From assembly GCF_003574655.1 (NCBI RefSeq), contig NZ_QNUM01000002.1:124001-188000 (forward strand): a stretch of DNA of 64,000 bases, read 5' to 3'. The notes under the pieces were generated by a model. It was given only the letters and a program-made list of their open reading frames with translations, ran no database searches and was not told the origin of the DNA. This DNA is from Cohaesibacter haloalkalitolerans (lineage in GTDB: Bacteria > Pseudomonadota > Alphaproteobacteria > Rhizobiales > Cohaesibacteraceae). Both the position numbers and the translations under genes were made by a program. Below, one piece after another: positions 1 to 64,000 of this stretch; positions within the stretch are counted from its first letter, which is position 1, and each line of letters begins with the position of its first letter.

Positions 1-1
1 G

Positions 2-331
2 CTGGCCAGCAATGCCGCCAAGACTGCCGGTCTTTCCCTGCACATCGAAGAAGACGACGTCTTTGACGCCTGCACAAATGCACAAGAGACCACCGCGATG
101 GTGGCAAAGGCTCTTGCGGCGGAAGGCATCCGCACCGAGGAACAGACCGAGCCGATGCGCTGGTCGGAGGATTTCGGCCAGTTCGGCCATCACTGTCCCT
201 CTACCCTGTTCGTGCTCGGCTCGGGCATCGATCAGCCGCAATTGCACAACCCGGATTTCGACTTCCCCGATGCCCTGACGCCTGTCGGGGCCCGCATCTT
301 CGAGCGCATCATCCGTGATCGGCTGGGCTGA
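2..331 (+). CDS. M20-family amidohydrolase / peptidase, 3' fragment (5' end outside window)
   Basis: This reading frame is open from the first bases of the window, so only the last ~109 residues are visible. They match the C-terminal catalytic end of M20/M40 metal-dependent amidohydrolases (hippurate hydrolase or N-acyl-amino-acid deacylase type). The signature is a W-x-ED-F segment near the HHCPST stretch, then F-V-L-G-SG, then LHNPDFDFPD, where the conserved His of the LHxxxF(D)F motif contributes to metal binding. Substrate cannot be told from this part. Its TGA shares one base with the ATG of the following GNAT gene, so the two are probably translationally coupled. Confidence 0.8.
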   Translation: MASNAAKTAGLSLHIEEDDVFDACTNAQETTAMVAKALAAEGIRTEEQTEPMRWSEDFGQFGHHCPSTLFVLGSGIDQPQLHNPDFDFPDALTPVGARIFERIIRDRLG

Positions 332-852
332 TGGTGATCAGGCCCGCACAACCCGAGGACGCCAGCGCTCTGGCCGCCCTCAGCCTTGAAGTGTGGCTGC
401 ACACCTATTGCCGCCCCGGCATCCCGCCGGTCTTTGCCAGTTATGCGCTGGAGACATTCACAAAGGCCAATCTGGAAGCACAGACTGCCGATCCCGATCG
501 CCATTTTCTGGTCGACGCCGTGCCCTACGCCGGGCAGGACGGGCTGCGGGGCTACCTCAGCTGGTGCTGCCCGACCGACCTGCCACAGCCTAACTGTCCA
601 AAGAGCGAGATCGATACGCTCTATATACGGGAACGGCACAAGGGACAGGGCGTCGGGTCGGCGCTGCTCAAGGCCTGTTATCAGTCCATGGCAGGCGCGG
701 GACACACGGCGGCATTCCTCCGGGTCAACGCGGAAAACCGCGAAGCCATCACCTTTTATGAGCGCAAGGGCTTCGAGACAATCGGCGAAACATGGTTCGG
801 GATAGAAGGTGAGCGCTATCTCAATTTCGTCATGCGAAAAGGGTTTGTCTGA
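331..852 (+). CDS. GNAT family N-acetyltransferase
   Basis: A 173-residue single-domain GNAT protein, expected to transfer an acetyl group from acetyl-CoA to an amine on a small molecule or protein. The acetyl-CoA pyrophosphate loop (motif A) is visible around residues 100-115 as R-x-x-x-KGQGVGSALL, followed by the typical motif B with NxxAITFYERKGF near residues 140-150. The start overlaps the stop of the amidohydrolase by one base, which suggests an operon with it. The acceptor substrate is unknown. The gene ends only 4 bases from the convergent LprI-like gene. Confidence 0.85.
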   Translation: MVIRPAQPEDASALAALSLEVWLHTYCRPGIPPVFASYALETFTKANLEAQTADPDRHFLVDAVPYAGQDGLRGYLSWCCPTDLPQPNCPKSEIDTLYIRERHKGQGVGSALLKACYQSMAGAGHTAAFLRVNAENREAITFYERKGFETIGETWFGIEGERYLNFVMRKGFV

Positions 853-856
853 AACT

Positions 857-1246
857 TCAGAAAAGTGGCTCGCCTGTGGCCGGGTCAGTCCGCAGTTCGG
901 TGCTGCGCCGCGATGTCATTTCGCTCAGGCATGACAGATGGGCCAGACCTGCCATTGATCCGCCGCGAAATGTGTCGGCCACCCGCGCACATTCGGCTTC
1001 GCGATAGGGAATCCATGCCCGCTGGGTGTCGCGTAGCAACAGCTTGCCCGGCTCATCAAGCATCGAACGCAGTTGCTGATAAACATCATTCAGCTCGTCA
1101 TCAGCTTTCTGATAATCGATTGCCGCGCATTCGCTCATATCGACGGTGGTCACCGGGTTTTGACAGTCCAGCGCATAGGCAGATGCTGTCATGGTCAGAC
1201 TGGATGCGAGTGCGAGAATAAACCGGGTTCGTCCATGGCCAGTCAT
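857..1246 (-). CDS. Secreted LprI-like (DUF1311) protein
   Basis: A 129-residue protein with an N-terminal signal peptide (charged start, hydrophobic run to about residue 24, ASAYA cleavage region). The mature domain carries conserved Cys residues (LDCQNP, MSECAA, EAECAR, LSCLSE) and the helical Y-x-x-LR...RDTQRAW-I-x-YREAEC pattern of the LprI/DUF1311 family. Members are periplasmic, and some inhibit lysozyme; that role is known for the family only and is an inference here. The ATG at 1246 was chosen because AAAGGGG lies about 6 bases upstream; a longer frame continues upstream without similar support. Confidence 0.75.
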   Translation of the reverse strand: MTGHGRTRFILALASSLTMTASAYALDCQNPVTTVDMSECAAIDYQKADDELNDVYQQLRSMLDEPGKLLLRDTQRAWIPYREAECARVADTFRGGSMAGLAHLSCLSEMTSRRSTELRTDPATGEPLF

Positions 1247-1358
1247 TGTATGCCCCTTTGCTGCTGTGCCTGAAAAGAGACCGTCTCTGTTCGCCGCCAT
1301 CATACAGCACGGATAGCTAAATCCATAGCGCCGAAAGGCCCGGGCGGGAATTCGACTC

Positions 1359-2204
1359 TTACCCCAGATCAATAGCCGCTCCGTGGCGGTGGACCGCTTC
1401 GACGCGGGCGCCGGGGGTGTCTGTGCCTGCATCATGCAGGGCAATGGCTGGCAACAGCCGGAACGGGCCGCGGGACTGTTTCTTGCCCTGAACCACCACA
1501 CGGTGGGCCGCCTCGCCTTCTCTTGGCGAGAAGGGTTGCACGGTAATGCCGCCAAAGCGGCCTTCCATCAGCGTGAGCAGAGCGGGCAATTCATCCGCCC
1601 GCTGGACAACGGTGAAGGTGCCACCGCTTTTGAGAATGGAAACGGCGGTGCGGAACCACGGCTCCATCCCCTCGTCGGTCAGCATGTGGGCCGTGGCGCG
1701 GGCCTCATTGGGCGAGGTCTGAAAGCGTTCCGGCCGGTAATAGGGCGGATTGGCAATGACGTGATGGGCGAGATTTTCCGTCAAGCCAGCCAGTTTGCGC
1801 GGCTCGCCCCGCAAAGCCACATCACAACAGATGACCGATGCGGCGGCCAGATATTTTGCCGAGCGGGCGATGTTGGTGGCGGCAATGGCAGCAACGTCCG
1901 GGTCAATCTCGACAGCAAGCAGCCGCAGCCCGCCGACGCGCGCGGCAACGCAAAGCCCGGCAGCCCCGACCCCGGAGCCCAGATCGACCACCAGTTCGCC
2001 CGGTCTGGCAGGGGTGCAGGCTGCCAGCAGCACGGCATCGGTTCCCGAGCGGTGATGGCCCTTTCTGGGCTGCAGCAGGGAGATCCGTCCGCCAAGAAAA
2101 TCATCCTCGCTCATCACCACGTCCGAAGGCAGAGCATCGGCGGAAACAGTGGCTACATCCTCCAGCAAGGCAGGCAGCAGGCTTGGAACGGTCATTGAAG
2201 GCAT
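1359..2204 (-). CDS. TrmN6-like tRNA1(Val) adenine-N6 methyltransferase
   Basis: A class I SAM-dependent methyltransferase of about 281 residues. The SAM-binding motif VVDLGSGVGAAGL and the NPPYY motif typical of N6-adenine methyltransferases are both present, together with the early GHHRSGTDAVLLA segment that marks the TrmN6 (YfiC) family. That family methylates A37 of tRNA1(Val). The start at 2204 is preferred because AGGAAAG sits 7 bases upstream; an in-frame ATG at 2234 has no clear ribosome-binding site. The exact tRNA target is inferred from family membership. Confidence 0.8.
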   Translation of the reverse strand: MPSMTVPSLLPALLEDVATVSADALPSDVVMSEDDFLGGRISLLQPRKGHHRSGTDAVLLAACTPARPGELVVDLGSGVGAAGLCVAARVGGLRLLAVEIDPDVAAIAATNIARSAKYLAAASVICCDVALRGEPRKLAGLTENLAHHVIANPPYYRPERFQTSPNEARATAHMLTDEGMEPWFRTAVSILKSGGTFTVVQRADELPALLTLMEGRFGGITVQPFSPREGEAAHRVVVQGKKQSRGPFRLLPAIALHDAGTDTPGARVEAVHRHGAAIDLG

Positions 2205-2272
2205 CGCGGGTCTTTCCTGAAAGTCTTCCGGCATCTTTTTGGGAAGTACACTCCCCGCCCTGATCTTCAGGG

Positions 2273-2509
2273 TCAGTCATCAACTGAACAGTCGAGCTCT
2301 TTTTCCAGCCCGGCATCGCGCAACAGTTGCCGGGCGCGCAGCAGATGCGCGTCATCGACCAGCACGCGGCGGGCAATTTGGTGGAGGATACTGCCGTAAA
2401 GGGTGCTCATGTTGTGATCAAGAGACTGGAAGGGAATATCCGCATCCCTCAGCAGGGCTTCCACGAAAGAGAGGGTTACCGGATTGTTGGTCTTGATGAG
2501 TTCGTCCAC
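2273..2509 (-). CDS. DUF2007 small protein
   Basis: A 78-residue protein starting with GTG and with AGGA about 8 bases upstream. It has the DUF2007 pattern: an early (D)P(V)xxSxxxALLRDADIP segment, a central D-H-x-M...LY region, and a V-D-D-AHLLRARQLL segment near the end. The family has been called a putative signal-transducing protein, but no biochemical role is known. It is followed on the same strand by the TrmN6-like gene 68 bases downstream, so co-transcription is possible. Confidence 0.75.
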   Translation of the reverse strand: MDELIKTNNPVTLSFVEALLRDADIPFQSLDHNMSTLYGSILHQIARRVLVDDAHLLRARQLLRDAGLEKELDCSVDD

Positions 2510-2894
2510 GCCAGTGTCCTGCGGCTAAGTCTTCGTTATGGCCGATGGCCAGTGCCCAATGCTTCATGAAAGGGCTCAGGAACCATAAATAGATTTGCAG
2601 CCCCTGAAAAGAGCCTTTCGCGGGCTTTCACCCCGCCACAGCCCTCGTGACCCAGCCGTAATAGCCAGCATGAAATGAGGCAAAAGAAGAAGCTCAGACG
2701 GCTTGATCAGAGCCGCGAAAGGGCGAATTTTTCACGTTCTGATGGGCGCCCGCATCAAACTGGGCAAAAAAGCCGTTTCGAAGCCGAAATTTGGCGTGAT
2801 TAAGTAACATTCTTTCCCCCTCCCCCTTGTCGTTCCGGGGTGAGCCGCCTATTCTCGCGACCGAAATTTGAAGACACAAAATTGGAGCCGCCGC
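2510..2894. other. Gene-free 385-bp interval between divergent DUF2007 and polyprenyl synthase genes
   Basis: This stretch should hold the promoters of two divergent genes. I see no credible small ORF, no RNA gene and no strong hairpin, only a pyrimidine-rich run (TTCTTTCCCCCTCCCCC) close to 2810-2826. Confidence 0.5.
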
Positions 2895-3923
2895 GTGAGC
2901 GTTGTCCCTCCTCTCAATGAGGCAAACAAGTCCCAGGCCAGCATTCAGCCCCTCATCGACCTCGTCAAACAGGACATGGGAAGGGTGAATGATCTCATTC
3001 TCGAGAAGGCTGGTTCGGACGTCGAGATGATTCCGGAAGTGGCCAAACACCTGATCGATTCAGGTGGCAAGCGCCTGCGCCCGATGCTGACGCTGGCCGC
3101 CGCCAACATGTGCGGCTATGAGGATGCAGCAGCAGCCGGGCACGTCAAGCTGGCGATGGCGGTGGAATTCATGCATACGGCCACCCTGCTGCATGACGAT
3201 GTGGTCGATGAGAGCGACATGCGTCGTGGCAAGCTCGCCGCTCGCATGCTGTGGGGCAACCAGGCCAGCGTTCTGGTTGGCGACTTCCTGCTCGGGCAGG
3301 CTTTCCGCGTGATGGTCGATGTCGGCTCGATCAGGGCTCTTGATGTGCTCTCGACCGCCGCCTGCGTCATTGCCGAAGGCGAGGTGTTGCAGCTTTCTGT
3401 CGCTCAGAACATGAAGACCTCGGTTGCTGAATATATGCAGGTCATCCGCTCCAAGACGGCCGCCCTGTTCGCTGCCGCCTGCGAGGTTGGGCCGATCATC
3501 GCGGGCAGCGATGAGACCCGGATTGCGGCGCTGCGCGATTATGGCATGGAACTGGGCAATGCTTTCCAGCTGATCGACGATGCCCTTGATTATGGCGGCT
3601 CGGCGGCGGCACTGGGCAAGAATGTCGGCGACGATTTCCGCGAAGGCAAGATTACCCTGCCGGTGATTCTGGCCCATGAACGGGGCTCGGCCGAGGACAA
3701 GGCCTTCTGGAAGCGGGTCATGGAAGAGCGCAAGGATGTCACTGACGGTGCGCTTGATTATGCCATGGGACTGCTGGTCAAGACCAATGCCCTTGAAGAT
3801 ACGTTGAAACAGGCCAGAACCCATGGCGCGACTGCCATTGCCTCGCTTGATGTGTTCGAGGACAGCCCCTACAAGGCAGCGCTCATTGACGCGGTGGAAT
3901 TCTGCATCGCCCGCGGGCACTAA
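2895..3923 (+). CDS. Long-chain polyprenyl diphosphate synthase (octaprenyl/decaprenyl)
   Basis: A trans-polyprenyl diphosphate synthase of 342 residues that elongates farnesyl diphosphate with IPP to make the ubiquinone side chain. Both aspartate-rich motifs are present: LLHDDVVDES (first DDxxD) and LIDDALDYGG (second). GGKRLRPML precedes them. The product is probably C50 (ubiquinone-10), as in most alphaproteobacteria, but chain length cannot be read from sequence. The GTG at 2895 is chosen because GGAG lies 7 bases upstream; a TTG at 2868 would add nine residues. A strong intrinsic terminator follows 30 bases after the stop, so this is a single-gene unit. Confidence 0.9.
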   Translation: MSVVPPLNEANKSQASIQPLIDLVKQDMGRVNDLILEKAGSDVEMIPEVAKHLIDSGGKRLRPMLTLAAANMCGYEDAAAAGHVKLAMAVEFMHTATLLHDDVVDESDMRRGKLAARMLWGNQASVLVGDFLLGQAFRVMVDVGSIRALDVLSTAACVIAEGEVLQLSVAQNMKTSVAEYMQVIRSKTAALFAAACEVGPIIAGSDETRIAALRDYGMELGNAFQLIDDALDYGGSAAALGKNVGDDFREGKITLPVILAHERGSAEDKAFWKRVMEERKDVTDGALDYAMGLLVKTNALEDTLKQARTHGATAIASLDVFEDSPYKAALIDAVEFCIARGH

Positions 3924-3953
3924 CCTTTCAAGGCTTTGCAAACATGGTCGGAA

Positions 3954-3979
3954 GGCGCTGTTAATTCAGCGCCTTTTTT
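3954..3979 (+). terminator. Intrinsic terminator of polyprenyl synthase gene
   Basis: A perfect 7-bp stem GGCGCTG/CAGCGCC with a TTAATT loop, followed directly by six T. Confidence 0.9.
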
Positions 3980-4376
3980 GTTGCAGCAATCAGGCCTCAT
4001 GACCACGACGGCCACAGGGCTCTTCTGACATCTCCACCTCCGGCGCTCTGGCCGTTCTTTCGGATGGTCAAATTTTCGCCACCTCTCCCGGCTATGATTT
4101 CGACAGTTTGTTTAATTGATCTTTACCGCGCTTTATTATGTACAGGACAAGACACGAGGGCTTGCGAGCAAGCCTCAAAAAAGCCATGCTACATTCCTAA
4201 TTCGTAAAGAGCTTCAAAGCGGCGCACAGTCACTCTGACTCTTTTGTCCGGATGGACTGGCGGACGAGGTGCCGGGTTTTCCGGTTACAGACACGGGACA
4301 CTGGCAAGGCGCAATTGCCGCGGCTCTGCTGTCCAGCCAATAATGCTTCGGATTGCGCAACAACAAGGCTGACTAA
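3980..4376. other. Gene-free 397-bp interval upstream of the TPR gene
   Basis: This contains the presumed promoter region of the TPR protein. The one structure I see is a short inverted repeat at 4156-4176 (GCTTGC/GCAAGC with a GA loop) with six A after it. It lacks a T-run in the direction of either neighbouring gene, so I do not call it a terminator. Confidence 0.5.
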
Positions 4377-6302
4377 ATGCACTTTCGATTTTCCCTCAAG
4401 ATGTTTAGACAACACCTCCTGACCGGCGTCGTAGGATTTGCCTTGTTGATGGGACCGGCAACGTTTGCCGGGGCTCAGACAGAAGCCCCCGATATCCCGG
4501 AGGAATCCGTGGTGGACGCGCTCGCGGACATCCCGACGACCCTTACCGGCACCTATCTTTCTGCCCTGATCGCCCAGGATGAGGACGACCTTGAACTGGC
4601 TGCCCACTTCTATGCTCAGGCGCTGGAAAAAGACCCGGAGAATCCCCTGTTGCTGGAGCGCAATTTCGCCCTGACGCTGGCGGTGGGTGATCACGAACGC
4701 GCCTTTGCCCTTGCCGACAAGATGGCAGTCCAGAGCAGCCACAAGGCGGCAGCCAGCAAGGAAGCCGAAGACGGCAAGGCAGAGCAGGATGATTCGGCGG
4801 TGGATGCCGAAGGACTTGATGGGCGGATCGCCCCGATGGTGCATATGGCCCTCGGTGTCAAGGCTCTGAAGGGCAGGAACTATTCAAGCGCCGCCATCCA
4901 GTTCAAGAGTGGCATGGACGTGATGCAGAACAATCCTGCGCCGCTTCTTGCCCGCGCACCGCTGCGCCGCAATCTCAATGATCCGCGTCTACTCAGCGCC
5001 TCGGCGCAGTATGGTCCGTTTGCGCTGATTTCCCAGACCGTTCTGGATGCCTGGGCGACGATCGGTCAGGACAAGACCAAGCTTGACGATGTGATCAGCC
5101 TGCTCAAGGCAGATGATGACAGCGAAGTCAACCAGTTCTTCTTTTCGCTCCATGCCGGGCTGATTGCAGCCTACGCCAAGGATTACACCAAGGCCGTGAC
5201 CCTGTTGCAACAGAGCCTTGATGCGGATCCCAATTCGCTGGCAACGGCAACGGCGTTGGTTAACAACCTTTTGAAGGCTGGCAACAACAAGCGCGCCAGC
5301 GAAGTCATCGACACCTTTGCGGCCAGTGCTGCCGACACCGAGGAAAAAGAATGGCTGCAGCAGTCCTTCAGTGCCATGAAGCCGATTGCCAATTCCATCC
5401 GCACGCCGCAGGACGGGGCTGCGGAGTTCTTCTCCACTCTGGGCAACGCACTGACGGAAGAAGGAGCCATCGAAGGCGGGGCGCTTTATCTGCAGTTTGC
5501 TGACTATCTGCGACCGGGCGACGACTATACCGAGTTTTCCCTCGCCCGCCTGTTCGAGCACATCAACAAGAATGAAGTGGCCCTTGCGCATTATGACTCC
5601 ATCAAGCCGGAGAGCGCGGTCTATCGCAAGGCTCAGCGACGGGCTGCCTTTGTCGAGGCGCGGCTCGATCATCCCGATCTAGCCATCAAGCGGATGAAGA
5701 CCCTGCTGGAAGGCAATTACTCCGATCTGGAAACGGTGTCCGTTCTCTCGCGCATCTACCAGTCGGAGCAGCGCTACAAGGAAGCGGTCGACACTCTCAG
5801 CCGCGGCATCAACAGCATTCGCACCAAGCGCGACATTCACTGGTCGCTCTATTTCCTGCGCGGTTCTGCCTATGACCAGCTCAAGGACTGGCCGAACACG
5901 GAAAAGGACATGCAGTCTGCCCTCAAGCTGTTCCCCAATCAGCCGACGGTGCTGAACTATCTGGGCTACAGCTGGGTGGATCGCGGCATCCATCTGGACA
6001 AGGCTATCGAAATGATCCGGCAGGCGGTGGCGTTGAGGCCATTCGACGGATTCTTTGTCGATTCTCTTGGCTGGGCCCACTATCGCCTCAAGCAATATGA
6101 GGAAGCTGTCAACTTCCTTGAACGGGCCGTTGAACTGCGCCCCGAGGATCCAACCATCACGGACCATCTGGGCGATGCCTACTGGCGCGTCGGCCGCAAG
6201 AACGAGGCAACCTTCCAGTGGCAGCGGGTCAAGACCATGCAGCCAGATGACAAGCTCATGCAATCGGTCGATGACAAGATTGCCAAGGGCCTTACGGACT
6301 GA
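4377..6302 (+). CDS. Secreted tetratricopeptide-repeat protein
   Basis: A 641-residue protein with an N-terminal signal peptide (hydrophobic LLTGVVGFALLMGP, cleavage near TFAGA-Q). The rest is helical TPR repeats. They are recognisable at roughly residues 60-115 (AHFYAQALEKDPENP), near 260-310, and most clearly at 470-635, where W-x-x-AE-x-D-x-x-x-AL-x-x-x-P-(D/N)-x-P units occur in tandem. It is probably a periplasmic or envelope scaffold that binds other proteins, but no partner is identifiable. An Ala/Lys/Glu-rich insertion lies near residues 120-145. A perfect terminator follows, so it is not in an operon with ispE. Confidence 0.85.
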   Translation: MHFRFSLKMFRQHLLTGVVGFALLMGPATFAGAQTEAPDIPEESVVDALADIPTTLTGTYLSALIAQDEDDLELAAHFYAQALEKDPENPLLLERNFALTLAVGDHERAFALADKMAVQSSHKAAASKEAEDGKAEQDDSAVDAEGLDGRIAPMVHMALGVKALKGRNYSSAAIQFKSGMDVMQNNPAPLLARAPLRRNLNDPRLLSASAQYGPFALISQTVLDAWATIGQDKTKLDDVISLLKADDDSEVNQFFFSLHAGLIAAYAKDYTKAVTLLQQSLDADPNSLATATALVNNLLKAGNNKRASEVIDTFAASAADTEEKEWLQQSFSAMKPIANSIRTPQDGAAEFFSTLGNALTEEGAIEGGALYLQFADYLRPGDDYTEFSLARLFEHINKNEVALAHYDSIKPESAVYRKAQRRAAFVEARLDHPDLAIKRMKTLLEGNYSDLETVSVLSRIYQSEQRYKEAVDTLSRGINSIRTKRDIHWSLYFLRGSAYDQLKDWPNTEKDMQSALKLFPNQPTVLNYLGYSWVDRGIHLDKAIEMIRQAVALRPFDGFFVDSLGWAHYRLKQYEEAVNFLERAVELRPEDPTITDHLGDAYWRVGRKNEATFQWQRVKTMQPDDKLMQSVDDKIAKGLTD

Positions 6303-6335
6303 CAGTCAGAAGGCTCGCAACGACACAAGCATGGA

Positions 6336-6366
6336 ACGCGCAGAGGCATGGCCTTTGCGCGTTTTT
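6336..6366 (+). terminator. Intrinsic terminator of TPR gene
   Basis: A 12-bp stem beginning ACGCGCAGAGGC, pairing with GCCTTTGCGCGT across an ATG loop (one G-T pair), running into five T. Confidence 0.9.
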
Positions 6367-6794
6367 CATGTCACCATTATGCTTTCGTCTCGCTCCGCAA
6401 AGGGTTTGCCTTTCCAGACGGGTGTCGGGTCCAGGCAATCTGAACTTGTGTCTAATACGTATCGGGCGAACTTCTCTGAAGGGATCTGGACAAGCCGGGT
6501 GGATGTCCATATGCTACTGATTTGAGGGAATTTTTCGTTGGCCTTCAAGGTCTGCCCCCTTCGTCAACCGTTCGTCAGGTTATGTGACTATCAGGAAGGC
6601 GACACAGGGTCGAGAATCGTCCTATGGTCAGCCCAAGGTGGTCGGATCAGGGCAGACAGTTAGCGCCAAAGCGGACCGAGAGTCATCAGGGCTGCGGTTC
6701 GGGCGCATCTTTCAAGTCCATCTTTCTGTTCCCCCCACAGACGCCAGACCCTATGCGCCCAACACTGACAACCGCTTGAGACAGACAGCCAGCA
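6367..6794. other. Gene-free 428-bp interval upstream of ispE
   Basis: This lies between the terminator and the ispE start. A 60-codon open frame exists on the minus strand (6366-6548) but has no family resemblance and runs into the terminator hairpin, so it is not called. No promoter is clear enough to name. Confidence 0.5.
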
Positions 6795-7679
6795 ATGACG
6801 AAACCGTCACAGGACCCAGATATCCTCACCTTGACTGCACCAGCCAAGATCAATCTTGCCTTGCATATCACCGGGCAGAGAGACGACGGATATCATCTTC
6901 TGGAATCGCTGGTGGTGTTTGGCGGTGCGGCTGACCGCATCCAGTTCAAGCCTTCCAAGCATCTGCACCTGTCAGTCAATGGCCCGTTTGCCGCCAGCTT
7001 GCGGCAGGAGCCGGACAATCTGATGGTTCGCGCTGCGCGGCTTCTGGCAACCGAACTCAATTGCGCGGTCGCAGCTGACATGACACTGGAGAAATTCCTG
7101 CCCATCTCGGCGGGCGTTGGCGGCGGGTCTTCCGATGCGGCGGCAACCCTGCTCGGTCTGCTGCGTCTCTGGCAACGGACCATCAATGACGACAAGCTGC
7201 GCTCCATAGCGCTTAAGCTTGGTGCCGACGTTCCCATGTGCCTTGAAGGCTCCTGCCTGATTGCGCGTGGCATCGGCGATGAGCTGTCCTTCGGGCCCCG
7301 GTTGCCCAAGGATCTGGGCATGGTGCTGGTCAATCCGCGCGTGCCAATCTCGACGCCAAGTGTCTTCCGTCGCCTCAAGAACAGAAGCAATCCGCCAATG
7401 GGCCCGATGCCCTCGGCTTTCCTCTCGGCTATGGCACTGGCAGACTGGCTCGACAACCAGCGCAATGATCTGGAAATGGCCGCCATTGAACAGGCGCCGG
7501 TGATTGAAACCGTGTTGCAGGCGCTGGAAGATGATGGCGACTGCCTGTTTGCCCGCATGTCCGGTTCGGGAGCAACATGCTTTGCCCTTTTCGCTTCAGT
7601 GAAGCACGCGGAGTATGCGGCGCGGCGCATGGCCTTCACCCACCCCAACTGGTGGGTCAGCCACGGCGGCGTTCAATAG
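6795..7679 (+). CDS. ispE: 4-diphosphocytidyl-2-C-methyl-D-erythritol kinase
   Basis: IspE phosphorylates 4-diphosphocytidyl-2-C-methylerythritol at the 2-hydroxyl with ATP, the fourth step of the MEP isoprenoid pathway. The 294-residue protein has the family hallmarks: APAKINLALHI near residues 15-25, RDDGYHLLES after it, the GHMP-kinase ATP loop PISAGVGGGSSDAA near residue 105, and the C-terminal MSGSGATCFALF motif near residue 255. Length is normal. It ends 44 bases from the convergent DUF3422 gene with no obvious terminator between them. It may feed precursors to the polyprenyl synthase encoded 4 kb upstream. Confidence 0.95.
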   Translation: MTKPSQDPDILTLTAPAKINLALHITGQRDDGYHLLESLVVFGGAADRIQFKPSKHLHLSVNGPFAASLRQEPDNLMVRAARLLATELNCAVAADMTLEKFLPISAGVGGGSSDAAATLLGLLRLWQRTINDDKLRSIALKLGADVPMCLEGSCLIARGIGDELSFGPRLPKDLGMVLVNPRVPISTPSVFRRLKNRSNPPMGPMPSAFLSAMALADWLDNQRNDLEMAAIEQAPVIETVLQALEDDGDCLFARMSGSGATCFALFASVKHAEYAARRMAFTHPNWWVSHGGVQ

Positions 7680-7723
7680 GGGCCTTGCCCGGACGCATCA
7701 TCTCTTGCCGGAAGCGCCACCTG

Positions 7724-9079
7724 TCAGTGCTCCTTTGAGCCGGTCTTGTGGATCAGGCGCTGCTTGACCTTGTGCATGGAAAACCAGATGAAGCCAACCA
7801 CCGGCACGACCAGTGCGGCGGACAGCAGGCTCTTGTCGAGATGAACGAGCTTGGCCGCGGGTGCCAACAGGTAGCTCAGCAGGCTGACCGCATAATAGGA
7901 GATTGCCACCACCGAAAGCCCTTCAACGGTTTCCTGCAACCGGATCTGCAGCGCGGCACGGCGGTCCATTTGGGCCAGCAACTGCCGGTTCTGATCGGTG
8001 GTCGTCACCTGAACCCGTGTGCCCAGCAGTTCCGAGGCATGGGCGGCACGGAATGTGAGGTCGTCAAGCTGGCTCTGCGCCGAGCGACAGGTGCGCATGC
8101 TGGGTTGATAGCGCCGCTTCATGAATTCGGAGAACAGCTGTCGTTCGAGAATGCGTTGCTCACGCAACAGACCGATGCGCTGCATCACCAATTCCTCATA
8201 GGCCCGGCCCGCGTTGAAACGCGAGGAGCTGCTGGTGGACAACATCGACAGCTCGGCGGATATGCCAAGCAGCTCATCAAGCACCACCTTGTCGCTTTCC
8301 TGCTCGTCACCAATCCTTGCCACGGTCTCGCTAAGCTTGATGTTCAAGGCACGGATGCTGCCCAGAACCTGCCGTGCCACGGGCAGGGTCAACATCGACA
8401 TTGCCCGGTAGGTTTCGACTTCCAGAAATCGCTGGATCACCCGCCCCAGACGGCTGGCACCAACATCGCGGCAGGCCAGCACGGCAAGGCGAATCTGTCC
8501 ACGGTTGTCGAGGTCGAAGTCGGCGGCAATGGCGGCATCACCGTCGCTGACATAGGCGGCGGCAAAACTGGATGGCGAACCAAACCAGTCACGGACCACA
8601 CCAGACATCTGCTCCTCGATGCCCTTGAGATCAGGCACTGTCTCAATGCGGGCGGAGACCGACGAAACGATCCGACCGGGGAAAGCCTCAAGCCAGTCGA
8701 TGGTGAAGCGATCATGCAGATCCGTGGCGAAACTGTCCGGCCCCAGATTTGCCGGGCGTGGAGCATAGGTATAGAGGGTGTAGGTGGCAAACTCAGTATG
8801 GTTTTCCCATTTGAGAACCATGCCGCCAAGGTCGGCAATGTGATAGACAGCGCCCTCTTCCGGCTGTGGCGCACCGAAGCCCTCCAGAAAAGCAACCAGC
8901 TGTTGCCGGGCCAGCTCCGCCGTATGCAGCCCGTCTTCTTCGGGCTTGAGGGCGATGAAGGCCAGGCGGCTCGGAGCATCAAGCTCGAGGAAGGGCCGCG
9001 CATGCATCTCGCGGATCATCGGCGCCCGCATCGAGTGGTTGAGGCGCGCTTTGGCTAGACTGGTCTGGCTATCGGCCAC
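7724..9079 (-). CDS. DUF3422 family membrane-anchored protein
   Basis: About 451 residues. The N-terminus has the family signature NHSMRAPMIREMHARPF (compare N-x-x-R-x-x-x-NE-x-HARPF), followed by a long soluble region. Two hydrophobic segments lie at the C-terminus (YYAVSLLSYLLAPAA and LLSAALVVPVVGFIWFSM), separated by a short loop, and a basic tail follows. The domain is widespread in proteobacteria and of unknown function. The topology suggests a cytoplasmic body tethered by a hairpin, loosely like CorA-type proteins. The GTG at 9079 was chosen because GGAAGGAC lies 7-8 bases upstream and the start precedes the conserved NH motif; the frame remains open to 9142. Confidence 0.8.
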   Translation of the reverse strand: MADSQTSLAKARLNHSMRAPMIREMHARPFLELDAPSRLAFIALKPEEDGLHTAELARQQLVAFLEGFGAPQPEEGAVYHIADLGGMVLKWENHTEFATYTLYTYAPRPANLGPDSFATDLHDRFTIDWLEAFPGRIVSSVSARIETVPDLKGIEEQMSGVVRDWFGSPSSFAAAYVSDGDAAIAADFDLDNRGQIRLAVLACRDVGASRLGRVIQRFLEVETYRAMSMLTLPVARQVLGSIRALNIKLSETVARIGDEQESDKVVLDELLGISAELSMLSTSSSSRFNAGRAYEELVMQRIGLLREQRILERQLFSEFMKRRYQPSMRTCRSAQSQLDDLTFRAAHASELLGTRVQVTTTDQNRQLLAQMDRRAALQIRLQETVEGLSVVAISYYAVSLLSYLLAPAAKLVHLDKSLLSAALVVPVVGFIWFSMHKVKQRLIHKTGSKEH

Positions 9080-9262
9080 TGGATTGGTCCTTCCTGTCCC
9101 TCTATCTGCTTTGCCTGCCCACCTTCCGGGCCAAACCGGCAAAGTCTGGTCAAGGAAGAATAATAGTCAAATGTTACAGACCTGTAGAGAGTAAAAGCGA
9201 AACACCGTCGCGCTGGCTGGAAAAACCATCGGGATCAAACGGCAGGAAGCGATCAGCGGGCT

Positions 9263-9769
9263 CTAGTCCAGATCTTCCGTATTGCCCGAATAGCTGGCGA
9301 TTTCCCGCATTGCAGCCCGCAGATCGTCTTTACTCATGCTCTCGATCGGCAGGGATACGAACCGTCCGATACGATCGGACAGTTGGGCATAAGCCGTCAG
9401 GAAAGCCAATTGCATGTCCTTGTCATCTCCCACCTCGGCAGCCGGATCGGCGATGCCCCAGTGGGCAATGGCCGGATTGCCCGGCCAGATCGGGCAATTT
9501 TCGCCGGCCGTATGATCGCAGACGGTGATGATATGATCCATTTTCGGGCTGCCCGGCTGGTTGAACTCGCTCCAGTTCTTGGAACGCAGGCGGCAGATCT
9601 GATAGCCAAATTTTTCCAGCAGCTGGATGGCCCATGGGTTCGGCTGGCTTATTGTCAGGCTGCCGGCAGAAAAGGCCCTGAACCGCCCTTGTCCGACGCG
9701 GCCCAATATGGCTTCAGCCATGATGGATCGAGATGAATTGCCGGTACAAAGGAAAAGGACATTCTGCAT
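9263..9769 (-). CDS. Arsenate reductase of the low-molecular-weight phosphatase type
   Basis: A 168-residue member of the LMW protein tyrosine phosphatase / ArsC family. The N-terminal catalytic P-loop is FLCTGNSSRS with Cys8 and Arg14 (C-x5-R), and a general-acid region with DPA is present (IADPAAEVGDD). Such enzymes reduce arsenate to arsenite using thioredoxin or glutaredoxin. The upstream ArsR-type gene on the same strand supports an arsenic role. No arsenite efflux pump (arsB/acr3) is next to it in this window, so export must be encoded elsewhere or the function may differ. Confidence is high for the family, moderate for arsenate. Confidence 0.82.
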   Translation of the reverse strand: MQNVLFLCTGNSSRSIMAEAILGRVGQGRFRAFSAGSLTISQPNPWAIQLLEKFGYQICRLRSKNWSEFNQPGSPKMDHIITVCDHTAGENCPIWPGNPAIAHWGIADPAAEVGDDKDMQLAFLTAYAQLSDRIGRFVSLPIESMSKDDLRAAMREIASYSGNTEDLD

Positions 9770-9895
9770 TGCGGGCTCCTCGCAGCGCGTTCGATCAGGG
9801 AATCGTCAGGGGATACGATTGAAAGATTCAGAAAAGGGTATAACCCAGCAGACACCACACTTTTGAGGCGATTGATACTAACCTATCGGATTAGA

Positions 9896-10303
9896 TCACG
9901 CTTCTTTTACCTGCTGTGCCGCGGCATGTTCGACATCAAGGTCAAACCGGGGCCGGTCGACATCGATTTCCCCCGGCATAGCCGTCGGGCATTCATCCTG
10001 AAGGAAGGCCATGAGGTCGTTGAGACAGTCCTCAAGCCCGAAATAGATGATGTTGCGACCGCTGCGCTCCGAGTTGATGAGACCCGCCCGCTGCAGAATG
10101 GACAGATGGGTCGACAGGGTGTTGTGCGGCACGTCCAGCCTCCGGGCGATTTCGCCAGCTCCCAGCCCCTTTGGCCCCGCCTTGGACAGCAGCCGAAAGA
10201 CCTCAAGCCGCGTCTCCTGAGCCAATGCGGAAAGGATGATCTGCGCCCGGGTTTGGGACTTCCATGTGCTGGTATTCGTATTGGTGTTGGTGGCGGTGTT
10301 CAT
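9896..10303 (-). CDS. ArsR-family helix-turn-helix regulator
   Basis: A 135-residue winged-helix repressor. The HTH is visible around residues 45-85: LAQETRLEVFRLL, then GEIARRLDVPHNTLSTHL (recognition helix) and LQRAGLI-x-SERSGRNIIYFG (wing). The N-terminus is a short Asn-Thr repeat. It lies 126 bases upstream of arsC on the same strand, so it probably controls itself and arsC. The classical ELCVCDL metal site is absent, so if it senses a ligand it does so differently. ATG 10303 is preceded by GAGGCAGG; a longer frame to 10405 lacks such a site. Confidence 0.85.
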   Translation of the reverse strand: MNTATNTNTNTSTWKSQTRAQIILSALAQETRLEVFRLLSKAGPKGLGAGEIARRLDVPHNTLSTHLSILQRAGLINSERSGRNIIYFGLEDCLNDLMAFLQDECPTAMPGEIDVDRPRFDLDVEHAAAQQVKEA

Positions 10304-10706
10304 TGCAAACCTGCCTCTGGAATCTGCTGATGCGCCGAAGCGAGACGTGTCCACGCAAGGGACAATGCGATGGCAGGGACACGATGAGAAAGCGGCAGCC
10401 TGCATGACAAGGCCGACTACAGGTCGATGGATATCGACAGCTCATGACACTGACATGACAGCAACGGCCAAAATTGCACCTGCACACAAAAGTTGCCAGC
10501 ATTTGTAATGCAATGCCCAATCCGAGGGGATATATAGAGGGAGGAGCTTTCGTCGGAAGAGCCACGGCCCTGGCAGACAAGATGGAACCGGCAAGGGAGG
10601 CCCCTGCAACAGCAGGCAGAAAAAATGGCCCCTTTTCCAGTTTCACCTTGATCTGAACGACAGGGCAGGTACAGAAGGACTCCTAAACAGAAGGAATGGA
10701 AAGAAA
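10304..10706. other. Gene-free 403-bp interval between divergent arsR-type and ppdK genes
   Basis: This holds two divergent promoters. I see no convincing gene or terminator. An AT-rich patch GGGGATATATAGAGGG near 10527-10542 could be part of a promoter but has no matched -35 element that I can defend. Confidence 0.45.
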
Positions 10707-13379
10707 ATGGTTCTGTCGTCTCATTGGGTCTTTAATTTCGGCGGTGGCAAAGCGGATGGCAACGCCAAGATGCGCAACCTGCTTGGCAGCAAGGGAGCCA
10801 ACCTTGCCGAAATGACCAACATGGGACTGCCGGTGCCACCGGGCTTCACCATCTCGACCGAATTGTGCAACAGCTACTTCGCCATGGGGCATGTCTATCC
10901 GGCCAGCCTGAGGGGCGAGGTGGATGCCGCCATCGAGCGCATCTGTACAGAAACCGGTCGTCGTCCCGGCGACCCGGACAAGCCGCTGCTGCTGTCGATC
11001 CGCTCGGGTGCGCGCATCTCCATGCCGGGCATGATGGAAGCCATTCTCAATCTCGGCCTCAACGACGAGACCGTGAAAGCCTTGGCACGGGAGACCGGAG
11101 ATGCCCGATTTGCCTATGACAACTATCGCCGCTTCATCCAGAAATACAGCGACGTGGTGCTTGGGATCGACCAGATCGCCTTTGAGGAGATCATCGAGGA
11201 CTACAAGGATGAACGGGGCGTCCTTTATGATTCCGCCCTCACGGCCGAAAACTGGATGGAGATCATCGACGCCTTCAAGGCGATGATCCTGGATGAACTC
11301 GATGAGGACTTCCCACAGGAATTCGACAAGCAGCTGTGGGGCGCAATCAGCACGGTTTTCTCCTCCTGGATGAATGCCCGTGCCATCACCTATCGCCATC
11401 TGCATGACATTCCGGAAGACTGGGGCACCTCTGCCATCGTGCAGGCCATGGTGTTCGGCAATCTCAATGACCAGTCCGCCGTGGCGGTCGCCTTTACGCG
11501 CAGTCAGGAAACCGGCGAGAAGAAGCTGGAGGGATGCTTCCTGCCCAATGCCCACGGCGAGGACATCATCGACGGCGAGTGCAAGCCGCTGCCTCTGACC
11601 CATTCGGAAGGCTCCGACGTCAAGAGCATGCAGGAGCTGATGCCGACGCTGTTCAGCCAGTTTCTTGCCATTTGCGAGCAGTTGGAAACCCACTACAAGG
11701 ACATGATGAAGCTCGGCATCACCATCGAGAATGGCAAGCTGTGGCTGCTGCAAGCCCGGGCAGCAACCCGCACGCCGAAGGCAGCCCTGCGGGTGGCTGT
11801 GGATCTGGCCAAGGAGGGTTTGATCAACGAGGCCGAGGCAGTCTCGCGGGTTGACCCGCGGTCGCTCGATCAGTTGCTGCACCCGACCATTTCCGACAGC
11901 GAAAAGCGCATCGTCTTTGCCAAGGGCATGGCGGCTTCACCGGGGGCAGCCTCCGGCCATCTGGTTTTCAGCACACGGGACGCGGAAGAATTCGTCAGCC
12001 ACGGCCGTCAGGTCATCCTGATGCGCATCGAAACCAGCCCGGAAGATGTGCATGGCATGCATGTTGCCCGTGGCATCGTCACCGCACGTGGTGGCATGAC
12101 CAGCCACGCCGCCGTCGTGGCGCGCGGCATGGGCATTCCATGTGTGACCGGCGCAAGTGCGCTGCAGATCGACTATCAGGAAGAGTCAGTCACCTCCGGT
12201 TCGGTCACCCTGCGCAAGGGCGACCTGATCACCATCGACGGCAGCACGGGAGACGTGCTCAATGGCGACGTCCAGATGCAGAACCCGGAACTGAGCGAGG
12301 AATTCGCCACGCTGATGGAATGGGTCGACAATATCCGCCGCCTGAAGGTGCGTTGCAATGCCGATACGCCGCAGGACGCCAAGGCGGCGCGCGATTTCGG
12401 CGCCGAGGGCATCGGCCTTTGCCGCACCGAGCACATGTTCTTTCAGGACGATCGCATCTTTGACATTCGTGCGATGATCATCGCCACCAGCGAGGAAGAC
12501 CGACGCCGCTCGATGGACAAGCTGTTGCCGCTGCAGCGGGCCGACTTCGAGGCGCTGTTCGAGACGATGGCCGGGCTGCCGGTCACCATCCGCCTGCTCG
12601 ACCCACCGCTGCATGAGTTTCTGCCCAACCAGCCCGAGGATATTGCGGCGATGGCGCGGGCGCTGAAAATGGATGAGGCAAGCCTCAAGAGCCGCATTCA
12701 CGCCATGCACGAATTCAACCCGATGCTCGGCCACCGTGGCTGTCGGCTTGCCATTTCCAAGCCCGAGGTGGTTGAAATGCAGGCCCGCGCCATTTTCGAG
12801 GCTGCCGTTGCGGCTGGCGAGAAGACCGGAGCACCAGTACAGCCGGAAATCATGGTGCCACTGGTTTCCATTCGCGAGGAACTGGAGTTCGTCAAGGCGC
12901 GCATTGATTCCACCGCCAAGGCAGTGATGAAGGAGATGGGTCACGAGATCGACTATATGGTCGGCACGATGATCGAGCTGCCGCGCGCCGCCCTGCAGGC
13001 TCGCAAGATCGCTGAATCGGCAGAATTCTTCTCCTTCGGCACCAACGACCTGACCCAGACAACCTATGGCATCAGCCGTGACGACGCCGCCCGCTTCATC
13101 GCCGACTATATCAAGGCCGGTGTTCTGGAGCAGGATCCCTTCATCTCGATCGATATCGAGGGGGTCGGCGAGCTGATCGAGATCGCTTCCGAGCGCGGGC
13201 GCTTTGCCCGCCCCGACATCAAGCTTGGCATTTGCGGCGAGCATGGGGGTGATCCCGTTTCCATCGAATTCTGCGAGCGGGTCGGCCTCGACTATGTCTC
13301 CTGTTCGCCCTATCGCGTGCCGATTGCCCGCCTTGCGGCTGCTCAGGCAACCCTCAGACGGCATCAGATGATCAAGTGA
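10707..13379 (+). CDS. ppdK: Pyruvate, phosphate dikinase
   Basis: An 890-residue PPDK that interconverts pyruvate + ATP + Pi and PEP + AMP + PPi. In bacteria it serves gluconeogenesis or glycolytic balance. The N-terminal ATP-grasp part contains G-SKGANLAEM and RSGAR-x-SMPGMM. The central swivelling domain carries the phosphorylated His467 in GGMTSHAAVVARGMG. The C-terminal PEP/pyruvate barrel has the FGTNDLTQTT segment and the catalytic Cys843 in GICGEHGG. Length and domain order are normal. An AGAAGGA sequence lies upstream of the ATG. A stem (GGCGGA/TCCGCC) near 13396-13419 lies just after the gene but has no T-run. Confidence 0.96.
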   Translation: MVLSSHWVFNFGGGKADGNAKMRNLLGSKGANLAEMTNMGLPVPPGFTISTELCNSYFAMGHVYPASLRGEVDAAIERICTETGRRPGDPDKPLLLSIRSGARISMPGMMEAILNLGLNDETVKALARETGDARFAYDNYRRFIQKYSDVVLGIDQIAFEEIIEDYKDERGVLYDSALTAENWMEIIDAFKAMILDELDEDFPQEFDKQLWGAISTVFSSWMNARAITYRHLHDIPEDWGTSAIVQAMVFGNLNDQSAVAVAFTRSQETGEKKLEGCFLPNAHGEDIIDGECKPLPLTHSEGSDVKSMQELMPTLFSQFLAICEQLETHYKDMMKLGITIENGKLWLLQARAATRTPKAALRVAVDLAKEGLINEAEAVSRVDPRSLDQLLHPTISDSEKRIVFAKGMAASPGAASGHLVFSTRDAEEFVSHGRQVILMRIETSPEDVHGMHVARGIVTARGGMTSHAAVVARGMGIPCVTGASALQIDYQEESVTSGSVTLRKGDLITIDGSTGDVLNGDVQMQNPELSEEFATLMEWVDNIRRLKVRCNADTPQDAKAARDFGAEGIGLCRTEHMFFQDDRIFDIRAMIIATSEEDRRRSMDKLLPLQRADFEALFETMAGLPVTIRLLDPPLHEFLPNQPEDIAAMARALKMDEASLKSRIHAMHEFNPMLGHRGCRLAISKPEVVEMQARAIFEAAVAAGEKTGAPVQPEIMVPLVSIREELEFVKARIDSTAKAVMKEMGHEIDYMVGTMIELPRAALQARKIAESAEFFSFGTNDLTQTTYGISRDDAARFIADYIKAGVLEQDPFISIDIEGVGELIEIASERGRFARPDIKLGICGEHGGDPVSIEFCERVGLDYVSCSPYRVPIARLAAAQATLRRHQMIK

Positions 13380-13648
13380 CCGATGCAACAGGGCGGAGGC
13401 GGACCTTGTCGGCTCCGCCATCGCCGCAAAAATTTCGGCGCGAGAGAGGTAGTACACAGGGAAAGCGCAAAACATGCGGTCACCATCATTATTTCCGCAA
13501 ATTTTCTGTATTTTTGAAACCACAACACGATAATATTGCATTTTTCGCAAGGATATCCGTAAACTATCCGGTGTAAACAGCAGCCTTGATCCCTCATTGC
13601 GCCAAAGGCTGGCGCGATGCGGGATCCTTTCCGAGCCGGACCAATAGC

Positions 13649-14278
13649 ATGACCAGCGTCTATCTTCAGGGAACTCTTATCGGCCTTGCCATTGCGGCTC
13701 CTGTCGGGCCGATCGGCCTCTTGTGCATCCGTCGCACCTTGCGGGACGGACGGCTCATCGGCGTCGCCACCGGCATGGGTGCGGCAACTGCCGACGGCCT
13801 GTACGGGCTCATCACCGCAATGGGGCTTTCAGTGTCCGGCCTGCTAGTCAGCCACGGCGACTGGATGCGCCTTGGCGGCGGGTTGCTGATCCTCTATCTC
13901 GGTGTCACCACATTTCTGCGTGGCTTTCAGCCTCAGGGGCATGATGCGGCTTCAGCTCCCCCTGCCCATGCTCCGCTCAAGGCCTACGGCACTACCTTCC
14001 TGCTGACAGTTTCCAACCCGGCGACCATCATCGCCTTCATCGGCATGATTTCCGGCCTGTCCAAAGGGGCAGAGAGCGGGCCCGGTGCCGCCTACTGGCT
14101 GGTGCTCGGCGTCTTTTGTGGCTCGGCCCTGTGGTGGTTCATTCTGGTCGGCATCACGTCACTGCTGCGCGGGCTGGTGTCGGACCGGTTCATGCAGGCG
14201 GTTGATTTCGGCTCAGGTGCATTGCTTTCGTTCTGGGGCGGCATGCTCATCTGGCAGGCTGGCCAGACGCTATTCTGA
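13649..14278 (+). CDS. LysE/RhtB-family amino-acid or metabolite exporter
   Basis: A 209-residue inner-membrane protein with about six hydrophobic helices. The family motif is at the N-terminus (LIGLAIAAPVGPIGLLCIRR, then GMGAATADGLYG), and the middle helix has TVSNPATIIAFIGM, typical of LysE. Exported substrate is unknown. ATG 13649 was preferred over an upstream TTG (13586) because translation from it begins directly at the first helix. The preceding 270 bases contain AT-rich DNA likely to hold its promoter. Confidence 0.85.
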   Translation: MTSVYLQGTLIGLAIAAPVGPIGLLCIRRTLRDGRLIGVATGMGAATADGLYGLITAMGLSVSGLLVSHGDWMRLGGGLLILYLGVTTFLRGFQPQGHDAASAPPAHAPLKAYGTTFLLTVSNPATIIAFIGMISGLSKGAESGPGAAYWLVLGVFCGSALWWFILVGITSLLRGLVSDRFMQAVDFGSGALLSFWGGMLIWQAGQTLF

Positions 14279-14436
14279 GCCCCTGTTGATGCAGCCTTGA
14301 GCAGTAACGCCGAAAGCTGTCCGCACCTCTATGGGACACCCCCCATCAGGAGTTCTACGTCTAACGTCTGTCTGGCCTCCTCCGGGTCATCTGGTTAAGC
14401 GATAAGGCAACGCCTGAAACGCCGAAACCGGGATCC

Positions 14437-15417
14437 ATGACCACAACAGCAGCCACCAGTAGCGCCTCTGCCCTGACCCTCGACGCCATTCGCGACGGAG
14501 GCAAGAAGGCTTTGGCGCGCGCACTCAGCGCGCTGGAGGCTGAGGACGGCAGCCTTGCCGTGGCCCGGTTGCTGGACGAAGCAGCGCACAATGCTACAGC
14601 GCATGTCGTGGGGCTGACCGGCCCACCGGGGGTTGGCAAATCAACATTGACCAATGCCCTTATCCGCCACTGGCGCGCCAATGGTGAGCGGGTTGGCGTT
14701 CTGGCGGTGGATCCTTCCTCCCGATTTTCGCAAGGCGCTCTCCTTGGTGACCGCACCCGGCTCGACACAGACCCGAGCGACAAGGACATGTTCGTCCGCT
14801 CCATGGCTGCGCGAGATCGCCTGGGGGGGCTCTCGAATGAGGCGGTTGCTGCCATTGTGCTCATGCGGGCGCTGTTCGACAGGGTGCTGGTGGAAAGCGT
14901 CGGCATCGGCCAGTCCGAAGCCGATATCGCCTTTGCCACGGATACTGTGATTCTCTGCATCCAGCCGGGTTCAGGCGACAGCCTGCAATTCATGAAGGCG
15001 GGCGTGATGGAGCTGCCCGACGTCATCGTCGTGACCAAGGCAGATGTCGGCAAGCCGGCCATGCGCGCCAAGGCCGATCTCGAAGGAGCCCTGTCGCTGA
15101 CCATGCGCAAGGACAAGGACTGGTCCGTGCCCGTGTTGCTGGTCTCAGCTTTCGACGATACAGGGTTACAACAACTTATAGCAGAAATTAGCCGACACTA
15201 CGGCAGTTTGCTGGAAAGCGAGAAATTCCTGTCAATCCGTCAGGATCAGGCAACACTTTGGTTGCTGGATCGCATTCGCAGAAAATTCGGAGAGATTGGC
15301 CTCGCGCAGATCAACGCCCGGGAACTCATCCATCGAGCTGGCGGCCCGTTCATGGCAGAACAGATGATCTCGGAGGATTTGTCACAAAGACTTGCAAAGA
15401 AGGTGGATGACTTGTGA
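14437..15417 (+). CDS. meaB: MeaB/ArgK-type G3E GTPase
   Basis: A 326-residue P-loop GTPase of the MeaB (MMAA/ArgK) group, which protects and reactivates adenosylcobalamin-dependent methylmalonyl-CoA mutase. Walker A is GPPGVGKST near residues 64-72. The Mg-binding and switch region is AVDPSSRFSQGALLGDRTR, the second switch is VESVGIGQSEADI, and the base-specificity motif is VTKAD. No mutase gene is nearby, so the client is inferred from the family only. The family usually reads ETVGVGQSE, so VESVGIGQSE is a mild variant. Confidence 0.88.
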   Translation: MTTTAATSSASALTLDAIRDGGKKALARALSALEAEDGSLAVARLLDEAAHNATAHVVGLTGPPGVGKSTLTNALIRHWRANGERVGVLAVDPSSRFSQGALLGDRTRLDTDPSDKDMFVRSMAARDRLGGLSNEAVAAIVLMRALFDRVLVESVGIGQSEADIAFATDTVILCIQPGSGDSLQFMKAGVMELPDVIVVTKADVGKPAMRAKADLEGALSLTMRKDKDWSVPVLLVSAFDDTGLQQLIAEISRHYGSLLESEKFLSIRQDQATLWLLDRIRRKFGEIGLAQINARELIHRAGGPFMAEQMISEDLSQRLAKKVDDL

Positions 15418-15656
15418 AACTGGTCGGCTGCAAATAAAAGCAAATGGTTAAAACAACCTGAAACGCTTCCGTACATTGGCTCCATCGGAAATTATTGATA
15501 TGAAACAATTCAGTTCGGCATGGAGGAAAATATTCGTAGCGAACACTTGCGTTTTGGGAGGTTAGATCTCGTATTATGGGAAAATTTTTCTATTCATAAC
15601 TTTTTCCTATTGGAAATTTGGTAAATTATGCAATTTAAAACGCGAAAAGGTATAAT

Positions 15657-15882
15657 TTTTGGGTGATTTAATATTCATTTCCAGTTAGATTTGAATTGCC
15701 TAAATGCATGCTCGGGGGAGCGTCACCTTATTTGGCTCTAGGTGTAGTGCGGACATTCTGCGGGGACTGTTCTGACAATCGCCTCCTACGTTTGAAGTTC
15801 TTTGCTGGTTTGAACCAAACGGAAGAGCAAGCTTTTAGGTATTACTTGCCCGGACCCTTTTCAGGGCTCCGGGCATTTTTTT
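15657..15882 (+). ncRNA. Candidate structured small RNA ending in an intrinsic terminator
   Basis: A TATAAT box stands at 15651-15656. Downstream, the arm at 15698-15713 (GCCTAAATGCATGCTC) can pair with 15825-15840 (GAGCAAGCTTTTAGGT) in a 16-position helix with only two mismatches, one G-T pair and 13 Watson-Crick pairs. Inside are smaller stems: CACC/GGTG (15724-15744), GCGGA/TCTGC (15749-15761), and GTTTG/CAAAC enclosing GTTC/GAAC (15790-15820). A strong terminator (15848-15882) follows at once. A long closing helix around a roughly 150-nt body is the architecture of 6S RNA, but I cannot confirm that assignment. No -35 box fits well. Confidence 0.45.
15848..15882 (+). terminator. Strong intrinsic terminator ending the RNA candidate
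   Basis: A stem GCCCGGA/TCCGGGC extends inward through CCC/GGG with a TTTTCA loop, then A and seven T. No protein gene ends just upstream: meaB stops 430 bases earlier. Confidence 0.88.
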
Positions 15883-16326
15883 ATCCAGACGTCCGAATCT
15901 GTGCCCTGCGTTACCCTCCCCAACGCCTCTACAACCAGAAATGTGCATTGACGACCAGAATGCATTCTGTTGCCAAAAACCTTTTCAGAACCCGATTTGC
16001 CACTTTCCTCCACATATTCGTGCTGCAAAATGCGACGCATTGTCATTTTTCACTAGAGAAAATTTTTCCTGCCCAAGCTTCGCCTCATTGACCAGTTACG
16101 GGGCCAGCAGGGTGACCTGTGAGGGTGCCTGTCTAGGGCGCCGTCGGAAGGGACCGCTTATGGTTTTTTTAACGACAATTGCGACGTTAACGCTCTTTCA
16201 AGGTTAATGGTGCATTATTGCCTCTATGGATCGGTCGGTTTTCCGGTTTCTGTGCGTGCGCAGCCCAGCGTATCAATACGGGCATGCGATAGAGTGTAAT
16301 AGTTGCGTTGTGTAGTTGGTGACAGA

Positions 16327-18069
16327 ATGTCTAAATCCTTGCTTGGCCAAAAGAGCCCTGGTCTGACCGCCTGTCTGATGATCGGTACCGCATTGGTCCT
16401 TTCTTTCACTCAATCTCTCGACGAAGACAGGTCTGCTGCGGTCTCTCTGGCCGATCTTAGAAAGCAGGGTTGGACTGCGGAAACTTACGAACAAGCCTTC
16501 ATGACCCGGCAAGGCGCTGCCAGCCAGCAGCCAGCCCGGGCAAGCGCATCCGGTGCTTCGCAAGCGCCACTCCCCGTACAGACCGCTGCTTTTGCTCCCA
16601 CAAATGTTGTCGCCAGCGCTTCGGCTGGCCAGTTCCGCAAGGGCACCTATATCCAGATCTCCGAGCCTTCGGACAAGGCACCGGATATCCGCTCACAGCA
16701 GTCCTATGCAGTTGCCAGATTGTCGGATCTGGAACCGACCCTCACGGTCGATGCAAGCCGCAAGGGCGATCGCCGCCGCAGCTGGACATGGGAGCCGTTC
16801 AAGGTTGCCCACGGACGTCGCGACATTGCCATGAACTGGTCGGGTTCCGTCTGGCACATGGCAAGCCCTGTGGCAGAGGAAAGCAACGACGCCTTGCCAA
16901 AGCTGGCTTTTGAGCCTGCTGACGACTTGACGATGGTCATGGCCGATGCACAGCATTTTCTCAAGTCCGACAGCTTCCCGGACGGCTCAGACATGATGTT
17001 CGCGCAGAATGGCAACGACTCCGGGACCACAGAAGCAGTTGACCCGACCGTCACCGGCTCGACAGCCCTTGCCTATGCGCCAACCTCGGACAGCACCGAG
17101 GCACCATTCGAAGCCATCCTGACCGAGCAGCGCAAGGGCGCCATCAGTGAAGACAATCAGGTGACCGTGATCGATGCGATCGACGATTACAACAGCACCG
17201 GCGACGACGGCCCGGCCAAGGCATCCGGCAATGGCGCAACACTGCTAGCCTCTCTGCCCCCTATCAACGCCCTGCCCCGCGCTCGGGTTCCATATTCTTC
17301 CACGACAGCCGAAGTCGCCCAGACGTTGCCTCAACCGTCGCCTCAGCCGTTGCCCAAGGTCAGCAAGCCGCTTGACATTTCTCCCATCGTAGCCGATGCC
17401 AAGCCGCATCTGACCGAGGAGACCGAAAGCACGCAACAGGCAGCACAGGAAAAATCGGTTCCGTTGACCCTTGCCCGCAGCCAGGCAAGGCGCGCCGAGC
17501 TTAAGCTGGCCAAACTCGCTGATACCGATGAGGAAGAACCGACCAAGAAGAAGTCCCGCTGGGCCAGCTGGTTCAACTTCTCCAGCCCCAAGAAGGCCAA
17601 GATCGATACCCGTGGCGAGCATGCCTGGGTAACGAACAAGATTCCGAAGTCTTCCTACACCAGCAAGCAGAAGACCTGTCTTGCCAACGCCATCTATTTT
17701 GAAAGCCGCTCCGAGCCCGAAACCGGCCAGATCGCCGTTGCCCAGGTTGTGATGAACCGCGTCAAGAACCCTGCCTATCCGGATTCGATTTGCGGCGTGG
17801 TCTATCAGAACCAGAACATGCGCAACGCCTGCCAGTTCTCCTTCGCCTGCGATGGCATTCCTGACCGTGTCCGTTCCAAGAAGGCCTGGGATCTGGCCGT
17901 GAAACTGGCCAACGAGGTCATCAACGAGGAAGTCTGGTTGAAAGACGTCGGCTCCGCGACCCATTATCATGCGACCTATGTCCGTCCGAAATGGGCCAAG
18001 ACGATGAAGAAAGCCGACAAGATCGGGTTGCACATCTTCTACAAGACCTATGGCGGCGGCTGGAGCTGA
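16327..18069 (+). CDS. Cell-wall hydrolase, SleB/CwlJ (Hydrolase_2) type
   Basis: A 580-residue envelope protein. It has a hydrophobic N-terminal segment near residues 13-27 (signal or anchor), then about 410 residues of low-complexity Ser/Ala/Pro-rich linker. The C-terminal 130 residues form a Hydrolase_2 domain (TCLANAIYFESRSEP, then QVVMNRV, then SICGVVYQ, then CQFSFACDG). The Glu of YFESR is the presumed lytic-transglycosylase acid. Family members cleave peptidoglycan. A basic Lys/Trp-rich stretch (KKKSRWASW) lies just before the domain. It ends in a strong terminator and is preceded by the long AT-rich region, so it stands alone. Confidence 0.85.
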   Translation: MSKSLLGQKSPGLTACLMIGTALVLSFTQSLDEDRSAAVSLADLRKQGWTAETYEQAFMTRQGAASQQPARASASGASQAPLPVQTAAFAPTNVVASASAGQFRKGTYIQISEPSDKAPDIRSQQSYAVARLSDLEPTLTVDASRKGDRRRSWTWEPFKVAHGRRDIAMNWSGSVWHMASPVAEESNDALPKLAFEPADDLTMVMADAQHFLKSDSFPDGSDMMFAQNGNDSGTTEAVDPTVTGSTALAYAPTSDSTEAPFEAILTEQRKGAISEDNQVTVIDAIDDYNSTGDDGPAKASGNGATLLASLPPINALPRARVPYSSTTAEVAQTLPQPSPQPLPKVSKPLDISPIVADAKPHLTEETESTQQAAQEKSVPLTLARSQARRAELKLAKLADTDEEEPTKKKSRWASWFNFSSPKKAKIDTRGEHAWVTNKIPKSSYTSKQKTCLANAIYFESRSEPETGQIAVAQVVMNRVKNPAYPDSICGVVYQNQNMRNACQFSFACDGIPDRVRSKKAWDLAVKLANEVINEEVWLKDVGSATHYHATYVRPKWAKTMKKADKIGLHIFYKTYGGGWS

Positions 18070-18175
18070 TCGCGATCAGAAGAATTCAGGCGGCCCTGCC
18101 GCCTGCTCTCCCCCGCAAGGGGGTGGCTTCAAGAAAGCCAGACAGTTCAAGACTCACGACACAAACTGCATCATT

Positions 18176-18200
18176 CGGGCCTTTCGGGGCCCGTTTTTTT
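18176..18200 (+). terminator. Intrinsic terminator of cell-wall hydrolase gene
   Basis: A 6-bp stem CGGGCC/GGCCCG with a six-base loop, followed by seven T. Confidence 0.88.
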
Positions 18201-18497
18201 GTTCTGTGATCAAAGGGCGCGGAAACTTTTTCCTCATTTTTACCCAACGACAGGGCATTTTGCACCGAAATCATACGCTTGAAGACGCCAGCGAGGTCAA
18301 AATCTGGCCTCCTCTATTTGGAACAACCCCAAATAGCTCCTCCACGATACTGAAAAGAATAATTTTTCTACAATTGCATCTTTCGAAAACATATATTGAT
18401 ATTCTTATTTGTTATGTAAATTATTTTTTTAGATCCTTCTGACAAAATACAACCTGAATTCAGCCCTCTCGAATTTTCTCACTTATTCGGTGCCCTC
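18201..18497. other. AT-rich leader region of the first chemoreceptor gene
   Basis: About 300 bases, strongly A/T-rich from 18345 to 18450. It presumably contains the chemoreceptor promoter, but I see no clear sigma-70 or flagellar sigma pair and no ORF of note. Confidence 0.45.
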
Positions 18498-20483
18498 ATG
18501 TTTCTCAAATCCCGCAGGCTGGTTGCGTTTTCGCAATCTTTGAAAATTTCCCATCGTATTATCGCTCTGACCGTTATCTGTTTGCTTGGTGTGGCCATTC
18601 TTGGAACGACCAACTACCTTGGCTCACAGATGCGAACCGCTGCGATCAAGGAAGGCGAGACGGCCTCGTCGATCAAGGATATCGTTCAGCAGGTCAATCT
18701 TGCTGTGCTGAACATGCGCAGCAACGCTTCGAACTTTCTGACGGTCAACGACCGCAAATTCGCTGTCCGCTTTGATCTGGCCTATGAGGATGCCGACAGC
18801 CTGCTTAACAAGATTGAGCAACTCGACAGCGAGGGCAAGACGACCGAAGCTCTCTCAGAATTGCGCAAGGCGCTTTCCGATGACAAGGAAAGCTTTCACA
18901 AGATCGTAGACAAGAAAACCGAGATTGGCCTGTCCGATTATAGCGGCCTGCTGGGTGATCTGAACAGTATCGCCTCGGATGTCGATAGCATCATCCGCAA
19001 GTCTCGCAATCAGCAGCTGATGATCCTCGTTCTTGAAATGCGCCATCTGGAGAAAGACTTCCTCAAGACTGCCGCCGCCGACATTCTCTCGGACCTGCAG
19101 GGCAAGCAGAAGGAAATGTCCAACGCGGTTGCCACCGCGATGCTGTCTCCTGATGCTCGCAAAGCCATCATTGATGGCGTCACCACCTATGTGGAGACGA
19201 TCAACAAGATCCAGTCGATGAAGAACGAGCTGTTCTCGATGTCATCGGAAATGAACTCGCTCTACAACACGATGTCGTTCAAGTTTGCGTCCATCCGGGA
19301 ACTGGCCAGCGACAGCAACAATCAGGCGCAGGAAAAGCTGAACAAGATCGACCAGCAGGTCGCCTATATTTTTGCAGCAACGCTGGTCGGCTCGATTGTC
19401 CTCACCGTGTTGTTTGCCCTGATGCTCGGTCGCAGCATTGTCATGCCGATCCGCACCATCATCAGCTCCATGAACAATCTGGCAGAGGGTGATCGTCAGT
19501 CCGAGATCCCCTATGTGGAAGCCCGCAACGAAATGGGCGACATCGCCAAGGCCGTGGAAGTCTTCCGTCAGAATGCCATCGAGCGCGAACGTCTGAAGAC
19601 CACGACCGAGAAGGAACAGGAGGAAAGAATGCGCCGCCAGCACCGGATGGACGAACTGATCGAACAGTTCCGCGGTCTGGCACAGCAGACCATGGGCGCA
19701 GTTGCCGAAAAGACCAAGGGCATGGAAGAAATCGCCAGCACCCTGTCGGCCAACTCGACCCAGACCTCGACACAGGCCGACGCCGTGGAACGCTCTTCCA
19801 ACGAAGCGCAGGAGCATTTCCAGGCAGTTGCCGCCGCCGCCGAGGAACTGTCCGCCTCGATCAGCGAAATCGGCCGCCAGACAGAGAGTTCTTCAATCGT
19901 CATCCAGAAGGCCGTCAATACGGCAACCGCTGCTGACCAGAAGATCTCGAGCCTTGCAAACGCTGCCCAGCAGGTCGGCGAAGTCGTGACCATGATTCAG
20001 AATATTGCCGAACAGACCAACCTGCTGGCCCTGAACGCCACCATCGAGGCCGCCCGCGCCGGGGAAGCCGGCCGCGGGTTCGCCGTGGTGGCTGCAGAGG
20101 TCAAGGAACTGGCCAACCAGACCAGCAAGGCAACCGAAGAGATTTCGGGCCAGATTTCGGCCATTCAGGCCGAGACCGACGAAGCTGTGGAAGCCATTCG
20201 CGCCATCACCCAGACCATGACCGAGGTTGGTTCGACGTCCAACATGATCGCGGCGGCCGTGGAAGAACAAGGCAGTGCCACCGAGAACATCAGCGAGAAT
20301 GTCCAGCGCGCAGCCGCGGGTGCTGCCAACATCACCGAGAATATCGGCAGTGTTGCAGAAGCAGCCGGTGCAAACCTCGACTCGGCCCAGTCCGTTCTAA
20401 CGGTTTCCCACGAAATGCTGTCCCAGACACGGGAACTGCAGTCGCTGGTCAACCAGTTCCTGGAAGATGTGGCCGCCGCTTGA
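18498..20483 (+). CDS. Methyl-accepting chemotaxis protein with large helical sensor domain
   Basis: A 661-residue transmembrane chemoreceptor. TM1 is near residues 20-40 ([16 protein letters not shown]). A roughly 245-residue periplasmic region is all-helical and resembles a helical-bimodular (HBM) sensor ([10 protein letters not shown], later [10 protein letters not shown]). TM2 is near 290-315, a HAMP domain follows (SIVMPIRTI), and the signalling domain carries the conserved hairpin tip [16 protein letters not shown]. There is no C-terminal NWETF-type CheR tether. The ligand is unknown; HBM receptors of known function sense organic acids. A terminator follows immediately. Confidence 0.92.
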
Positions 20484-20508
20484 CCTGACATATAAATGCA
20501 AAACAGAG

Positions 20509-20544
20509 AAACCGCCTCCGGCTTCAACCGGGGGCGGTTTTTAT
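20509..20544 (+). terminator. Intrinsic terminator of first chemoreceptor gene
   Basis: An outer stem AAACCGCC/GGCGGTTT and an inner CCGG/CCGG stem, with a CTTCAA loop and a T-rich tail. Confidence 0.9.
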
Positions 20545-20573
20545 TTGTGCGTTTTCGGGCAGGCAATCATTCT

Positions 20574-21020
20574 CTAGCGGCAAAGAGAATTGCAGGGGAT
20601 CCCGTCGTGATTGCCGTCAAGGCGGCGATTGCCGCACTGAGTGAGCTGATACTTTGCCTCTGCACAGGATGTCATCTGCTTGCAGCTTTTCTTCACCGCA
20701 CAGGAGAAAACCTCCTGCCCACCAGAGGGTTGTGCCACGGCTTTCACCGTGCCCGGCACGAAGGCTGCGCCACCACTGGCTGCAAGGCGCTGCTGAAAGA
20801 GGGCCATGGTATTGCCGCAAATGGCCTCACAAGGGATGCCGTCATGGTCAGCGTCTCGTTGTGCGTGCCCGCAAACCCGGAAGTAATAATTTGCCTCGGC
20901 ACAGGAGCGCATTTGCGAACAGAACTTCTCTACCGAGCAGGATTGGGCAAATCCCGGTCCGGTTGCTGCGATGGTCATCGCAAAGAGAAGGCATGCCATG
21001 TGGATGTGTTTGTACATCAT
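20574..21020 (-). CDS. Secreted protein with two Excalibur calcium-binding-like motifs
   Basis: A 148-residue protein with a signal peptide (residues 1-25, cleavage after GPGFA). Two Cys-rich repeats of about 40 residues follow, at about 28-68 and 107-147. Each reads C-x3-K-x-C-x-QM-x-SC-AEA-x-Y...CG...D-x-(D/N)-HDGIPC-x3-C. The DxDxDGxxCE-type loop is the Excalibur motif, an EF-hand-like calcium site; the second copy has Asn in place of an Asp. The repeats are joined by a 35-residue linker. Likely extracytoplasmic with disulfides. Function is unknown; many Excalibur domains accompany nucleases or envelope proteins. Confidence 0.75.
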   Translation of the reverse strand: MMYKHIHMACLLFAMTIAATGPGFAQSCSVEKFCSQMRSCAEANYYFRVCGHAQRDADHDGIPCEAICGNTMALFQQRLAASGGAAFVPGTVKAVAQPSGGQEVFSCAVKKSCKQMTSCAEAKYQLTQCGNRRLDGNHDGIPCNSLCR

Positions 21021-21050
21021 GCAAGCACAATAGCATCCATAGCCTAATAA

Positions 21051-21977
21051 TTAGGACTGAAATTCTTTCAGTTTGGCAGCCACTTCAAGAAGGTCCTGCC
21101 AGGCGGCCCGCTTCTGGGCAGGTGTACGCAGCAGAAAGGCGGGGTGCAGGGTGGACATGGCCGGGATCTCGCGATGTGGTCTGTCCTGCCCGCCAATGGC
21201 GTAGCTGCGCCAGCGCCCGCGCAGACGCATAATGCCATCCTTGCTGTTCAGCAACTGCTGAGCCGATGTGCCACCAAGAAAGACCAGCACCTTCGGATTG
21301 ACCAGTTCGATATGACGATGGATGAAGGGCTGCATCAGCGCCTGTTCGTCAAGACTTGGCTTGCGGTTGCCAGGTGGGCGCCAAGGCAGAATGTTGGTGA
21401 TGTAGCTGCTGGAGCGGTCGAGATGGATCGCCGCCATCATCTTGTCGAGCAACTGCCCTGCCCGTCCGACAAAGGGAACGCCCTGCAGATCCTCGTCCCG
21501 TCCCGGAGCCTCTCCGATGAACATGACGTCGGCATTGGGATTGCCATCTCCGAAAACCAGCGACTTGGCGGAGAATTTCAGGCTGCAACCGTTATAGGCG
21601 CCAAGGGTGGCTCTCAGGGCTTCAAGACTTGCGGCATTGGCGGCAAGGGCGCGTGCATCCTCGACCGTACCCTGCGTGGCGGCCGCAGCACCGGCCCGGG
21701 CTGGCGGCGCCATATTGTGCGCCGCAACATTGGACGAAGGATGGGATTGATTGCCCGCTGCCGCTGGCGTACTCCTGTTGGCAGAACCTTGCGGGGAAGA
21801 CTGCCGATTTTGTGGCGAAACCTGCGCAGATCGTGCCGTTTGGCGCGACAGCATCTGACGCTGACTTTCGGCAAATCGATCTTGCGGCGCAGCATCAACA
21901 TAGCAATCTGCCCCCATCGCCTCGTACCAGTCGAGGAGGGCTTTAAGATCATGAGATGTTGTCACCACGTTATGCAT
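21051..21977 (-). CDS. Uracil-DNA glycosylase, family 4/5 type, without iron-sulfur cysteines
   Basis: About 308 residues. The last 200 form a UDG-superfamily domain: [19 protein letters not shown] (motif with GEAPG), [31 protein letters not shown] and the C-terminal active-site segment [10 protein letters not shown]. It excises uracil from DNA. The N-terminal 100 residues are a Gln/Ser/Ala-rich linker typical of alphaproteobacterial members. The protein has only two cysteines, so the four-Cys [4Fe-4S] site of classical family-4 enzymes is not present (MQPF stands where CxPF is expected). The start is ATG 21977; a GTG three codons earlier is possible. It is divergent from etfQO. Confidence 0.85.
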
Positions 21978-22089
21978 ATTGAACACTTGGATTCGGGCTT
22001 CTTTTTCCGCTAATGGTAATCCTTATAGGGCCAACTGCAATAAGTGTCGATAGAAAGCCTGTCTACCGGATAATGAAAAGGACCTGCAC

Positions 22090-23781
22090 ATGACAGAGGC
22101 AATAGGGACTGGGGTGAGCGAACTTCCTGAACGCGAAAGCATGGAATTCGACGTTGTGATTGTTGGTGCCGGACCTGCCGGGTTGTCTGCCGCAATACGG
22201 ATCAAACAACAGGCCGCCGAGAAGAATGAAGAAATCTCGGTGGTGGTTCTGGAAAAAGGCTCGGAAGTGGGCGCCCACATCCTTTCGGGTGCGGTGATCG
22301 ACCCGGTCGCCCTCAGCCGCCTCATTCCGGACTGGAAAGAAGATGAGAGCTGCCCGGTGAAAGTGCCGGTCAAGAAGGACAAGTTCCGTCTGCTCGGACC
22401 AGCAGGCGCCATCGGTCTTCCCGGTTTCATCATGCCGCCCTTCATGCACAATGAGGGCAACTACATCATTTCCCTTGGCAATCTGTGCCGCTGGCTGGCT
22501 GAAAAGGCCGAAGAGCTGGGCGTCGAGATCTATCCCGGTTTCGCGGCGGCCGAGCTGCTCTATGATGAAAACGGTGCCCTGCGTGGCGTGGCCACCGGCG
22601 ACATGGGAGTGGGCAAGGACGGACAGCCCAAGGACACCTACATGCGCGGCATGGAGCTTCTGGGCAAATACACCCTTATCGGCGAAGGCGTGCGCGGCTC
22701 GCTGGCCAAACAGCTGATCGCCAAATACGCGCTCGACAAGGATTGCGACGTGCCGAAATTCGGCATCGGCATCAAGGAAATCTGGGAAGTCGACCCGGCC
22801 AGGCATCAGGAAGGCCTCATCGAACACACCTTCGGCTGGCCGCTTGACAGCTCGACAGGCGGCGGCTCGTTCCTCTATCACATGGAAGACAACCAGGTGG
22901 CCGTGGGCCTTGTGGTCTATCTCAACTACAAGAACCCGTATCTGTCGCCCTTCGAGGAATTCCAGCGCTTCAAGACCCATCCGACCGTTGCGCCGCTGTT
23001 TGAAGGCGGCAAGCGCATTTCCTATGGCGCTCGCTGCATCGCTGAGGGCGGCTATCAGTCCGTCCCGCGCCTCACCTTCCCCGGCGGGGCTCTGGTCGGC
23101 TGCGCGGCCGGTTTTGTCAACGTGCCGCGCATCAAGGGTATCCATAATGCGATGGATTCGGGCATCTTCGCCGCCAACGCCGTGGTCAATGCGCTCAACG
23201 ACGGACGGGCCAATGACGAGTTGGTGGCCTTCGAGGAAGGCTGGCGCAAGGGGCCGATCGGCAAGGACCTGTTCAAGGTGCGCAACGTCAAACCGTTGTG
23301 GGCCAAATTCGGTCTGGTTGTGGGCGTCGGCCTTGGCGGGCTCGACATGTGGACCAACCAGCTGTTCGGCTTCTCCTTCTTCGGCACGCTGAAGCATGGC
23401 AAAACGGACGCCAAGGCGACCCTGCCCGCAGCCCAGTGCAAGCCGATCGACTATCCCAAGCCCGATGGCAAGCTCACCTTCGACCGCCTGAGTTCGGTCT
23501 ATCTGTCCGGAGCCAACCACGAAGAGGATCAGCCCTGCCATCTGGTGGTGGCCGACAGCGCTCTGCAGAAAAGCTCCGAGCATGATGTCTACGCCGGTCT
23601 GTCCCAGCGCTTCTGTCCGGCTGCAGTCTATGAATGGGACGAAAGCGGCGAGACGCCTGCCTACGTCATCAACGCGGCAAACTGCGTCCACTGCAAGACC
23701 TGTGACATCAAGGACCCGAACGGCAACATCACATGGACCGTCCCTGAGGGTGGCGGTGGGCCGACATACCCCAACATGTGA
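22090..23781 (+). CDS. Electron-transfer flavoprotein:ubiquinone oxidoreductase
   Basis: A 563-residue ETF-QO that passes electrons from reduced ETF (fatty-acid and amino-acid dehydrogenases) to ubiquinone in the inner membrane. The N-terminal FAD fold has VVIVGAGPAGLSAAIR. The middle contains the quinone-binding region, with a hydrophobic patch near 390-425 (GLVVGVGLGGLDMW). The C-terminus has the [4Fe-4S] ligands in FCPAAVYEW and NCVHCKTCDIKDP. AAAAGGA precedes the ATG. The C-terminal coding sequence ends TVPEGGGGPTYPNM and is repeated as DNA 105 bases downstream (see 23839-23886). Confidence 0.95.
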   Translation: MTEAIGTGVSELPERESMEFDVVIVGAGPAGLSAAIRIKQQAAEKNEEISVVVLEKGSEVGAHILSGAVIDPVALSRLIPDWKEDESCPVKVPVKKDKFRLLGPAGAIGLPGFIMPPFMHNEGNYIISLGNLCRWLAEKAEELGVEIYPGFAAAELLYDENGALRGVATGDMGVGKDGQPKDTYMRGMELLGKYTLIGEGVRGSLAKQLIAKYALDKDCDVPKFGIGIKEIWEVDPARHQEGLIEHTFGWPLDSSTGGGSFLYHMEDNQVAVGLVVYLNYKNPYLSPFEEFQRFKTHPTVAPLFEGGKRISYGARCIAEGGYQSVPRLTFPGGALVGCAAGFVNVPRIKGIHNAMDSGIFAANAVVNALNDGRANDELVAFEEGWRKGPIGKDLFKVRNVKPLWAKFGLVVGVGLGGLDMWTNQLFGFSFFGTLKHGKTDAKATLPAAQCKPIDYPKPDGKLTFDRLSSVYLSGANHEEDQPCHLVVADSALQKSSEHDVYAGLSQRFCPAAVYEWDESGETPAYVINAANCVHCKTCDIKDPNGNITWTVPEGGGGPTYPNM

Positions 23782-23800
23782 CGATCCATGGTCTCTTCTC

Positions 23801-23836
23801 GATAGGCTTTCAAGCGGCTGCACCGCTTTGCCTATC
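23801..23836. repeat. Palindrome between the two etfQO tail copies
   Basis: GATAGGC pairs with GCCTATC (7 bp), and internal AAGCGG pairs with CCGCTT around a CTGCA loop. There is no T-run, so it is not a canonical terminator. It sits exactly between the functional etfQO stop and the second tail copy. Confidence 0.6.
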
Positions 23837-23838
23837 TT

Positions 23839-23886
23839 GGGACCGTCCCCGAAGGCGGCGGTGGACCGACCTACCCCAACATGTAA
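23839..23886 (+). pseudogene. Duplicated 3' tail of etfQO
   Basis: Sixteen codons that would read GTVPEGGGGPTYPNM-stop, repeating the last fifteen codons of etfQO with its stop. Compared with the functional copy, five codons differ only synonymously (CCT/CCC, GAG/GAA, GGT/GGC, GGG/GGA, ACA/ACC), the stop is TAA instead of TGA, and only TGG/GGG changes an amino acid. There is no start codon or upstream homology, so it is a remnant. The gene's terminator lies just after this copy rather than after the functional stop. Confidence 0.8.
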
Positions 23887-23913
23887 GGGGTGTACCGTTC
23901 GGGCCAGAACGAG

Positions 23914-23941
23914 AAAAGCCGGGCTGATGACCCGGCTTTTT
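23914..23941. terminator. Bidirectional intrinsic terminator between etfQO and cheZ
   Basis: A perfect 9-bp stem AAAGCCGGG/CCCGGCTTT with a seven-base loop. T-runs on both strands let it serve the converging etfQO and cheZ genes. Confidence 0.88.
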
Positions 23942-23984
23942 CTTGTCTTTCACTCTTCCAGCATTCCTGTCGAGAAGAAGGCGC

Positions 23985-24707
23985 CTATCCGAACAGGGCG
24001 TCGATATCGTCCTGACTGCTGTCCTCTTCCTGCTTCAGCTTCTTGTTGCTGAAGTCCAGATCGGCCAGCATGGCGTCGACTTCATCCTGCTGCACCCCTT
24101 CACCGGCATGCTGCGGACCATGCAGAATCAGTTCGCGCTTGCGGCGTTCTTCGGGCGTTTCTTCATAGTAACCGGCGTCGATATCACTCATCTTCATCCG
24201 TTCGATGAATGTCGTAACGCGTCTGTCGATCACGTTGAGCGCATTGACAACCTTGGATATACGCTGCCCGGTAATATCCTGAAACGAGCAGGCCTCAAAA
24301 ATCTCGATCACCTTGTCATTGACCAGAGCAAGATAGGCATCCACGTCGCTGGGGTCAGCGCCCATGATTTCCTCGGCGGATGACATGATGATATTCGTTG
24401 CATTCTCCGTAGCCTCGACCACGGCATCAAGCTCGCGGCCAGCATCGGGAATTGCGGCATGGCGCATTTCTGAAGGACGAAGAGCGGCAATCTCGTCTTT
24501 CATGGAAGAGATCTCGCTCGCAATGGCCGTAAACTCCTGATACAGGGAGGTATCCATCGCCTGCAGATAGGAATCAAGACTTCCCGCCATCACTTCGGCC
24601 AGAGCCATGATATCATTGAGGGATATGTTTTCCCCCTTGTTCTGCTCCAGAAAAGCGACGAGTTGCGCGACTTTGTCGGCACTTAGCTGTTCTGCTTCGG
24701 CTGCCAT
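23985..24707 (-). CDS. cheZ: Protein phosphatase CheZ
   Basis: A 240-residue, largely helical protein. It has the CheZ signature FQDITGQRI (residues 142-150), the conserved segment bearing the catalytic Gln that dephosphorylates CheY-P. The extreme C-terminus SQDDIDALFG is the CheY-binding peptide. It ends the chemotactic signal by removing phosphate from CheY. The cheY gene lies upstream on the same strand (350-base gap), supporting the pair. AAGGGA precedes the ATG. Confidence 0.9.
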   Translation of the reverse strand: MAAEAEQLSADKVAQLVAFLEQNKGENISLNDIMALAEVMAGSLDSYLQAMDTSLYQEFTAIASEISSMKDEIAALRPSEMRHAAIPDAGRELDAVVEATENATNIIMSSAEEIMGADPSDVDAYLALVNDKVIEIFEACSFQDITGQRISKVVNALNVIDRRVTTFIERMKMSDIDAGYYEETPEERRKRELILHGPQHAGEGVQQDEVDAMLADLDFSNKKLKQEEDSSQDDIDALFG

Positions 24708-25056
24708 TTCAAGTTCCCTTCAGTCAAATTACTGTTTCTTCCATGACTTGGGCGCGCTTTCGTTTCCCAATATTTCTGCGTGCTCACCGCCAAAAGCGCC
24801 TGTTCCTTTTGTTCTTTCCCGTTTTGGCGAGATTGAGCGATAGGCGCTACTGTTGGCCATCAGGTTTTCCCTGCGGCTCCCCACCTGCACTGAGGCTGTG
24901 GGGTGGTCCTGATTTCCCCGGTCAAGAGGCCTGAGGCGTCTGGTCTGCCTGATGAGTGTGCCGGGCTGCAGGGCCCGGCTACTCGGCCCAACCAAACAAT
25001 CAAGATGTCTTGCAAGACCTTCCCTTCTACAAGGCGGAAGAGAAGCCCCTTCCAAC
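24708..25056. other. 349-bp spacer between cheY and cheZ
   Basis: This contains a GC-rich stem GCCGGGC/GCCCGGC at 24960-24979 with no T-run. A possible 43-codon ORF (24860-24729, minus) starts with ATG, has AGGGA 7 bases upstream and ends 21 bases before cheZ. Its codon usage is not convincing and I recognise no family, so it is not called as a gene. Confidence 0.4.
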
Positions 25057-25440
25057 CTAGTTATCGAATACGGCGTCGATCTTGGTTTTCAGGGTTGCTG
25101 CGTTGAAAGGCTTCACGATGTAGTTGTTCACACCAGCCTTCTTGGCTGCAATCACGTTTTCTGTCTTTGATTCTGCCGTCACCATGATGAATGGTGTCTT
25201 GGACAGACTGTCGCTTGCACGCACCTGTTTGAGCAGCTCGTAGCCGGTCATCGGCTCCATGTTCCAGTCGGAAATGACCAGACCATAACGGCGATCCTGC
25301 ATTTTTGCCAAAGCTTCGGTGCCATCGGCTGCATCATCCACGTCTTCAAAACCAAGCTGCTTGAGCAGGTTCTTGATAATGCGGATCATGGTCTTGTAGT
25401 CATCGACGACCAGTACTGGCATAGAAAGATCGAGGGCCAT
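25057..25440 (-). CDS. cheY: Chemotaxis response regulator CheY
   Basis: A 127-residue stand-alone receiver domain. The acidic pocket is VVDDY near residue 12-14, the phospho-acceptor Asp lies in VISDWNMEPM (about residue 57), the switch Thr is in IMVTAES and the invariant Lys in YIVKPF. Phosphorylated CheY binds the flagellar switch protein FliM. The gene starts at an ATG with GGAG 8 bases upstream and is followed by cheZ. No cheA, cheW, cheR or cheB is in this window, so the kinase is elsewhere. Confidence 0.93.
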   Translation of the reverse strand: MALDLSMPVLVVDDYKTMIRIIKNLLKQLGFEDVDDAADGTEALAKMQDRRYGLVISDWNMEPMTGYELLKQVRASDSLSKTPFIMVTAESKTENVIAAKKAGVNNYIVKPFNAATLKTKIDAVFDN

Positions 25441-26257
25441 TTGTTTACTCCAAACTCACACTGCATTGCCGCCTTGATCAGCGGAATTTTCGACTTTTCA
25501 GATTGTTGGTTATAAGTTGCTCAGGAACACGGAGATCCCTGACCTGAACTGCAGACTATCTCAAGGGTTTAAAAAAGCGGTTAACTGGCGTTCAGTCTAA
25601 AAAGACCAAATCCCTAACAAACACCCGTTTTTGTTAGTAAATCATCGGAATTTGCTTCAATATTTACTTAGTTGTAGCAATTTGTTCAGTCTTTACTAAC
25701 CTAAATTTCGATTAACCATAAGTGGTCGTCGCGGATCACAGGATTTCCGCTTTGAACACAGTGCCATTCCTCTTCAAGCGAGTTCTGACGGGGCGCTTTT
25801 CCATAGAACAATCCGCAGCAAGCCAAGCGTTGGCAGGGCATGCCGCGATAAGGGCAGGACCGTAGTCCCATCGGACAATAGCCGCCGGGAAGACCCTCGC
25901 GGAGCTTTCACGAGCCCCCATGCACTCCCCCACCAAGGCGCTCTTTGACCAGGGACGTCCTTTTATGCACAGTCTTCAAAAAGTGAATCATGGCGTCTTG
26001 AGCAGAGACTGTTCTTGCGCCTTCAGACGCCTTCTTTACCGAGTCCTTCCCGCCGAAAGAGGTCTTTCCACTTTTGCTCAATAGACCTATGCCCTGTTGA
26101 CGCGCAGCACCTTGTTGCACATGCTCAGTTTTGTTGCATTGCAAAAGGCCAAAACAGATTTCAGACCATAAAGTAAAGCAAAGCACAGCAAGACCTTTCT
26201 GATGGTAGAGCGTCATCCGCTCGGAGAGAGGGTGCTAACGACCAAGGGAGAGAGAAT
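25441..26257. other. 817-bp gene-free interval upstream of cheY
   Basis: The part next to cheY (25560-25730) is AT-rich and carries an 8-bp inverted repeat CTAACAAA/TTTGTTAG (25614-25637). Further TTAGTAAAT/ATTTACTTAG/TTTACTAACC-like boxes lie at 25633-25702, which could be a regulatory cluster. The rest (25735-26250) has higher GC. Its open frames on the minus strand (25908-26216 and 25736-25936) resemble nothing I know, and I do not call them. Confidence 0.45.
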
Positions 26258-26710
26258 ATGACCGCACCACTGCAAGGCATCACGGCGCAAACCGTCTATT
26301 ATGAAGACATGCAGATCGGACAGACGGAAAGTTTCACCCATCAGGTGTCCGAGAGCGATATCGCTGCCTTTGCCGACCTGACGGGCGATCACAATCCGGT
26401 CCATATCGACAAGGCCTATGGGGAAAGCAGTCGGTTTGGCAGCAATATCGCCCACGGGCTTTACACTGCCAGCCTGTTCTCGGCCATTCTTGGCATGCGC
26501 CTGCCCGGGCCGGGGGCGATCTATGTTTCCCAGACCCTGCAATTCAAGGCGCCGGTGCGTCCGGGGGATGCGGTTACCGTCTCGGCAACCGTCAAGGCGA
26601 AGGAAGACAAGGGACGCCGCGTCACGCTTGATTGCTGCGCCGAAGTGGACGGGGTTGTCGTGCTGTCAGGGGAAGCGACCGTCATGGCTGTCAGGAAGCC
26701 GAAGGATTGA
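26258..26710 (+). CDS. MaoC-like (R)-specific enoyl-CoA hydratase
   Basis: A 150-residue hot-dog-fold protein. The hydratase-2 motif is DLTGDHNPVHID with the catalytic Asp44 and His49 (D-x4-H), then FGSNIAHGLYTASLFS. Such PhaJ-type enzymes hydrate trans-2-enoyl-CoA to (R)-3-hydroxyacyl-CoA, often linking beta-oxidation to polyhydroxyalkanoate, but other MaoC proteins act on different acyl-CoAs. Length is typical. It converges on the PfpI gene, with a perfect stem (GGGG-CA-GCC...GGC-CA-CCCC, 26728-26748) in between that lacks a T-run. Confidence 0.86.
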   Translation: MTAPLQGITAQTVYYEDMQIGQTESFTHQVSESDIAAFADLTGDHNPVHIDKAYGESSRFGSNIAHGLYTASLFSAILGMRLPGPGAIYVSQTLQFKAPVRPGDAVTVSATVKAKEDKGRRVTLDCCAEVDGVVVLSGEATVMAVRKPKD

Positions 26711-26754
26711 CCTCAACGGCAAAGAGAGGGGCAGCCAGAGGCCACCCCTTCGGC

Positions 26755-27384
26755 TCAGGACAGTTTGACGCCGGTGCGTTTCCAGTCAAAGTCCATCTGG
26801 CGGGCAGTCTGCTCCGCCAGCCCTTCCGAGCCGAGCCTTGCGACCATCTGCAGCGCCATGTCGATGCCTGCGGAAATCCCGGCAGAGCTGATCAATGCGC
26901 CATCTTCCACCCAGCGGACATGCTCGATGATCTCGACATCCGTGTAGCGGGTACGGAAGTCGGCGATGTCCTCCCAATGGGTGGTCATGCTGCGGCCGCT
27001 CACCAGTCCCGCTTCTGCTAGAAGGAAAGCACCGGTACAGACAGATGCCAGCAGGTCCACCTCTGCTGCCCGCCTCTTTACCCAGTCGATGAGCGGCTGG
27101 TTGTCCAGATGCGGTTCATGCACACCGCCGGGCACCAGCAGGCAGGCAAGCGCGGGGCAATTGTCATAGTCGTGATCGGGCAGTACGCGATAGCCCGCGC
27201 GCGCCACCACCGGCTCCCGGTTCGCAGCAACCAGCAAAGGGGTATAAGGGAAGGCTTCTCCCCGCTTCGCGGCCACGCGCTTTGCGGTTGTGAGCACCTC
27301 GAAGGGGCCGCTGAAGTCCAGGACTTCAACCCCTTCATAAAGCAGAATGGCAATATGGCGCTCGTTCCCTTCAGTCTCGGTCAT
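26755..27384 (-). CDS. DJ-1/PfpI-family protein
   Basis: A 209-residue class I glutamine-amidotransferase-like protein. The nucleophile elbow is SVCTGAFLLAEAGL with Cys116; an acidic residue lies early (EGVEVLDFSGPFEV), and LVPGG precedes the elbow. It resembles the GlxA N-terminal domain or isonitrile hydratase (InhA), but it has no AraC-type DNA-binding domain. The reaction is therefore uncertain. It lies 27 bases downstream of the MATE gene on the same strand, so the two are probably co-transcribed. A good GGGGAAG ribosome-binding site precedes the ATG. Confidence 0.82.
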   Translation of the reverse strand: MTETEGNERHIAILLYEGVEVLDFSGPFEVLTTAKRVAAKRGEAFPYTPLLVAANREPVVARAGYRVLPDHDYDNCPALACLLVPGGVHEPHLDNQPLIDWVKRRAAEVDLLASVCTGAFLLAEAGLVSGRSMTTHWEDIADFRTRYTDVEIIEHVRWVEDGALISSAGISAGIDMALQMVARLGSEGLAEQTARQMDFDWKRTGVKLS

Positions 27385-27411
27385 TGCTGATTCTTCCCCT
27401 GTCCCCGGTTC

Positions 27412-28878
27412 TCAATGTGGCCTGTTCGGACCATCCACTATGACCAGATGATCAAAATTGACCAGCCCCAATCGCTCCCGATTGACGAAGCGATAAGTCA
27501 GAACCATCGCCGTGATGGCCAATCCCGCAGCCAGACCGACCCAGATCCCCTCGCCTTCCCACCCAAGTTTGAAGGCGCAGAAATAGGAGATGGGCAGCCC
27601 GCAGACCCAATAGCCGAAGACCGCAATGAACATCGGCACCTTGGTGTCGCTGAGACCACGCAGAGCACCGGCCATCGTTGATTGCAGCCCGTCCACAAGC
27701 TGGAACAGCCCCGCATAGGCAAGATAGCTGACGGCCAGTGCGTATGGAACGGTGTTGGCAGCAATCGTCGGATCCAGATACAGCCCGACCAGGAAATGCG
27801 GGAAGACCAGAAAGCTGAAACAGCTGAGCGAGTTGAACAGCGCCGAAATAACCACGGCGACCCAACCGGCACGGCGTACCCCTTCCTTGCAGCGCGCACC
27901 ATAGGCAAGACCGGTGCGGACTGTGATCGCCTGACTGAGCCCCAGAGGCACCATGAAGGCCAGCGAGGCGAGCTGAATGGCAACCGTGTGCGCGGCCAGG
28001 GCATCGGTGCTGATCCAGCCCATCAGGAAGACGGCAGCGGCAAACAGACCCACTTCGACCATGACCATCAGACCGATGGGAATGCCGACGCGGAACAGCT
28101 CAAAGAATCGCGGCCAGTCAGGCTTCCAGAAGTGGAAAAGCAGATTGTATTTCTTGTAGCTCTTCTTGCGCAGCACATAGGCCACCAGCAGAACAAAGAC
28201 AAAGGTCTGCACCACGGAGGTGGAGATCCCTGCCCCGATCAGACCAAGCTCCGGGAAGCCGAACTTGCCGAACATCAGCACATAATTGCCGGCAAAATTG
28301 ACAAAGAAGCTGGCGATGGTGGTCAGCAGGATCACGCGGGTTTCGCCATGGGCTGTTACCAGCGAGCGCAAGGCAACAAAACCGAGCGAGGGAAAGACAC
28401 CCAGTGCCGCAAAGTTGAGATAGCCCGCAGCCTTGGCCGAAATGTCCGGCATCTGGCCACCGATGCGATAGATATATTCACCCTGATAAAGGAGGGCCAT
28501 GATCAGCACCGATATGACAAAGGCGACCCAGATGCCCTGACGGGCTGAACGGCGCACGGAGGTTTCATCCTTGGCACCAATCGCCTGAGCAACCATCGGG
28601 CTGACGGCGGAAAGCGCACCGATGCCGAAAACCGCCACGGGATGCATCAAGGCTGAGGCCAGAGAGCCTGCGGCCAGCGCATCGCGGCCAATCCAGCCCA
28701 TCATGACCACGTCGGTGATCTGGAGAGAAAACTGTGCCAACTGGGCCAGCACCAGCGGCCAGGCCAGCGCCAGTGTGGCAGCGGCCTCGCCGCGCCAGGA
28801 AATCGGGGCACCAGAGTTGCTATCGGTTTGGGCAGTCAAATGGCTCTGCCCTTCCAGCACGGGTTGCTGGTCTTGCAT
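27412..28878 (-). CDS. MATE-family multidrug/Na+(H+) antiporter
   Basis: A 488-residue inner-membrane protein with twelve predicted helices in two pseudo-symmetric halves. It has typical MATE features: LALAWPLVLAQLAQFSLQITDVVMMGWIG at the start (helix 1-2), GSLASALMHPVAVFGIG after it, and the second-half counterpart with DALAAHTVAIQLASLAFMVPLGLSQA. It expels cationic drugs or metabolites by ion antiport. It is close to the NorM branch by its length and motifs. The PfpI gene follows in the same direction. Confidence 0.88.
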   Translation of the reverse strand: MQDQQPVLEGQSHLTAQTDSNSGAPISWRGEAAATLALAWPLVLAQLAQFSLQITDVVMMGWIGRDALAAGSLASALMHPVAVFGIGALSAVSPMVAQAIGAKDETSVRRSARQGIWVAFVISVLIMALLYQGEYIYRIGGQMPDISAKAAGYLNFAALGVFPSLGFVALRSLVTAHGETRVILLTTIASFFVNFAGNYVLMFGKFGFPELGLIGAGISTSVVQTFVFVLLVAYVLRKKSYKKYNLLFHFWKPDWPRFFELFRVGIPIGLMVMVEVGLFAAAVFLMGWISTDALAAHTVAIQLASLAFMVPLGLSQAITVRTGLAYGARCKEGVRRAGWVAVVISALFNSLSCFSFLVFPHFLVGLYLDPTIAANTVPYALAVSYLAYAGLFQLVDGLQSTMAGALRGLSDTKVPMFIAVFGYWVCGLPISYFCAFKLGWEGEGIWVGLAAGLAITAMVLTYRFVNRERLGLVNFDHLVIVDGPNRPH

Positions 28879-29358
28879 GATATCACCAGGGTTTGCGAGA
28901 TTATTCAGTTCTTCGCCGGCGACCCTGGGGGCATATTTCCATCCACAGCAATCGCCATGGACGGTGCGCCATAAGTCTTCAACGCCGAGCAGTCATATGA
29001 TCGGAGACAAACCCTATCTGTGTTGTCTCTCCATGTATAGTGCTATTATTGCCTCATGTAACTTTTCCTTGCGCAGGCGATGCACTCACATCTCCTGCTT
29101 TCAGGCAAGCCAATTGATGCCCGATGAAAGTTGCCCGCGCCCGGCGATTTGACCAAAGCTGAGGAAAAAGAACTGGCCTCAATCGGGGAGCCGTTATAAA
29201 ACGGAGATCATAGGTATTTTGCCCTTCTGGCAAGCGTTGCTGCCGACCATTTTCAAGCGCAGCCTTGCACGGGCTATCCGGTCATACTGATTTGCTTTTT
29301 TCGAGATTGCTCTTCCGCGGGATCCCTTCCCGACCGGAGCCGACGTCCCGAGGTTGAC
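28879..29358. other. 480-bp gene-free interval between MATE and lipoprotein genes
   Basis: The divergent flanking genes must have promoters here. A plus-strand open frame (28622-29152) starts inside the MATE gene and has no recognisable features. A short GAACGG-type inverted repeat (CCGTTATAAAACGG, 29191-29204) could be an operator but is unassigned. Confidence 0.4.
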
Positions 29359-29907
29359 ATGTTGCGCGCAAAACCATCTCTCCGTTCCACCTTCGCCCTA
29401 GCCCTCCCCTTAGCTCTCATGGCCGGGCTCGCCGGATGCCAGACCATGCCGATGGGCATGGAAGAGATGAGCGAAGCGCTGTCCTCGGGCGAGGCGATAA
29501 GCGGCGAAGCGCAGTGGGGCTTTTCGGCGGCGAGCGGTGATGTGCTGCTGGTTGGCCTGCAGGACGCATCCGGCGTGCTCAGATCCACCGAAGTGATCCC
29601 CACGCCGGGTGTTCAGCACGCGGATTTTGCCTTGTCGATCAGCAGCAACGACCGGACCAAATGCGCCTCGCGCGGGTCCTGCCGGTATTCGGCCGAGCTG
29701 CGGGCTGGCAATGCGGTCAAGGCCAGCGGCTATGTCTATTACACCACCACCCAGCATCCGGTAATCATGATGACATCGGCCATTGCTGCCCCACCGGAAG
29801 CCGCAGCGGCGGCGTTCGATGCGCCAACCACCAGCCAGATCGCCGCTCCGTCCACTGTCGAGCAAGGGAGTGACCGTCAGAGTCTGCCCGCCCCGGTCTA
29901 TAGATGA
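29359..29907 (+). CDS. Putative outer-membrane lipoprotein, YbaY/YscW-like
   Basis: A 182-residue protein with a lipobox LAGC at residues 24-27, so it is predicted to be lipidated. The mature part has a beta-rich region (GDVLLVGLQDASG, ADFALSISSNDRTKC, RYSAELRAGNAVKASGYVYYTT). Its order resembles YbaY/YscW-type lipoproteins, which have a V-x-L-x-DxS opening and a final gain-of-strand pattern; this is a weak resemblance. Met-rich MPMGMEEM follows the lipobox. The C-terminus is Ala/Pro-rich. GAGG precedes the ATG. Confidence 0.6.
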   Translation: MLRAKPSLRSTFALALPLALMAGLAGCQTMPMGMEEMSEALSSGEAISGEAQWGFSAASGDVLLVGLQDASGVLRSTEVIPTPGVQHADFALSISSNDRTKCASRGSCRYSAELRAGNAVKASGYVYYTTTQHPVIMMTSAIAAPPEAAAAAFDAPTTSQIAAPSTVEQGSDRQSLPAPVYR

Positions 29908-30128
29908 GCCAAGGCGCATGAGGATCATCAGAGCGGGAAAGGCATGCCGATTTGTGGTGGCTGGCACGCTCTTGATGTGAATCGGGGGGAGGCTATATTA
30001 ATGAAGGCCCTTGACCTTGGTTGCGAGGTTAGGCACCTTCCCGCCCGTTCAATCACATGTTCCGAATGACATGCGCTTTCAGTTTCAACCCTGCCGGTCA
30101 TGGACCGGTCAAGTGGAGTTGCCCCAAG

Positions 30129-31121
30129 ATGATGACCCCTGCTGCGTCCTTTATCGATATCAGACATCCTGAGCAGCCGTTGCCGGACAGCTTCAAGGGC
30201 AGCGTTGTCGCAATCGGCAATTTCGACGGCATGCATCGGGGCCATCAGGCCGTTTTGGAAGACGCCGTCAAGGAAGCGCGCGCGACAGGGCTCAAGGCGA
30301 TCATGCTGACCTTCGAGCCGCATCCTCGCACCCTGTTCCGCCCCAATCGTCCGGTGTTCCGCCTGACCCCGCATGAGGAAAAGGCGCTGGTCGCCAAGGC
30401 GCTCGGCCTTGATGGCATGGTGTCGCTGACCTTTGACGAGGCCTTTGCCAGCCAGTCGCCAGACCTGTTCATCACCGACATGCTGATCTCCAAGCTCAAC
30501 GCCAGAAAGGTGATTGCCGGCTATGATTTCCATTTCGGCAAGGACCGGGTGGGCACCCCGGACTATCTCAAGGAAAAGGGCGAGGCGCTGGGTATCGGCG
30601 TCACCATCGTTGACATGAAGACCGACCGCTCGGGAGATGCCGTGTCATCAACCCGCATCAGGCAGGCGCTGGAAGACGGGGCGATCGCTCCGGCCAACCG
30701 GCTGCTCGGCTATCGTCATTTCTTCTCGGGCGTGGTGATTCATGGCGCCAAGAACGGACGCAAGCTGGGCTATCCCACGGCCAACATGACGCTACCGGAG
30801 AACAGCCGCCTCAGGGAAGGCGTCTATGCGGTCAAGTTCGTGCGCAAGGACGGTTCCCTGCATGATGGCGTGGCCAGCTTTGGCCGTCGGCCGATGTTCG
30901 ACAATGGCCCGCGGGTCTTCGAGGTGCATATCTTCGACTTCGAGGGCAATCTCTATGATGAGGAAGTTCGGGTCATTCTCTACAGCTACCTGCGCGAAGA
31001 GATGAAATTCGACGGCCTTGACGCGCTGATCAACCAGATGGATACGGACAGCGTTCAGGCCCGCGCCATTCTGCGCTATGCCGAACCACTGTCCGAACTG
31101 GAAACACGGCTCTGGGATTGA
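30129..31121 (+). CDS. ribF: Bifunctional riboflavin kinase / FAD synthetase
   Basis: RibF phosphorylates riboflavin to FMN and adenylylates FMN to FAD. The 330-residue protein has the nucleotidyltransferase half first (AIGNFDGMHRGHQ with HxGH, later GYDFHFGKDR and SSTRIRQAL). The riboflavin-kinase half follows (GRKLGYPTANM near residue 220, then EVHIFDF). ATG 30129 is chosen for its position before the conserved region, with GGAG 10 bases upstream. A longer frame begins at 30057. FAD made here is a cofactor of the ETF-QO and others. A strong terminator follows. Confidence 0.93.
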   Translation: MMTPAASFIDIRHPEQPLPDSFKGSVVAIGNFDGMHRGHQAVLEDAVKEARATGLKAIMLTFEPHPRTLFRPNRPVFRLTPHEEKALVAKALGLDGMVSLTFDEAFASQSPDLFITDMLISKLNARKVIAGYDFHFGKDRVGTPDYLKEKGEALGIGVTIVDMKTDRSGDAVSSTRIRQALEDGAIAPANRLLGYRHFFSGVVIHGAKNGRKLGYPTANMTLPENSRLREGVYAVKFVRKDGSLHDGVASFGRRPMFDNGPRVFEVHIFDFEGNLYDEEVRVILYSYLREEMKFDGLDALINQMDTDSVQARAILRYAEPLSELETRLWD

Positions 31122-31166
31122 GCCCTCAGGCTCATCAGGAACGACCATCTTTGCAAGACCGGATCG

Positions 31167-31189
31167 AGAGGCCCCTTGGGGCCTCTTTT
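31167..31189 (+). terminator. Intrinsic terminator of ribF
   Basis: An uninterrupted 9-bp inverted repeat AGAGGCCCC/GGGGCCTCT with only TT between the arms (functional loop CTTG), then T-rich. Confidence 0.85.
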
Positions 31190-31214
31190 CGTTTGCGAGA
31201 CCGACTGAACACCG

Positions 31215-32072
31215 TCAATCCATGTCGATCAGGGTGCCATTGATCCAGCCCTGCTGGTCGCCTGTGGCCACCAGATGCCAGACCTCGGGATGGCCGAGGG
31301 GCTTGAAGGTGCCACTGCGGATGACATCCACCGCCGCACCCTTACCGATCACCTTGATGACATTGTCCGCATAGGATGGCCAGCGGCGCAGGTTGGCGTC
31401 GGTCAGCAGGGTTGGTCCGGTTGCATCATCCTGCCGTTCTCCCAGCAGCGAGGCTCGCAGGCTATCAAGGGGAAACAGCGGATTGGGGTCGATCTTGCGG
31501 CCCGCTGCGATTTCAAAGTGACCGGCGATGAAGGAGAGATCATAACGGGCGATCAGGGTCTGACAGATGGCTACAAGCGTCCTGATCTGCGCCGGGGTGT
31601 AGTCGAGCCACCAGCCCTTGCCATGGGCGCGGGTCGCCGCAAAGGCAAAATGCAGGCCGTCGGTGCCATCGCGATAGTCGCCCTTGAACCATGGCTGAAA
31701 GGAGCCATCCCGCATCTTGGCACATTTGCCCAGATTGACCATCTCTATGCCGAAGGCAAAGGCATTGACGCCACTTTTGCCCTTGTAGCTGCTCTTGCCA
31801 GCGTGCCAGGCGCAGCGGTTGAAGGCGACCTGCTGGGTTACGGTTCCGTCGCGCTCAATGGTCAGATGGGCCGAGGCCTTGGCATCCGGTTTCAGGAACC
31901 AGCGGACGGCACTGCCATTGTCAAGGCGGCCTGCTGTGTCATGCAGGATGATGCCGCGCGGCGCAAAGGTGGCGGACTGGTTGGGTGACCGTGCAAAGGC
32001 TACGGGCTCGCCATTGTGGCAAAGGCTGTGGTTGCGGATGGTGAATGGATTGGAGGCCGAGGTGTCGAACAT
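31215..32072 (-). CDS. N-acetylmuramoyl-L-alanine amidase (Amidase_2) with C-terminal SH3-like domain
   Basis: A 285-residue zinc amidase that cuts the bond between MurNAc and the stem peptide of peptidoglycan. Zn ligands and catalytic parts are visible: IILHDTAG (His44), CAWHAGKS (His90), FGIEMVN (Glu), and IAGHFEIAAGRKIDPNP, where the His and Asp bind zinc. After residue 210 an SH3-like domain appears (VIGKGAAVDVIRSG...VATGDQQGWINGTLI). There is no signal peptide, so it may act on imported muropeptides or be released another way. The layout resembles phage endolysins, but no other phage gene is present. Confidence 0.85.
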   Translation of the reverse strand: MFDTSASNPFTIRNHSLCHNGEPVAFARSPNQSATFAPRGIILHDTAGRLDNGSAVRWFLKPDAKASAHLTIERDGTVTQQVAFNRCAWHAGKSSYKGKSGVNAFAFGIEMVNLGKCAKMRDGSFQPWFKGDYRDGTDGLHFAFAATRAHGKGWWLDYTPAQIRTLVAICQTLIARYDLSFIAGHFEIAAGRKIDPNPLFPLDSLRASLLGERQDDATGPTLLTDANLRRWPSYADNVIKVIGKGAAVDVIRSGTFKPLGHPEVWHLVATGDQQGWINGTLIDMD

Positions 32073-32718
32073 GATGTTGCTTTTGTCCCTGTTGCTTTCT
32101 CTCCGGCTTCTCTTCTGGTTCCTGTCTGCTTCTGGCCCGCAGGGGACCTATCGGCCTGAAATCATCGGAAGCCGCCGGGCAAGCATCGCATGGCAGGGGA
32201 AACGGGGGATTTGTGGGATTTGTCGAGCAGGCCGAACCACGCCTGTCGCCCCAGCCACCAAGGGGCCGGACTGCTGCTCGGCACCCATGCGACAAAAGCG
32301 CTGTTTTTCGAGAAAACAACGGCCATGGGGGGCTTGTGCTCAGGGAAGGCATGAATTAATGTCGCGCGCGAGAAAAAGGCAACCGCGATGCTTACGAGAC
32401 ATGCCCCGCGCATGAAACCAGATATGAGACTTGCCCAGTTCCGGTGCTATGCACCCCCCGCCGCAGGCCACATTGGCCAGATAGCCAGTCGAATTACTGG
32501 CCCGGCCTTCGTGTAACTGGCGCAGATGCAGCGCCCACGAGGGACCGGGACGAACAAGGGGCCGGGTGCACTTGCTGCCACCTGTTGCCTTTTCCCACGA
32601 ATTCAATAGCTTGACCGAACCACACCTCGCCGCAGGACAGCCACTTCAAGGGCCTATCCGCGGTTTTGCTCGCAAAGAGCCTTAGACGACTGGTCGAGCT
32701 GCACGGAAGTGATAGACA
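32073..32718. other. 646-bp gene-free interval between amidase and ileS
   Basis: Between divergent genes. I see several short frames (for example 32162-32413 minus and 32071-32415 plus), none with a recognisable family or consistent codon choice. A small stem CCAGT/ACTGG lies at 32481-32496. No T-box or other known leader for ileS is evident. Confidence 0.45.
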
Positions 32719-35637
32719 ATGACTGAAGAACGCGATTATTCCAAAACGCTTTATCTGCCGCAGACCGATTTCCCCATGCGTGCGGGCCTGCCCAAGAACG
32801 AGCCCAAGATCCTTGAACGCTGGGAATCCATGAATCTCTACAAGGCGCTGCGCAAACGCTCCGAAGGCCGCGAGAAATATGTGCTGCATGATGGCCCTCC
32901 CTATGCCAACGGCAACCTGCATATCGGCCACGCGCTCAACAAGATCCTGAAGGACACCATTACCCGCTCCTTCCAGATGCGCGGCTATGATTCCAACTAT
33001 GTGCCCGGCTGGGACTGCCACGGCCTGCCGATCGAATGGAAGATCGAGGAAAAATATCGCAAGAAGGGCCAGAACAAGGACGCAGTTCCGGTCAAGGAAT
33101 TCCGTCAGGAATGCCGCGAGTTCGCCCAGCACTGGATCGGCATCCAGTCCGAGGAATTCAAGCGTCTGGGTGTCGTCGGTGATTTCGAGACCCCATACCG
33201 CACCATGACCTTTGATGCCGAGGCCCGCATCGCTAACGAGTTGATGAAGTTCGCCATGTCCGGCCAGCTCTTCCAGGGCTCCAAGCCGGTGATGTGGTCG
33301 ATCGTCGAGAAAACCGCACTGGCCGAAGCCGAGGTCGAGTATCAAGACCATACCTCCTTCACCATCTGGGTGCGTTTCCCGATCACCGGCCTGCATGGCA
33401 CGGTCGACGAAGACAAGATGGATGATATGCTTGATGCCGACGTGGTCATCTGGACGACCACCCCGTGGACCATCCCGGGCAACCGCGCCATCTGCTTCAA
33501 CCCGTCCATCTCCTATGGCCTTTATGAAATCACCGCTGCCGCAGAGGACAACTGGGGCAAGGTCGGCGACAAGCTGATCATGGCAGATGCTCTGGCTGAA
33601 AGCGTCTTCAAGGCAGCCCGCGTTGAAGGCTACGAACGCAAGTTTGACGTCGATCCCGCCCAGATTTCCGAATGCGCGCATCCGTTCGCCGGCCTTGACG
33701 GCGCCGATGGCTATTATGATTTCGATGTGCCGATGCTGCCGGGTGAGCATGTCACCGAGGAAGCCGGTACGGGCTTTGTGCATACGGCTCCGGGTCACGG
33801 TGCGGACGACTATGAAGTCTTCATCGCCAACCGCGAACGCTTTGCCGAATGCGGCACTCCGGAAATTCCGCACACCGTCATGGAAGACGGCTCCTATTTC
33901 CCGCATGTTCCGCTGTTCCAGGGTCTTTACATCCTTGACCGCAAGGGCGGCGAAGGCACCACCAACGGCGCCGTCATCAACAAGCTGGCGGACGTCGGCT
34001 TTCTGCTGGCACGTGGCAAGATCAAGCACAGCTATCCGCACAGCTGGCGCTCCAAGGCTCCGCTCATCTTCCGCAACACGCCGCAGTGGTTCATCGCCAT
34101 GGATCGCAACATTGACGGCGAAGGCGACACCCTGCGCAAACGGGCGCTCGAAGCCATTGACGCAACCCGGTTCGTGCCAAAGTCCGGCCAGACCCGCCTG
34201 CGTTCGATGATCGAAACCCGTCCGGACTGGGTCATCTCCCGTCAGCGTGCATGGGGCGTGCCGATCACCATTTTCGTCAAGAAAGACGATCCGACCGTCG
34301 TGCTTCAGGATAGTGAAGTGAACCAGCGCATCTTTGATGCCTTTCTGGAAGAAGGCGCCGATGCATGGTTTGCCGATGGGGCCAGGGAACGGTTCCTCGG
34401 GGCAGACTATGATGCGGAAGACTGGAAGCAGGTCACCGACATTCTCGATGTTTGGTTCGATTCCGGTTCGACCCATGCCTTCTGTCTGGAGCAGCGTGAA
34501 GACCTGAAATGGCCAGCGGATCTCTATTTGGAAGGCTCGGACCAGCATCGCGGCTGGTTCCACTCTTCCCTGCTGGAAAGCTGCGGCACCCGTGGCCGTG
34601 CGCCCTACAATGCCGTTCTGACCCATGGCTTCACCATGGACGAACAGGGCCGCAAGATGTCCAAGTCCATCGGCAACACCATCGCGCCGCAAGACATCAT
34701 CAAGGAATATGGTGCGGACATCCTGCGCATGTGGGTGGCCAGTGCGGATTATTCGGACGATCAGCGCATCGGGCCGGAAATCCTCAAGACCATCGCCGAC
34801 GCTTATCGCAAGATGCGCAACACAATCCGCTGGATGCTCGGCTCGCTGGCTCATTATGACGGCGCTGAAGTGGCCCTCTCCGACATGCCGGAGCTGGAAC
34901 GGCTGATGCTGCACCGTATCCATCAGCTCGACAGGCTGGTCAATGATGCCTACGACAATTTCGATTTCAAACGCATCATGCACGAGCTCAACTATTTCAT
35001 GGGTATCGAGCTGTCGGCCTTCTATTTCGACGTTCGCAAGGATGCGCTCTATTGTGACGCTCCAAGCTCCATGCGTCGCAAGGCTTCGCTCTATGTCATC
35101 CACGAGCTGTTCATCCATCTGACCGCATGGCTCTCCCCGATCCTGCCGTTCACCATGGAAGAAACCTGGCAGAGCCGCTATCCGTCGGAAAGCGACTCGG
35201 TTCACTTCCGCCAGTTCCCGGAGGTTCCGGGCGAATGGAAGGATGATGCGCTGGCAGCCAAGTGGGAGAAGGTGAAAGCCCTGCGCCGTGTTGTCACCGG
35301 CGCGCTGGAAATCGAGCGTAAGGAAAAACGTATCGGTTCCTCGCTGGAAGCCGCCCCGAAGGTCTATGTCGCTGACGCAGCGATCATGGATGCCATGAAG
35401 GGCATTGATCTGGCAGAAATCTCCATCACCTCGCAGGCCGAGTTGATCGCCGGAGATGCTCCTGCCGGAGCCTTCGTGATCGAAGACGTTAAAGGCGTTG
35501 CAGTTGTTCCTGCTCTGGCGGAAGGCAAGAAGTGCCTGCGCAGCTGGAAGATCCTGCCCGAGGTTGGCTCCGATCCGGACTATCCGGATCTGTCCCTGCG
35601 CGATGCGGCTGCCATGCGTGAAATCGATGCCGCGTAA
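32719..35637 (+). CDS. ileS: Isoleucyl-tRNA synthetase
   Basis: A 972-residue class I synthetase that charges tRNA-Ile and edits Val-tRNA. HIGH is present as [11 protein letters not shown] near residue 75, the CP1 editing region contains [13 protein letters not shown], and the KMSKS loop is [10 protein letters not shown] near residue 650. The anticodon-binding part follows. At the C-terminus the zinc site of the E. coli enzyme is degraded: only one Cys remains ([14 protein letters not shown]), a state I believe is common in alphaproteobacteria. It is followed by a terminator and then lspA. Confidence 0.97.
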
Positions 35638-35659
35638 AGGTCGCATTTGAGCTTAAGGT

Positions 35660-35697
35660 AAAGCCGGGGTCTGGCGTGGTTCGGACCCCGGCTTTCT
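35660..35697 (+). terminator. Intrinsic terminator of ileS
   Basis: A perfect 12-bp stem AAAGCCGGGGTC/GACCCCGGCTTT with a 12-base loop; the T-run is short. Confidence 0.8.
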
Positions 35698-35754
35698 GCT
35701 ATCCCCGGTTAAGGCTCCTATTCTGCCTTTTCCCTTTTGCTTTCGGAGGCGTGC

Positions 35755-36291
35755 ATGTCGTCACGGTCGCTGGCCTATCTCATTGCCCTCACCGGCTTTC
35801 TGGTCGATCAGGCATTCAAGCTCTGGCTATTGTTCGGATATCAGATCGACAGTGTCATGCGCCTGCACGGGCCTGTACGGCTCGCCCCCTTCTTCGATCT
35901 GGTGCTGGTCTGGAACCGCGGCATTTCCTATGGCTGGCTGCAACAGGACGGCGATCTCGGCCGCTATCTGCTGATCGGACTGGCGGGAATTGCTGCCATT
36001 GTGCTGGCACTGTGGATCTGGCGGACCCGCGACCGGCTCACAGCCTTTGCTCTGGGGCTGGTGATGGGCGGTGCACTGGGCAACGGGCTTGATCGCATCC
36101 TGCACGGGGCGGTGGTCGACATGTTCCACTTCCATGTCGGCAGTTTCAGCTGGTATGTCTTCAACCTTGCCGACGTCTGGATCGTGGCTGGAGCCGCCTT
36201 GCTGGTGATCGAAAGTCTGTTCGGGGGTGGCAAATCGTCATCTGCAGCAAAAAGCGGCGCGGCCAGCCGCAAAGATGCCGCAAATGAGTGA
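35755..36291 (+). CDS. lspA: Prolipoprotein signal peptidase II
   Basis: A 178-residue inner-membrane aspartic protease that removes the signal peptide of diacylglyceryl-prolipoproteins. Four hydrophobic helices are evident. The catalytic dyad is Asp122 in GNGLDRILHGAVVDM and Asp140 in FNLADVWI, as in the family. The start is set by a near-perfect GGAGG 6 bases upstream of the ATG. The next gene encodes a lipoprotein, which is a plausible client. The C-terminal 25 residues are a Ser/Ala/Lys tail not needed for the fold. Confidence 0.92.
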   Translation: MSSRSLAYLIALTGFLVDQAFKLWLLFGYQIDSVMRLHGPVRLAPFFDLVLVWNRGISYGWLQQDGDLGRYLLIGLAGIAAIVLALWIWRTRDRLTAFALGLVMGGALGNGLDRILHGAVVDMFHFHVGSFSWYVFNLADVWIVAGAALLVIESLFGGGKSSSAAKSGAASRKDAANE

Positions 36292-36484
36292 TTAGTCCAG
36301 ACAGGTGAGCTTTTTCCGCCGGGCCCGGTGTTTTTGTCTCCCTTGAGGGACAACCTTCTCTTGATCTTGAGGCCCGTTCGGAAGTATGTCTAAATCTGAT
36401 AGGCACATTTTTAACGATGTGTATCAGGTTTGTTTGCGTATGGGCTGGCGCGTTGCTGCCCGAGTATCAAAAGGCGAGATCTTC

Positions 36485-37273
36485 ATGACTGTTAGACGGT
36501 ACAAGGACATTTTCCAATCCGGTGCCCCAACTCTCGAAAATCGGTCGGCTCGGTCGTCCGGTCTGGTCGCGCTTGCTGTGCTCGGCACCATGGGAATGAG
36601 CCTTGCCGGCTGTTCCAGCATGTCCAGTGCCACCTATGGCACGGGTGAGACCCATGAGCAGGAACTGCTGAATGACGTGACCGGCGTCTTCGGGATGCTG
36701 CCCAACGACAAGAAACAGACCACGATCGATTACAAGGCGCGCGCCGGACTGGTCCTGCCGCCACAGGATGCCCCCCTTCCCAATCCGAACGACAAGAGGA
36801 ACAATCCTTCCTATGCCGCCGCCGACTGGCCTCAGGACCCGGACGTGTTGCGCGAAATCTATAATGAGCGCATGGAGAACATGACCGACGCCGAGCGCGA
36901 GCAGTTGCTTGCCGCCATCCGCCGTCTGCCTCCGGAACAGCGCGATTCCATTATCAAGAACAACACCGCATCAGCCAAGTTCGCCCAGCAGATCAAGGAA
37001 CCGGATTACTCCAAAGGGCCGGTCAGCCCCTATGAGCAGGCCGAGTATGACAGGCAGGTCAAGGAACGCCTCGCTCTTATCAGAGGGAAGACGGACGGCG
37101 AAAAGAACAAGCGCAATTATCTGACGCAGCCGCCGGAACGTTTTACCGACGTACCACCGGAAGTGGCCGCCGAAATGGACAAGCTGAAGCAGGAAGAAGA
37201 AAAGCCGGGCAAGAAGCGCTTCTTCTCCCGTCTTTGGCCTTTCGGCAAGAAAGATCCCCAGACAGGATCCTGA
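36485..37273 (+). CDS. Lipoprotein of unknown function
   Basis: A 262-residue predicted lipoprotein. A basic N-terminus and hydrophobic run end in the lipobox LAGC at about residues 40-43. The mature protein is hydrophilic and proline-rich, with a helical middle part (EREQLLAAIRRLPPEQRDSI) and a Lys-rich C-terminus. It follows lspA by about 190 bases on the same strand, an arrangement seen in several alphaproteobacteria. I do not recognise an enzymatic domain. The frame extends upstream to 36386, but ATG 36485 places the signal sequence correctly and has AAGGCGAG upstream. Confidence 0.72.
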   Translation: MTVRRYKDIFQSGAPTLENRSARSSGLVALAVLGTMGMSLAGCSSMSSATYGTGETHEQELLNDVTGVFGMLPNDKKQTTIDYKARAGLVLPPQDAPLPNPNDKRNNPSYAAADWPQDPDVLREIYNERMENMTDAEREQLLAAIRRLPPEQRDSIIKNNTASAKFAQQIKEPDYSKGPVSPYEQAEYDRQVKERLALIRGKTDGEKNKRNYLTQPPERFTDVPPEVAAEMDKLKQEEEKPGKKRFFSRLWPFGKKDPQTGS

Positions 37274-37293
37274 TACTCAGTTACAGCACAGAT

Positions 37294-37333
37294 AAAAGGC
37301 CGCCTTCGATGGTTCCATCGGGCGGCCTTTTTT
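37294..37333 (+). terminator. Intrinsic terminator of the lipoprotein gene
   Basis: A long stem AAAAGGCCGCC/GGCGGCCTTTT, with an internal CGATGG/CCATCG stem, followed by TTTTTT. Confidence 0.9.
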
Positions 37334-37825
37334 GTTGGTCCTGTCATGGCACCCCGCTTTCCAGTGCCCGATGTCGGGCGACAGACCTTCCTGTCCCTGT
37401 CTCAGGCCACTCCGAATCTTTACAGACAGGATCACCCGATTCTCGGGCAAATGACCTTTGATCTGTCATCTTCCTCTCTGTTCGGGAGGAATCGCAGTCG
37501 ATAGAACGCAAAAATCTGCAAGACGATTCCGTACCGACTGGATAATTTCTCCTTGGAAACACGCATAAACCGGGTCGACAGATCCGTAAACCCACATGAT
37601 TTCTATTAATAATTCAGTAACGAATTGGCAGAAATCTGCGGCTCAAGGGCCAATTTGTGTTTTTTGTGCAACAGTCCCTGCAAAGTAATCCCCCCGATAA
37701 CAAGAGACGATTGATACAGCCGGAGAAACGAGTATTGTCAGTCTTGTCGCAAGCAGTGAATTACAGTTCTGACTGGACTGGTCACTGCAAAAAATTTTTT
37801 TGTTATGACAATGAAGGTCAGAAAC
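37334..37825. other. 492-bp leader region of the porin gene
   Basis: This precedes the porin with no ORF of its own. The proximal 200 bases are AT-rich and probably hold the strong promoter and 5' leader (37560-37800). I cannot identify a specific operator. Confidence 0.45.
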
Positions 37826-38902
37826 ATGAACATCAAGAGCCTTATCCTTGGCTCCGCAGCTGCTTTGGTAGCTGGCGGTGCAGCACAGGCAGCAGACCTG
37901 CCAGTAGCAGAACCAGTAGATTACGTTAAAGTATGTGATGCATACGGCGCTGGTTACTTCTTCATCCCAGGTACCGATACCTGCCTGAAGATCTCTGGTA
38001 AAGTCGAATTCGGCATCCAGAACGGCTTCGTGAACTACAATGGCATGCAGGGCAAGTCTATTGACGAAATTGGCTACTATGTAGAAACCACGATCGCATT
38101 CGACGCCAAAGAAGAAACCGAATTCGGTACTCTTGCTGCTCACATCGAGTATGACAACGATACCAACGCTGGTGCTACCGGCGGCAGCATCGCTAAGGGC
38201 GGCAAGGGCATGGCTTTCGATAAAGCTTACCTGCAGCTCGGCGGCCTGTATGCTGGTCTGACCGACTCCATCGTCGACTTCAACGCTGGCCTGTACTACG
38301 ATGACTTCGCCATCGGCCATGACGACCTGCAGTCCATCGGTTATGTTGCTGCTCTGGGCAACGGCGTTACCGCTACTGTAGCTCTCGAAGAATACACCTC
38401 CAACACCGGCGGCGCTGGCACCACCATGCCTTCTCTGGCAGCACGTATCGCTGTTTCTCAGGGCTGGGGTTCTGCTAACGTAGCTGCTGCTATCTATCAG
38501 TCCCGTTACGCTTCCGCAGCTTTCTCTGCTGACCTTGGCTACATTGTTGGTGCAGAAGCTTCCTTCAACCTGATGGAAGGCCTGTCCTTCGGTATCGCTG
38601 GTGGCTACGAAAACGGCTACACCAACGACGGCCTTGGCAACCTGTGGAGCAAGTGGGGCGTTTCTGCTGGCCTCGAGTACGCTCTGGCTGACAACCTGAA
38701 AATCGGTGTTGACGCTGGCTATGTCGACTACGATGAAGCTAACTACAAAACCTGGGGTACTTCTGCTCAGTTGACCTACTATCCGGTTAAAAACCTGGAA
38801 GTTGGCGCTCGCGTTGGTTACGAAAAGACCGACTTCGACACCGGCTTCGGTACCGACTGGGACGACGTAGCAGGCAAACTGTACCTGAAACGTACTTTCT
38901 AA
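37826..38902 (+). CDS. Rhizobial-type porin (Omp2b-like)
   Basis: A 358-residue outer-membrane general porin. A 23-residue signal peptide (SLILGSAAALVAGGAAQA-AD) precedes a mature protein beginning with the family pattern Y-x-K-x-CDAYGAGYFFIPGTDTC-x-K-x-SG. It continues in alternating amphipathic beta strands and ends in a C-terminal aromatic (KRTF), as outer-membrane barrels require. Two Cys lie in the conserved N-terminal segment. Codon choice differs from neighbours (many GCT, GTT, TCT and AAC codons), which fits very high expression. The ATG at 37826 has AAGG about 9 bases upstream; ATGs at 37805 and 37811 are in frame. Confidence 0.9.
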   Translation: MNIKSLILGSAAALVAGGAAQAADLPVAEPVDYVKVCDAYGAGYFFIPGTDTCLKISGKVEFGIQNGFVNYNGMQGKSIDEIGYYVETTIAFDAKEETEFGTLAAHIEYDNDTNAGATGGSIAKGGKGMAFDKAYLQLGGLYAGLTDSIVDFNAGLYYDDFAIGHDDLQSIGYVAALGNGVTATVALEEYTSNTGGAGTTMPSLAARIAVSQGWGSANVAAAIYQSRYASAAFSADLGYIVGAEASFNLMEGLSFGIAGGYENGYTNDGLGNLWSKWGVSAGLEYALADNLKIGVDAGYVDYDEANYKTWGTSAQLTYYPVKNLEVGARVGYEKTDFDTGFGTDWDDVAGKLYLKRTF

Positions 38903-38935
38903 TCTAAGCTTCGCTTAGACTGGAAACAGTTCTTG

Positions 38936-38964
38936 GGCCCCGAGAGATTTCTCTCGGGGCCTTT
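38936..38964 (+). terminator. Intrinsic terminator of the porin gene
   Basis: A perfect 11-bp stem GGCCCCGAGAG/CTCTCGGGGCC with an ATTT loop, then a T-rich tail. A small stem CTAAGC/GCTTAG precedes it right after the stop. Confidence 0.92.
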
Positions 38965-39127
38965 GTTGTTTTGGGGTAATGAATGATGCACCTGCTGAAT
39001 CCTGCGTCTGGCAAGACAGATCGTCCGGGAGATCGTCCCAGCGCAAAGCGCAAGCCAAACCGGGGCCAGACCATATATCCGCCCGCACCCTCCCAACATC
39101 AACCGTAAGGCAAGTTTTGAAGCCTGA

Positions 39128-39946
39128 TCAGAAAAGATCGAACTGATCGCTCCGCTTCGGGGCCTTTCCTGTATTTTCTTCTCTGCGGGTCGCTGCTTTC
39201 CCTCGCCTGCCAGCTTTTCCAGCATCCGCCTCTACAGTCTGGCGTATTGTCACAGTCTGCCCTTGTCCGCCGCGAGGCTCTGTCAGGGACGGATCGTCGT
39301 TATGACGCTGGTTGACCCTGTCCGAGACAGGAAAGGCGGTCAGATGGCCGTCCGCCGATGAAGAGAGCAGCGGGCGAGCGTCCTCAAACCGGCCGGAGCG
39401 CGTGTTGAGCCAGCCACCATAGTCATCAGGAGCAATGATCAGAGGCAGTCGGTCCGTAACTGGCCTGAAGGCGCGAGGGGCCGGGGTTGTCAGGATCGCA
39501 AGCCCATCAAACTCTTCGCCATTCGGCCCCATCCAGGCCTCCCATATTGCGGCCAGCGCGAACAATCCCTGCCCCTCAGAGCGAAAGAAATAGGGCGTTG
39601 TCTCTCCGCTTGCATGACGCTGCCATTCGTAGAAGCCGGTCACAGGAACAAGGCAGCGCCGATAGCGGATCGCATTCTTGAACGACGGCTTCTTTTCAAC
39701 GGTTTCCCGGCGTGCAGAGGTGATCAGCGAAAACTCGCGAGGGTCTTTCACCCAGTCAGGAACAAACGCCCATTTCATCAGGCGTGCGGTGCGTCTGCCA
39801 TACTCCTCAACGATGGTCAGCACAGGTTCTGTCGGTGCGACGTTATGTCTGGGCGGCATCGGATGCATACCGGGCAGTTTTCCGGCTTCGCCAAATAGTG
39901 CAATGAAGTCAGCAAGTTCAGCAGCAACATGTAGTCTTCCGGTCAT
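39128..39946 (-). CDS. SRAP-family (YedK/HMCES-like) protein with degenerate active site
   Basis: A 272-residue SOS-response-associated-peptidase fold. Typical SRAP enzymes start MCGR, and Cys2 crosslinks to abasic DNA. Here the frame starts MTGR. The conserved Asn (in INAR) is Ser77 in ITSARRET, and the catalytic His (in HDRMP) is Thr164 in VTDRLP. Glu107 in GFYEW is kept, as are HNVAPT, KWAFVPDW and the LTTPA strand. The fold is probably intact but crosslink formation and release by the usual residues are not possible. The C-terminal 50 residues are basic and low-complexity (KAGRRGKAATRR). No LexA-type SOS box is evident upstream. Confidence 0.8.
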   Translation of the reverse strand: MTGRLHVAAELADFIALFGEAGKLPGMHPMPPRHNVAPTEPVLTIVEEYGRRTARLMKWAFVPDWVKDPREFSLITSARRETVEKKPSFKNAIRYRRCLVPVTGFYEWQRHASGETTPYFFRSEGQGLFALAAIWEAWMGPNGEEFDGLAILTTPAPRAFRPVTDRLPLIIAPDDYGGWLNTRSGRFEDARPLLSSSADGHLTAFPVSDRVNQRHNDDPSLTEPRGGQGQTVTIRQTVEADAGKAGRRGKAATRREENTGKAPKRSDQFDLF

Positions 39947-40264
39947 GACTATCCAATTCGAGCTGTTCTAATCGGTTTTCCAAATCTTTATCTTGTTTCA
40001 TCTTTTTCACTGTCGCAGCCAGACGTCAAGTATTTGGAAACTATAGCACCCTATGGTTAAAAGTGGACCGGGTAGGAAATCGGTTCGGGATGCTGACTGA
40101 CGCCGACACTGTCCAGCAACCTGCAAAGCAACGGGTCATATCTTCTCATGCGGGATCAGATAGACCAGGGAACTGCAGGCATCATCGGCGCGATCTGGAA
40201 CCGAACGCGTTCAATTCCGTGCAAGTTGCCCTGTAGTCCGTGAAGCTTCGTTGAGAGTTCCAAG
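39947..40264. other. 318-bp interval between divergent SRAP-like and 40265 genes
   Basis: No ORF or hairpin of interest. A palindrome GAACGCGTTC is at 40203-40212. Confidence 0.4.
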
Positions 40265-40774
40265 ATGTCAGACATGTCCGTTCTCCCTGAGCCAGAGCTG
40301 TTGTTGGAAGCCAACATCAACCCCGTGACGTTGTTGGCGACGGACTATCTCAACCATTTCAATGAAGTTCTGATGCTTATCGAGATGTTGCCCTCGATGC
40401 CGGAATGCGCTGAAGACATCGTCTCTTGGCGCCCCATGTGCTATCCAGACTATTTCGAGCAATCAACCTTCAAGGAAAAGCAGCTCGCCATTTCCCTATA
40501 CGATTCCGTCCAGCCGCAGGTGCGCGATCAGCTGGAATCGTTGGTCCATGATATCGACACCAAGATCATGGGGCTTGTCGAACGCATCGTCTCGGTGGAA
40601 GGGGAGCAATCGGGCGCCAGCTTCGACGCCCTTGCTTTCATGGCTTCCACGGAAATCCGACCTCTGATCGACCGCGTCAGTGCCCTCATCAACGATACGG
40701 CAAGCGCAACGGACTGGATGCTGGCCATCGACCATCCGACAGCTCAGGATGAAGTCGACCGCCTGTTCGACTAG
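40265..40774 (+). CDS. Conserved protein of unknown function with a CheY-docking-like C-terminus
   Basis: A 169-residue acidic, mostly helical protein with no signal peptide or membrane segment. A distinctive conserved-looking region is LLATDYLNHFNEVLMLIEMLP (residues 23-43), followed by W-x-P-x-x-YPDYFEQS. The final residues are AQDEVDRLFD. The family is unfamiliar in function. The C-terminal peptide matches the pattern (S/A)Q(D/A)EIDxLL of the FliM N-terminus and the CheZ C-terminus (SQDDIDALFG in this window), a docking peptide for CheY. That it binds CheY is an inference. Confidence 0.65.
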   Translation: MSDMSVLPEPELLLEANINPVTLLATDYLNHFNEVLMLIEMLPSMPECAEDIVSWRPMCYPDYFEQSTFKEKQLAISLYDSVQPQVRDQLESLVHDIDTKIMGLVERIVSVEGEQSGASFDALAFMASTEIRPLIDRVSALINDTASATDWMLAIDHPTAQDEVDRLFD

Positions 40775-40814
40775 TCACACAGGCCACCGCTTGCGTGTGC
40801 GGGATGACGCTGGT

Positions 40815-41498
40815 TTATGCCTCGTCTTCCTCGACGACCCATGGCTCCTTCAACGCGGCCTCTTCCCACTCCTTCCAGGCTGGCAGTGTTTTCATGGCAA
40901 AGCGATAGGCGTGGAACACCTCGCTGTCTGTCAGTGCGTATTTCTCGAAGCGATTGATGACCGGCGCAAACATCGCGTCCACCGCCCCGAAGGAGCCAAA
41001 CAGGAAGGGACCACCGGATGCATCAAGGCTTTCGCGCCAGATCTGTTCGATCCGCTCGACATTCTTGACCACGGCAGCTGCGCTGTAGGGGTCCAGATCA
41101 AGCGGCTTGATCTCACGGCGCATGTTCATCGGACAACTACCCCTGAGACCGAAAAAGCCTCCGTGCATTTCAGCGGCATAGGCTCTCGCCTTGGCCCGGT
41201 CAATCAGATCCTCCGGCCAGAGCCCTGCTTCAGGAAAGAGTTCAGCCACCACTTCAAGGATTGCCAGGCTCTCGCAAATGGTCACGGGCTCCTTGCCCTC
41301 TTGCTCGATTTTCAGAGCGGGGACTTTCTTGGTCGGAGAAAACTCGATGAAGTGCGCGTGGCCCGTTGCCTCGTCAAATTGCAGGAAATGCTCTGTGAAG
41401 GCAATATTCTTCGTCTTCATCGCAATCCATGGCCTGAAGGACCAGGAGGAGTAATTCTTGTTGGCGATATAAAGCGTCAGCTTGAGAGTCTCGGTCAT
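40815..41498 (-). CDS. Glutathione S-transferase family protein
   Basis: A 227-residue protein with an N-terminal thioredoxin-like domain (LTLYIANKNYSSWSFRPWIAM, then the cis-Pro segment TKKVPALK, then the ESLAI glutathione-binding motif). An all-helical C-terminal domain follows, containing FGLRGSCPMNMRR. The SSW-x-x-RPW motif resembles a subset of GSTs of unknown substrate. Expected to be cytoplasmic and to conjugate or reduce an electrophile with glutathione. It ends 40 bases from the convergent 40265-40774 gene. GAGG precedes the ATG. Confidence 0.85.
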   Translation of the reverse strand: MTETLKLTLYIANKNYSSWSFRPWIAMKTKNIAFTEHFLQFDEATGHAHFIEFSPTKKVPALKIEQEGKEPVTICESLAILEVVAELFPEAGLWPEDLIDRAKARAYAAEMHGGFFGLRGSCPMNMRREIKPLDLDPYSAAAVVKNVERIEQIWRESLDASGGPFLFGSFGAVDAMFAPVINRFEKYALTDSEVFHAYRFAMKTLPAWKEWEEAALKEPWVVEEDEA

Positions 41499-41712
41499 AT
41501 CGGCACCTCTTGAAATCGAGTTGATCCCCTAAGTGGGTGCTCAACCCTATTCGGAAATGAAAAGAACGGAAATAGGGATTTCTTATCATATGCTCGGGAC
41601 ATCCTGTCCCTTCCGCTTTTCTCTTGCAGGAGGTGCTCCACAATTATATGGTGTGGGCACTTTCTTTTATTCAGCATGACATGAGCGCGCCCGATCAGGA
41701 GTGCGCCTTCCG

Positions 41713-41732
41713 CCCCCCCCCCCCAAAAAAAA
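41713..41732. repeat. Homopolymer tract C12A8
   Basis: Twelve C (41713-41724) followed directly by eight A (41725-41732), about 113 bases upstream of the methyltransferase start and in no recognised gene. Tracts of this kind can vary in length by replication slippage. Confidence 0.85.
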
Positions 41733-41845
41733 GTCCCGCTGTCGGCCGGATGGGGGTTTGTGCCTTGAATTGATAGCGCTCCTCTTTTCCCGAAATCCAA
41801 CACAACAAGCGTTCCGGAAAAGGGACCTCTCCGAAAGAATGCATC

Positions 41846-42682
41846 ATGTATGATCTTCTGAACCGGTTTGCCGTCAAACCAATCCCCTTCTGCCAATATA
41901 CCACACCGGAGCTGTGGACACGCCCACACATCGCCCAGCAGATGCTTGCCTATCACCTTGATGGTAGCAATGACATTGCGTCCCGAAGTTCTTCTGCGAT
42001 CGAGGCAATCACAAGCTGGATCGATGACCGCTTTTCTGTCCATGGAAAGGCAGTCTGTGACCTCGGATGCGGCCCCGGCCTTTATGCTCGCCAGCTGGCA
42101 CAAAGGGGAGCGAAGGTGACGGGTTTTGATATTTCCTCCTGTTCTCTCGCCCATGCCCGACAACTCTGCGCAGATCTGGACACAGAACCACGCTTCATGT
42201 CAGGCAATTATCTGAATGACCCGCTGCCGACCGATCAGGATCTCGTTTTACTGATCTATGCGGATTATTGCGCCCTGTCCCCCCAACAACGCGCTCACCT
42301 GCTCGCAAAGATGCGCGGCCAGTTGCGCGCTGGAGGGCACATCATTCTGGATGTTTTTTCCGACCTGATATTTTCGCAGTTGTCGGAAAGCCTGACCATT
42401 GAGCCCAATCTCATGGGAGGTTTCTGGGCTCCGGCTCCTTATGTTGGCCTTCAAAGAAGCTGGCTTTGGCCGGAGAGCATGCTTGCCCTTGACCACTATC
42501 TCATCGCAAACGAGAACGAGCAGTTCGAGATATACAACTGGATGCAATATTTCTCACCCGAAGACCTCCGGCGGGAACTTGCCAGTTTTGGTTTCGAGAA
42601 GGTGCAAATGGTCGACATTCTTACAGGAGAGGCGCTTGGCGATGAACAGCCAAGGGAGTTTGCAGCAATTCTGTCTCTATAG
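41846..42682 (+). CDS. Class I SAM-dependent methyltransferase
   Basis: A 278-residue methyltransferase. The SAM site is AVCDLGCGPGLYARQL (motif I) and VTGFDIS (motif II acidic residue), with LIYADYCALSPQQR near motif IV and a bulky C-terminal half. The protein resembles small-molecule or protein methyltransferases of the Methyltransf_25/11 group; the acceptor is unknown. It converges on smc. The start has no strong Shine-Dalgarno sequence, so the N-terminus is uncertain. A C12A8 tract lies upstream. Confidence 0.75.
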   Translation: MYDLLNRFAVKPIPFCQYTTPELWTRPHIAQQMLAYHLDGSNDIASRSSSAIEAITSWIDDRFSVHGKAVCDLGCGPGLYARQLAQRGAKVTGFDISSCSLAHARQLCADLDTEPRFMSGNYLNDPLPTDQDLVLLIYADYCALSPQQRAHLLAKMRGQLRAGGHIILDVFSDLIFSQLSESLTIEPNLMGGFWAPAPYVGLQRSWLWPESMLALDHYLIANENEQFEIYNWMQYFSPEDLRRELASFGFEKVQMVDILTGEALGDEQPREFAAILSL

Positions 42683-42740
42683 ACACCACGCAAACAGACG
42701 AGCGTCTTCGCCAGCCTCGGTAGCAGGCTGAGAACAATCG

Positions 42741-45700
42741 TCAGGGCTGAGGATGCCCTGGAGGCACCGTGGCGATGGCGGCGCGGCTCTCGTCCTCAGC
42801 CACCAGTTCTTCGGCAGCCTCCAGATTGACCGAGACCAGTTGCGACACACCACGCTCGGCCATGGTCACGCCAAACAGCCGGTCTTGCCGTGCCATGGTA
42901 ATCGGGTTGTGGGTGATGGTCACAAAGCGGGTTTCGGTAAGGGCGCGCATTTCCTCCAGCAGGGCACAGAAGCGCTCCACGTTGGCGTCATCAAGCGGCG
43001 CGTCGACCTCATCCAGCACGCAGATCGGGGCCGGGTTGGTGAGGAACACGGCAAAGATCAGCGCCATCGCCGTCAGCGCCTGCTCTCCGCCGGACAAGAG
43101 GGTCATGGTCTGCGGCTTCTTACCAGGCGGGCGGGCAATGATATCCAGCCCTGCCTGTAGCGGATCGTCAGCCTCGGTCAGGATCAATTCGGCCTCTCCG
43201 CCACCAAAGAGTTTGGCAAACAGCGATTTGAAGTGATTGTTGACCACATCGAAGGACGATAGCAGGCGAGCGCGGGCTTCGCGGTTGAGGTTGAAAATGC
43301 CGGTACGCAGCTTCTTGATGGCCTCGATCAGGTCATCCCGCTCGGTCTCCATCGTGGTGAGCTGTTCAGAAATCTCGGTTGCTTCCTCGTCGGCGCGCAG
43401 GTTGACCCCGCCGAGCCGCTCCCGTTCTGCCTTCAGCCGGTCGAGCTTGCTTTCCACCGAGGCCATCGACGGCAGCGGAGCATCCTTGTGCAAGCCGGAA
43501 AGACCAAAGGTAGCGGCAGGCGCACACTCCATGGCATCGTCGATCTGGCGGGTCAGTTCGGTCTTGCGGGCCCTGATGCCGTTGATGCGTTCGTCGGCCC
43601 GGCTGCGTTCTTCGCGCGTGCTGCCAAGCGCCTCAAGGGCGGTCTTGGCTGCAACGCCTGCTTCAAGGGCGGTGCGCTCGGCCTGCGCCAGCTTGTCGCC
43701 GGTTTCCTTCTGGGCTTCCTCGGCCTTGCCGATTTCCGAAAGCAGAGCGCGGCGCTTGATGGAAATGTCGTCAGGCCTGTCCAGCAGGTCGTCCCGCTCG
43801 GTTTCGGTTTGCGCCAGACGTTCGTCGAGTGTGGCGATCTGGACATCGGCATTATCGGCGCGAGACACCCAGCTCGCCCGTTCTCGCTCGATGGCGGCAA
43901 GCCGTTTGGCGCGCATCAGGGCGTCGCGGACCAGCCCGTCCGCCTCGGCACGGACCTCGGTCAAAAGCGTGCGCTTTTCGGTCTGGAGCAGCCGGGCACT
44001 ATCCCGCTCGCGCTGCAGATGATCGATGGCGGGCAGTTCTTTCTGCTGACGCTCCGCGTCGGTCAGCGCGGCCCTTGCCTCGGCCTCTTCTTCGGCCAAC
44101 CGGCCAATGGTGGCTTCCAGTGTGGCCTTGCGGGCAAGGATCTGGTTGGCATCGCGCTCGGCCCGTGCCAGCGTGTCGCGCAGGGTGGAAAGGCGCTTCT
44201 GGGCATCACGCCACCGGTTCCGGGCGGTCTGTTCGTCCCGTTCCTTGCCTGCTGCCAGCGAGCGCTGTTCCTCGAATGCATGGCGGGCGTTCTCAAGCTG
44301 CTCCTCGGCCTCGCCAAGGCGGCCTTCCAACTCGTCCAGCCTGTTGCGCTGTTCAAGTCGCTGGGCGGCGGCAGTGGGCGCGCCTGCACGCATGACCAGT
44401 CCATCCCAGCGCCACAAATCGCCTTCCCGGCTGACCAGTCTCTGGCCCGGTTTCAGGAGTTTTTGCAACTCGGTGCCACGATCTGCGGCGGCGATGCCAA
44501 TCTGGTTGAGACGACGGCTGAGCCTCTGAGGGCCGGAAACATGGGCGCCGAGGCGCGGCAGGTCACCGGGCAGCGACAGTCCGTCATCATCGCCACTGAT
44601 CTCCCCCCAGTGGCGGGGTGCGGCCGCGTCAAGCGGCGCATCGAGATCGTCACCAAGGGCTGCGGCGAGCGCCACCTCGAACCCGGCGTCGACCTTGAGG
44701 CTATCAAGCAGAGGCGGATAGCGCTTGTCCTGCCCACCTTCAACAATCTTCTGCAGTGTGCGCGCTTCAGTGTCGAGCCTATTGAAAGCGCTTTCCGCAT
44801 CGGCGCGGGCGCGACGGGCGACACTCTCGGCTTCACGGGCTTCAGCAACGGCGCCTGTAGCCTCTTCTGCCTCCTGCTCCAGCGTTTCGAGAACTTCAGA
44901 GGCGATATCCACCTCGTCGCGGAGAGTGTCGAGCCCGGCATCCCTGTCGAGTTGTTCGCTGACCCGGTCAAGATCCCGCTCACTCTGGGCCTTCTGGCTG
45001 GAGAGGCGCGCCAGACGGCCACGAGCCGCCTCTGTTGCCTGCTGCAATTGCCGCGCAGCCCCTTCGGCCTCAGCCAGACGCGAGGTCCAGTCGCTGGCAA
45101 CCGCTTCAGCTTCTGCCAGTTCGGCCTCGGCATTCTTCAGCGCGTCATTGGCGGCATGCTGGGCGGCGGCGGCCCCCTCGTCTTCCGCCATCAGCTCGGC
45201 CCGTTCCTCATCGAGCGCTTTCAAGAGATCGGCATTTTCGGCCAGCAACTGCTCCTCGCGCTGCTTGTCGGCCTTCAGTTGCTCGACGCGCCGGGCGAGA
45301 TCCGCCAGCTTTTCCTCAACCCGCTTTTCCTCATTGTCGAGTTCACGGGCGGCAAGGGTCAGGCGCTGCAGACCGGCAGCCTTGGCGGCGGCTTCGTCAC
45401 GCAGAGCTGGCAGGCTGTGGTTGACCACAGCCTCCTCTCGCGCCGCAGCGGCCTGAGCCGTGGTTGCCTCGGCGACCTTGAAATCGGCGATCCGCAGTGT
45501 CTCCTGCGCTTTTTGCTCCTCGTCCAACAGCTCCTGCCAGCGCAGATGATAAAGGGTGGCTTCTGTCGCGCGGATGTCGGCTGAAAGATTGCGATAGCGG
45601 CTGGCCTGACGGGCCTGACGCTTCAGGCCTTCCAACTGGGTGGAAATCTGCGCCATGATATCCTCAAGGCGCTCCAGATTGGTCTCGGCGGCCTTCAACC

Positions 45701-46247
45701 GCAACTCGGCCTCATGGCGGCGGCTGTGAAGACCGGAAATGCCCGCAGCTTCCTCCAGAAGACCGCGCCGTTGGGTCGGCTTCTGGCTGATGATCTCGCC
45801 GATGCGCCCCTGCCCGACCAGCGAAGGGGAGCGCGCCCCGGTCGAGGCATCGGCAAACAATAGCTGAATGTCACGGGCGCGGGCGTCCTTGCCATTGATG
45901 CGGTAGTTGGACCCGCTTTCGCGCTCGATGCGGCGGGAAATTTCCAGCTCGTCACTGTCGTTGAAGCCAGCCGGAGCCGTACGGTCGCTGTTGTCCAGAT
46001 AGACGGTTACTTCAGCGGTGTTGCGGGCGGGACGGTTGGTGGACCCGTTGAAGATGACGTCATCCATGCCCGAGGCACGCATGTTCTTGTAGCTGTTCTC
46101 GCCCATCACCCAGCGCAGGGATTCCACCAGATTGGACTTGCCACAGCCGTTTGGTCCGACGATGCCGGTCAGGCCGCCTTCGATAACGAAATCCATGGGT
46201 TCAACAAAGGACTTGAACCCCAAGATGCGTAGTTTGGTGAATTTCAT
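42741..46247 (-). CDS. smc: Chromosome segregation protein SMC
   Basis: A 1168-residue SMC ATPase, the core of the condensin-like complex that compacts and segregates the chromosome (partners ScpA and ScpB are not in this window). Walker A is GIVGPNGCGKSNLVES near residue 30. Two long coiled coils flank a hinge around residues 510-640. The ABC signature LLSGGEQALTAMAL and the Walker B VLDEVDAPLDDANV are at the C-terminus. Length is normal. dsbA lies upstream on the same strand with a 198-base gap. Confidence 0.96.
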   Translation of the reverse strand: MKFTKLRILGFKSFVEPMDFVIEGGLTGIVGPNGCGKSNLVESLRWVMGENSYKNMRASGMDDVIFNGSTNRPARNTAEVTVYLDNSDRTAPAGFNDSDELEISRRIERESGSNYRINGKDARARDIQLLFADASTGARSPSLVGQGRIGEIISQKPTQRRGLLEEAAGISGLHSRRHEAELRLKAAETNLERLEDIMAQISTQLEGLKRQARQASRYRNLSADIRATEATLYHLRWQELLDEEQKAQETLRIADFKVAEATTAQAAAAREEAVVNHSLPALRDEAAAKAAGLQRLTLAARELDNEEKRVEEKLADLARRVEQLKADKQREEQLLAENADLLKALDEERAELMAEDEGAAAAQHAANDALKNAEAELAEAEAVASDWTSRLAEAEGAARQLQQATEAARGRLARLSSQKAQSERDLDRVSEQLDRDAGLDTLRDEVDIASEVLETLEQEAEEATGAVAEAREAESVARRARADAESAFNRLDTEARTLQKIVEGGQDKRYPPLLDSLKVDAGFEVALAAALGDDLDAPLDAAAPRHWGEISGDDDGLSLPGDLPRLGAHVSGPQRLSRRLNQIGIAAADRGTELQKLLKPGQRLVSREGDLWRWDGLVMRAGAPTAAAQRLEQRNRLDELEGRLGEAEEQLENARHAFEEQRSLAAGKERDEQTARNRWRDAQKRLSTLRDTLARAERDANQILARKATLEATIGRLAEEEAEARAALTDAERQQKELPAIDHLQRERDSARLLQTEKRTLLTEVRAEADGLVRDALMRAKRLAAIERERASWVSRADNADVQIATLDERLAQTETERDDLLDRPDDISIKRRALLSEIGKAEEAQKETGDKLAQAERTALEAGVAAKTALEALGSTREERSRADERINGIRARKTELTRQIDDAMECAPAATFGLSGLHKDAPLPSMASVESKLDRLKAERERLGGVNLRADEEATEISEQLTTMETERDDLIEAIKKLRTGIFNLNREARARLLSSFDVVNNHFKSLFAKLFGGGEAELILTEADDPLQAGLDIIARPPGKKPQTMTLLSGGEQALTAMALIFAVFLTNPAPICVLDEVDAPLDDANVERFCALLEEMRALTETRFVTITHNPITMARQDRLFGVTMAERGVSQLVSVNLEAAEELVAEDESRAAIATVPPGHPQP

Positions 46248-46445
46248 CGGCCAGCCCCTCGCCCTGCGCCTGAGGCGTTGTGCCCACCAGAACGGACAAA
46301 AGAGCGGGTGGAAAGGCGATCAGCCCCGGCAGGACGAGGACAAACAAAAAGGCGCCCCCCGGTCCGCCTCGCATCAGCTGTGCGGGCAGGATCAGGGCGC
46401 GCCACAAAACGGTCGGCGGGGACAGCCCCGCCAACGGAAAAGCTC

Positions 46446-47102
46446 TTACAGCAATGGCTCCAGTACTTTGTCGAACTCCTCATTCGACAGGGCTCCAATA
46501 TGCTTTTCGCCATTCACGAAGAAGGTTGGCGTTGAGTTGATTCCGAATTCCTTCTGACCACGTTCCCGCACTGCTTCAATGGCGTCCAGCAATTTATCGT
46601 CAGAAACGGCTTTCTCAAAGCTTTCCTGTGAAAAACCGGCCAGTTTGGTCAGGCGCTGCAGATTGCCTACCGGATCATCGGTGAAGGCCCAGTTGCGCTG
46701 CTGGTCGAGCAGCAGATCGATCATTGCCAGCGCCTTGCCACCGGGGGTGCGGCGCGCCAGCATGGCACCGGCGGTGGCCAGTGGATCAAGCGGGAACTCC
46801 CTGAGGATGAAGCGCATCTTGCCGGTGTCGATGTATTTTTCCTTCAGATATTTGAAGGTGGTGCCGTGAAAATGCGCACAGTGGCTGCAGGTCATCGAGA
46901 AATACTCGATCACGGTGATCGGAGCCCCTTCTTCACCGAGGGAAATCTCTTCGAGATCAACATTTCTCTTGAGCATTTCTTCGAGCGGATAGGATTCAGC
47001 AGCAGCAGGTGCTGCCATTGCAAGGGGAAGAGCCGCCAGGGCAACGAAGCCAGCTGTTGCTTTTGCGCCGGTAATCAGGAAGTCTCTACGGTTCAAAGCC
47101 AT
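46446..47102 (-). CDS. DsbA-type thiol:disulfide oxidoreductase (Tat-type signal)
   Basis: A 218-residue periplasmic thioredoxin-fold protein. The N-terminus has a twin-arginine-like motif NRRDFLITG and a long hydrophobic run, cleaved near PAAAES. The active site is TCSHC (Cys72-x2-Cys75), and the cis-Pro loop is STPTFFVNG. Such proteins (DsbA/BdbD-like) oxidise or isomerise disulfides in envelope proteins. The dsbA-smc adjacency is common in Hyphomicrobiales. AAGGAA precedes the ATG. The 198-base spacer towards smc has a GC-rich stem and a short open frame (46201-46434) that I do not call. Confidence 0.9.
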   Translation of the reverse strand: MALNRRDFLITGAKATAGFVALAALPLAMAAPAAAESYPLEEMLKRNVDLEEISLGEEGAPITVIEYFSMTCSHCAHFHGTTFKYLKEKYIDTGKMRFILREFPLDPLATAGAMLARRTPGGKALAMIDLLLDQQRNWAFTDDPVGNLQRLTKLAGFSQESFEKAVSDDKLLDAIEAVRERGQKEFGINSTPTFFVNGEKHIGALSNEEFDKVLEPLL

Positions 47103-47316
47103 GGTGTAGTTCCTTAAGAGTTGCGATTTGGATCGTTGGGGACAGTTGCCAGATTTTAGCGAAAAAGCCCCGGCAGTCCTGTTACTTGTCTTACCCTATC
47201 CAATCACATTTTGGCGATGAGAGGGCAAGCTGCGACGAAATGCCATTCGTTACAAAATTGTAATTTTCACTTCTTCGAAATTACTACATATTTTCAAGCC
47301 TTTTACGGGCTTGTGG

Positions 47317-47943
47317 TCAAAGTTTGCGCGCGACGATGAAGCGCACCTCCGACGCTTTGGGGAAGGTGCAGGATTCCAGAATCTCGAAGCCCTGCGCCTG
47401 CATCAGCAGTTCCAGTTTCTCGGCTGAAATGTAGCTGACGTGAGGCGCCTTGCCGAACCATTGCATGATGGTGATCGGTATACGCAGCAACCCGTGCCTG
47501 CCGGACAGGCAAGCTGTTTTGGAAATCAGAACCCCGCCGGGTTTGAGCAGCTTGTGCATGCGCTCGAGCGACGCCGGGATATCTTCCAGAAGATGCATGA
47601 AGTTGAAGGCCCAGATGCCGTTATAGGGGGCGTGTTCATCAATGGCCGGGGCAAGAATGTCACCGTGGATGAAATCCACATTGGTCACGTTCTGGTCCTT
47701 TGCCTTCTGCCTGCCGATCTCGATCAGGCGGGACGAGATGTCACTGGCCCAGATGTGCCCCACGTGGGGCGACAGCAACAGCGCCGTGGAGCCGGAACCG
47801 CAGCCCAGCTCCAGCACCTTGTCATCAGGCTTGAGATAGAGGCGCGTGCGCTCCATCGTCTTTTCATAGGCCTCGACATTCTTGATCGGCCTGGCAGCAT
47901 AGGTGTTGGCCATGGCGTCCCAGAACTGCTCCGACGTCGGCAT
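47317..47943 (-). CDS. Class I SAM-dependent methyltransferase, UbiE-like
   Basis: A 208-residue methyltransferase with motif I VLELGCGSGSTALLL, motif II IWASDIS and a post-I acidic residue. It then has DFIHGDIL and FNFMHLLEDIPASLERMHKLLKPGG (motifs IV-VI), the typical Methyltransf_11/UbiE-like order. Substrate unknown. ATG 47943 is selected because GAGGAG lies 7 bases upstream. A longer frame upstream (to 48048) would include four 13-bp repeats and is rejected. It stands between the dsbA/smc pair and ohr, and its relation to them is unclear. Confidence 0.82.
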   Translation of the reverse strand: MPTSEQFWDAMANTYAARPIKNVEAYEKTMERTRLYLKPDDKVLELGCGSGSTALLLSPHVGHIWASDISSRLIEIGRQKAKDQNVTNVDFIHGDILAPAIDEHAPYNGIWAFNFMHLLEDIPASLERMHKLLKPGGVLISKTACLSGRHGLLRIPITIMQWFGKAPHVSYISAEKLELLMQAQGFEILESCTFPKASEVRFIVARKL

Positions 47944-47962
47944 AGGGCATCTCCTCATCATT

Positions 47963-48014
47963 CCCTTGCAAAGGGCCCTTGCAAAAGGCCCTTGCGACAG
48001 GCCCTTGCGACAGG
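47963..48014. repeat. Four tandem copies of a 13-bp repeat
   Basis: Copies CCCTTGCAAAGGG, CCCTTGCAAAAGG, CCCTTGCGACAGG and CCCTTGCGACAGG lie end to end, 20 bases upstream of the methyltransferase start (minus strand), in its 5' leader or promoter. The first unit is itself a near-palindrome (CCCTTGCAAAGGG). Thirteen bases is not a multiple of three. Confidence 0.9.
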
Positions 48015-48280
48015 TTGCCAGTGAAACAGTCACAAAAGACCGGGCCACCGCAGTTTTCTCACTGCTTGTCAGGAGGCTTTCTCCGGCTTTGAGGCACGCC
48101 TCAGCCTGCAGGGATTGTTGGTTCTATCTTACATGGTAATACCTAGAGGAAAAACAAAGACGTTTGCGCAATTCTCATGAAAAATGGCGCTTCCTGTGGC
48201 CAGGTGCGCCATTTCACGCATTCTTGATCAAGAGCACCACTGGCGTCGCAAGCCAGCCTCCGCTGAGGATCGTTGTTCGC

Positions 48281-48700
48281 CTACTTTGCCGAGACGGTCA
48301 CTTCGATGTTGTCGCGGGTGGCGTTGGAATAAGGGCAGACCTGATGAGCCTTTTCCAGAAGGGCATCTGCAGTTGCAGCATCAAGATCCTTGAGATCGGC
48401 GACCAGATCAACTTGCAGGGCAAAACCGACACCCTTGTCGTTCGGGCCGATGCCGACAGTTGCCGTGATGGTCGGGTCGACCAGCTTGACCTTGTCCTGC
48501 GAAGCAACCAGTTTCAGAGCACTGAGGAAACAGGCTGCATAGCCGGCTGCGAACATCTGCTCGGGGTTTGTCCCCTCACCGCCTGCACCACCCAGTTCCT
48601 TCGGGGTCACCAGAGTGACCTGCAACTGGCCGTCTTCTGATCTGGCAGATCCCTCGCGGCCACCGGTTGCCGTAGCGCTCGTGGTATAAAGAGTTTTCAT
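48281..48700 (-). CDS. ohr: Organic hydroperoxide resistance protein Ohr
   Basis: A 139-residue OsmC/Ohr-fold peroxidase that reduces organic hydroperoxides with lipoylated protein as reductant. The two catalytic cysteines are Cys57 in AACF and Cys122 in VCPYSNA, with the Ohr-type Glu/Arg context (GTNPEQMFAAGYAACF). Length and motifs are classical. It lies 138 bases downstream of ohrR on the same strand. Two copies of a TAGTTATCGC-type box lie in the gap, consistent with control by OhrR. Confidence 0.95.
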   Translation of the reverse strand: MKTLYTTSATATGGREGSARSEDGQLQVTLVTPKELGGAGGEGTNPEQMFAAGYAACFLSALKLVASQDKVKLVDPTITATVGIGPNDKGVGFALQVDLVADLKDLDAATADALLEKAHQVCPYSNATRDNIEVTVSAK

Positions 48701-48755
48701 GGGCTCGTCCTCTCCTCTATTGATGTGTGTCTGATAGCGATCATCTGACTATTAT

Positions 48756-48770
48756 TTATTGCGATAACTA
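48756..48770. promoter_or_regulatory. Putative OhrR operator, site 1
   Basis: TTATTGCGATAACTA lies 56-70 bases upstream of ohr. In the opposite orientation it reads TAGTTATCGCAATAA, matching the core TTATCGC of two other boxes near ohrR. The assignment to OhrR is inferred from position and repetition. Confidence 0.5.
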
Positions 48771-48823
48771 TTTGGGCGCTGTTTTGCGTTCTGCGCCCCA
48801 CGTTCATAGCATTAGCGCACATT

Positions 48824-48841
48824 TAGTTATCGCGCAAACTA
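48824..48841. promoter_or_regulatory. Putative OhrR operator, site 2
   Basis: TAGTTATCGCGCAAACTA overlaps the ohrR stop codon and shares its core TTATCGCGCAA with the box upstream of ohrR. Confidence 0.5.
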
Positions 48842-49276
48842 TTTTTGAGAATCGAGCAGATTTTTTCGCAACCCTTCCAGTTTGGCTTTCAGATCGATGA
48901 GTTCCGGGAACGACATGCCACAGGCTTCCGCCACGCAAGGGGCGACCTTCGATGCGGGCTGGCGCAGCGCCTCGCCTTTTTCCGTCAGGCTGATATTGAG
49001 TGCACGTTCGTCCTTTTCATCGCGGACACGCTTGACGAGGCCATCCTGCTCCAGCCGCTTGAGCACCGGGGTCAGTGCGCCGGACTTCTGACCGAGCCGG
49101 CAGCCGATATCCTTGAGACTTACCCCGTCCTTCTCCCACAGGATCAGCATGATGAGATATTGTGGATAGGTCAGCCCGAGTGGCTCCAGCAGCGGCTTGT
49201 AAAGCTGGGTCATGGCAAGGGAGGCCGAGTACAGAGAAAAACAGAGTTGCCGGTCGAGTGGCATGATATCGGTCAT
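48839..49276 (-). CDS. ohrR: MarR-family organic-peroxide sensor OhrR
   Basis: A 145-residue MarR-type winged-helix repressor. The sensing cysteine characteristic of OhrR is present near the N-terminus (LDRQLCFSLYSAS, Cys12). The HTH and wing region is IGCRLGQKSGALTPVLKRLEQDGLVKRVRDEKDERALNI (recognition helix SGALTPVLKRL, wing DEKDERA). Oxidation of the Cys by organic peroxides is known to release OhrR from DNA and to induce ohr. It is followed by ohr in the same direction. A box TTGTTATCGCGCAACGTAA lies just upstream. Confidence 0.93.
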   Translation of the reverse strand: MTDIMPLDRQLCFSLYSASLAMTQLYKPLLEPLGLTYPQYLIMLILWEKDGVSLKDIGCRLGQKSGALTPVLKRLEQDGLVKRVRDEKDERALNISLTEKGEALRQPASKVAPCVAEACGMSFPELIDLKAKLEGLRKNLLDSQK

Positions 49277-49290
49277 GGCGCGTTCCTGAT

Positions 49291-49309
49291 TTGTTATCGC
49301 GCAACGTAA
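49291..49309. promoter_or_regulatory. Putative OhrR operator, site 3 (autoregulation)
   Basis: TTGTTATCGCGCAACGTAA lies 15-33 bases upstream of the ohrR start and shares TTATCGCGCAA with site 2. Autoregulation is usual for this family. Confidence 0.5.
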
Positions 49310-49391
49310 TCATGCCCCAGTCCGTTGACAAGGTGTTCTTAAGTGGGCCATGCACCCGTCACCCGGGGACCGGAACATTTTCGGGGAATCG

Positions 49392-49940
49392 TCAGTTGCG
49401 GGCCAGAACCGCATGGCCAAGACGACGCAGGGCGGCAGCCATCTTGTCGTCTTTCACTCCTTCGATCTGATGCTCAAGGGCATCTGCCTCGCTCACCGTC
49501 AGGGCGCGCAAGGGATCTGGACGCCGCGACGGTTTGGCGTGAACCGGGCGCTGCAATATCTGGATGCGATCGATGGCAGGATAGCCGAAATAGGCATTGA
49601 CCCGCTGGATGATGGTGGCCTGTTCATGTTGCAGGAAAACCGACTGGGCACCCTCGCAATGCAGCACCAGGGTACCGGGCCTGAAGCCTTCGGATTCATC
49701 CCGGCGAGGCCAGCGGATGCGCTCCGGCTCGGTGCATTCGGCAAATTGCGGGCCGACAATTTCGCCCCAGAAGCGCAGGATATCGGAAGACGCAAAACCC
49801 TGTTTGCGACACAACGGGGTCAGGGATGACCCGATGACATCGCGCAGCTGTACCGCACTCTTTCTCTGATAGCGGCGATTGGCGGCCTCGAAAGAGCGCT
49901 GTGCCGATTGCCTGTCGTTGCTGTCTTCTGTTTTCTTCAT
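49392..49940 (-). CDS. DUF721 (DciA-like) protein
   Basis: A 182-residue protein with a DUF721 domain in its N-terminal 110 residues (AVQLRDVIGSSLTPL, then FWGEIVGPQFAECTEPERIRW, then LVLHCEGAQSVFLQHEQATII). DciA proteins of this family load the DnaB helicase in many bacteria lacking DnaC. In alphaproteobacteria the gene commonly sits between mutY and dsbA/smc. Here it is in the same direction but separated from both by other genes. The role in helicase loading is inferred from the family. Confidence 0.82.
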   Translation of the reverse strand: MKKTEDSNDRQSAQRSFEAANRRYQRKSAVQLRDVIGSSLTPLCRKQGFASSDILRFWGEIVGPQFAECTEPERIRWPRRDESEGFRPGTLVLHCEGAQSVFLQHEQATIIQRVNAYFGYPAIDRIQILQRPVHAKPSRRPDPLRALTVSEADALEHQIEGVKDDKMAAALRRLGHAVLARN

Positions 49941-50301
49941 GCCAACAGCCGATCCTGTTTACCCGACTGATTAACCAATGACGCTGCGGGCCTTGTGCCC
50001 CATCTGAGGGATGCCTAGAACTCGCGTGGTCAAATTAAGCTGATTTGCGAAGTTAATCCAGATTATCTACGCAAAAATAGTGAGATAGAGTAAAGATTGC
50101 GGCAATTTTACGGTTAACTTCATGCAGTTGCTGGCATTTTGTGAAGAAGCGACAGTAAAGGCGGCCCTCGGCAACCACAGGAAATCGCACCGGTTGCCTC
50201 GCCTTTTCTCTTTCAAGGTGGGGTTCCACGACAACATCCTCCTCGACATCTGGCTGAAGAGGCGCCCGGCAGTTCTTTCAGTCCGCTGCAAACTCACCTC
50301 G

Positions 50302-50316
50302 TTAACCATTTGTTAT
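50302..50316 (+). promoter_or_regulatory. CtrA-like box 1 upstream of ccrM
   Basis: TTAA-N7-TTAT (TTAACCATTTGTTAT) has one mismatch to the CtrA consensus TTAA-N7-TTAA. CtrA controls ccrM transcription in Caulobacter and relatives. The call is by consensus only. Confidence 0.5.
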
Positions 50317-50385
50317 CTATAAATTTTCGGTCTTTTCTAAAGTCCTGGATCAAATTGCTTAAAAAGGACAAGTTGCGCTATTCGC

Positions 50386-50400
50386 TTAACCACCGGTTTA
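50386..50400 (+). promoter_or_regulatory. CtrA-like box 2 upstream of ccrM
   Basis: TTAA-N7-TTTA (TTAACCACCGGTTTA) lies 80-94 bases upstream of the ATG; the second half-site differs at one base from the consensus. Confidence 0.45.
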
Positions 50401-50476
50401 CCATGTTGGCTCAGGATGGAGGTAGACGGAAGGGTCTTCGAGTGCGTTTCCTTCCAGATGTAGTTCAGTTGAGTAG

Positions 50477-51607
<1,131 letters not shown>

Positions 51608-51794
51608 TGGCCCTTGCCCGTTTCCGGCGGACCAGTTGGCCCGCCCTCAAGGTTTAACCAAGGAGATGTTCTGAGTTCCGGTTTTTCGGTGAAATCCTGA
51701 TCAAGATCCAATGTCGCCTGCCTTGAGTTTTGCGTAGCAGGCGGCGGAGGCTTGCTCTGACCCAGTTTGCGACCTCGTGATTTTCACCCAACTG

Positions 51795-51819
51795 AAGGCG
51801 GCCTGATGGCCGTCTTTTT
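51795..51819 (+). terminator. Intrinsic terminator downstream of ccrM
   Basis: A stem AAGGCGGCC/GGCCGTCTT with a TGAT loop and one G-T pair, followed by a T-run. It lies about 190 bases after the ccrM stop. Confidence 0.75.
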
Positions 51820-51877
51820 ATTTGGGCGGCAGGCTTTGAGATGATTTGCTTTTAAAGAAGCCCCGGCGCAGTGAGGC

Positions 51878-52753
51878 TCACAGCCGTTTTTCGAAGAACA
51901 GATCCGGATAGGGATCTTCATTGAAACGTTCAATCTCGCTCCAGCCGAGCTTGTGATACATGGCCACGGCGTCGCTCAGGACGCTGTTGGTATCAAGCCT
52001 CAGGCAGGCGATGCCGAGGTCCCGCGCCTTGGCTTCGGCTTCCCTCATCATGCGCTGGGCAAGGCCCATGCCACGGGCGGTGGGGGCAATCCACAGCCGC
52101 TTCAGCTCCGCATATCCCTTGTCGGTTCCCTTGAGGCCGATGCAGCCGATGGGCATCCCGTCCTGCATCGCCAGCAGGAAGGCTCCGCGCGGATGCTCCA
52201 TGTCCCTAGCTTCGGGATCGGCAGACAGATTGACGTCAAAGCCACTCTTGAGGCGCCTTGCCAGCTCAGCGTAATAGGCTTCAAGGCAGACAATGGCTCG
52301 TGGATCAAGCGGCGAGACGATCTCGATGGTCGTGCGCTCAAAGCCAAGGGCAGTGGCGACAATATCCATAGCCTGCAACAGCACCTCCGGATGCGGATGG
52401 CGGGCAACAATGTCTGCTGCCTGCTTGTCCGACAGGGCTTCATAGGCGGCAAACTCCGCCGCGCCAGCCTCCGTCAGGGCGACCGAACGGCGACGGGCAT
52501 CGGTCTCACTGCTTTCAACGGTCACCAGCCCCTCTTCTTCCAACCCGCGCAACAGGCGGCTCATGAGGCCGGAGTCAAGCCGCAGATAGGCGCGGATTTC
52601 CCCGATGTCGGAGATGCCCCGACCAATGGCATTGAGAACCCGGGCCGGTCCCAGCGGTCGCCCCCTGCCCAGAAAAGACGCATCCAGCACCCCGGCCTCG
52701 GTGGTGACGGCACGATGAAAACGACGGGTGCGCGCTATCGGATCTGACAACAT
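51878..52753 (-). CDS. MarR-GNAT fusion protein
   Basis: A 291-residue protein. Residues 1-145 are a MarR-type winged helix (ARVLNAIGRG, then LDSGLMSRLLRGLEEEGLV, then the wing ESSETDARRRSVALTEAG). Residues 150-291 are a GNAT acetyltransferase with the acetyl-CoA loop LWIAPTARGMGLAQRMM and C-terminal MYHKLGWSEI. Such fusions could couple acetyl-CoA-dependent chemistry to gene control. Substrate and operators are unknown. ATG 52753 is preceded by AAGGAG; the open frame to 52810 is likely leader. Confidence 0.85.
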   Translation of the reverse strand: MLSDPIARTRRFHRAVTTEAGVLDASFLGRGRPLGPARVLNAIGRGISDIGEIRAYLRLDSGLMSRLLRGLEEEGLVTVESSETDARRRSVALTEAGAAEFAAYEALSDKQAADIVARHPHPEVLLQAMDIVATALGFERTTIEIVSPLDPRAIVCLEAYYAELARRLKSGFDVNLSADPEARDMEHPRGAFLLAMQDGMPIGCIGLKGTDKGYAELKRLWIAPTARGMGLAQRMMREAEAKARDLGIACLRLDTNSVLSDAVAMYHKLGWSEIERFNEDPYPDLFFEKRL

Positions 52754-52927
52754 ACCCCAACTCCTTGCATTGTTCTTCCTGTTCGCGACGCTTAATAAGC
52801 TGAGCTTCATCTGAGCTTCGCGAATTTACCTGACTTTAGTCAGAAATATTTTCAAGTGCAATGGGGGTAGCTGAGAGATCAACCAAAAATGAAAGAGCGA
52901 ATGGAGAGCAAAGGGACGTATGCCGCC

Positions 52928-53278
52928 TTAAAGCCCTTCCCCGCGCCCCTCCGGTCCGGAATAGGCCCGTTCGACGCGGGCAACGCGCAACTCGTAATGC
53001 TCGTACCATCGCTCGATGCCGAGCTGCTGTGCCATCAGATGCTCGGCATTGCGCTTCCAGTCGATCATGCTCTGCTCGTCCTGCCAGTAGGAAACCGTGA
53101 TGCCGAAGAGTGCGCCGTCGCGGGTGCTTTCCGCTCCGAGGCAGCCGGGCTGTTGCAGAGCAAGACTGGCCATGGCCTCCCCCATGGCTTCATAGCCATC
53201 ATGCTGCGGCTTGAGCCGGTTGGAAAAGATCACCGCGTAATAAGGTGGCTCCGGGGTCTTGGCGAAACGGTCAGTCAT
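52928..53278 (-). CDS. Antibiotic-biosynthesis-monooxygenase (ABM) domain protein
   Basis: A 116-residue ferredoxin-like ABM-family protein. The fold is recognisable from YYAVIFSNRLKP (first strand), MASLALQQPGCLGAESTR, and ITVSYWQDEQSMIDWKRNAEH (the typical W-x-D-x-x-x-x-x-W region). Members include heme oxygenases and small aromatic oxygenases; no cofactor residues are apparent here. It follows the GNAT gene by 78 bases in the same direction. Function is unknown. Confidence 0.75.
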   Translation of the reverse strand: MTDRFAKTPEPPYYAVIFSNRLKPQHDGYEAMGEAMASLALQQPGCLGAESTRDGALFGITVSYWQDEQSMIDWKRNAEHLMAQQLGIERWYEHYELRVARVERAYSGPEGRGEGL

Positions 53279-53356
53279 CTTGTGGCTCCATGGTTGGGGT
53301 GAAGCTTCGCATGCTCTTGGCAGGTGCCCGATGGCATAGACAGACAAGCCCAGATG

Positions 53357-53836
53357 CTAATGCGCCTGACCAACTGGCTTGCGCATCGTGATGGATGTCG
53401 GACGGTTATAGCCCGGGTGAGCGGTCTCAAGGGTTTTGACAAAGCCGAGCGCAGCAAAGATCCGATGGTTTTCAACGAGTTCGATACGGGTCTGCAATTC
53501 CAGCGCCGTATAACCGAGGCCCTCGGCCCGTTGCTCGGCAATTTTCACCAGCGCCCGCCCCAAACCATCGCCGCGGGCGTCGGCCGATACAGCCATCTTG
53601 CCCAGATAGAGACAATCGGGTTTGCCCGTAAGGAACACACAGGCCTTCACCGGGGAACCGATCGACCAGACTTCGCCAATTTCGCATTGGCGGGCGATGT
53701 CTTCAACGGTCAGATGATGCATGGAACTCGGCGGATCGATGCGCCCGTCCATATAGGCAAAGGCCTCATGGATGAGCGCCAGAATCTCGCCAAGAGCGGC
53801 ATCTCCGGGGGCGTGCTTGATTGGATTCAAGGTCAT
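53357..53836 (-). CDS. GNAT family N-acetyltransferase, coupled to mutY
   Basis: A 159-residue GNAT protein. The acetyl-CoA site is KMAVSADARGDGLGRALV (R-G-x-G-x-G/A), and the C-terminal NHRIFAALGF is the typical motif B. The start codon overlaps the mutY stop by four bases (ATGA), so the two are translationally coupled. The substrate is unknown. Confidence 0.85.
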   Translation of the reverse strand: MTLNPIKHAPGDAALGEILALIHEAFAYMDGRIDPPSSMHHLTVEDIARQCEIGEVWSIGSPVKACVFLTGKPDCLYLGKMAVSADARGDGLGRALVKIAEQRAEGLGYTALELQTRIELVENHRIFAALGFVKTLETAHPGYNRPTSITMRKPVGQAH

Positions 53837-54939
53837 GGGGTGAACTCCACCACTTTGCGGAAGACGGTCGGCAGGGCCTCGCCCCTGATCTGGTCCGGTG
53901 TCGACCACCAGCCCCGAGCAAGCGGCGCCTGCGCTTCACACGTCGTTTCATAGATATCGAGCTCAAGATGAAAGTGGGTAAAGGTATGGGTGACCTGCCC
54001 CAGTCTCTTGTGAAAGGGCAACCCTGCCGGGGCGGCGGCACGCGCGGTTTCCGGATCGAAGCGCTCGCCTTCCTTCTTGTCGAACCAGTCCGTGGTCGGC
54101 ACTGCCGTCATCGAGGCAAGCAGTCCCTTGTCCGGACGCTTCTGAAGCCACAGGGCGCCATCCGGTCGGCGAATGAGGAAGGCCGCACCACGTCGGACCG
54201 GTTTGTCTTTCTTGGGCGCCTTGACGGGATAGCGCTCCATATCGCCCACCATCTCGGCTTCACAGGCGCCACTGAAGGGGCAGAGCGAACAGGCGGGCCT
54301 CTTGGGGCTGCACAGGCTGGCGCCCAGATCCATCATCGCCTGCGCGAAATCGCCCGGACGGTGTGCAGGAGTCAGCTGCGCCATCCTCTCTTTGATCGGC
54401 TTCTTGGCGGCAGGCAAAGGTTCATCAATCCGGTAAAGGCGCGCGATGATCCGCTCGATGTTACCATCGACCACCGCCACCGGTTCATCAAAGGCGATGG
54501 CGGCGATGGCCGCGGCGGTATAGTCGCCGATGCCCGGCAGCGCCTTGAGGGCTGCGGCACTCTCGGGAAATCGTCCGCCGTGATCGGCAACGATGGTGCG
54601 GGCGCATTTGTGCAGATTGCGGGCACGGGAATAATAGCCGAGCCCGGCCCATGCCTTGAGGATGTCCTCCTCATCGGCAGCCGCCAGATCGCCAACCGTT
54701 GGCCAGCGCGCCAGAAAGGCGGTGAAATAGTCTTTGACAGCGCCGACAGTGGTCTGCTGCAGCATGATCTCACTGAGCCAGACATGGTAGGGCTCAGGCA
54801 GCACACCAACCGCAGCATCGGCCGGGGACGTGCGCCAGGGCAAGGTCCGGTGATGCCTGTCATACCAGGTCAAGAGAGCGGAGGCCTTCGGGGCATTTAC
54901 CGTCCCGGAGGCACGCTGGAGCGCGGTGCTGTCGTTCAC
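53833..54939 (-). CDS. mutY: A/G-specific adenine glycosylase
   Basis: MutY removes adenine misincorporated opposite 8-oxoguanine. The 368-residue protein has the HhH-GPD fold: catalytic Glu in SEIMLQQTTV, GIGDYTAAAI (HhH) and the catalytic Asp in VAVVDGNIERI. The [4Fe-4S] ligands are spaced C-x6-C-x2-C-x5-C in LCSPKRPACSLCPFSGAC. A MutT-like C-terminal domain (FLIRRPDGALWLQKRP) recognises 8-oxoG. It precedes the GNAT gene with a 4-base overlap. Confidence 0.95.
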   Translation of the reverse strand: MNDSTALQRASGTVNAPKASALLTWYDRHHRTLPWRTSPADAAVGVLPEPYHVWLSEIMLQQTTVGAVKDYFTAFLARWPTVGDLAAADEEDILKAWAGLGYYSRARNLHKCARTIVADHGGRFPESAAALKALPGIGDYTAAAIAAIAFDEPVAVVDGNIERIIARLYRIDEPLPAAKKPIKERMAQLTPAHRPGDFAQAMMDLGASLCSPKRPACSLCPFSGACEAEMVGDMERYPVKAPKKDKPVRRGAAFLIRRPDGALWLQKRPDKGLLASMTAVPTTDWFDKKEGERFDPETARAAAPAGLPFHKRLGQVTHTFTHFHLELDIYETTCEAQAPLARGWWSTPDQIRGEALPTVFRKVVEFTP

Positions 54940-55306
54940 TTTGGGGTCACCTGTCTTGTTCTACCCATGGAGAATCGGATTTTCCCTTAGTGTGACCATT
55001 TCTCCTCGGGCAAATCAAGCGTTGCCCTATGGAGAGCGATGGGCATGGCCAATGCCAGCCCCAGCCCAGCCCCAGCCATAACCAGAGCTTTATTTGATAT
55101 TCATTTTTACTATAAATAAGGAAGATAACTTATACATAAACCACTACATTCAGATGTAATATTGGTAATAAAATCTCCTACTTACGCAAATAATACAATC
55201 AATTACATTTTTTTAACTTGTGCGGACCAAAATTTTCACAAAATCGCAAGTAGGTTAGTCTTCAACAAAGCAAAACATGAAGAAACCTTTTCAACAGGGA
55301 CCAGTC
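54940..55306. other. 367-bp gene-free interval upstream of the second chemoreceptor
   Basis: The proximal 230 bases are AT-rich. Short direct repeats of CCAGCCC(C) type lie at 55054-55077, next to the mutY promoter side. I see no RNA gene. Confidence 0.45.
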
Positions 55307-57046
55307 ATGTCAATCAATTCTCTCTCCTTTTTGCCAAAATGGGCAACTTCGATAAAGTTCAAGATCTTTTCGATAGTATTGCTATCAGCTATAGGTATCG
55401 TCACTTTGACTATACAATCGGGAATGATGACAAAAGACGATCTGATGGCAGACAAGGAACGGGAACTCTCACACCTTGTTCAATCCGCAGTAGCTATAGC
55501 TGAAAGCTATAGTCAACAGGCGCAAAAAGGCGTCCTGACAGAAGCGGAAGCCAAGCAGCGCGCCATGGATGCCATTTCCATGATGCGCTACAACGCGGAC
55601 GACTATTTCTTCATTCTCGGCATGGACAGTCGCATTCTCATGCATCCGTTCAATGCCGATGTCGTGGGCAAGGACACCTCCGGTACCAAGGATATCAATG
55701 GTGTCTACACCACGCGCAACTTCATCAAGATCGCCAATGAAAAGGGTGCCGGTAGTCTCAATTATGTCTGGCCGAAACCGGGCGAGACAGACGCCACGCC
55801 GAAGATGTCCTATGCCACTCTGTTTGCCCCATGGAGCTGGGTGGTGGTCACCGGCGTTTATATCGATGATATCAATGCGATCTATGCCGCCAACATGCAG
55901 CGGCTCTATCTGTTTGCAGGCATCATTGCCCTCGTGATCGTCATCAGTTCCGTCCTTACCGCCTTCTCCATCACCCGCCCGCTGGGCAAGGCCGTCCAAA
56001 CAACCCGCCTGCTGGCTGACGGCAATCTGGATCTTGATATTCCCAACACGCACAGAACCGATGAGATCGGGGACCTGGGACGGGCGTTGATCGTGTTCCG
56101 GGACGGCTCCAGAGAACGGCTGGCGCTTGAAAAGGAACAGGCGATCCAGAAGAAGAAGGGCGAGGAACAGCAGCGCATCATGATGATGGACATGGCCGAC
56201 CGGTTCGACAATGCCGTCAGCCATATCATCAAGACCGTTGCCCATGCTGCCACCGGTTTCGGGCTGCAGACCGAGCAACTGGCCGAGCGGTCGCGGGAGA
56301 ATAGTGATCGTGTCAAATCGATCTCCGAGGCCATGTCTGCTTCCAGCAGCAATGTGCAGACCGTCGCCGGAGCGTCCGAGGAAATGACCACCTCGATCAC
56401 GGAGATTGCTTGCCAGATCGACGAAACCAACCGCTTCTCGCGCACCGCCGTGGATGAAGTGCAGAAGGCGTCGGGTGTCATCGGCTCCCTGTCCCAGTCC
56501 TCCAAGGCAATCGGCCAGATTGTCGGGTTGATCAAGGACATTGCCGAACAAACCAACCTTCTGGCCCTCAATGCCACCATCGAGGCCGCCAGAGCGGGCG
56601 AGGCAGGCCGTGGCTTTGCGGTTGTGGCAGCAGAAGTCAAGGATCTTGCATCCCAGACCGGCAAGGCAACCGAAGAGATCGCCGACCAAATCAATACGAT
56701 CCAGAGGATGATTTCCGAGGCCGTGGTCGCCATCGAGCATGTCGACGGCACGATCGGCGAACTCAACCGCATTTCCAGCACCATCGCCTCAGCTGTGGAA
56801 CAGCAGGGCGCCGCCTCGCAGGAAATCAGTTGCAGTATTTCCGATGCCGCGCGCAACAGTCATCAGGTGACCGAGAATGCAGAAGCTCTCAACGGCTTGG
56901 CGCACGAGAATGATCGCGCTGCCGCCGACATGTCCCGGCACGCAACCGATCTGGAGACCCAGATCGCCAACCTGTCCGAGCAGGTCGACGCCTTCCTTGA
57001 AGGGATAAGGCAGCAAAATGCCACGGGCGAAACCAGGGTCGCCTGA
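55307..57046 (+). CDS. Methyl-accepting chemotaxis protein with sCache sensor
   Basis: A 579-residue chemoreceptor. TM1 lies at residues 17-40. A single-Cache (sCache_2) domain follows, with the canonical segments MMRYNADDYFFILGMDSRILMHP (YFxI...ILMHP) and WPKPGETDATPKMSY. TM2 (LYLFAGIIALVIVISSVL), a HAMP domain and the signalling domain with [16 protein letters not shown] complete the order. It probably senses small carboxylates, as known sCache receptors do. It has no NWETF tail. ATG 55307 is chosen for AGGGA 7 bases upstream; an in-frame ATG at 55277 has none. A terminator follows the gene. Confidence 0.92.
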   Translation: MSINSLSFLPKWATSIKFKIFSIVLLSAIGIVTLTIQSGMMTKDDLMADKERELSHLVQSAVAIAESYSQQAQKGVLTEAEAKQRAMDAISMMRYNADDYFFILGMDSRILMHPFNADVVGKDTSGTKDINGVYTTRNFIKIANEKGAGSLNYVWPKPGETDATPKMSYATLFAPWSWVVVTGVYIDDINAIYAANMQRLYLFAGIIALVIVISSVLTAFSITRPLGKAVQTTRLLADGNLDLDIPNTHRTDEIGDLGRALIVFRDGSRERLALEKEQAIQKKKGEEQQRIMMMDMADRFDNAVSHIIKTVAHAATGFGLQTEQLAERSRENSDRVKSISEAMSASSSNVQTVAGASEEMTTSITEIACQIDETNRFSRTAVDEVQKASGVIGSLSQSSKAIGQIVGLIKDIAEQTNLLALNATIEAARAGEAGRGFAVVAAEVKDLASQTGKATEEIADQINTIQRMISEAVVAIEHVDGTIGELNRISSTIASAVEQQGAASQEISCSISDAARNSHQVTENAEALNGLAHENDRAAADMSRHATDLETQIANLSEQVDAFLEGIRQQNATGETRVA

Positions 57047-57089
57047 GCAGCCCGCTCCGCTACAATCCGCTCGCGGCTGAACCGAAAAG

Positions 57090-57127
57090 AAAAACCCCTC
57101 CATCGGCAACAGATGGTGGGGCTTTTT
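57090..57127 (+). terminator. Terminator of the second chemoreceptor gene
   Basis: An inner CCATC/GATGG stem and an outer CCCC/GGGG stem, followed after one C by five T. A-rich on the left side, so it may work in both directions. Confidence 0.8.
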
Positions 57128-57169
57128 ATGTTATGAAAGAGCGAGCGGACTGTCACGCCTCAGGAACAA

Positions 57170-57619
57170 TCAGGCGGACAGGTCAACCGAATTGCCGTCC
57201 TCTTCACCGGAATTCTGCAGCTTCAGCGCGGCCTCGTATTCATCCGTCAGGTGCAGCATGTAATTGATGAAATTCTGCTTGCTTTCCTTGTTTTCCAGCT
57301 GCGAGACGATCTCGGTAAAGGTATCCTCGTTAATTCCCTCGCCACCCAAAACCAGCGCCAGCGGATTGATCGTGCTGCCCTGCCCGACTTCCAGTTTCAT
57401 CTGGTTGAGATAGGACATGAACTCCGACTTGGTCAGCTTCCCATCACCAAAGCTGTCAGCGGATTCGAAGTTCTTGCGGCTCAGGATGGGCACATTCTGT
57501 GCTTCGTCGACATCAAGGTCGCCGCTCTTGTCGAGATCGTATTTGTCAACCATCATGTCAACGGCCGTCTGATTGCTGATCCGGAAAATGGGCATGTAGC
57601 CCGACGCACCACTAATCAT
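57170..57619 (-). CDS. EF-hand calcium-binding protein
   Basis: A 149-residue protein. The first EF-hand loop is canonical (DLDKSGDLDVDE, residues 28-39: Asp at positions 1, 3 and 7, Ser at 5, Glu at 12). A second loop at 55-66 (DSFGDGKLTKSE) is degenerate, with Phe at position 3. The rest is helical. There is no signal peptide and no enzymatic domain. It probably serves as a cytosolic or peripheral calcium sensor or buffer. It converges on the second chemoreceptor gene. A good GAAGGGAG precedes the ATG. Confidence 0.75.
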   Translation of the reverse strand: MISGASGYMPIFRISNQTAVDMMVDKYDLDKSGDLDVDEAQNVPILSRKNFESADSFGDGKLTKSEFMSYLNQMKLEVGQGSTINPLALVLGGEGINEDTFTEIVSQLENKESKQNFINYMLHLTDEYEAALKLQNSGEEDGNSVDLSA

Positions 57620-57936
57620 GGCTACACTCCCTTCGTGTCTCCGCGGCCATCATCATGGTTAATGATTTTAGGAAAATATGGTTAACCCGAAGTTTAATTT
57701 TTACATTACGCAACATTCTTAAAAAATCAGACATAAATCTTCGTGCGGACCATCGGCACACCTCATCTCAGGTGGTCTCAAAGGTCATAGATACCGGGGA
57801 GAGAATTTTCGGGATTCACAGGACTTTAAGCGAAGTCGTTTTTATTGTTTAATTCTTTAACTGGATATTGGGCGGCAAGCGCCTTATGTCTAGAGTGAAC
57901 ATAGTCACACAATTGCAATCATTCCGCGGGTCCACC
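57620..57936. other. 317-bp interval upstream of tldD with a CtrA-like motif
   Basis: TTAACCCGAAGTTTA (57682-57696) fits TTAA-N7-TTTA and a nearby TTAATGATTTTA is similar. The interval is between the divergent EF-hand and tldD genes and is AT-rich. Confidence 0.35.
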
Positions 57937-59436
57937 ATGCATTCTCTCTCTTCTTCGTTGCCAGCCGCCTTTCAGGCGCTCTCGCCTGCTTCCAGTCTCA
58001 TCAAGGGCGAAGGCAATGATTTGCTTGAGAGTTATGGTCTGGACAAGGATGAACTGCGGCAACTGCTTGCCGATACGGTGCATGGAGCCGACGATGGCGA
58101 GTTGTTCTTTGAACAGACCCAGTCGGAAAGTCTGGTGTTTGACAATGGCCGCCTGAAAAGCTCGGCATTTGATACCGGTCAGGGCTTTGGCCTCAGAGCC
58201 GTTGCTGGCGAAATGGCGGGCTACGCCCATTCCGGCGAGCTCAATATGGCCGCCATCCGGCGCGCAGCCGACTCCGTTCGCGGCGTGGCACAAGGTTATG
58301 AAGGCGTCTGGGACATGGCGCCACCGCGGGCCAACCACCAGATCTATCGTGGGTTCAACCCCGTCGATGACCTGACCCTTGGCATGAAGATCGCCCTGCT
58401 GGAAGAAATCGACGCCTATGCACGCGACAAGGATCCCCGTGTCCGGCAGGTGTCGGCCTCACTGGTTGGCAACTGGCGCCGCGTCGGTATCCTGCGGCCC
58501 AACGGCCAGTGGTTCGAGGATGTGCGTCCGCTCGTTCGTCTCAACGTGTCCGTGGTCGTGGGCGAAGGGGATCGCATGGAAGCGGGCAGCCACGGTTTTG
58601 GCGGCCGCAACAGTTATGAATTTTTCCTGCAGGACAACGGGCTGGAAGGCGGCTGGCAGAATGCAGCCGATGAAGCCATCCGTCAGGCACTGGTCAATCT
58701 GGAAGCCATCGCGGCCCCGGCGGGCGAGCTTGATGTGGTGCTTGGTCCGGGTTGGCCGGGCGTGCTGTTGCATGAAGCGGTCGGCCATGGCCTTGAAGGC
58801 GATTTTAACCGGCGCAAGAGTTCGGCCTTTTCCGAGTTGATGGGCAAGCAGGTCGCAGCCAAGGGGGTGACGGTTGTTGACGACGGCACCATTCGTGGCA
58901 AGCGCGGCTCGCTCAACATCGACGACGAGGGCACTCCGTCCCAGCGTACCACACTGATCGAGGATGGCATTCTGGTCGGCTACATGCAGGACAGACAGAA
59001 CGCCCGCCTGATGGGGACCAGCTCCACCGGCAATGGACGGCGTCAATCCTACGCCCATCTGCCGATGCCCCGCATGACCAACACCATCATGGAAGCGGGT
59101 GAACATGATCCCGAGGAAATCCTGAAATCCGTCAAGAACGGCATCTATGCGGTCAACTTCGGCGGCGGTCAGGTCGACATCACCTCAGGCAAGTTCGTTT
59201 TCTCCTGCACCGAAGCCTATGTCATCGAAGACGGCAAGGTGGGTGCTCCGGTCAAGGGCGCGACCCTGATTGGCAATGGTCCGGAAGCGATGAAACGCAT
59301 TTCGATGATCGGCAACGACATGGAGCTGGACACCGGCGTTGGCACCTGTGGCAAACAGGGTCAGGGCGTACCGGTGGGCGTCGGACAGCCGACCCTCCGG
59401 ATCGACGGCATTACGGTGGGCGGCACGCGCACCTGA
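57937..59436 (+). CDS. tldD: TldD/PmbA-family metalloprotease
   Basis: A 499-residue TldD homologue; TldD with TldE (PmbA) forms a zinc protease that processes modified peptides and CcdA-like antitoxins. The zinc motif is LLHEAVGHGLEGD (HExxxH), and the C-terminal half carries TGVGTCGKQGQGVPVGVG, where the conserved Cys and Gly-rich segment are typical. The N-terminal domain has DDGELFFE and FDNGRLK. ATG 57937 gives the family-like N-terminus; an earlier ATG at 57886 is possible. No pmbA is in view. A terminator follows. Confidence 0.9.
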   Translation: MHSLSSSLPAAFQALSPASSLIKGEGNDLLESYGLDKDELRQLLADTVHGADDGELFFEQTQSESLVFDNGRLKSSAFDTGQGFGLRAVAGEMAGYAHSGELNMAAIRRAADSVRGVAQGYEGVWDMAPPRANHQIYRGFNPVDDLTLGMKIALLEEIDAYARDKDPRVRQVSASLVGNWRRVGILRPNGQWFEDVRPLVRLNVSVVVGEGDRMEAGSHGFGGRNSYEFFLQDNGLEGGWQNAADEAIRQALVNLEAIAAPAGELDVVLGPGWPGVLLHEAVGHGLEGDFNRRKSSAFSELMGKQVAAKGVTVVDDGTIRGKRGSLNIDDEGTPSQRTTLIEDGILVGYMQDRQNARLMGTSSTGNGRRQSYAHLPMPRMTNTIMEAGEHDPEEILKSVKNGIYAVNFGGGQVDITSGKFVFSCTEAYVIEDGKVGAPVKGATLIGNGPEAMKRISMIGNDMELDTGVGTCGKQGQGVPVGVGQPTLRIDGITVGGTRT

Positions 59437-59479
59437 TCCCGTCTTTGCCACCTGCAAACGGGATGAAAAGCACCAATTG

Positions 59480-59524
59480 AAAAAGGAGGATGGCCCGTGG
59501 TCCTGTGGGCCGCCCTCCTTTTTT
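59480..59524. terminator. Bidirectional terminator between tldD and third chemoreceptor
   Basis: An outer A-rich/T-rich stem with GGAGG/CCTCC and an inner GGCCC/GGGCC; T-runs flank both ends. Confidence 0.85.
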
Positions 59525-59582
59525 CGTTCAAGGTCTTCAAGACGCCCCTGATGACGAGGCGCTCAAAGCCGGTTATCTCAAC

Positions 59583-61265
59583 TCAGGCCGCAGAGACATC
59601 GGCAAGGAATTGCTCGATATTCCTTTTCAGCGAGACGGCACTTGAGTTCAGCTCGTTGGTGGCATTCTTGACCATCTGAGCGGATTCCGTGGTCTGGGCG
59701 GCTTTCTCGGAAACCGAATGCATATTCTGCGAGGCGGAATGGGTGCTGTCGGCTGCCTGCTGCACATTCGAGGCGATTTCGCCCGTGGCTGCGCCCTGCT
59801 GCTCGACTGCGGTGGCAATCGCGGAGGTGTACCCGTCGACCTCTTCCATGACCCGGGCAATCTTGGCGATCGATTCGACCGTCTCTCCACTTGAAGCCTG
59901 AATGGCGTTGATCAGGCCGCTGATTTCCTCGGTTGCCTTTGATGTCTGATTTGCCAGTTCCTTGACTTCTGCGGCAACGACGGCAAACCCCTTGCCCGCT
60001 TCTCCGGCCCGCGCAGCCTCTATGGTGGCGTTGAGCGCCAGAAGGTTGGTCTGCTCGGCGATGGCCTGAATAAGGCTGACCACCTCACCGATCTTGCGTG
60101 AGGCTTCGTCCAGTTCGGCGACCTTGCCGTTGGAGATCTTGGTGTCTTCGGTTGCAACGGCGACCACTTCCTTGCTGCGCACCGCCTGCTGCATGATTTC
60201 GTTGATCGAGGCGGTGAGCTCTTCGGCAGCAGAGGCAACCGAGCGCACATTGGCCGATGCATCATGGCTGGAGGCGGACGCCTGCGTGGAGCTGCCCTCG
60301 GTCTGGCGGGCGATGTCTTCGAGATTGTTGGCAGCATGATCCATTTCACCGACCTGGGTTGCGACCACATCAAGATTCCGGCCAACGCTCTCCCGGAAAA
60401 GTCTGATCAGCTCAGACGTCCGCTCTGCCCGTTCGATACGCTCGGCATCATTCTGCTTTTCCAGTTCGGCCAGTCGGCGGCGTTCGATGGCGCCAATGCG
60501 GAATTTCTCGACAGCGCGGCTCATGGCACCGATTTCGTCATTGCGGTCCTGACCGGAGATATCGGCGTCAAGCTGGTTGTCGGCAATGGCCAGAATATCC
60601 TGATTGAGCAACGAAATGGGCTTGGCAATATTGCGGGCAAGAAAGAAGCCGAAGCTGCCCGCAACCATCACAAGCACCAGCGCGATCATGCCGGAGTTGC
60701 GGGCCGCTTTCCAGAATGTGTCCTGCACATCGGTGAGCAGCACGCCGGACCCGAGAATCCAGTTCCAGGCCCTGAAGTGTTTCACATAGGAGAGCTTGTC
60801 GAAATACTGCCCGCTCGGGTCCTGATAGACATAGCCGACATAGGCATTGCCATTCTGCGTTGCCTTCTCGATGAACTCCCTGACATGATACTTGCCCTTG
60901 CCATCCCGAGACTGCATCATGTTGGTGTTCTCGTGTTCAGGCTTGGCAGGATGGACAATATTCACACCAGTTCCATCATAGACGAAGACATAGTCCTTCT
61001 CCTGATAGCGCAGACCACGCAAGGCGGTTCTGGCTCGAAGCTGAGCCTCTTCCGTGGAAAGCTCACCACTCTGGGCCTTCTGGTAGAAGGTATCGGTCAC
61101 GTTGTAGGCAGCGTCAACGACGCTCTGGATTTCGTGGCGCTTGAAGCTATTGAGGTTGCCGTCGAGGGTAAAAAGCTGGTAGCCGAGCATGAGCATGAAG
61201 GATAGGACAAAGAAAGCAACGAGCGCGTAGAGTCGGCTCGAGATGCTATGAAAGATCTTGGACAA
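59583..61265 (-). CDS. Methyl-accepting chemotaxis protein with sCache sensor
   Basis: A 560-residue receptor: TM1 near residues 12-32, an sCache_2 sensor ([23 protein letters not shown]), TM2 ([19 protein letters not shown]), a HAMP domain, and the signalling hairpin with [20 protein letters not shown]. The start is probably TTG 61265 because AGGAG lies 8 bases upstream (translated as Met); a GTG at 61283 lacks such a site. The sensor differs in sequence from that of the 55307 receptor, so the ligands may differ. It ends without NWETF. Confidence 0.92.
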
Positions 61266-61489
61266 GGTTTGGCTCCTGTGCACTTTTGTTGGTATGCTGG
61301 TTTTCGCCGATTGTTTGCTGTTTACGGTTATAGAAAGGTAAACTTGCGGGAAACTTATTACCCAAAAGCATTAGATTGGTTCCAATGAGTAGAGACCTTT
61401 TGTCTCACAGCATACCACTTGCTATGGTCCGGCTAATTTGCGTTCCCTTTTCGTTTTCGATTCAGGCATTTACCAAGGCAAATCCTACG

Positions 61490-61798
61490 ATGACAAAGCA
61501 TCCTCTTGATCATTTGATCGAACAGCGCATTCAGGAAGCGCTCGACAACGGCGACCTTTCCAACCTGCCCAATGCGGGAAAACCACTGCCCGATCTAGAT
61601 CTTTCGTCAGAGGACCTGCTGGCCCGCGTGGTCAGGGAACAGGGTGGGGAGCCAGCCTTTGTTACCCTCAACAGGCAACTGCAAATGCTTCTCAAACGGC
61701 TCGATCAGGTAAAAGACCCCATCCGGCACAGGGCGCTTGAGCAACAGATTGCCGATATGCGGACAAAAATGGCGATTGAGAAGGAACGGGGCTTCTAG
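61490..61798 (+). CDS. DUF1992 (DnaJ-homologue-like) protein
   Basis: A 102-residue protein with the DUF1992 pattern: HPLDHLIEQRIQEALDNGDLSNLPNAGKPL-type N-terminus (conserved G-x-L-x-x-L-P-x-x-GKPL) and a helical rest. Bacterial members have been compared with DnaJC28, but there is no J-domain in this protein and the role is unknown. ATG 61490 is preceded by AAGG; upstream codons to 61376 look non-coding. Confidence 0.78.
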   Translation: MTKHPLDHLIEQRIQEALDNGDLSNLPNAGKPLPDLDLSSEDLLARVVREQGGEPAFVTLNRQLQMLLKRLDQVKDPIRHRALEQQIADMRTKMAIEKERGF

Positions 61799-62135
61799 GC
61801 GACACGATTCATTTTCTACGCAAACCCGGCAGAGCATATCCTTCACGGCCACTTATCCCGGTCCAGAGGCCCGCCCACCTCTCTGTCACAGCCCTGCCCC
61901 TCCCTGCCGAGTGCTTTGTGACAATCTTTTTGCCCAATTGCGTCAATCGGGCCAAGGAACGATTGCATTTTACAAAATCGTCCTCTACAAGGAGGCCTCA
62001 CCCCGTGACATGGTTGGCCGATGGTGCAGCTTGCCTCTGAGCAAAGAAAGCTGCGAGGGGAAAAGGCTTCAAGACGCGGGAAACAATTGACGAAGGCCAG
62101 AGCTCTGCTGGCAAGGATTTCCTGGAAAGCCTCAC
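61799..62135. other. 337-bp interval upstream of the helicase gene
   Basis: A long 5' leader is possible before the helicase. I see no obvious cold-shock or riboswitch structure. No ORF is supported. Confidence 0.4.
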
Positions 62136-63989
62136 ATGACTACTTTTGAAAGCGTGCATCCCGCGCTTGCCTCCGCATTGACCAAACGCGGCTATGATCA
62201 CCTCACATCCGTACAGCAAGCCGTCATCGAAGCCGACGTCAAGGGACGCGACCTGCTTGTGTCCGCCCAGACGGGTTCGGGCAAGACCGTTGCCTTCGGC
62301 CTTGGCATGGCAGAAAGCCTGCTGGACGCTGGCGGCAAGCTGCCGCGCGCTTCCGAGCCGCTGGCGCTGGTCATTGCCCCGACCCGCGAACTGGCCATGC
62401 AGGTCAAGGCCGAACTCGAATGGCTCTATGCCGACTGCGGCGCCCACATTGCGTCCTGCGTTGGTGGCATGGATATCCGCCGCGAGCGCCGCGACCTGTC
62501 CAACGGCTGCCATATTCTGGTCGGTACGCCAGGCCGCCTGCGCGACCATATCGAACGCGGGTCTCTCGATCTGAGCCAGCTCCAGGTTTCCGTGCTGGAC
62601 GAAGCGGACGAGATGCTTGATCTGGGCTTCCGCGATGATCTGGAGTTCATTCTGTCCAACGCTTCGGAAGAACGGCAGACATTCCTGTTTTCCGCGACGG
62701 TTCCGAAGCCGATCGAAGAACTGGCCAAGACCTATCAGCGCGATGCCCTGCGGATCACCACCGCTGAGCAGCGTCACCAGCATGCCGACATCGACTATCA
62801 TGCCCATCTTGTTTCGCCAAAGGACAAGGAAAAGGCCGTCATCAACGTGCTGCGCTTCCATGAATCCCCGAGCGCGATGATCTTTTGCTCGACCCGTGAG
62901 ATGGTGCGCCACCTGTCATCGCGCCTGTCCAACCGCGGCTTTGCCGTTGTGGCCCTGTCCGGCGAGCTGAGCCAGAGCGAACGTACCCTTGCGCTGCAGT
63001 CCATGCGGGACGGTCGGGCGCGGGTCTGCGTGGCAACCGACGTTGCTGCCCGCGGCATCGACCTGCCGAACCTTGATCTGGTGATCCATGCGGATCTGCC
63101 CAACAACTCCGAAACCCTGCTGCACCGCTCGGGCCGTACTGGCCGCGCTGGCCGCAAGGGCAACTGTGCGATCATCGTGCCGCAGAACAAGCGCAATCTG
63201 GTCCACCGTCTGTTGAAATTCGCCAATGTCCGCGTTCAATGGGAGGCAGTTCCTTCCATCGACGACATTCTCAAGCAGGATCAGGCCCGCATTTTCAACC
63301 ATCCGCTGCTGAAGACTGCGCCGGAAGGGGACGACCTGGCTCTGGCCCAGAACCTGCTGGCCACCTATGGTGCCGAGCAGATCGCTCATGCGTTTCTCGG
63401 TACCCAGCAGGCAAACTACCCTGCACCGGAAGAACTGATCGAACTCAGCTATCAGGACGACGGCCGCAAGGGCGAGCGTGAGCGCGAACGCAACGACTTT
63501 GAAGATGGCGTCTGGTTCCGTGTCAATGCCGGTCGCAAGCATCGCGCCGAACCACGCTGGCTGTTGCCGCTCATCTGTCGGGTTGGCGGCTTCAACAAGA
63601 AGAAAGTCGGCTTCATCCGCATTCTCGAGAGTGAAACCGTGTTCGAACTGGCTCCGGATGTTGCAGACCGGTTCCAGGATGTGATGGAGACAGAAGGCAC
63701 CGGTGAAAAGAGCCTTCGGATTACCAAGATCGGCGAACGTCCGGAACAGCTTCTGGGCGGCGGTCGTGGTGGTCAGGGTGGTCGTGGCAAGCCGCAGGGC
63801 AAGGGCCCACGGTCCGGCGATGGTCCGGGTCCACGTTCGCGTCGCCGTGATGCGCGCCCGGAAGGCCGCAGCAGGGATGATGGCTTCCGCCGGGACCGCG
63901 GAGACGACGGCTTCCGCCGCGACAAGAAGCCTTACAGAAGCAAAGGCGGCAAGGGCGGAAAATCGAACTATCATCCGCTCAACGACTAG
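62136..63989 (+). CDS. DEAD-box RNA helicase with DbpA-like C-terminal domain and RGG tail
   Basis: A 617-residue helicase. The motifs are in order: AQTGSGKT (I), PTRELAMQ (Ia), TPGRL (Ib), LDEADEML (II, DEAD), SAT (III), then ARGIDLP (V) and HRSGRTGRAG (VI). After about residue 460 an RNA-binding DbpA-like domain appears (FRVNAGRKHRAEPRWLLPLICRVGGFNKKKVGFI). The last 70 residues are an Arg/Gly-rich, disordered tail (GRGGQGGRGK). DbpA acts in 50S ribosome assembly; other DEAD proteins act in cold adaptation or mRNA decay. The RGG tail is not in E. coli DbpA, so the exact role is open. Confidence 0.92.
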   Translation: MTTFESVHPALASALTKRGYDHLTSVQQAVIEADVKGRDLLVSAQTGSGKTVAFGLGMAESLLDAGGKLPRASEPLALVIAPTRELAMQVKAELEWLYADCGAHIASCVGGMDIRRERRDLSNGCHILVGTPGRLRDHIERGSLDLSQLQVSVLDEADEMLDLGFRDDLEFILSNASEERQTFLFSATVPKPIEELAKTYQRDALRITTAEQRHQHADIDYHAHLVSPKDKEKAVINVLRFHESPSAMIFCSTREMVRHLSSRLSNRGFAVVALSGELSQSERTLALQSMRDGRARVCVATDVAARGIDLPNLDLVIHADLPNNSETLLHRSGRTGRAGRKGNCAIIVPQNKRNLVHRLLKFANVRVQWEAVPSIDDILKQDQARIFNHPLLKTAPEGDDLALAQNLLATYGAEQIAHAFLGTQQANYPAPEELIELSYQDDGRKGERERERNDFEDGVWFRVNAGRKHRAEPRWLLPLICRVGGFNKKKVGFIRILESETVFELAPDVADRFQDVMETEGTGEKSLRITKIGERPEQLLGGGRGGQGGRGKPQGKGPRSGDGPGPRSRRRDARPEGRSRDDGFRRDRGDDGFRRDKKPYRSKGGKGGKSNYHPLND

Positions 63990-64000
63990 AGTGCTTGCGG

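Follow-up and report, generated by a model that had tools for sequence, protein, structure and literature searches.

Results

The window, that is, the whole stretch of 64,000 nt of Cohaesibacter haloalkalitolerans DNA that we analysed, carries meaB (14437-15417; Pfam MeaB match) and a cell-wall hydrolase gene (16327-18069; Pfam Hydrolase_2 match), which are separated by a gap of 909 nt (15418-16326). The first-pass annotation had described this gap as a gene-free region of about 0.9 kb next to a cell-wall hydrolase gene and meaB. On the forward strand of the gap we propose a structured RNA of about 186 nt (15697-15882), whose start is predicted from the closing helix P1 and a promoter-like element and whose end is predicted from an intrinsic terminator. 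The 5' arm of P1 (15697-15713) pairs with its 3' arm (15825-15841), and the 5' arm of P2 (15716-15722) pairs with 15780-15785, the P2 3' arm being assigned from the fold and from compensating changes. The remaining stems are P3 (15724-15744; CACC/GGTG with a conserved loop, UUGGCUC), P4 (15751-15772), which contains the invariant UCUGCGGGGACUGUUC (15757-15772), and P5 (15789-15821), which contains the invariant CUUUGCUGGUUUGA (15800-15813) and has its loop at 15801-15811. The intrinsic terminator (15847-15882) comprises a stem at 15847-15875 and a T-tail.

The same gene order was found across the genus. The hydrolase gene lies downstream of the RNA in the same direction in all 18 Cohaesibacter genomes, and meaB, likewise co-directional, precedes the RNA in each of the 15 regions examined; PPDK has this orientation as well in all 15, and a LysE-type gene is present in 12 of them. 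The hydrolase start follows the second invariant motif at a distance of 406-630 nt (18/18 genomes) and follows the terminator by 444 nt in the window, while the distance between meaB and the RNA varies by about 500 nt between species. Of two family relatives outside the genus, G018 carries its best meaB and hydrolase relatives about 63 kb apart, and G019 carries them on separate contigs, where adjacency cannot be read.

A closing helix at 15698-15713 and 15825-15840, with two mismatches and a G-T pair, had been named from the sequence alone. We confirmed that 14 of its 16 positions pair, including one G-T, and that the two mismatches are T-T and A-A. Taken by itself this helix is within chance, since 41 of 200 dinucleotide-shuffled versions of this gap contained one or more helices just as good; from one sequence alone it was therefore a fair guess and no more, and it is credible because it is conserved with compensating changes rather than because of its single-sequence quality. 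The minimum-energy fold of 226 nt reached -75.1 kcal/mol (z -3.16), with none of 200 shuffles as low, and contained both the smaller enclosed stems and the terminator of the earlier description, the latter lying immediately after the helix with its T-tail running to 15882. A simple scan did not list the terminator at 15847-15882 and gave a different site, 15708-15723. When the loci of the 18 genomes were folded singly, the terminator stem formed in all 18, P1, P4 and P5 in 16, and P2 in 11, and the folds of L013 and L014 lacked the common plan. Loop-loop contacts inside the RNA were weak (-2.9 to -3.7 kcal/mol).

A blastn search with 15680-15885 matched all 18 Cohaesibacter genomes, the source genome included, and none of 23 genomes of other genera. 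The source genome has one copy of the RNA, together with two weak matches (E 0.8 and 7.7). All 18 genus loci were oriented and aligned. Among seven close genomes, mean pairwise identity was 0.95-1.0 in 15732-15821 and 0.92 in 15852-15881, and it fell from 0.92 to 0.42 (15882-15911) at the end of the terminator. Upstream, identity was 0.94 in 15582-15611, 0.57-0.74 in 15432-15581 and 0.21 in 15402-15431. Past the terminator it ranged from 0.42 to 0.83 up to 16091, came near zero in part of 16092-16181, and rose to 0.73-0.98 in 16182-16331, directly 5' of the hydrolase gene. The position of this last block beyond an unconserved stretch suggests that the hydrolase gene has a separate control region. 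Within it, the strongly conserved segment 16182-16225, which in close relatives contains the half-sites GTTAACGCTCT and AAGGTTAATG, resembles a regulator site; we presume that it could be CtrA-like, with a TTAA spacing at odds with the usual CtrA box.

The first-pass annotation had proposed looking for compensating changes in the 15698/15825 helix, and these were seen. In an unfitted MAFFT alignment of 18 sequences (A2; 17 distinct), on which a structure of 40 pairs was named, pairing held in 84.9% of cells, as against 79.5% in shuffles and 33-45% for slid structures. Changes on both sides occurred at 17 of the 40 pairs and in 48 cells, compared with 9.1 and 19.2 in shuffles, and none of 500 shuffles reached either value; the sequences are kin, so the changed cells are not independent events. 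Further pair types, one of five measures, were not above shuffles (39 versus 40.0). In an alignment fitted with R1, a covariance model of the RNA, which alignment by construction leans towards the structure, pairing rose to 91.4%, with both-side changes at 22 of 40 pairs and in 81 cells, a pair count reached by none of 500 shuffles. These changes fell at 11 of 15 pairs of P1 in the unfitted alignment and 14 of 15 in the fitted one, and at 4 of 8 and 6 of 8 pairs of P5, respectively; in the terminator, 4 stem pairs had changes on both sides. When run on the raw alignment, RNAalifold found P3, P4, the apex of P5 and the terminator, and missed P1 and P2. The P4 stem hardly varies, so its pairing falls outside the covariation test.

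The two motifs, UCUGCGGGGACUGUUC (P4) and CUUUGCUGGUUUGA (P5), show no difference among the 18 genus genomes and make up thirty nucleotides (16 + 14); the invariant positions of P4 include a U-G pair and a U-C mismatch. In most of the remoter species the neighbouring proteins have drifted to identities of 67-71% (MeaB) and about 46-57% (hydrolase). Comparison of the sequences across the genus thus indicates that the stems are under selection for pairing and the P4 and P5 apices under selection for exact sequence. Because the stems vary and the apices are fixed, the apices may be expected to contact something else.

Directly 5' of P1 lies a promoter-like element (15661-15692, forward strand) composed of GGGTGATTT (15661-15669) and TTAGATTT (15685-15692), with a spacing of 15 nt from TGATTT to TTAGAT; we infer a promoter function for it. 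TGATTT is found in 17 of 18 genomes, and GGGTGATTT and TAGATTT each in 11. The simple scan returned no sigma-70 consensus promoter, and the element is not such a consensus. The upstream TATAAT box on which the first reading had relied did not hold up: the string is present at 15651-15656 and is kept in only three of nine close genomes, namely the source genome and its two nearest relatives. Farther upstream, an AT-rich block (15581-15612, forward strand; identity 0.94 in 15582-15611 among the seven close genomes) may be an upstream activating element; it is kept in the close clade only and is unrecognisable in remoter genomes. Judged from sequence comparison, the locus resembles a trans-encoded sRNA in being a stand-alone intergenic unit with an intrinsic terminator and a conserved structure.

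A search of the window against Rfam 15 gave no family at the gathering cut-off, 6S and SRP included, in line with the earlier failure to match the RNA to a known family by sequence, and ARAGORN found no tmRNA in the window. Permissive Rfam searches, covering the gap and five divergent loci, returned only matches below cut-off, some of which (AgvB, suhB, NsiR1 and SorX) lie over the terminator; all of these we took as chance. The 6S model (RF00013) had no match at gathering in the window, nor up to E 10 in 15400-16320; the genome's own 6S gene lies elsewhere (55.9 bits against a cut-off of 46.4), flanked by frames that we take to be zapA and 5-formyltetrahydrofolate cyclo-ligase. A literature search found no paper joining Cohaesibacter and sRNA, and nothing joining meaB, sRNA and Rhizobiales. 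For Cohaesibacter and riboswitch, it returned a single denitrifying-reactor study, and the available text of PMC2864571 contains nothing on Cohaesibacter.

Beyond the genus, R1 searches with stricter filters, which weak relatives may escape, matched 11 of 297 genomes drawn from the order, all in Cohaesibacter, and, in 385 genomes drawn from the class, gave the RNA's own locus and three weak matches (E 0.0016, 0.011 and 0.028 per genome). The likeness of the three is chiefly to the P5 hairpin; near L161 there is no frame of at least 60 aa, and the other two overlap frames. We treated them as chance because 385 genomes had been searched, a reading that is unproven. G018 and G019 yielded one R1 match (E 1.7), and six stretches around their meaB and hydrolase relatives were searched with R1 with filters off. 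In the G018 stretch L092 (E 0.0013) the match is to an inverted repeat, weak on both strands and devoid of the invariant motifs, and L100 (E 0.013) has CUUUGC in common with the family; neither was accepted. The repeat in L092 (4580-4724) is long, has an internal hairpin and lies 3' of the hydrolase relative. A scan of 84,980 species genomes for the motif pair found five Cohaesibacter records, C. marisflavi and C. celericrescens among them, one Streptomyces and one Halobacillus, the last two having no R1 match at E 1, and plasmids and phages gave no match. On sequence evidence, the structured RNA family appears to be new and, as far as searched, restricted to Cohaesibacter.

We compiled complements of the apices. 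The exact P5-loop complement has 48 non-self sites in the 18 genomes, against 19 for a reversed control that differs in base order and codon content, and the exact P4-apex complement has 50 against 44 and is not enriched. Among the 17 of 48 P5 sites inspected, none recurred in one gene save in two close relatives; for P4, contexts were inspected at 19 of 50 sites. Neither G001 nor G006 has another exact complement of the P5 loop. In the source genome, the sole other exact complement of AAACCAGCAAAG (L121 1501-1512; C19:78782-78793) ends 10 nt 5' of the ATG of a 147-aa frame, over a likely Shine-Dalgarno sequence, a weak lead to a possible target. A pattern combining the complement with ATG gave too many sites across six genomes, with no site of the source genome among the matches listed. 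The site shared by the two close relatives (L105 in G009, L117 in G002) is an exact P5-loop complement 21 nt upstream of a 412-aa frame, which, read by eye, begins like a helix-turn-helix regulator. Against the hydrolase mRNA, at least 22 of 100 mononucleotide shuffles were as good as P4 and P5 in each genome, and for P3 the lowest genome had 9 of 100.

Discussion

The first-pass annotation was right about the object: what it called an orphan structured RNA candidate stands in 18/18 genomes with its long closing helix, inner stems and terminator, whereas the TATAAT box and the comparison with 6S RNA fail. A small regulatory RNA is its most likely identity. The explanation we prefer, to which we give about an even chance, is an independently transcribed, non-coding, trans-acting RNA of about 186 nt, belonging to a new family whose known members are all from Cohaesibacter, and most likely base-pairing with mRNAs. 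The GGGTGATTT/TTAGATTT element would drive a transcript that starts at about 15697 and ends at the U-tail near 15882, and the branched fold (P1; P2 with P3 and P4; P5) would provide a stable scaffold. It would act in trans, mRNAs pairing with the exposed loop of P5 (UUUGCUGGUUU), with the apex of P4 (UGCGGGGAC) or with both, and the U-tail may be an Hfq site. For a stand-alone, U-tailed RNA our first choice is antisense pairing by way of the open P5 loop; invariance of a whole hairpin, stem included, is also expected of a protein or ligand site.

The available portion of a Sinorhizobium-based survey reports that 32 of 39 sRNA families are confined to Rhizobiaceae (PMC3927594), so that a narrow distribution would be usual for an RNA of this type. 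The Rhizobiales trans-encoded sRNAs in that portion (PMC3927594) are likewise intergenic, structured and narrow in range, some with typical terminators; they are independently transcribed, whereas transcription of the Cohaesibacter RNA is a prediction. Rfam, which includes some Rhizobiales sRNAs, had no match to it. The analysis adds a well-supported RNA family that has no match in Rfam 15 as searched. Its thirty apical nucleotides have stayed fixed while MeaB and the hydrolase drifted, which marks an interaction at two short apices.

That interaction could instead be with a protein, the P4 and P5 apices serving as contact sites of a structured RNA, an alternative that we consider less likely. 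6S RNA binds RNA polymerase and serves as a template for product RNAs, and CsrB-type RNAs sequester a regulator. The 16 and 14 invariant nucleotides extend across stem and loop, including the U-G pair and U-C mismatch of P4, and the complement searches returned no recurring target, both of which favour protein binding; against it, no Rfam family of protein-binding RNAs matches, and we know of no protein partner for the RNA. In a bolder form, which we regard as rather doubtful, the RNA would represent a new class with a specific protein- or ligand-binding site built from the invariant P4 and P5 apices, and would serve as a genus-specific ribonucleoprotein or sensor and not as an antisense RNA. 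With 6S RNA (RF00013) it shares a long closing helix, a body of about 150 nt and a stand-alone location. The resemblance that had been suggested ends there, since 6S RNA forms one long hairpin that opens into a large central bubble, whereas the inner part of the Cohaesibacter RNA is branched, P2 with P3 and P4 being followed by P5, and has invariant hairpin apices.

The RNA might also be a cis-acting leader, a riboswitch-like attenuator of the cell-wall hydrolase gene that lies downstream in the same direction in 18/18 genomes. Its compact, aptamer-like multi-stem fold with an intrinsic terminator directly after resembles riboswitch and attenuator leaders; unlike them, it is separated from the next start codon by over 400 nt in all genomes (406-630 nt counted from the second motif; in the window, 444 nt past the terminator), with a distinct conserved block lying between. 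That block, 16182-16331, belongs to the hydrolase gene and is set off by the unconserved 16092-16181, and this, together with the distance, makes a leader unlikely. Inspection of the alignment by eye revealed no alternative anti-terminator pairing held across the set, and neither the P4 nor the P5 loop pairs with the hydrolase mRNA better than mononucleotide shuffles do.

An RNA derived from the 3' UTR of meaB, or an elaborate terminator of the meaB transcript, would fit the constant upstream position of that gene (15/15 regions). We consider this very improbable in view of the variation of about 500 nt in its distance from meaB between species, the promoter-like element directly 5' of P1, and the identity of 0.21 in 15402-15431, just past meaB, even though identity reaches 0.57-0.74 in 15432-15581. 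A short coding gene is scarcely credible: in the source genome an open frame of 131 aa (15696-16091) spans the element, and the spacing of the invariant motifs is 27 nt, which is divisible by three, in 14 of the 18 genomes, but it is 25 nt in the other 4, no open frame is conserved, stops within the element close the frame in L008, L018 and L019, frame ends differ between genomes, there is no Pfam match, and third codon positions are no less invariant than the others.

The terminator stem of the RNA begins with CTTGCCCGG, of which the window holds 6 copies against 1.2 expected (1043, 7684 and 15845 on the forward strand; 16536, 32175 and 37205 on the reverse strand). This is perhaps a common terminator word in the genus.
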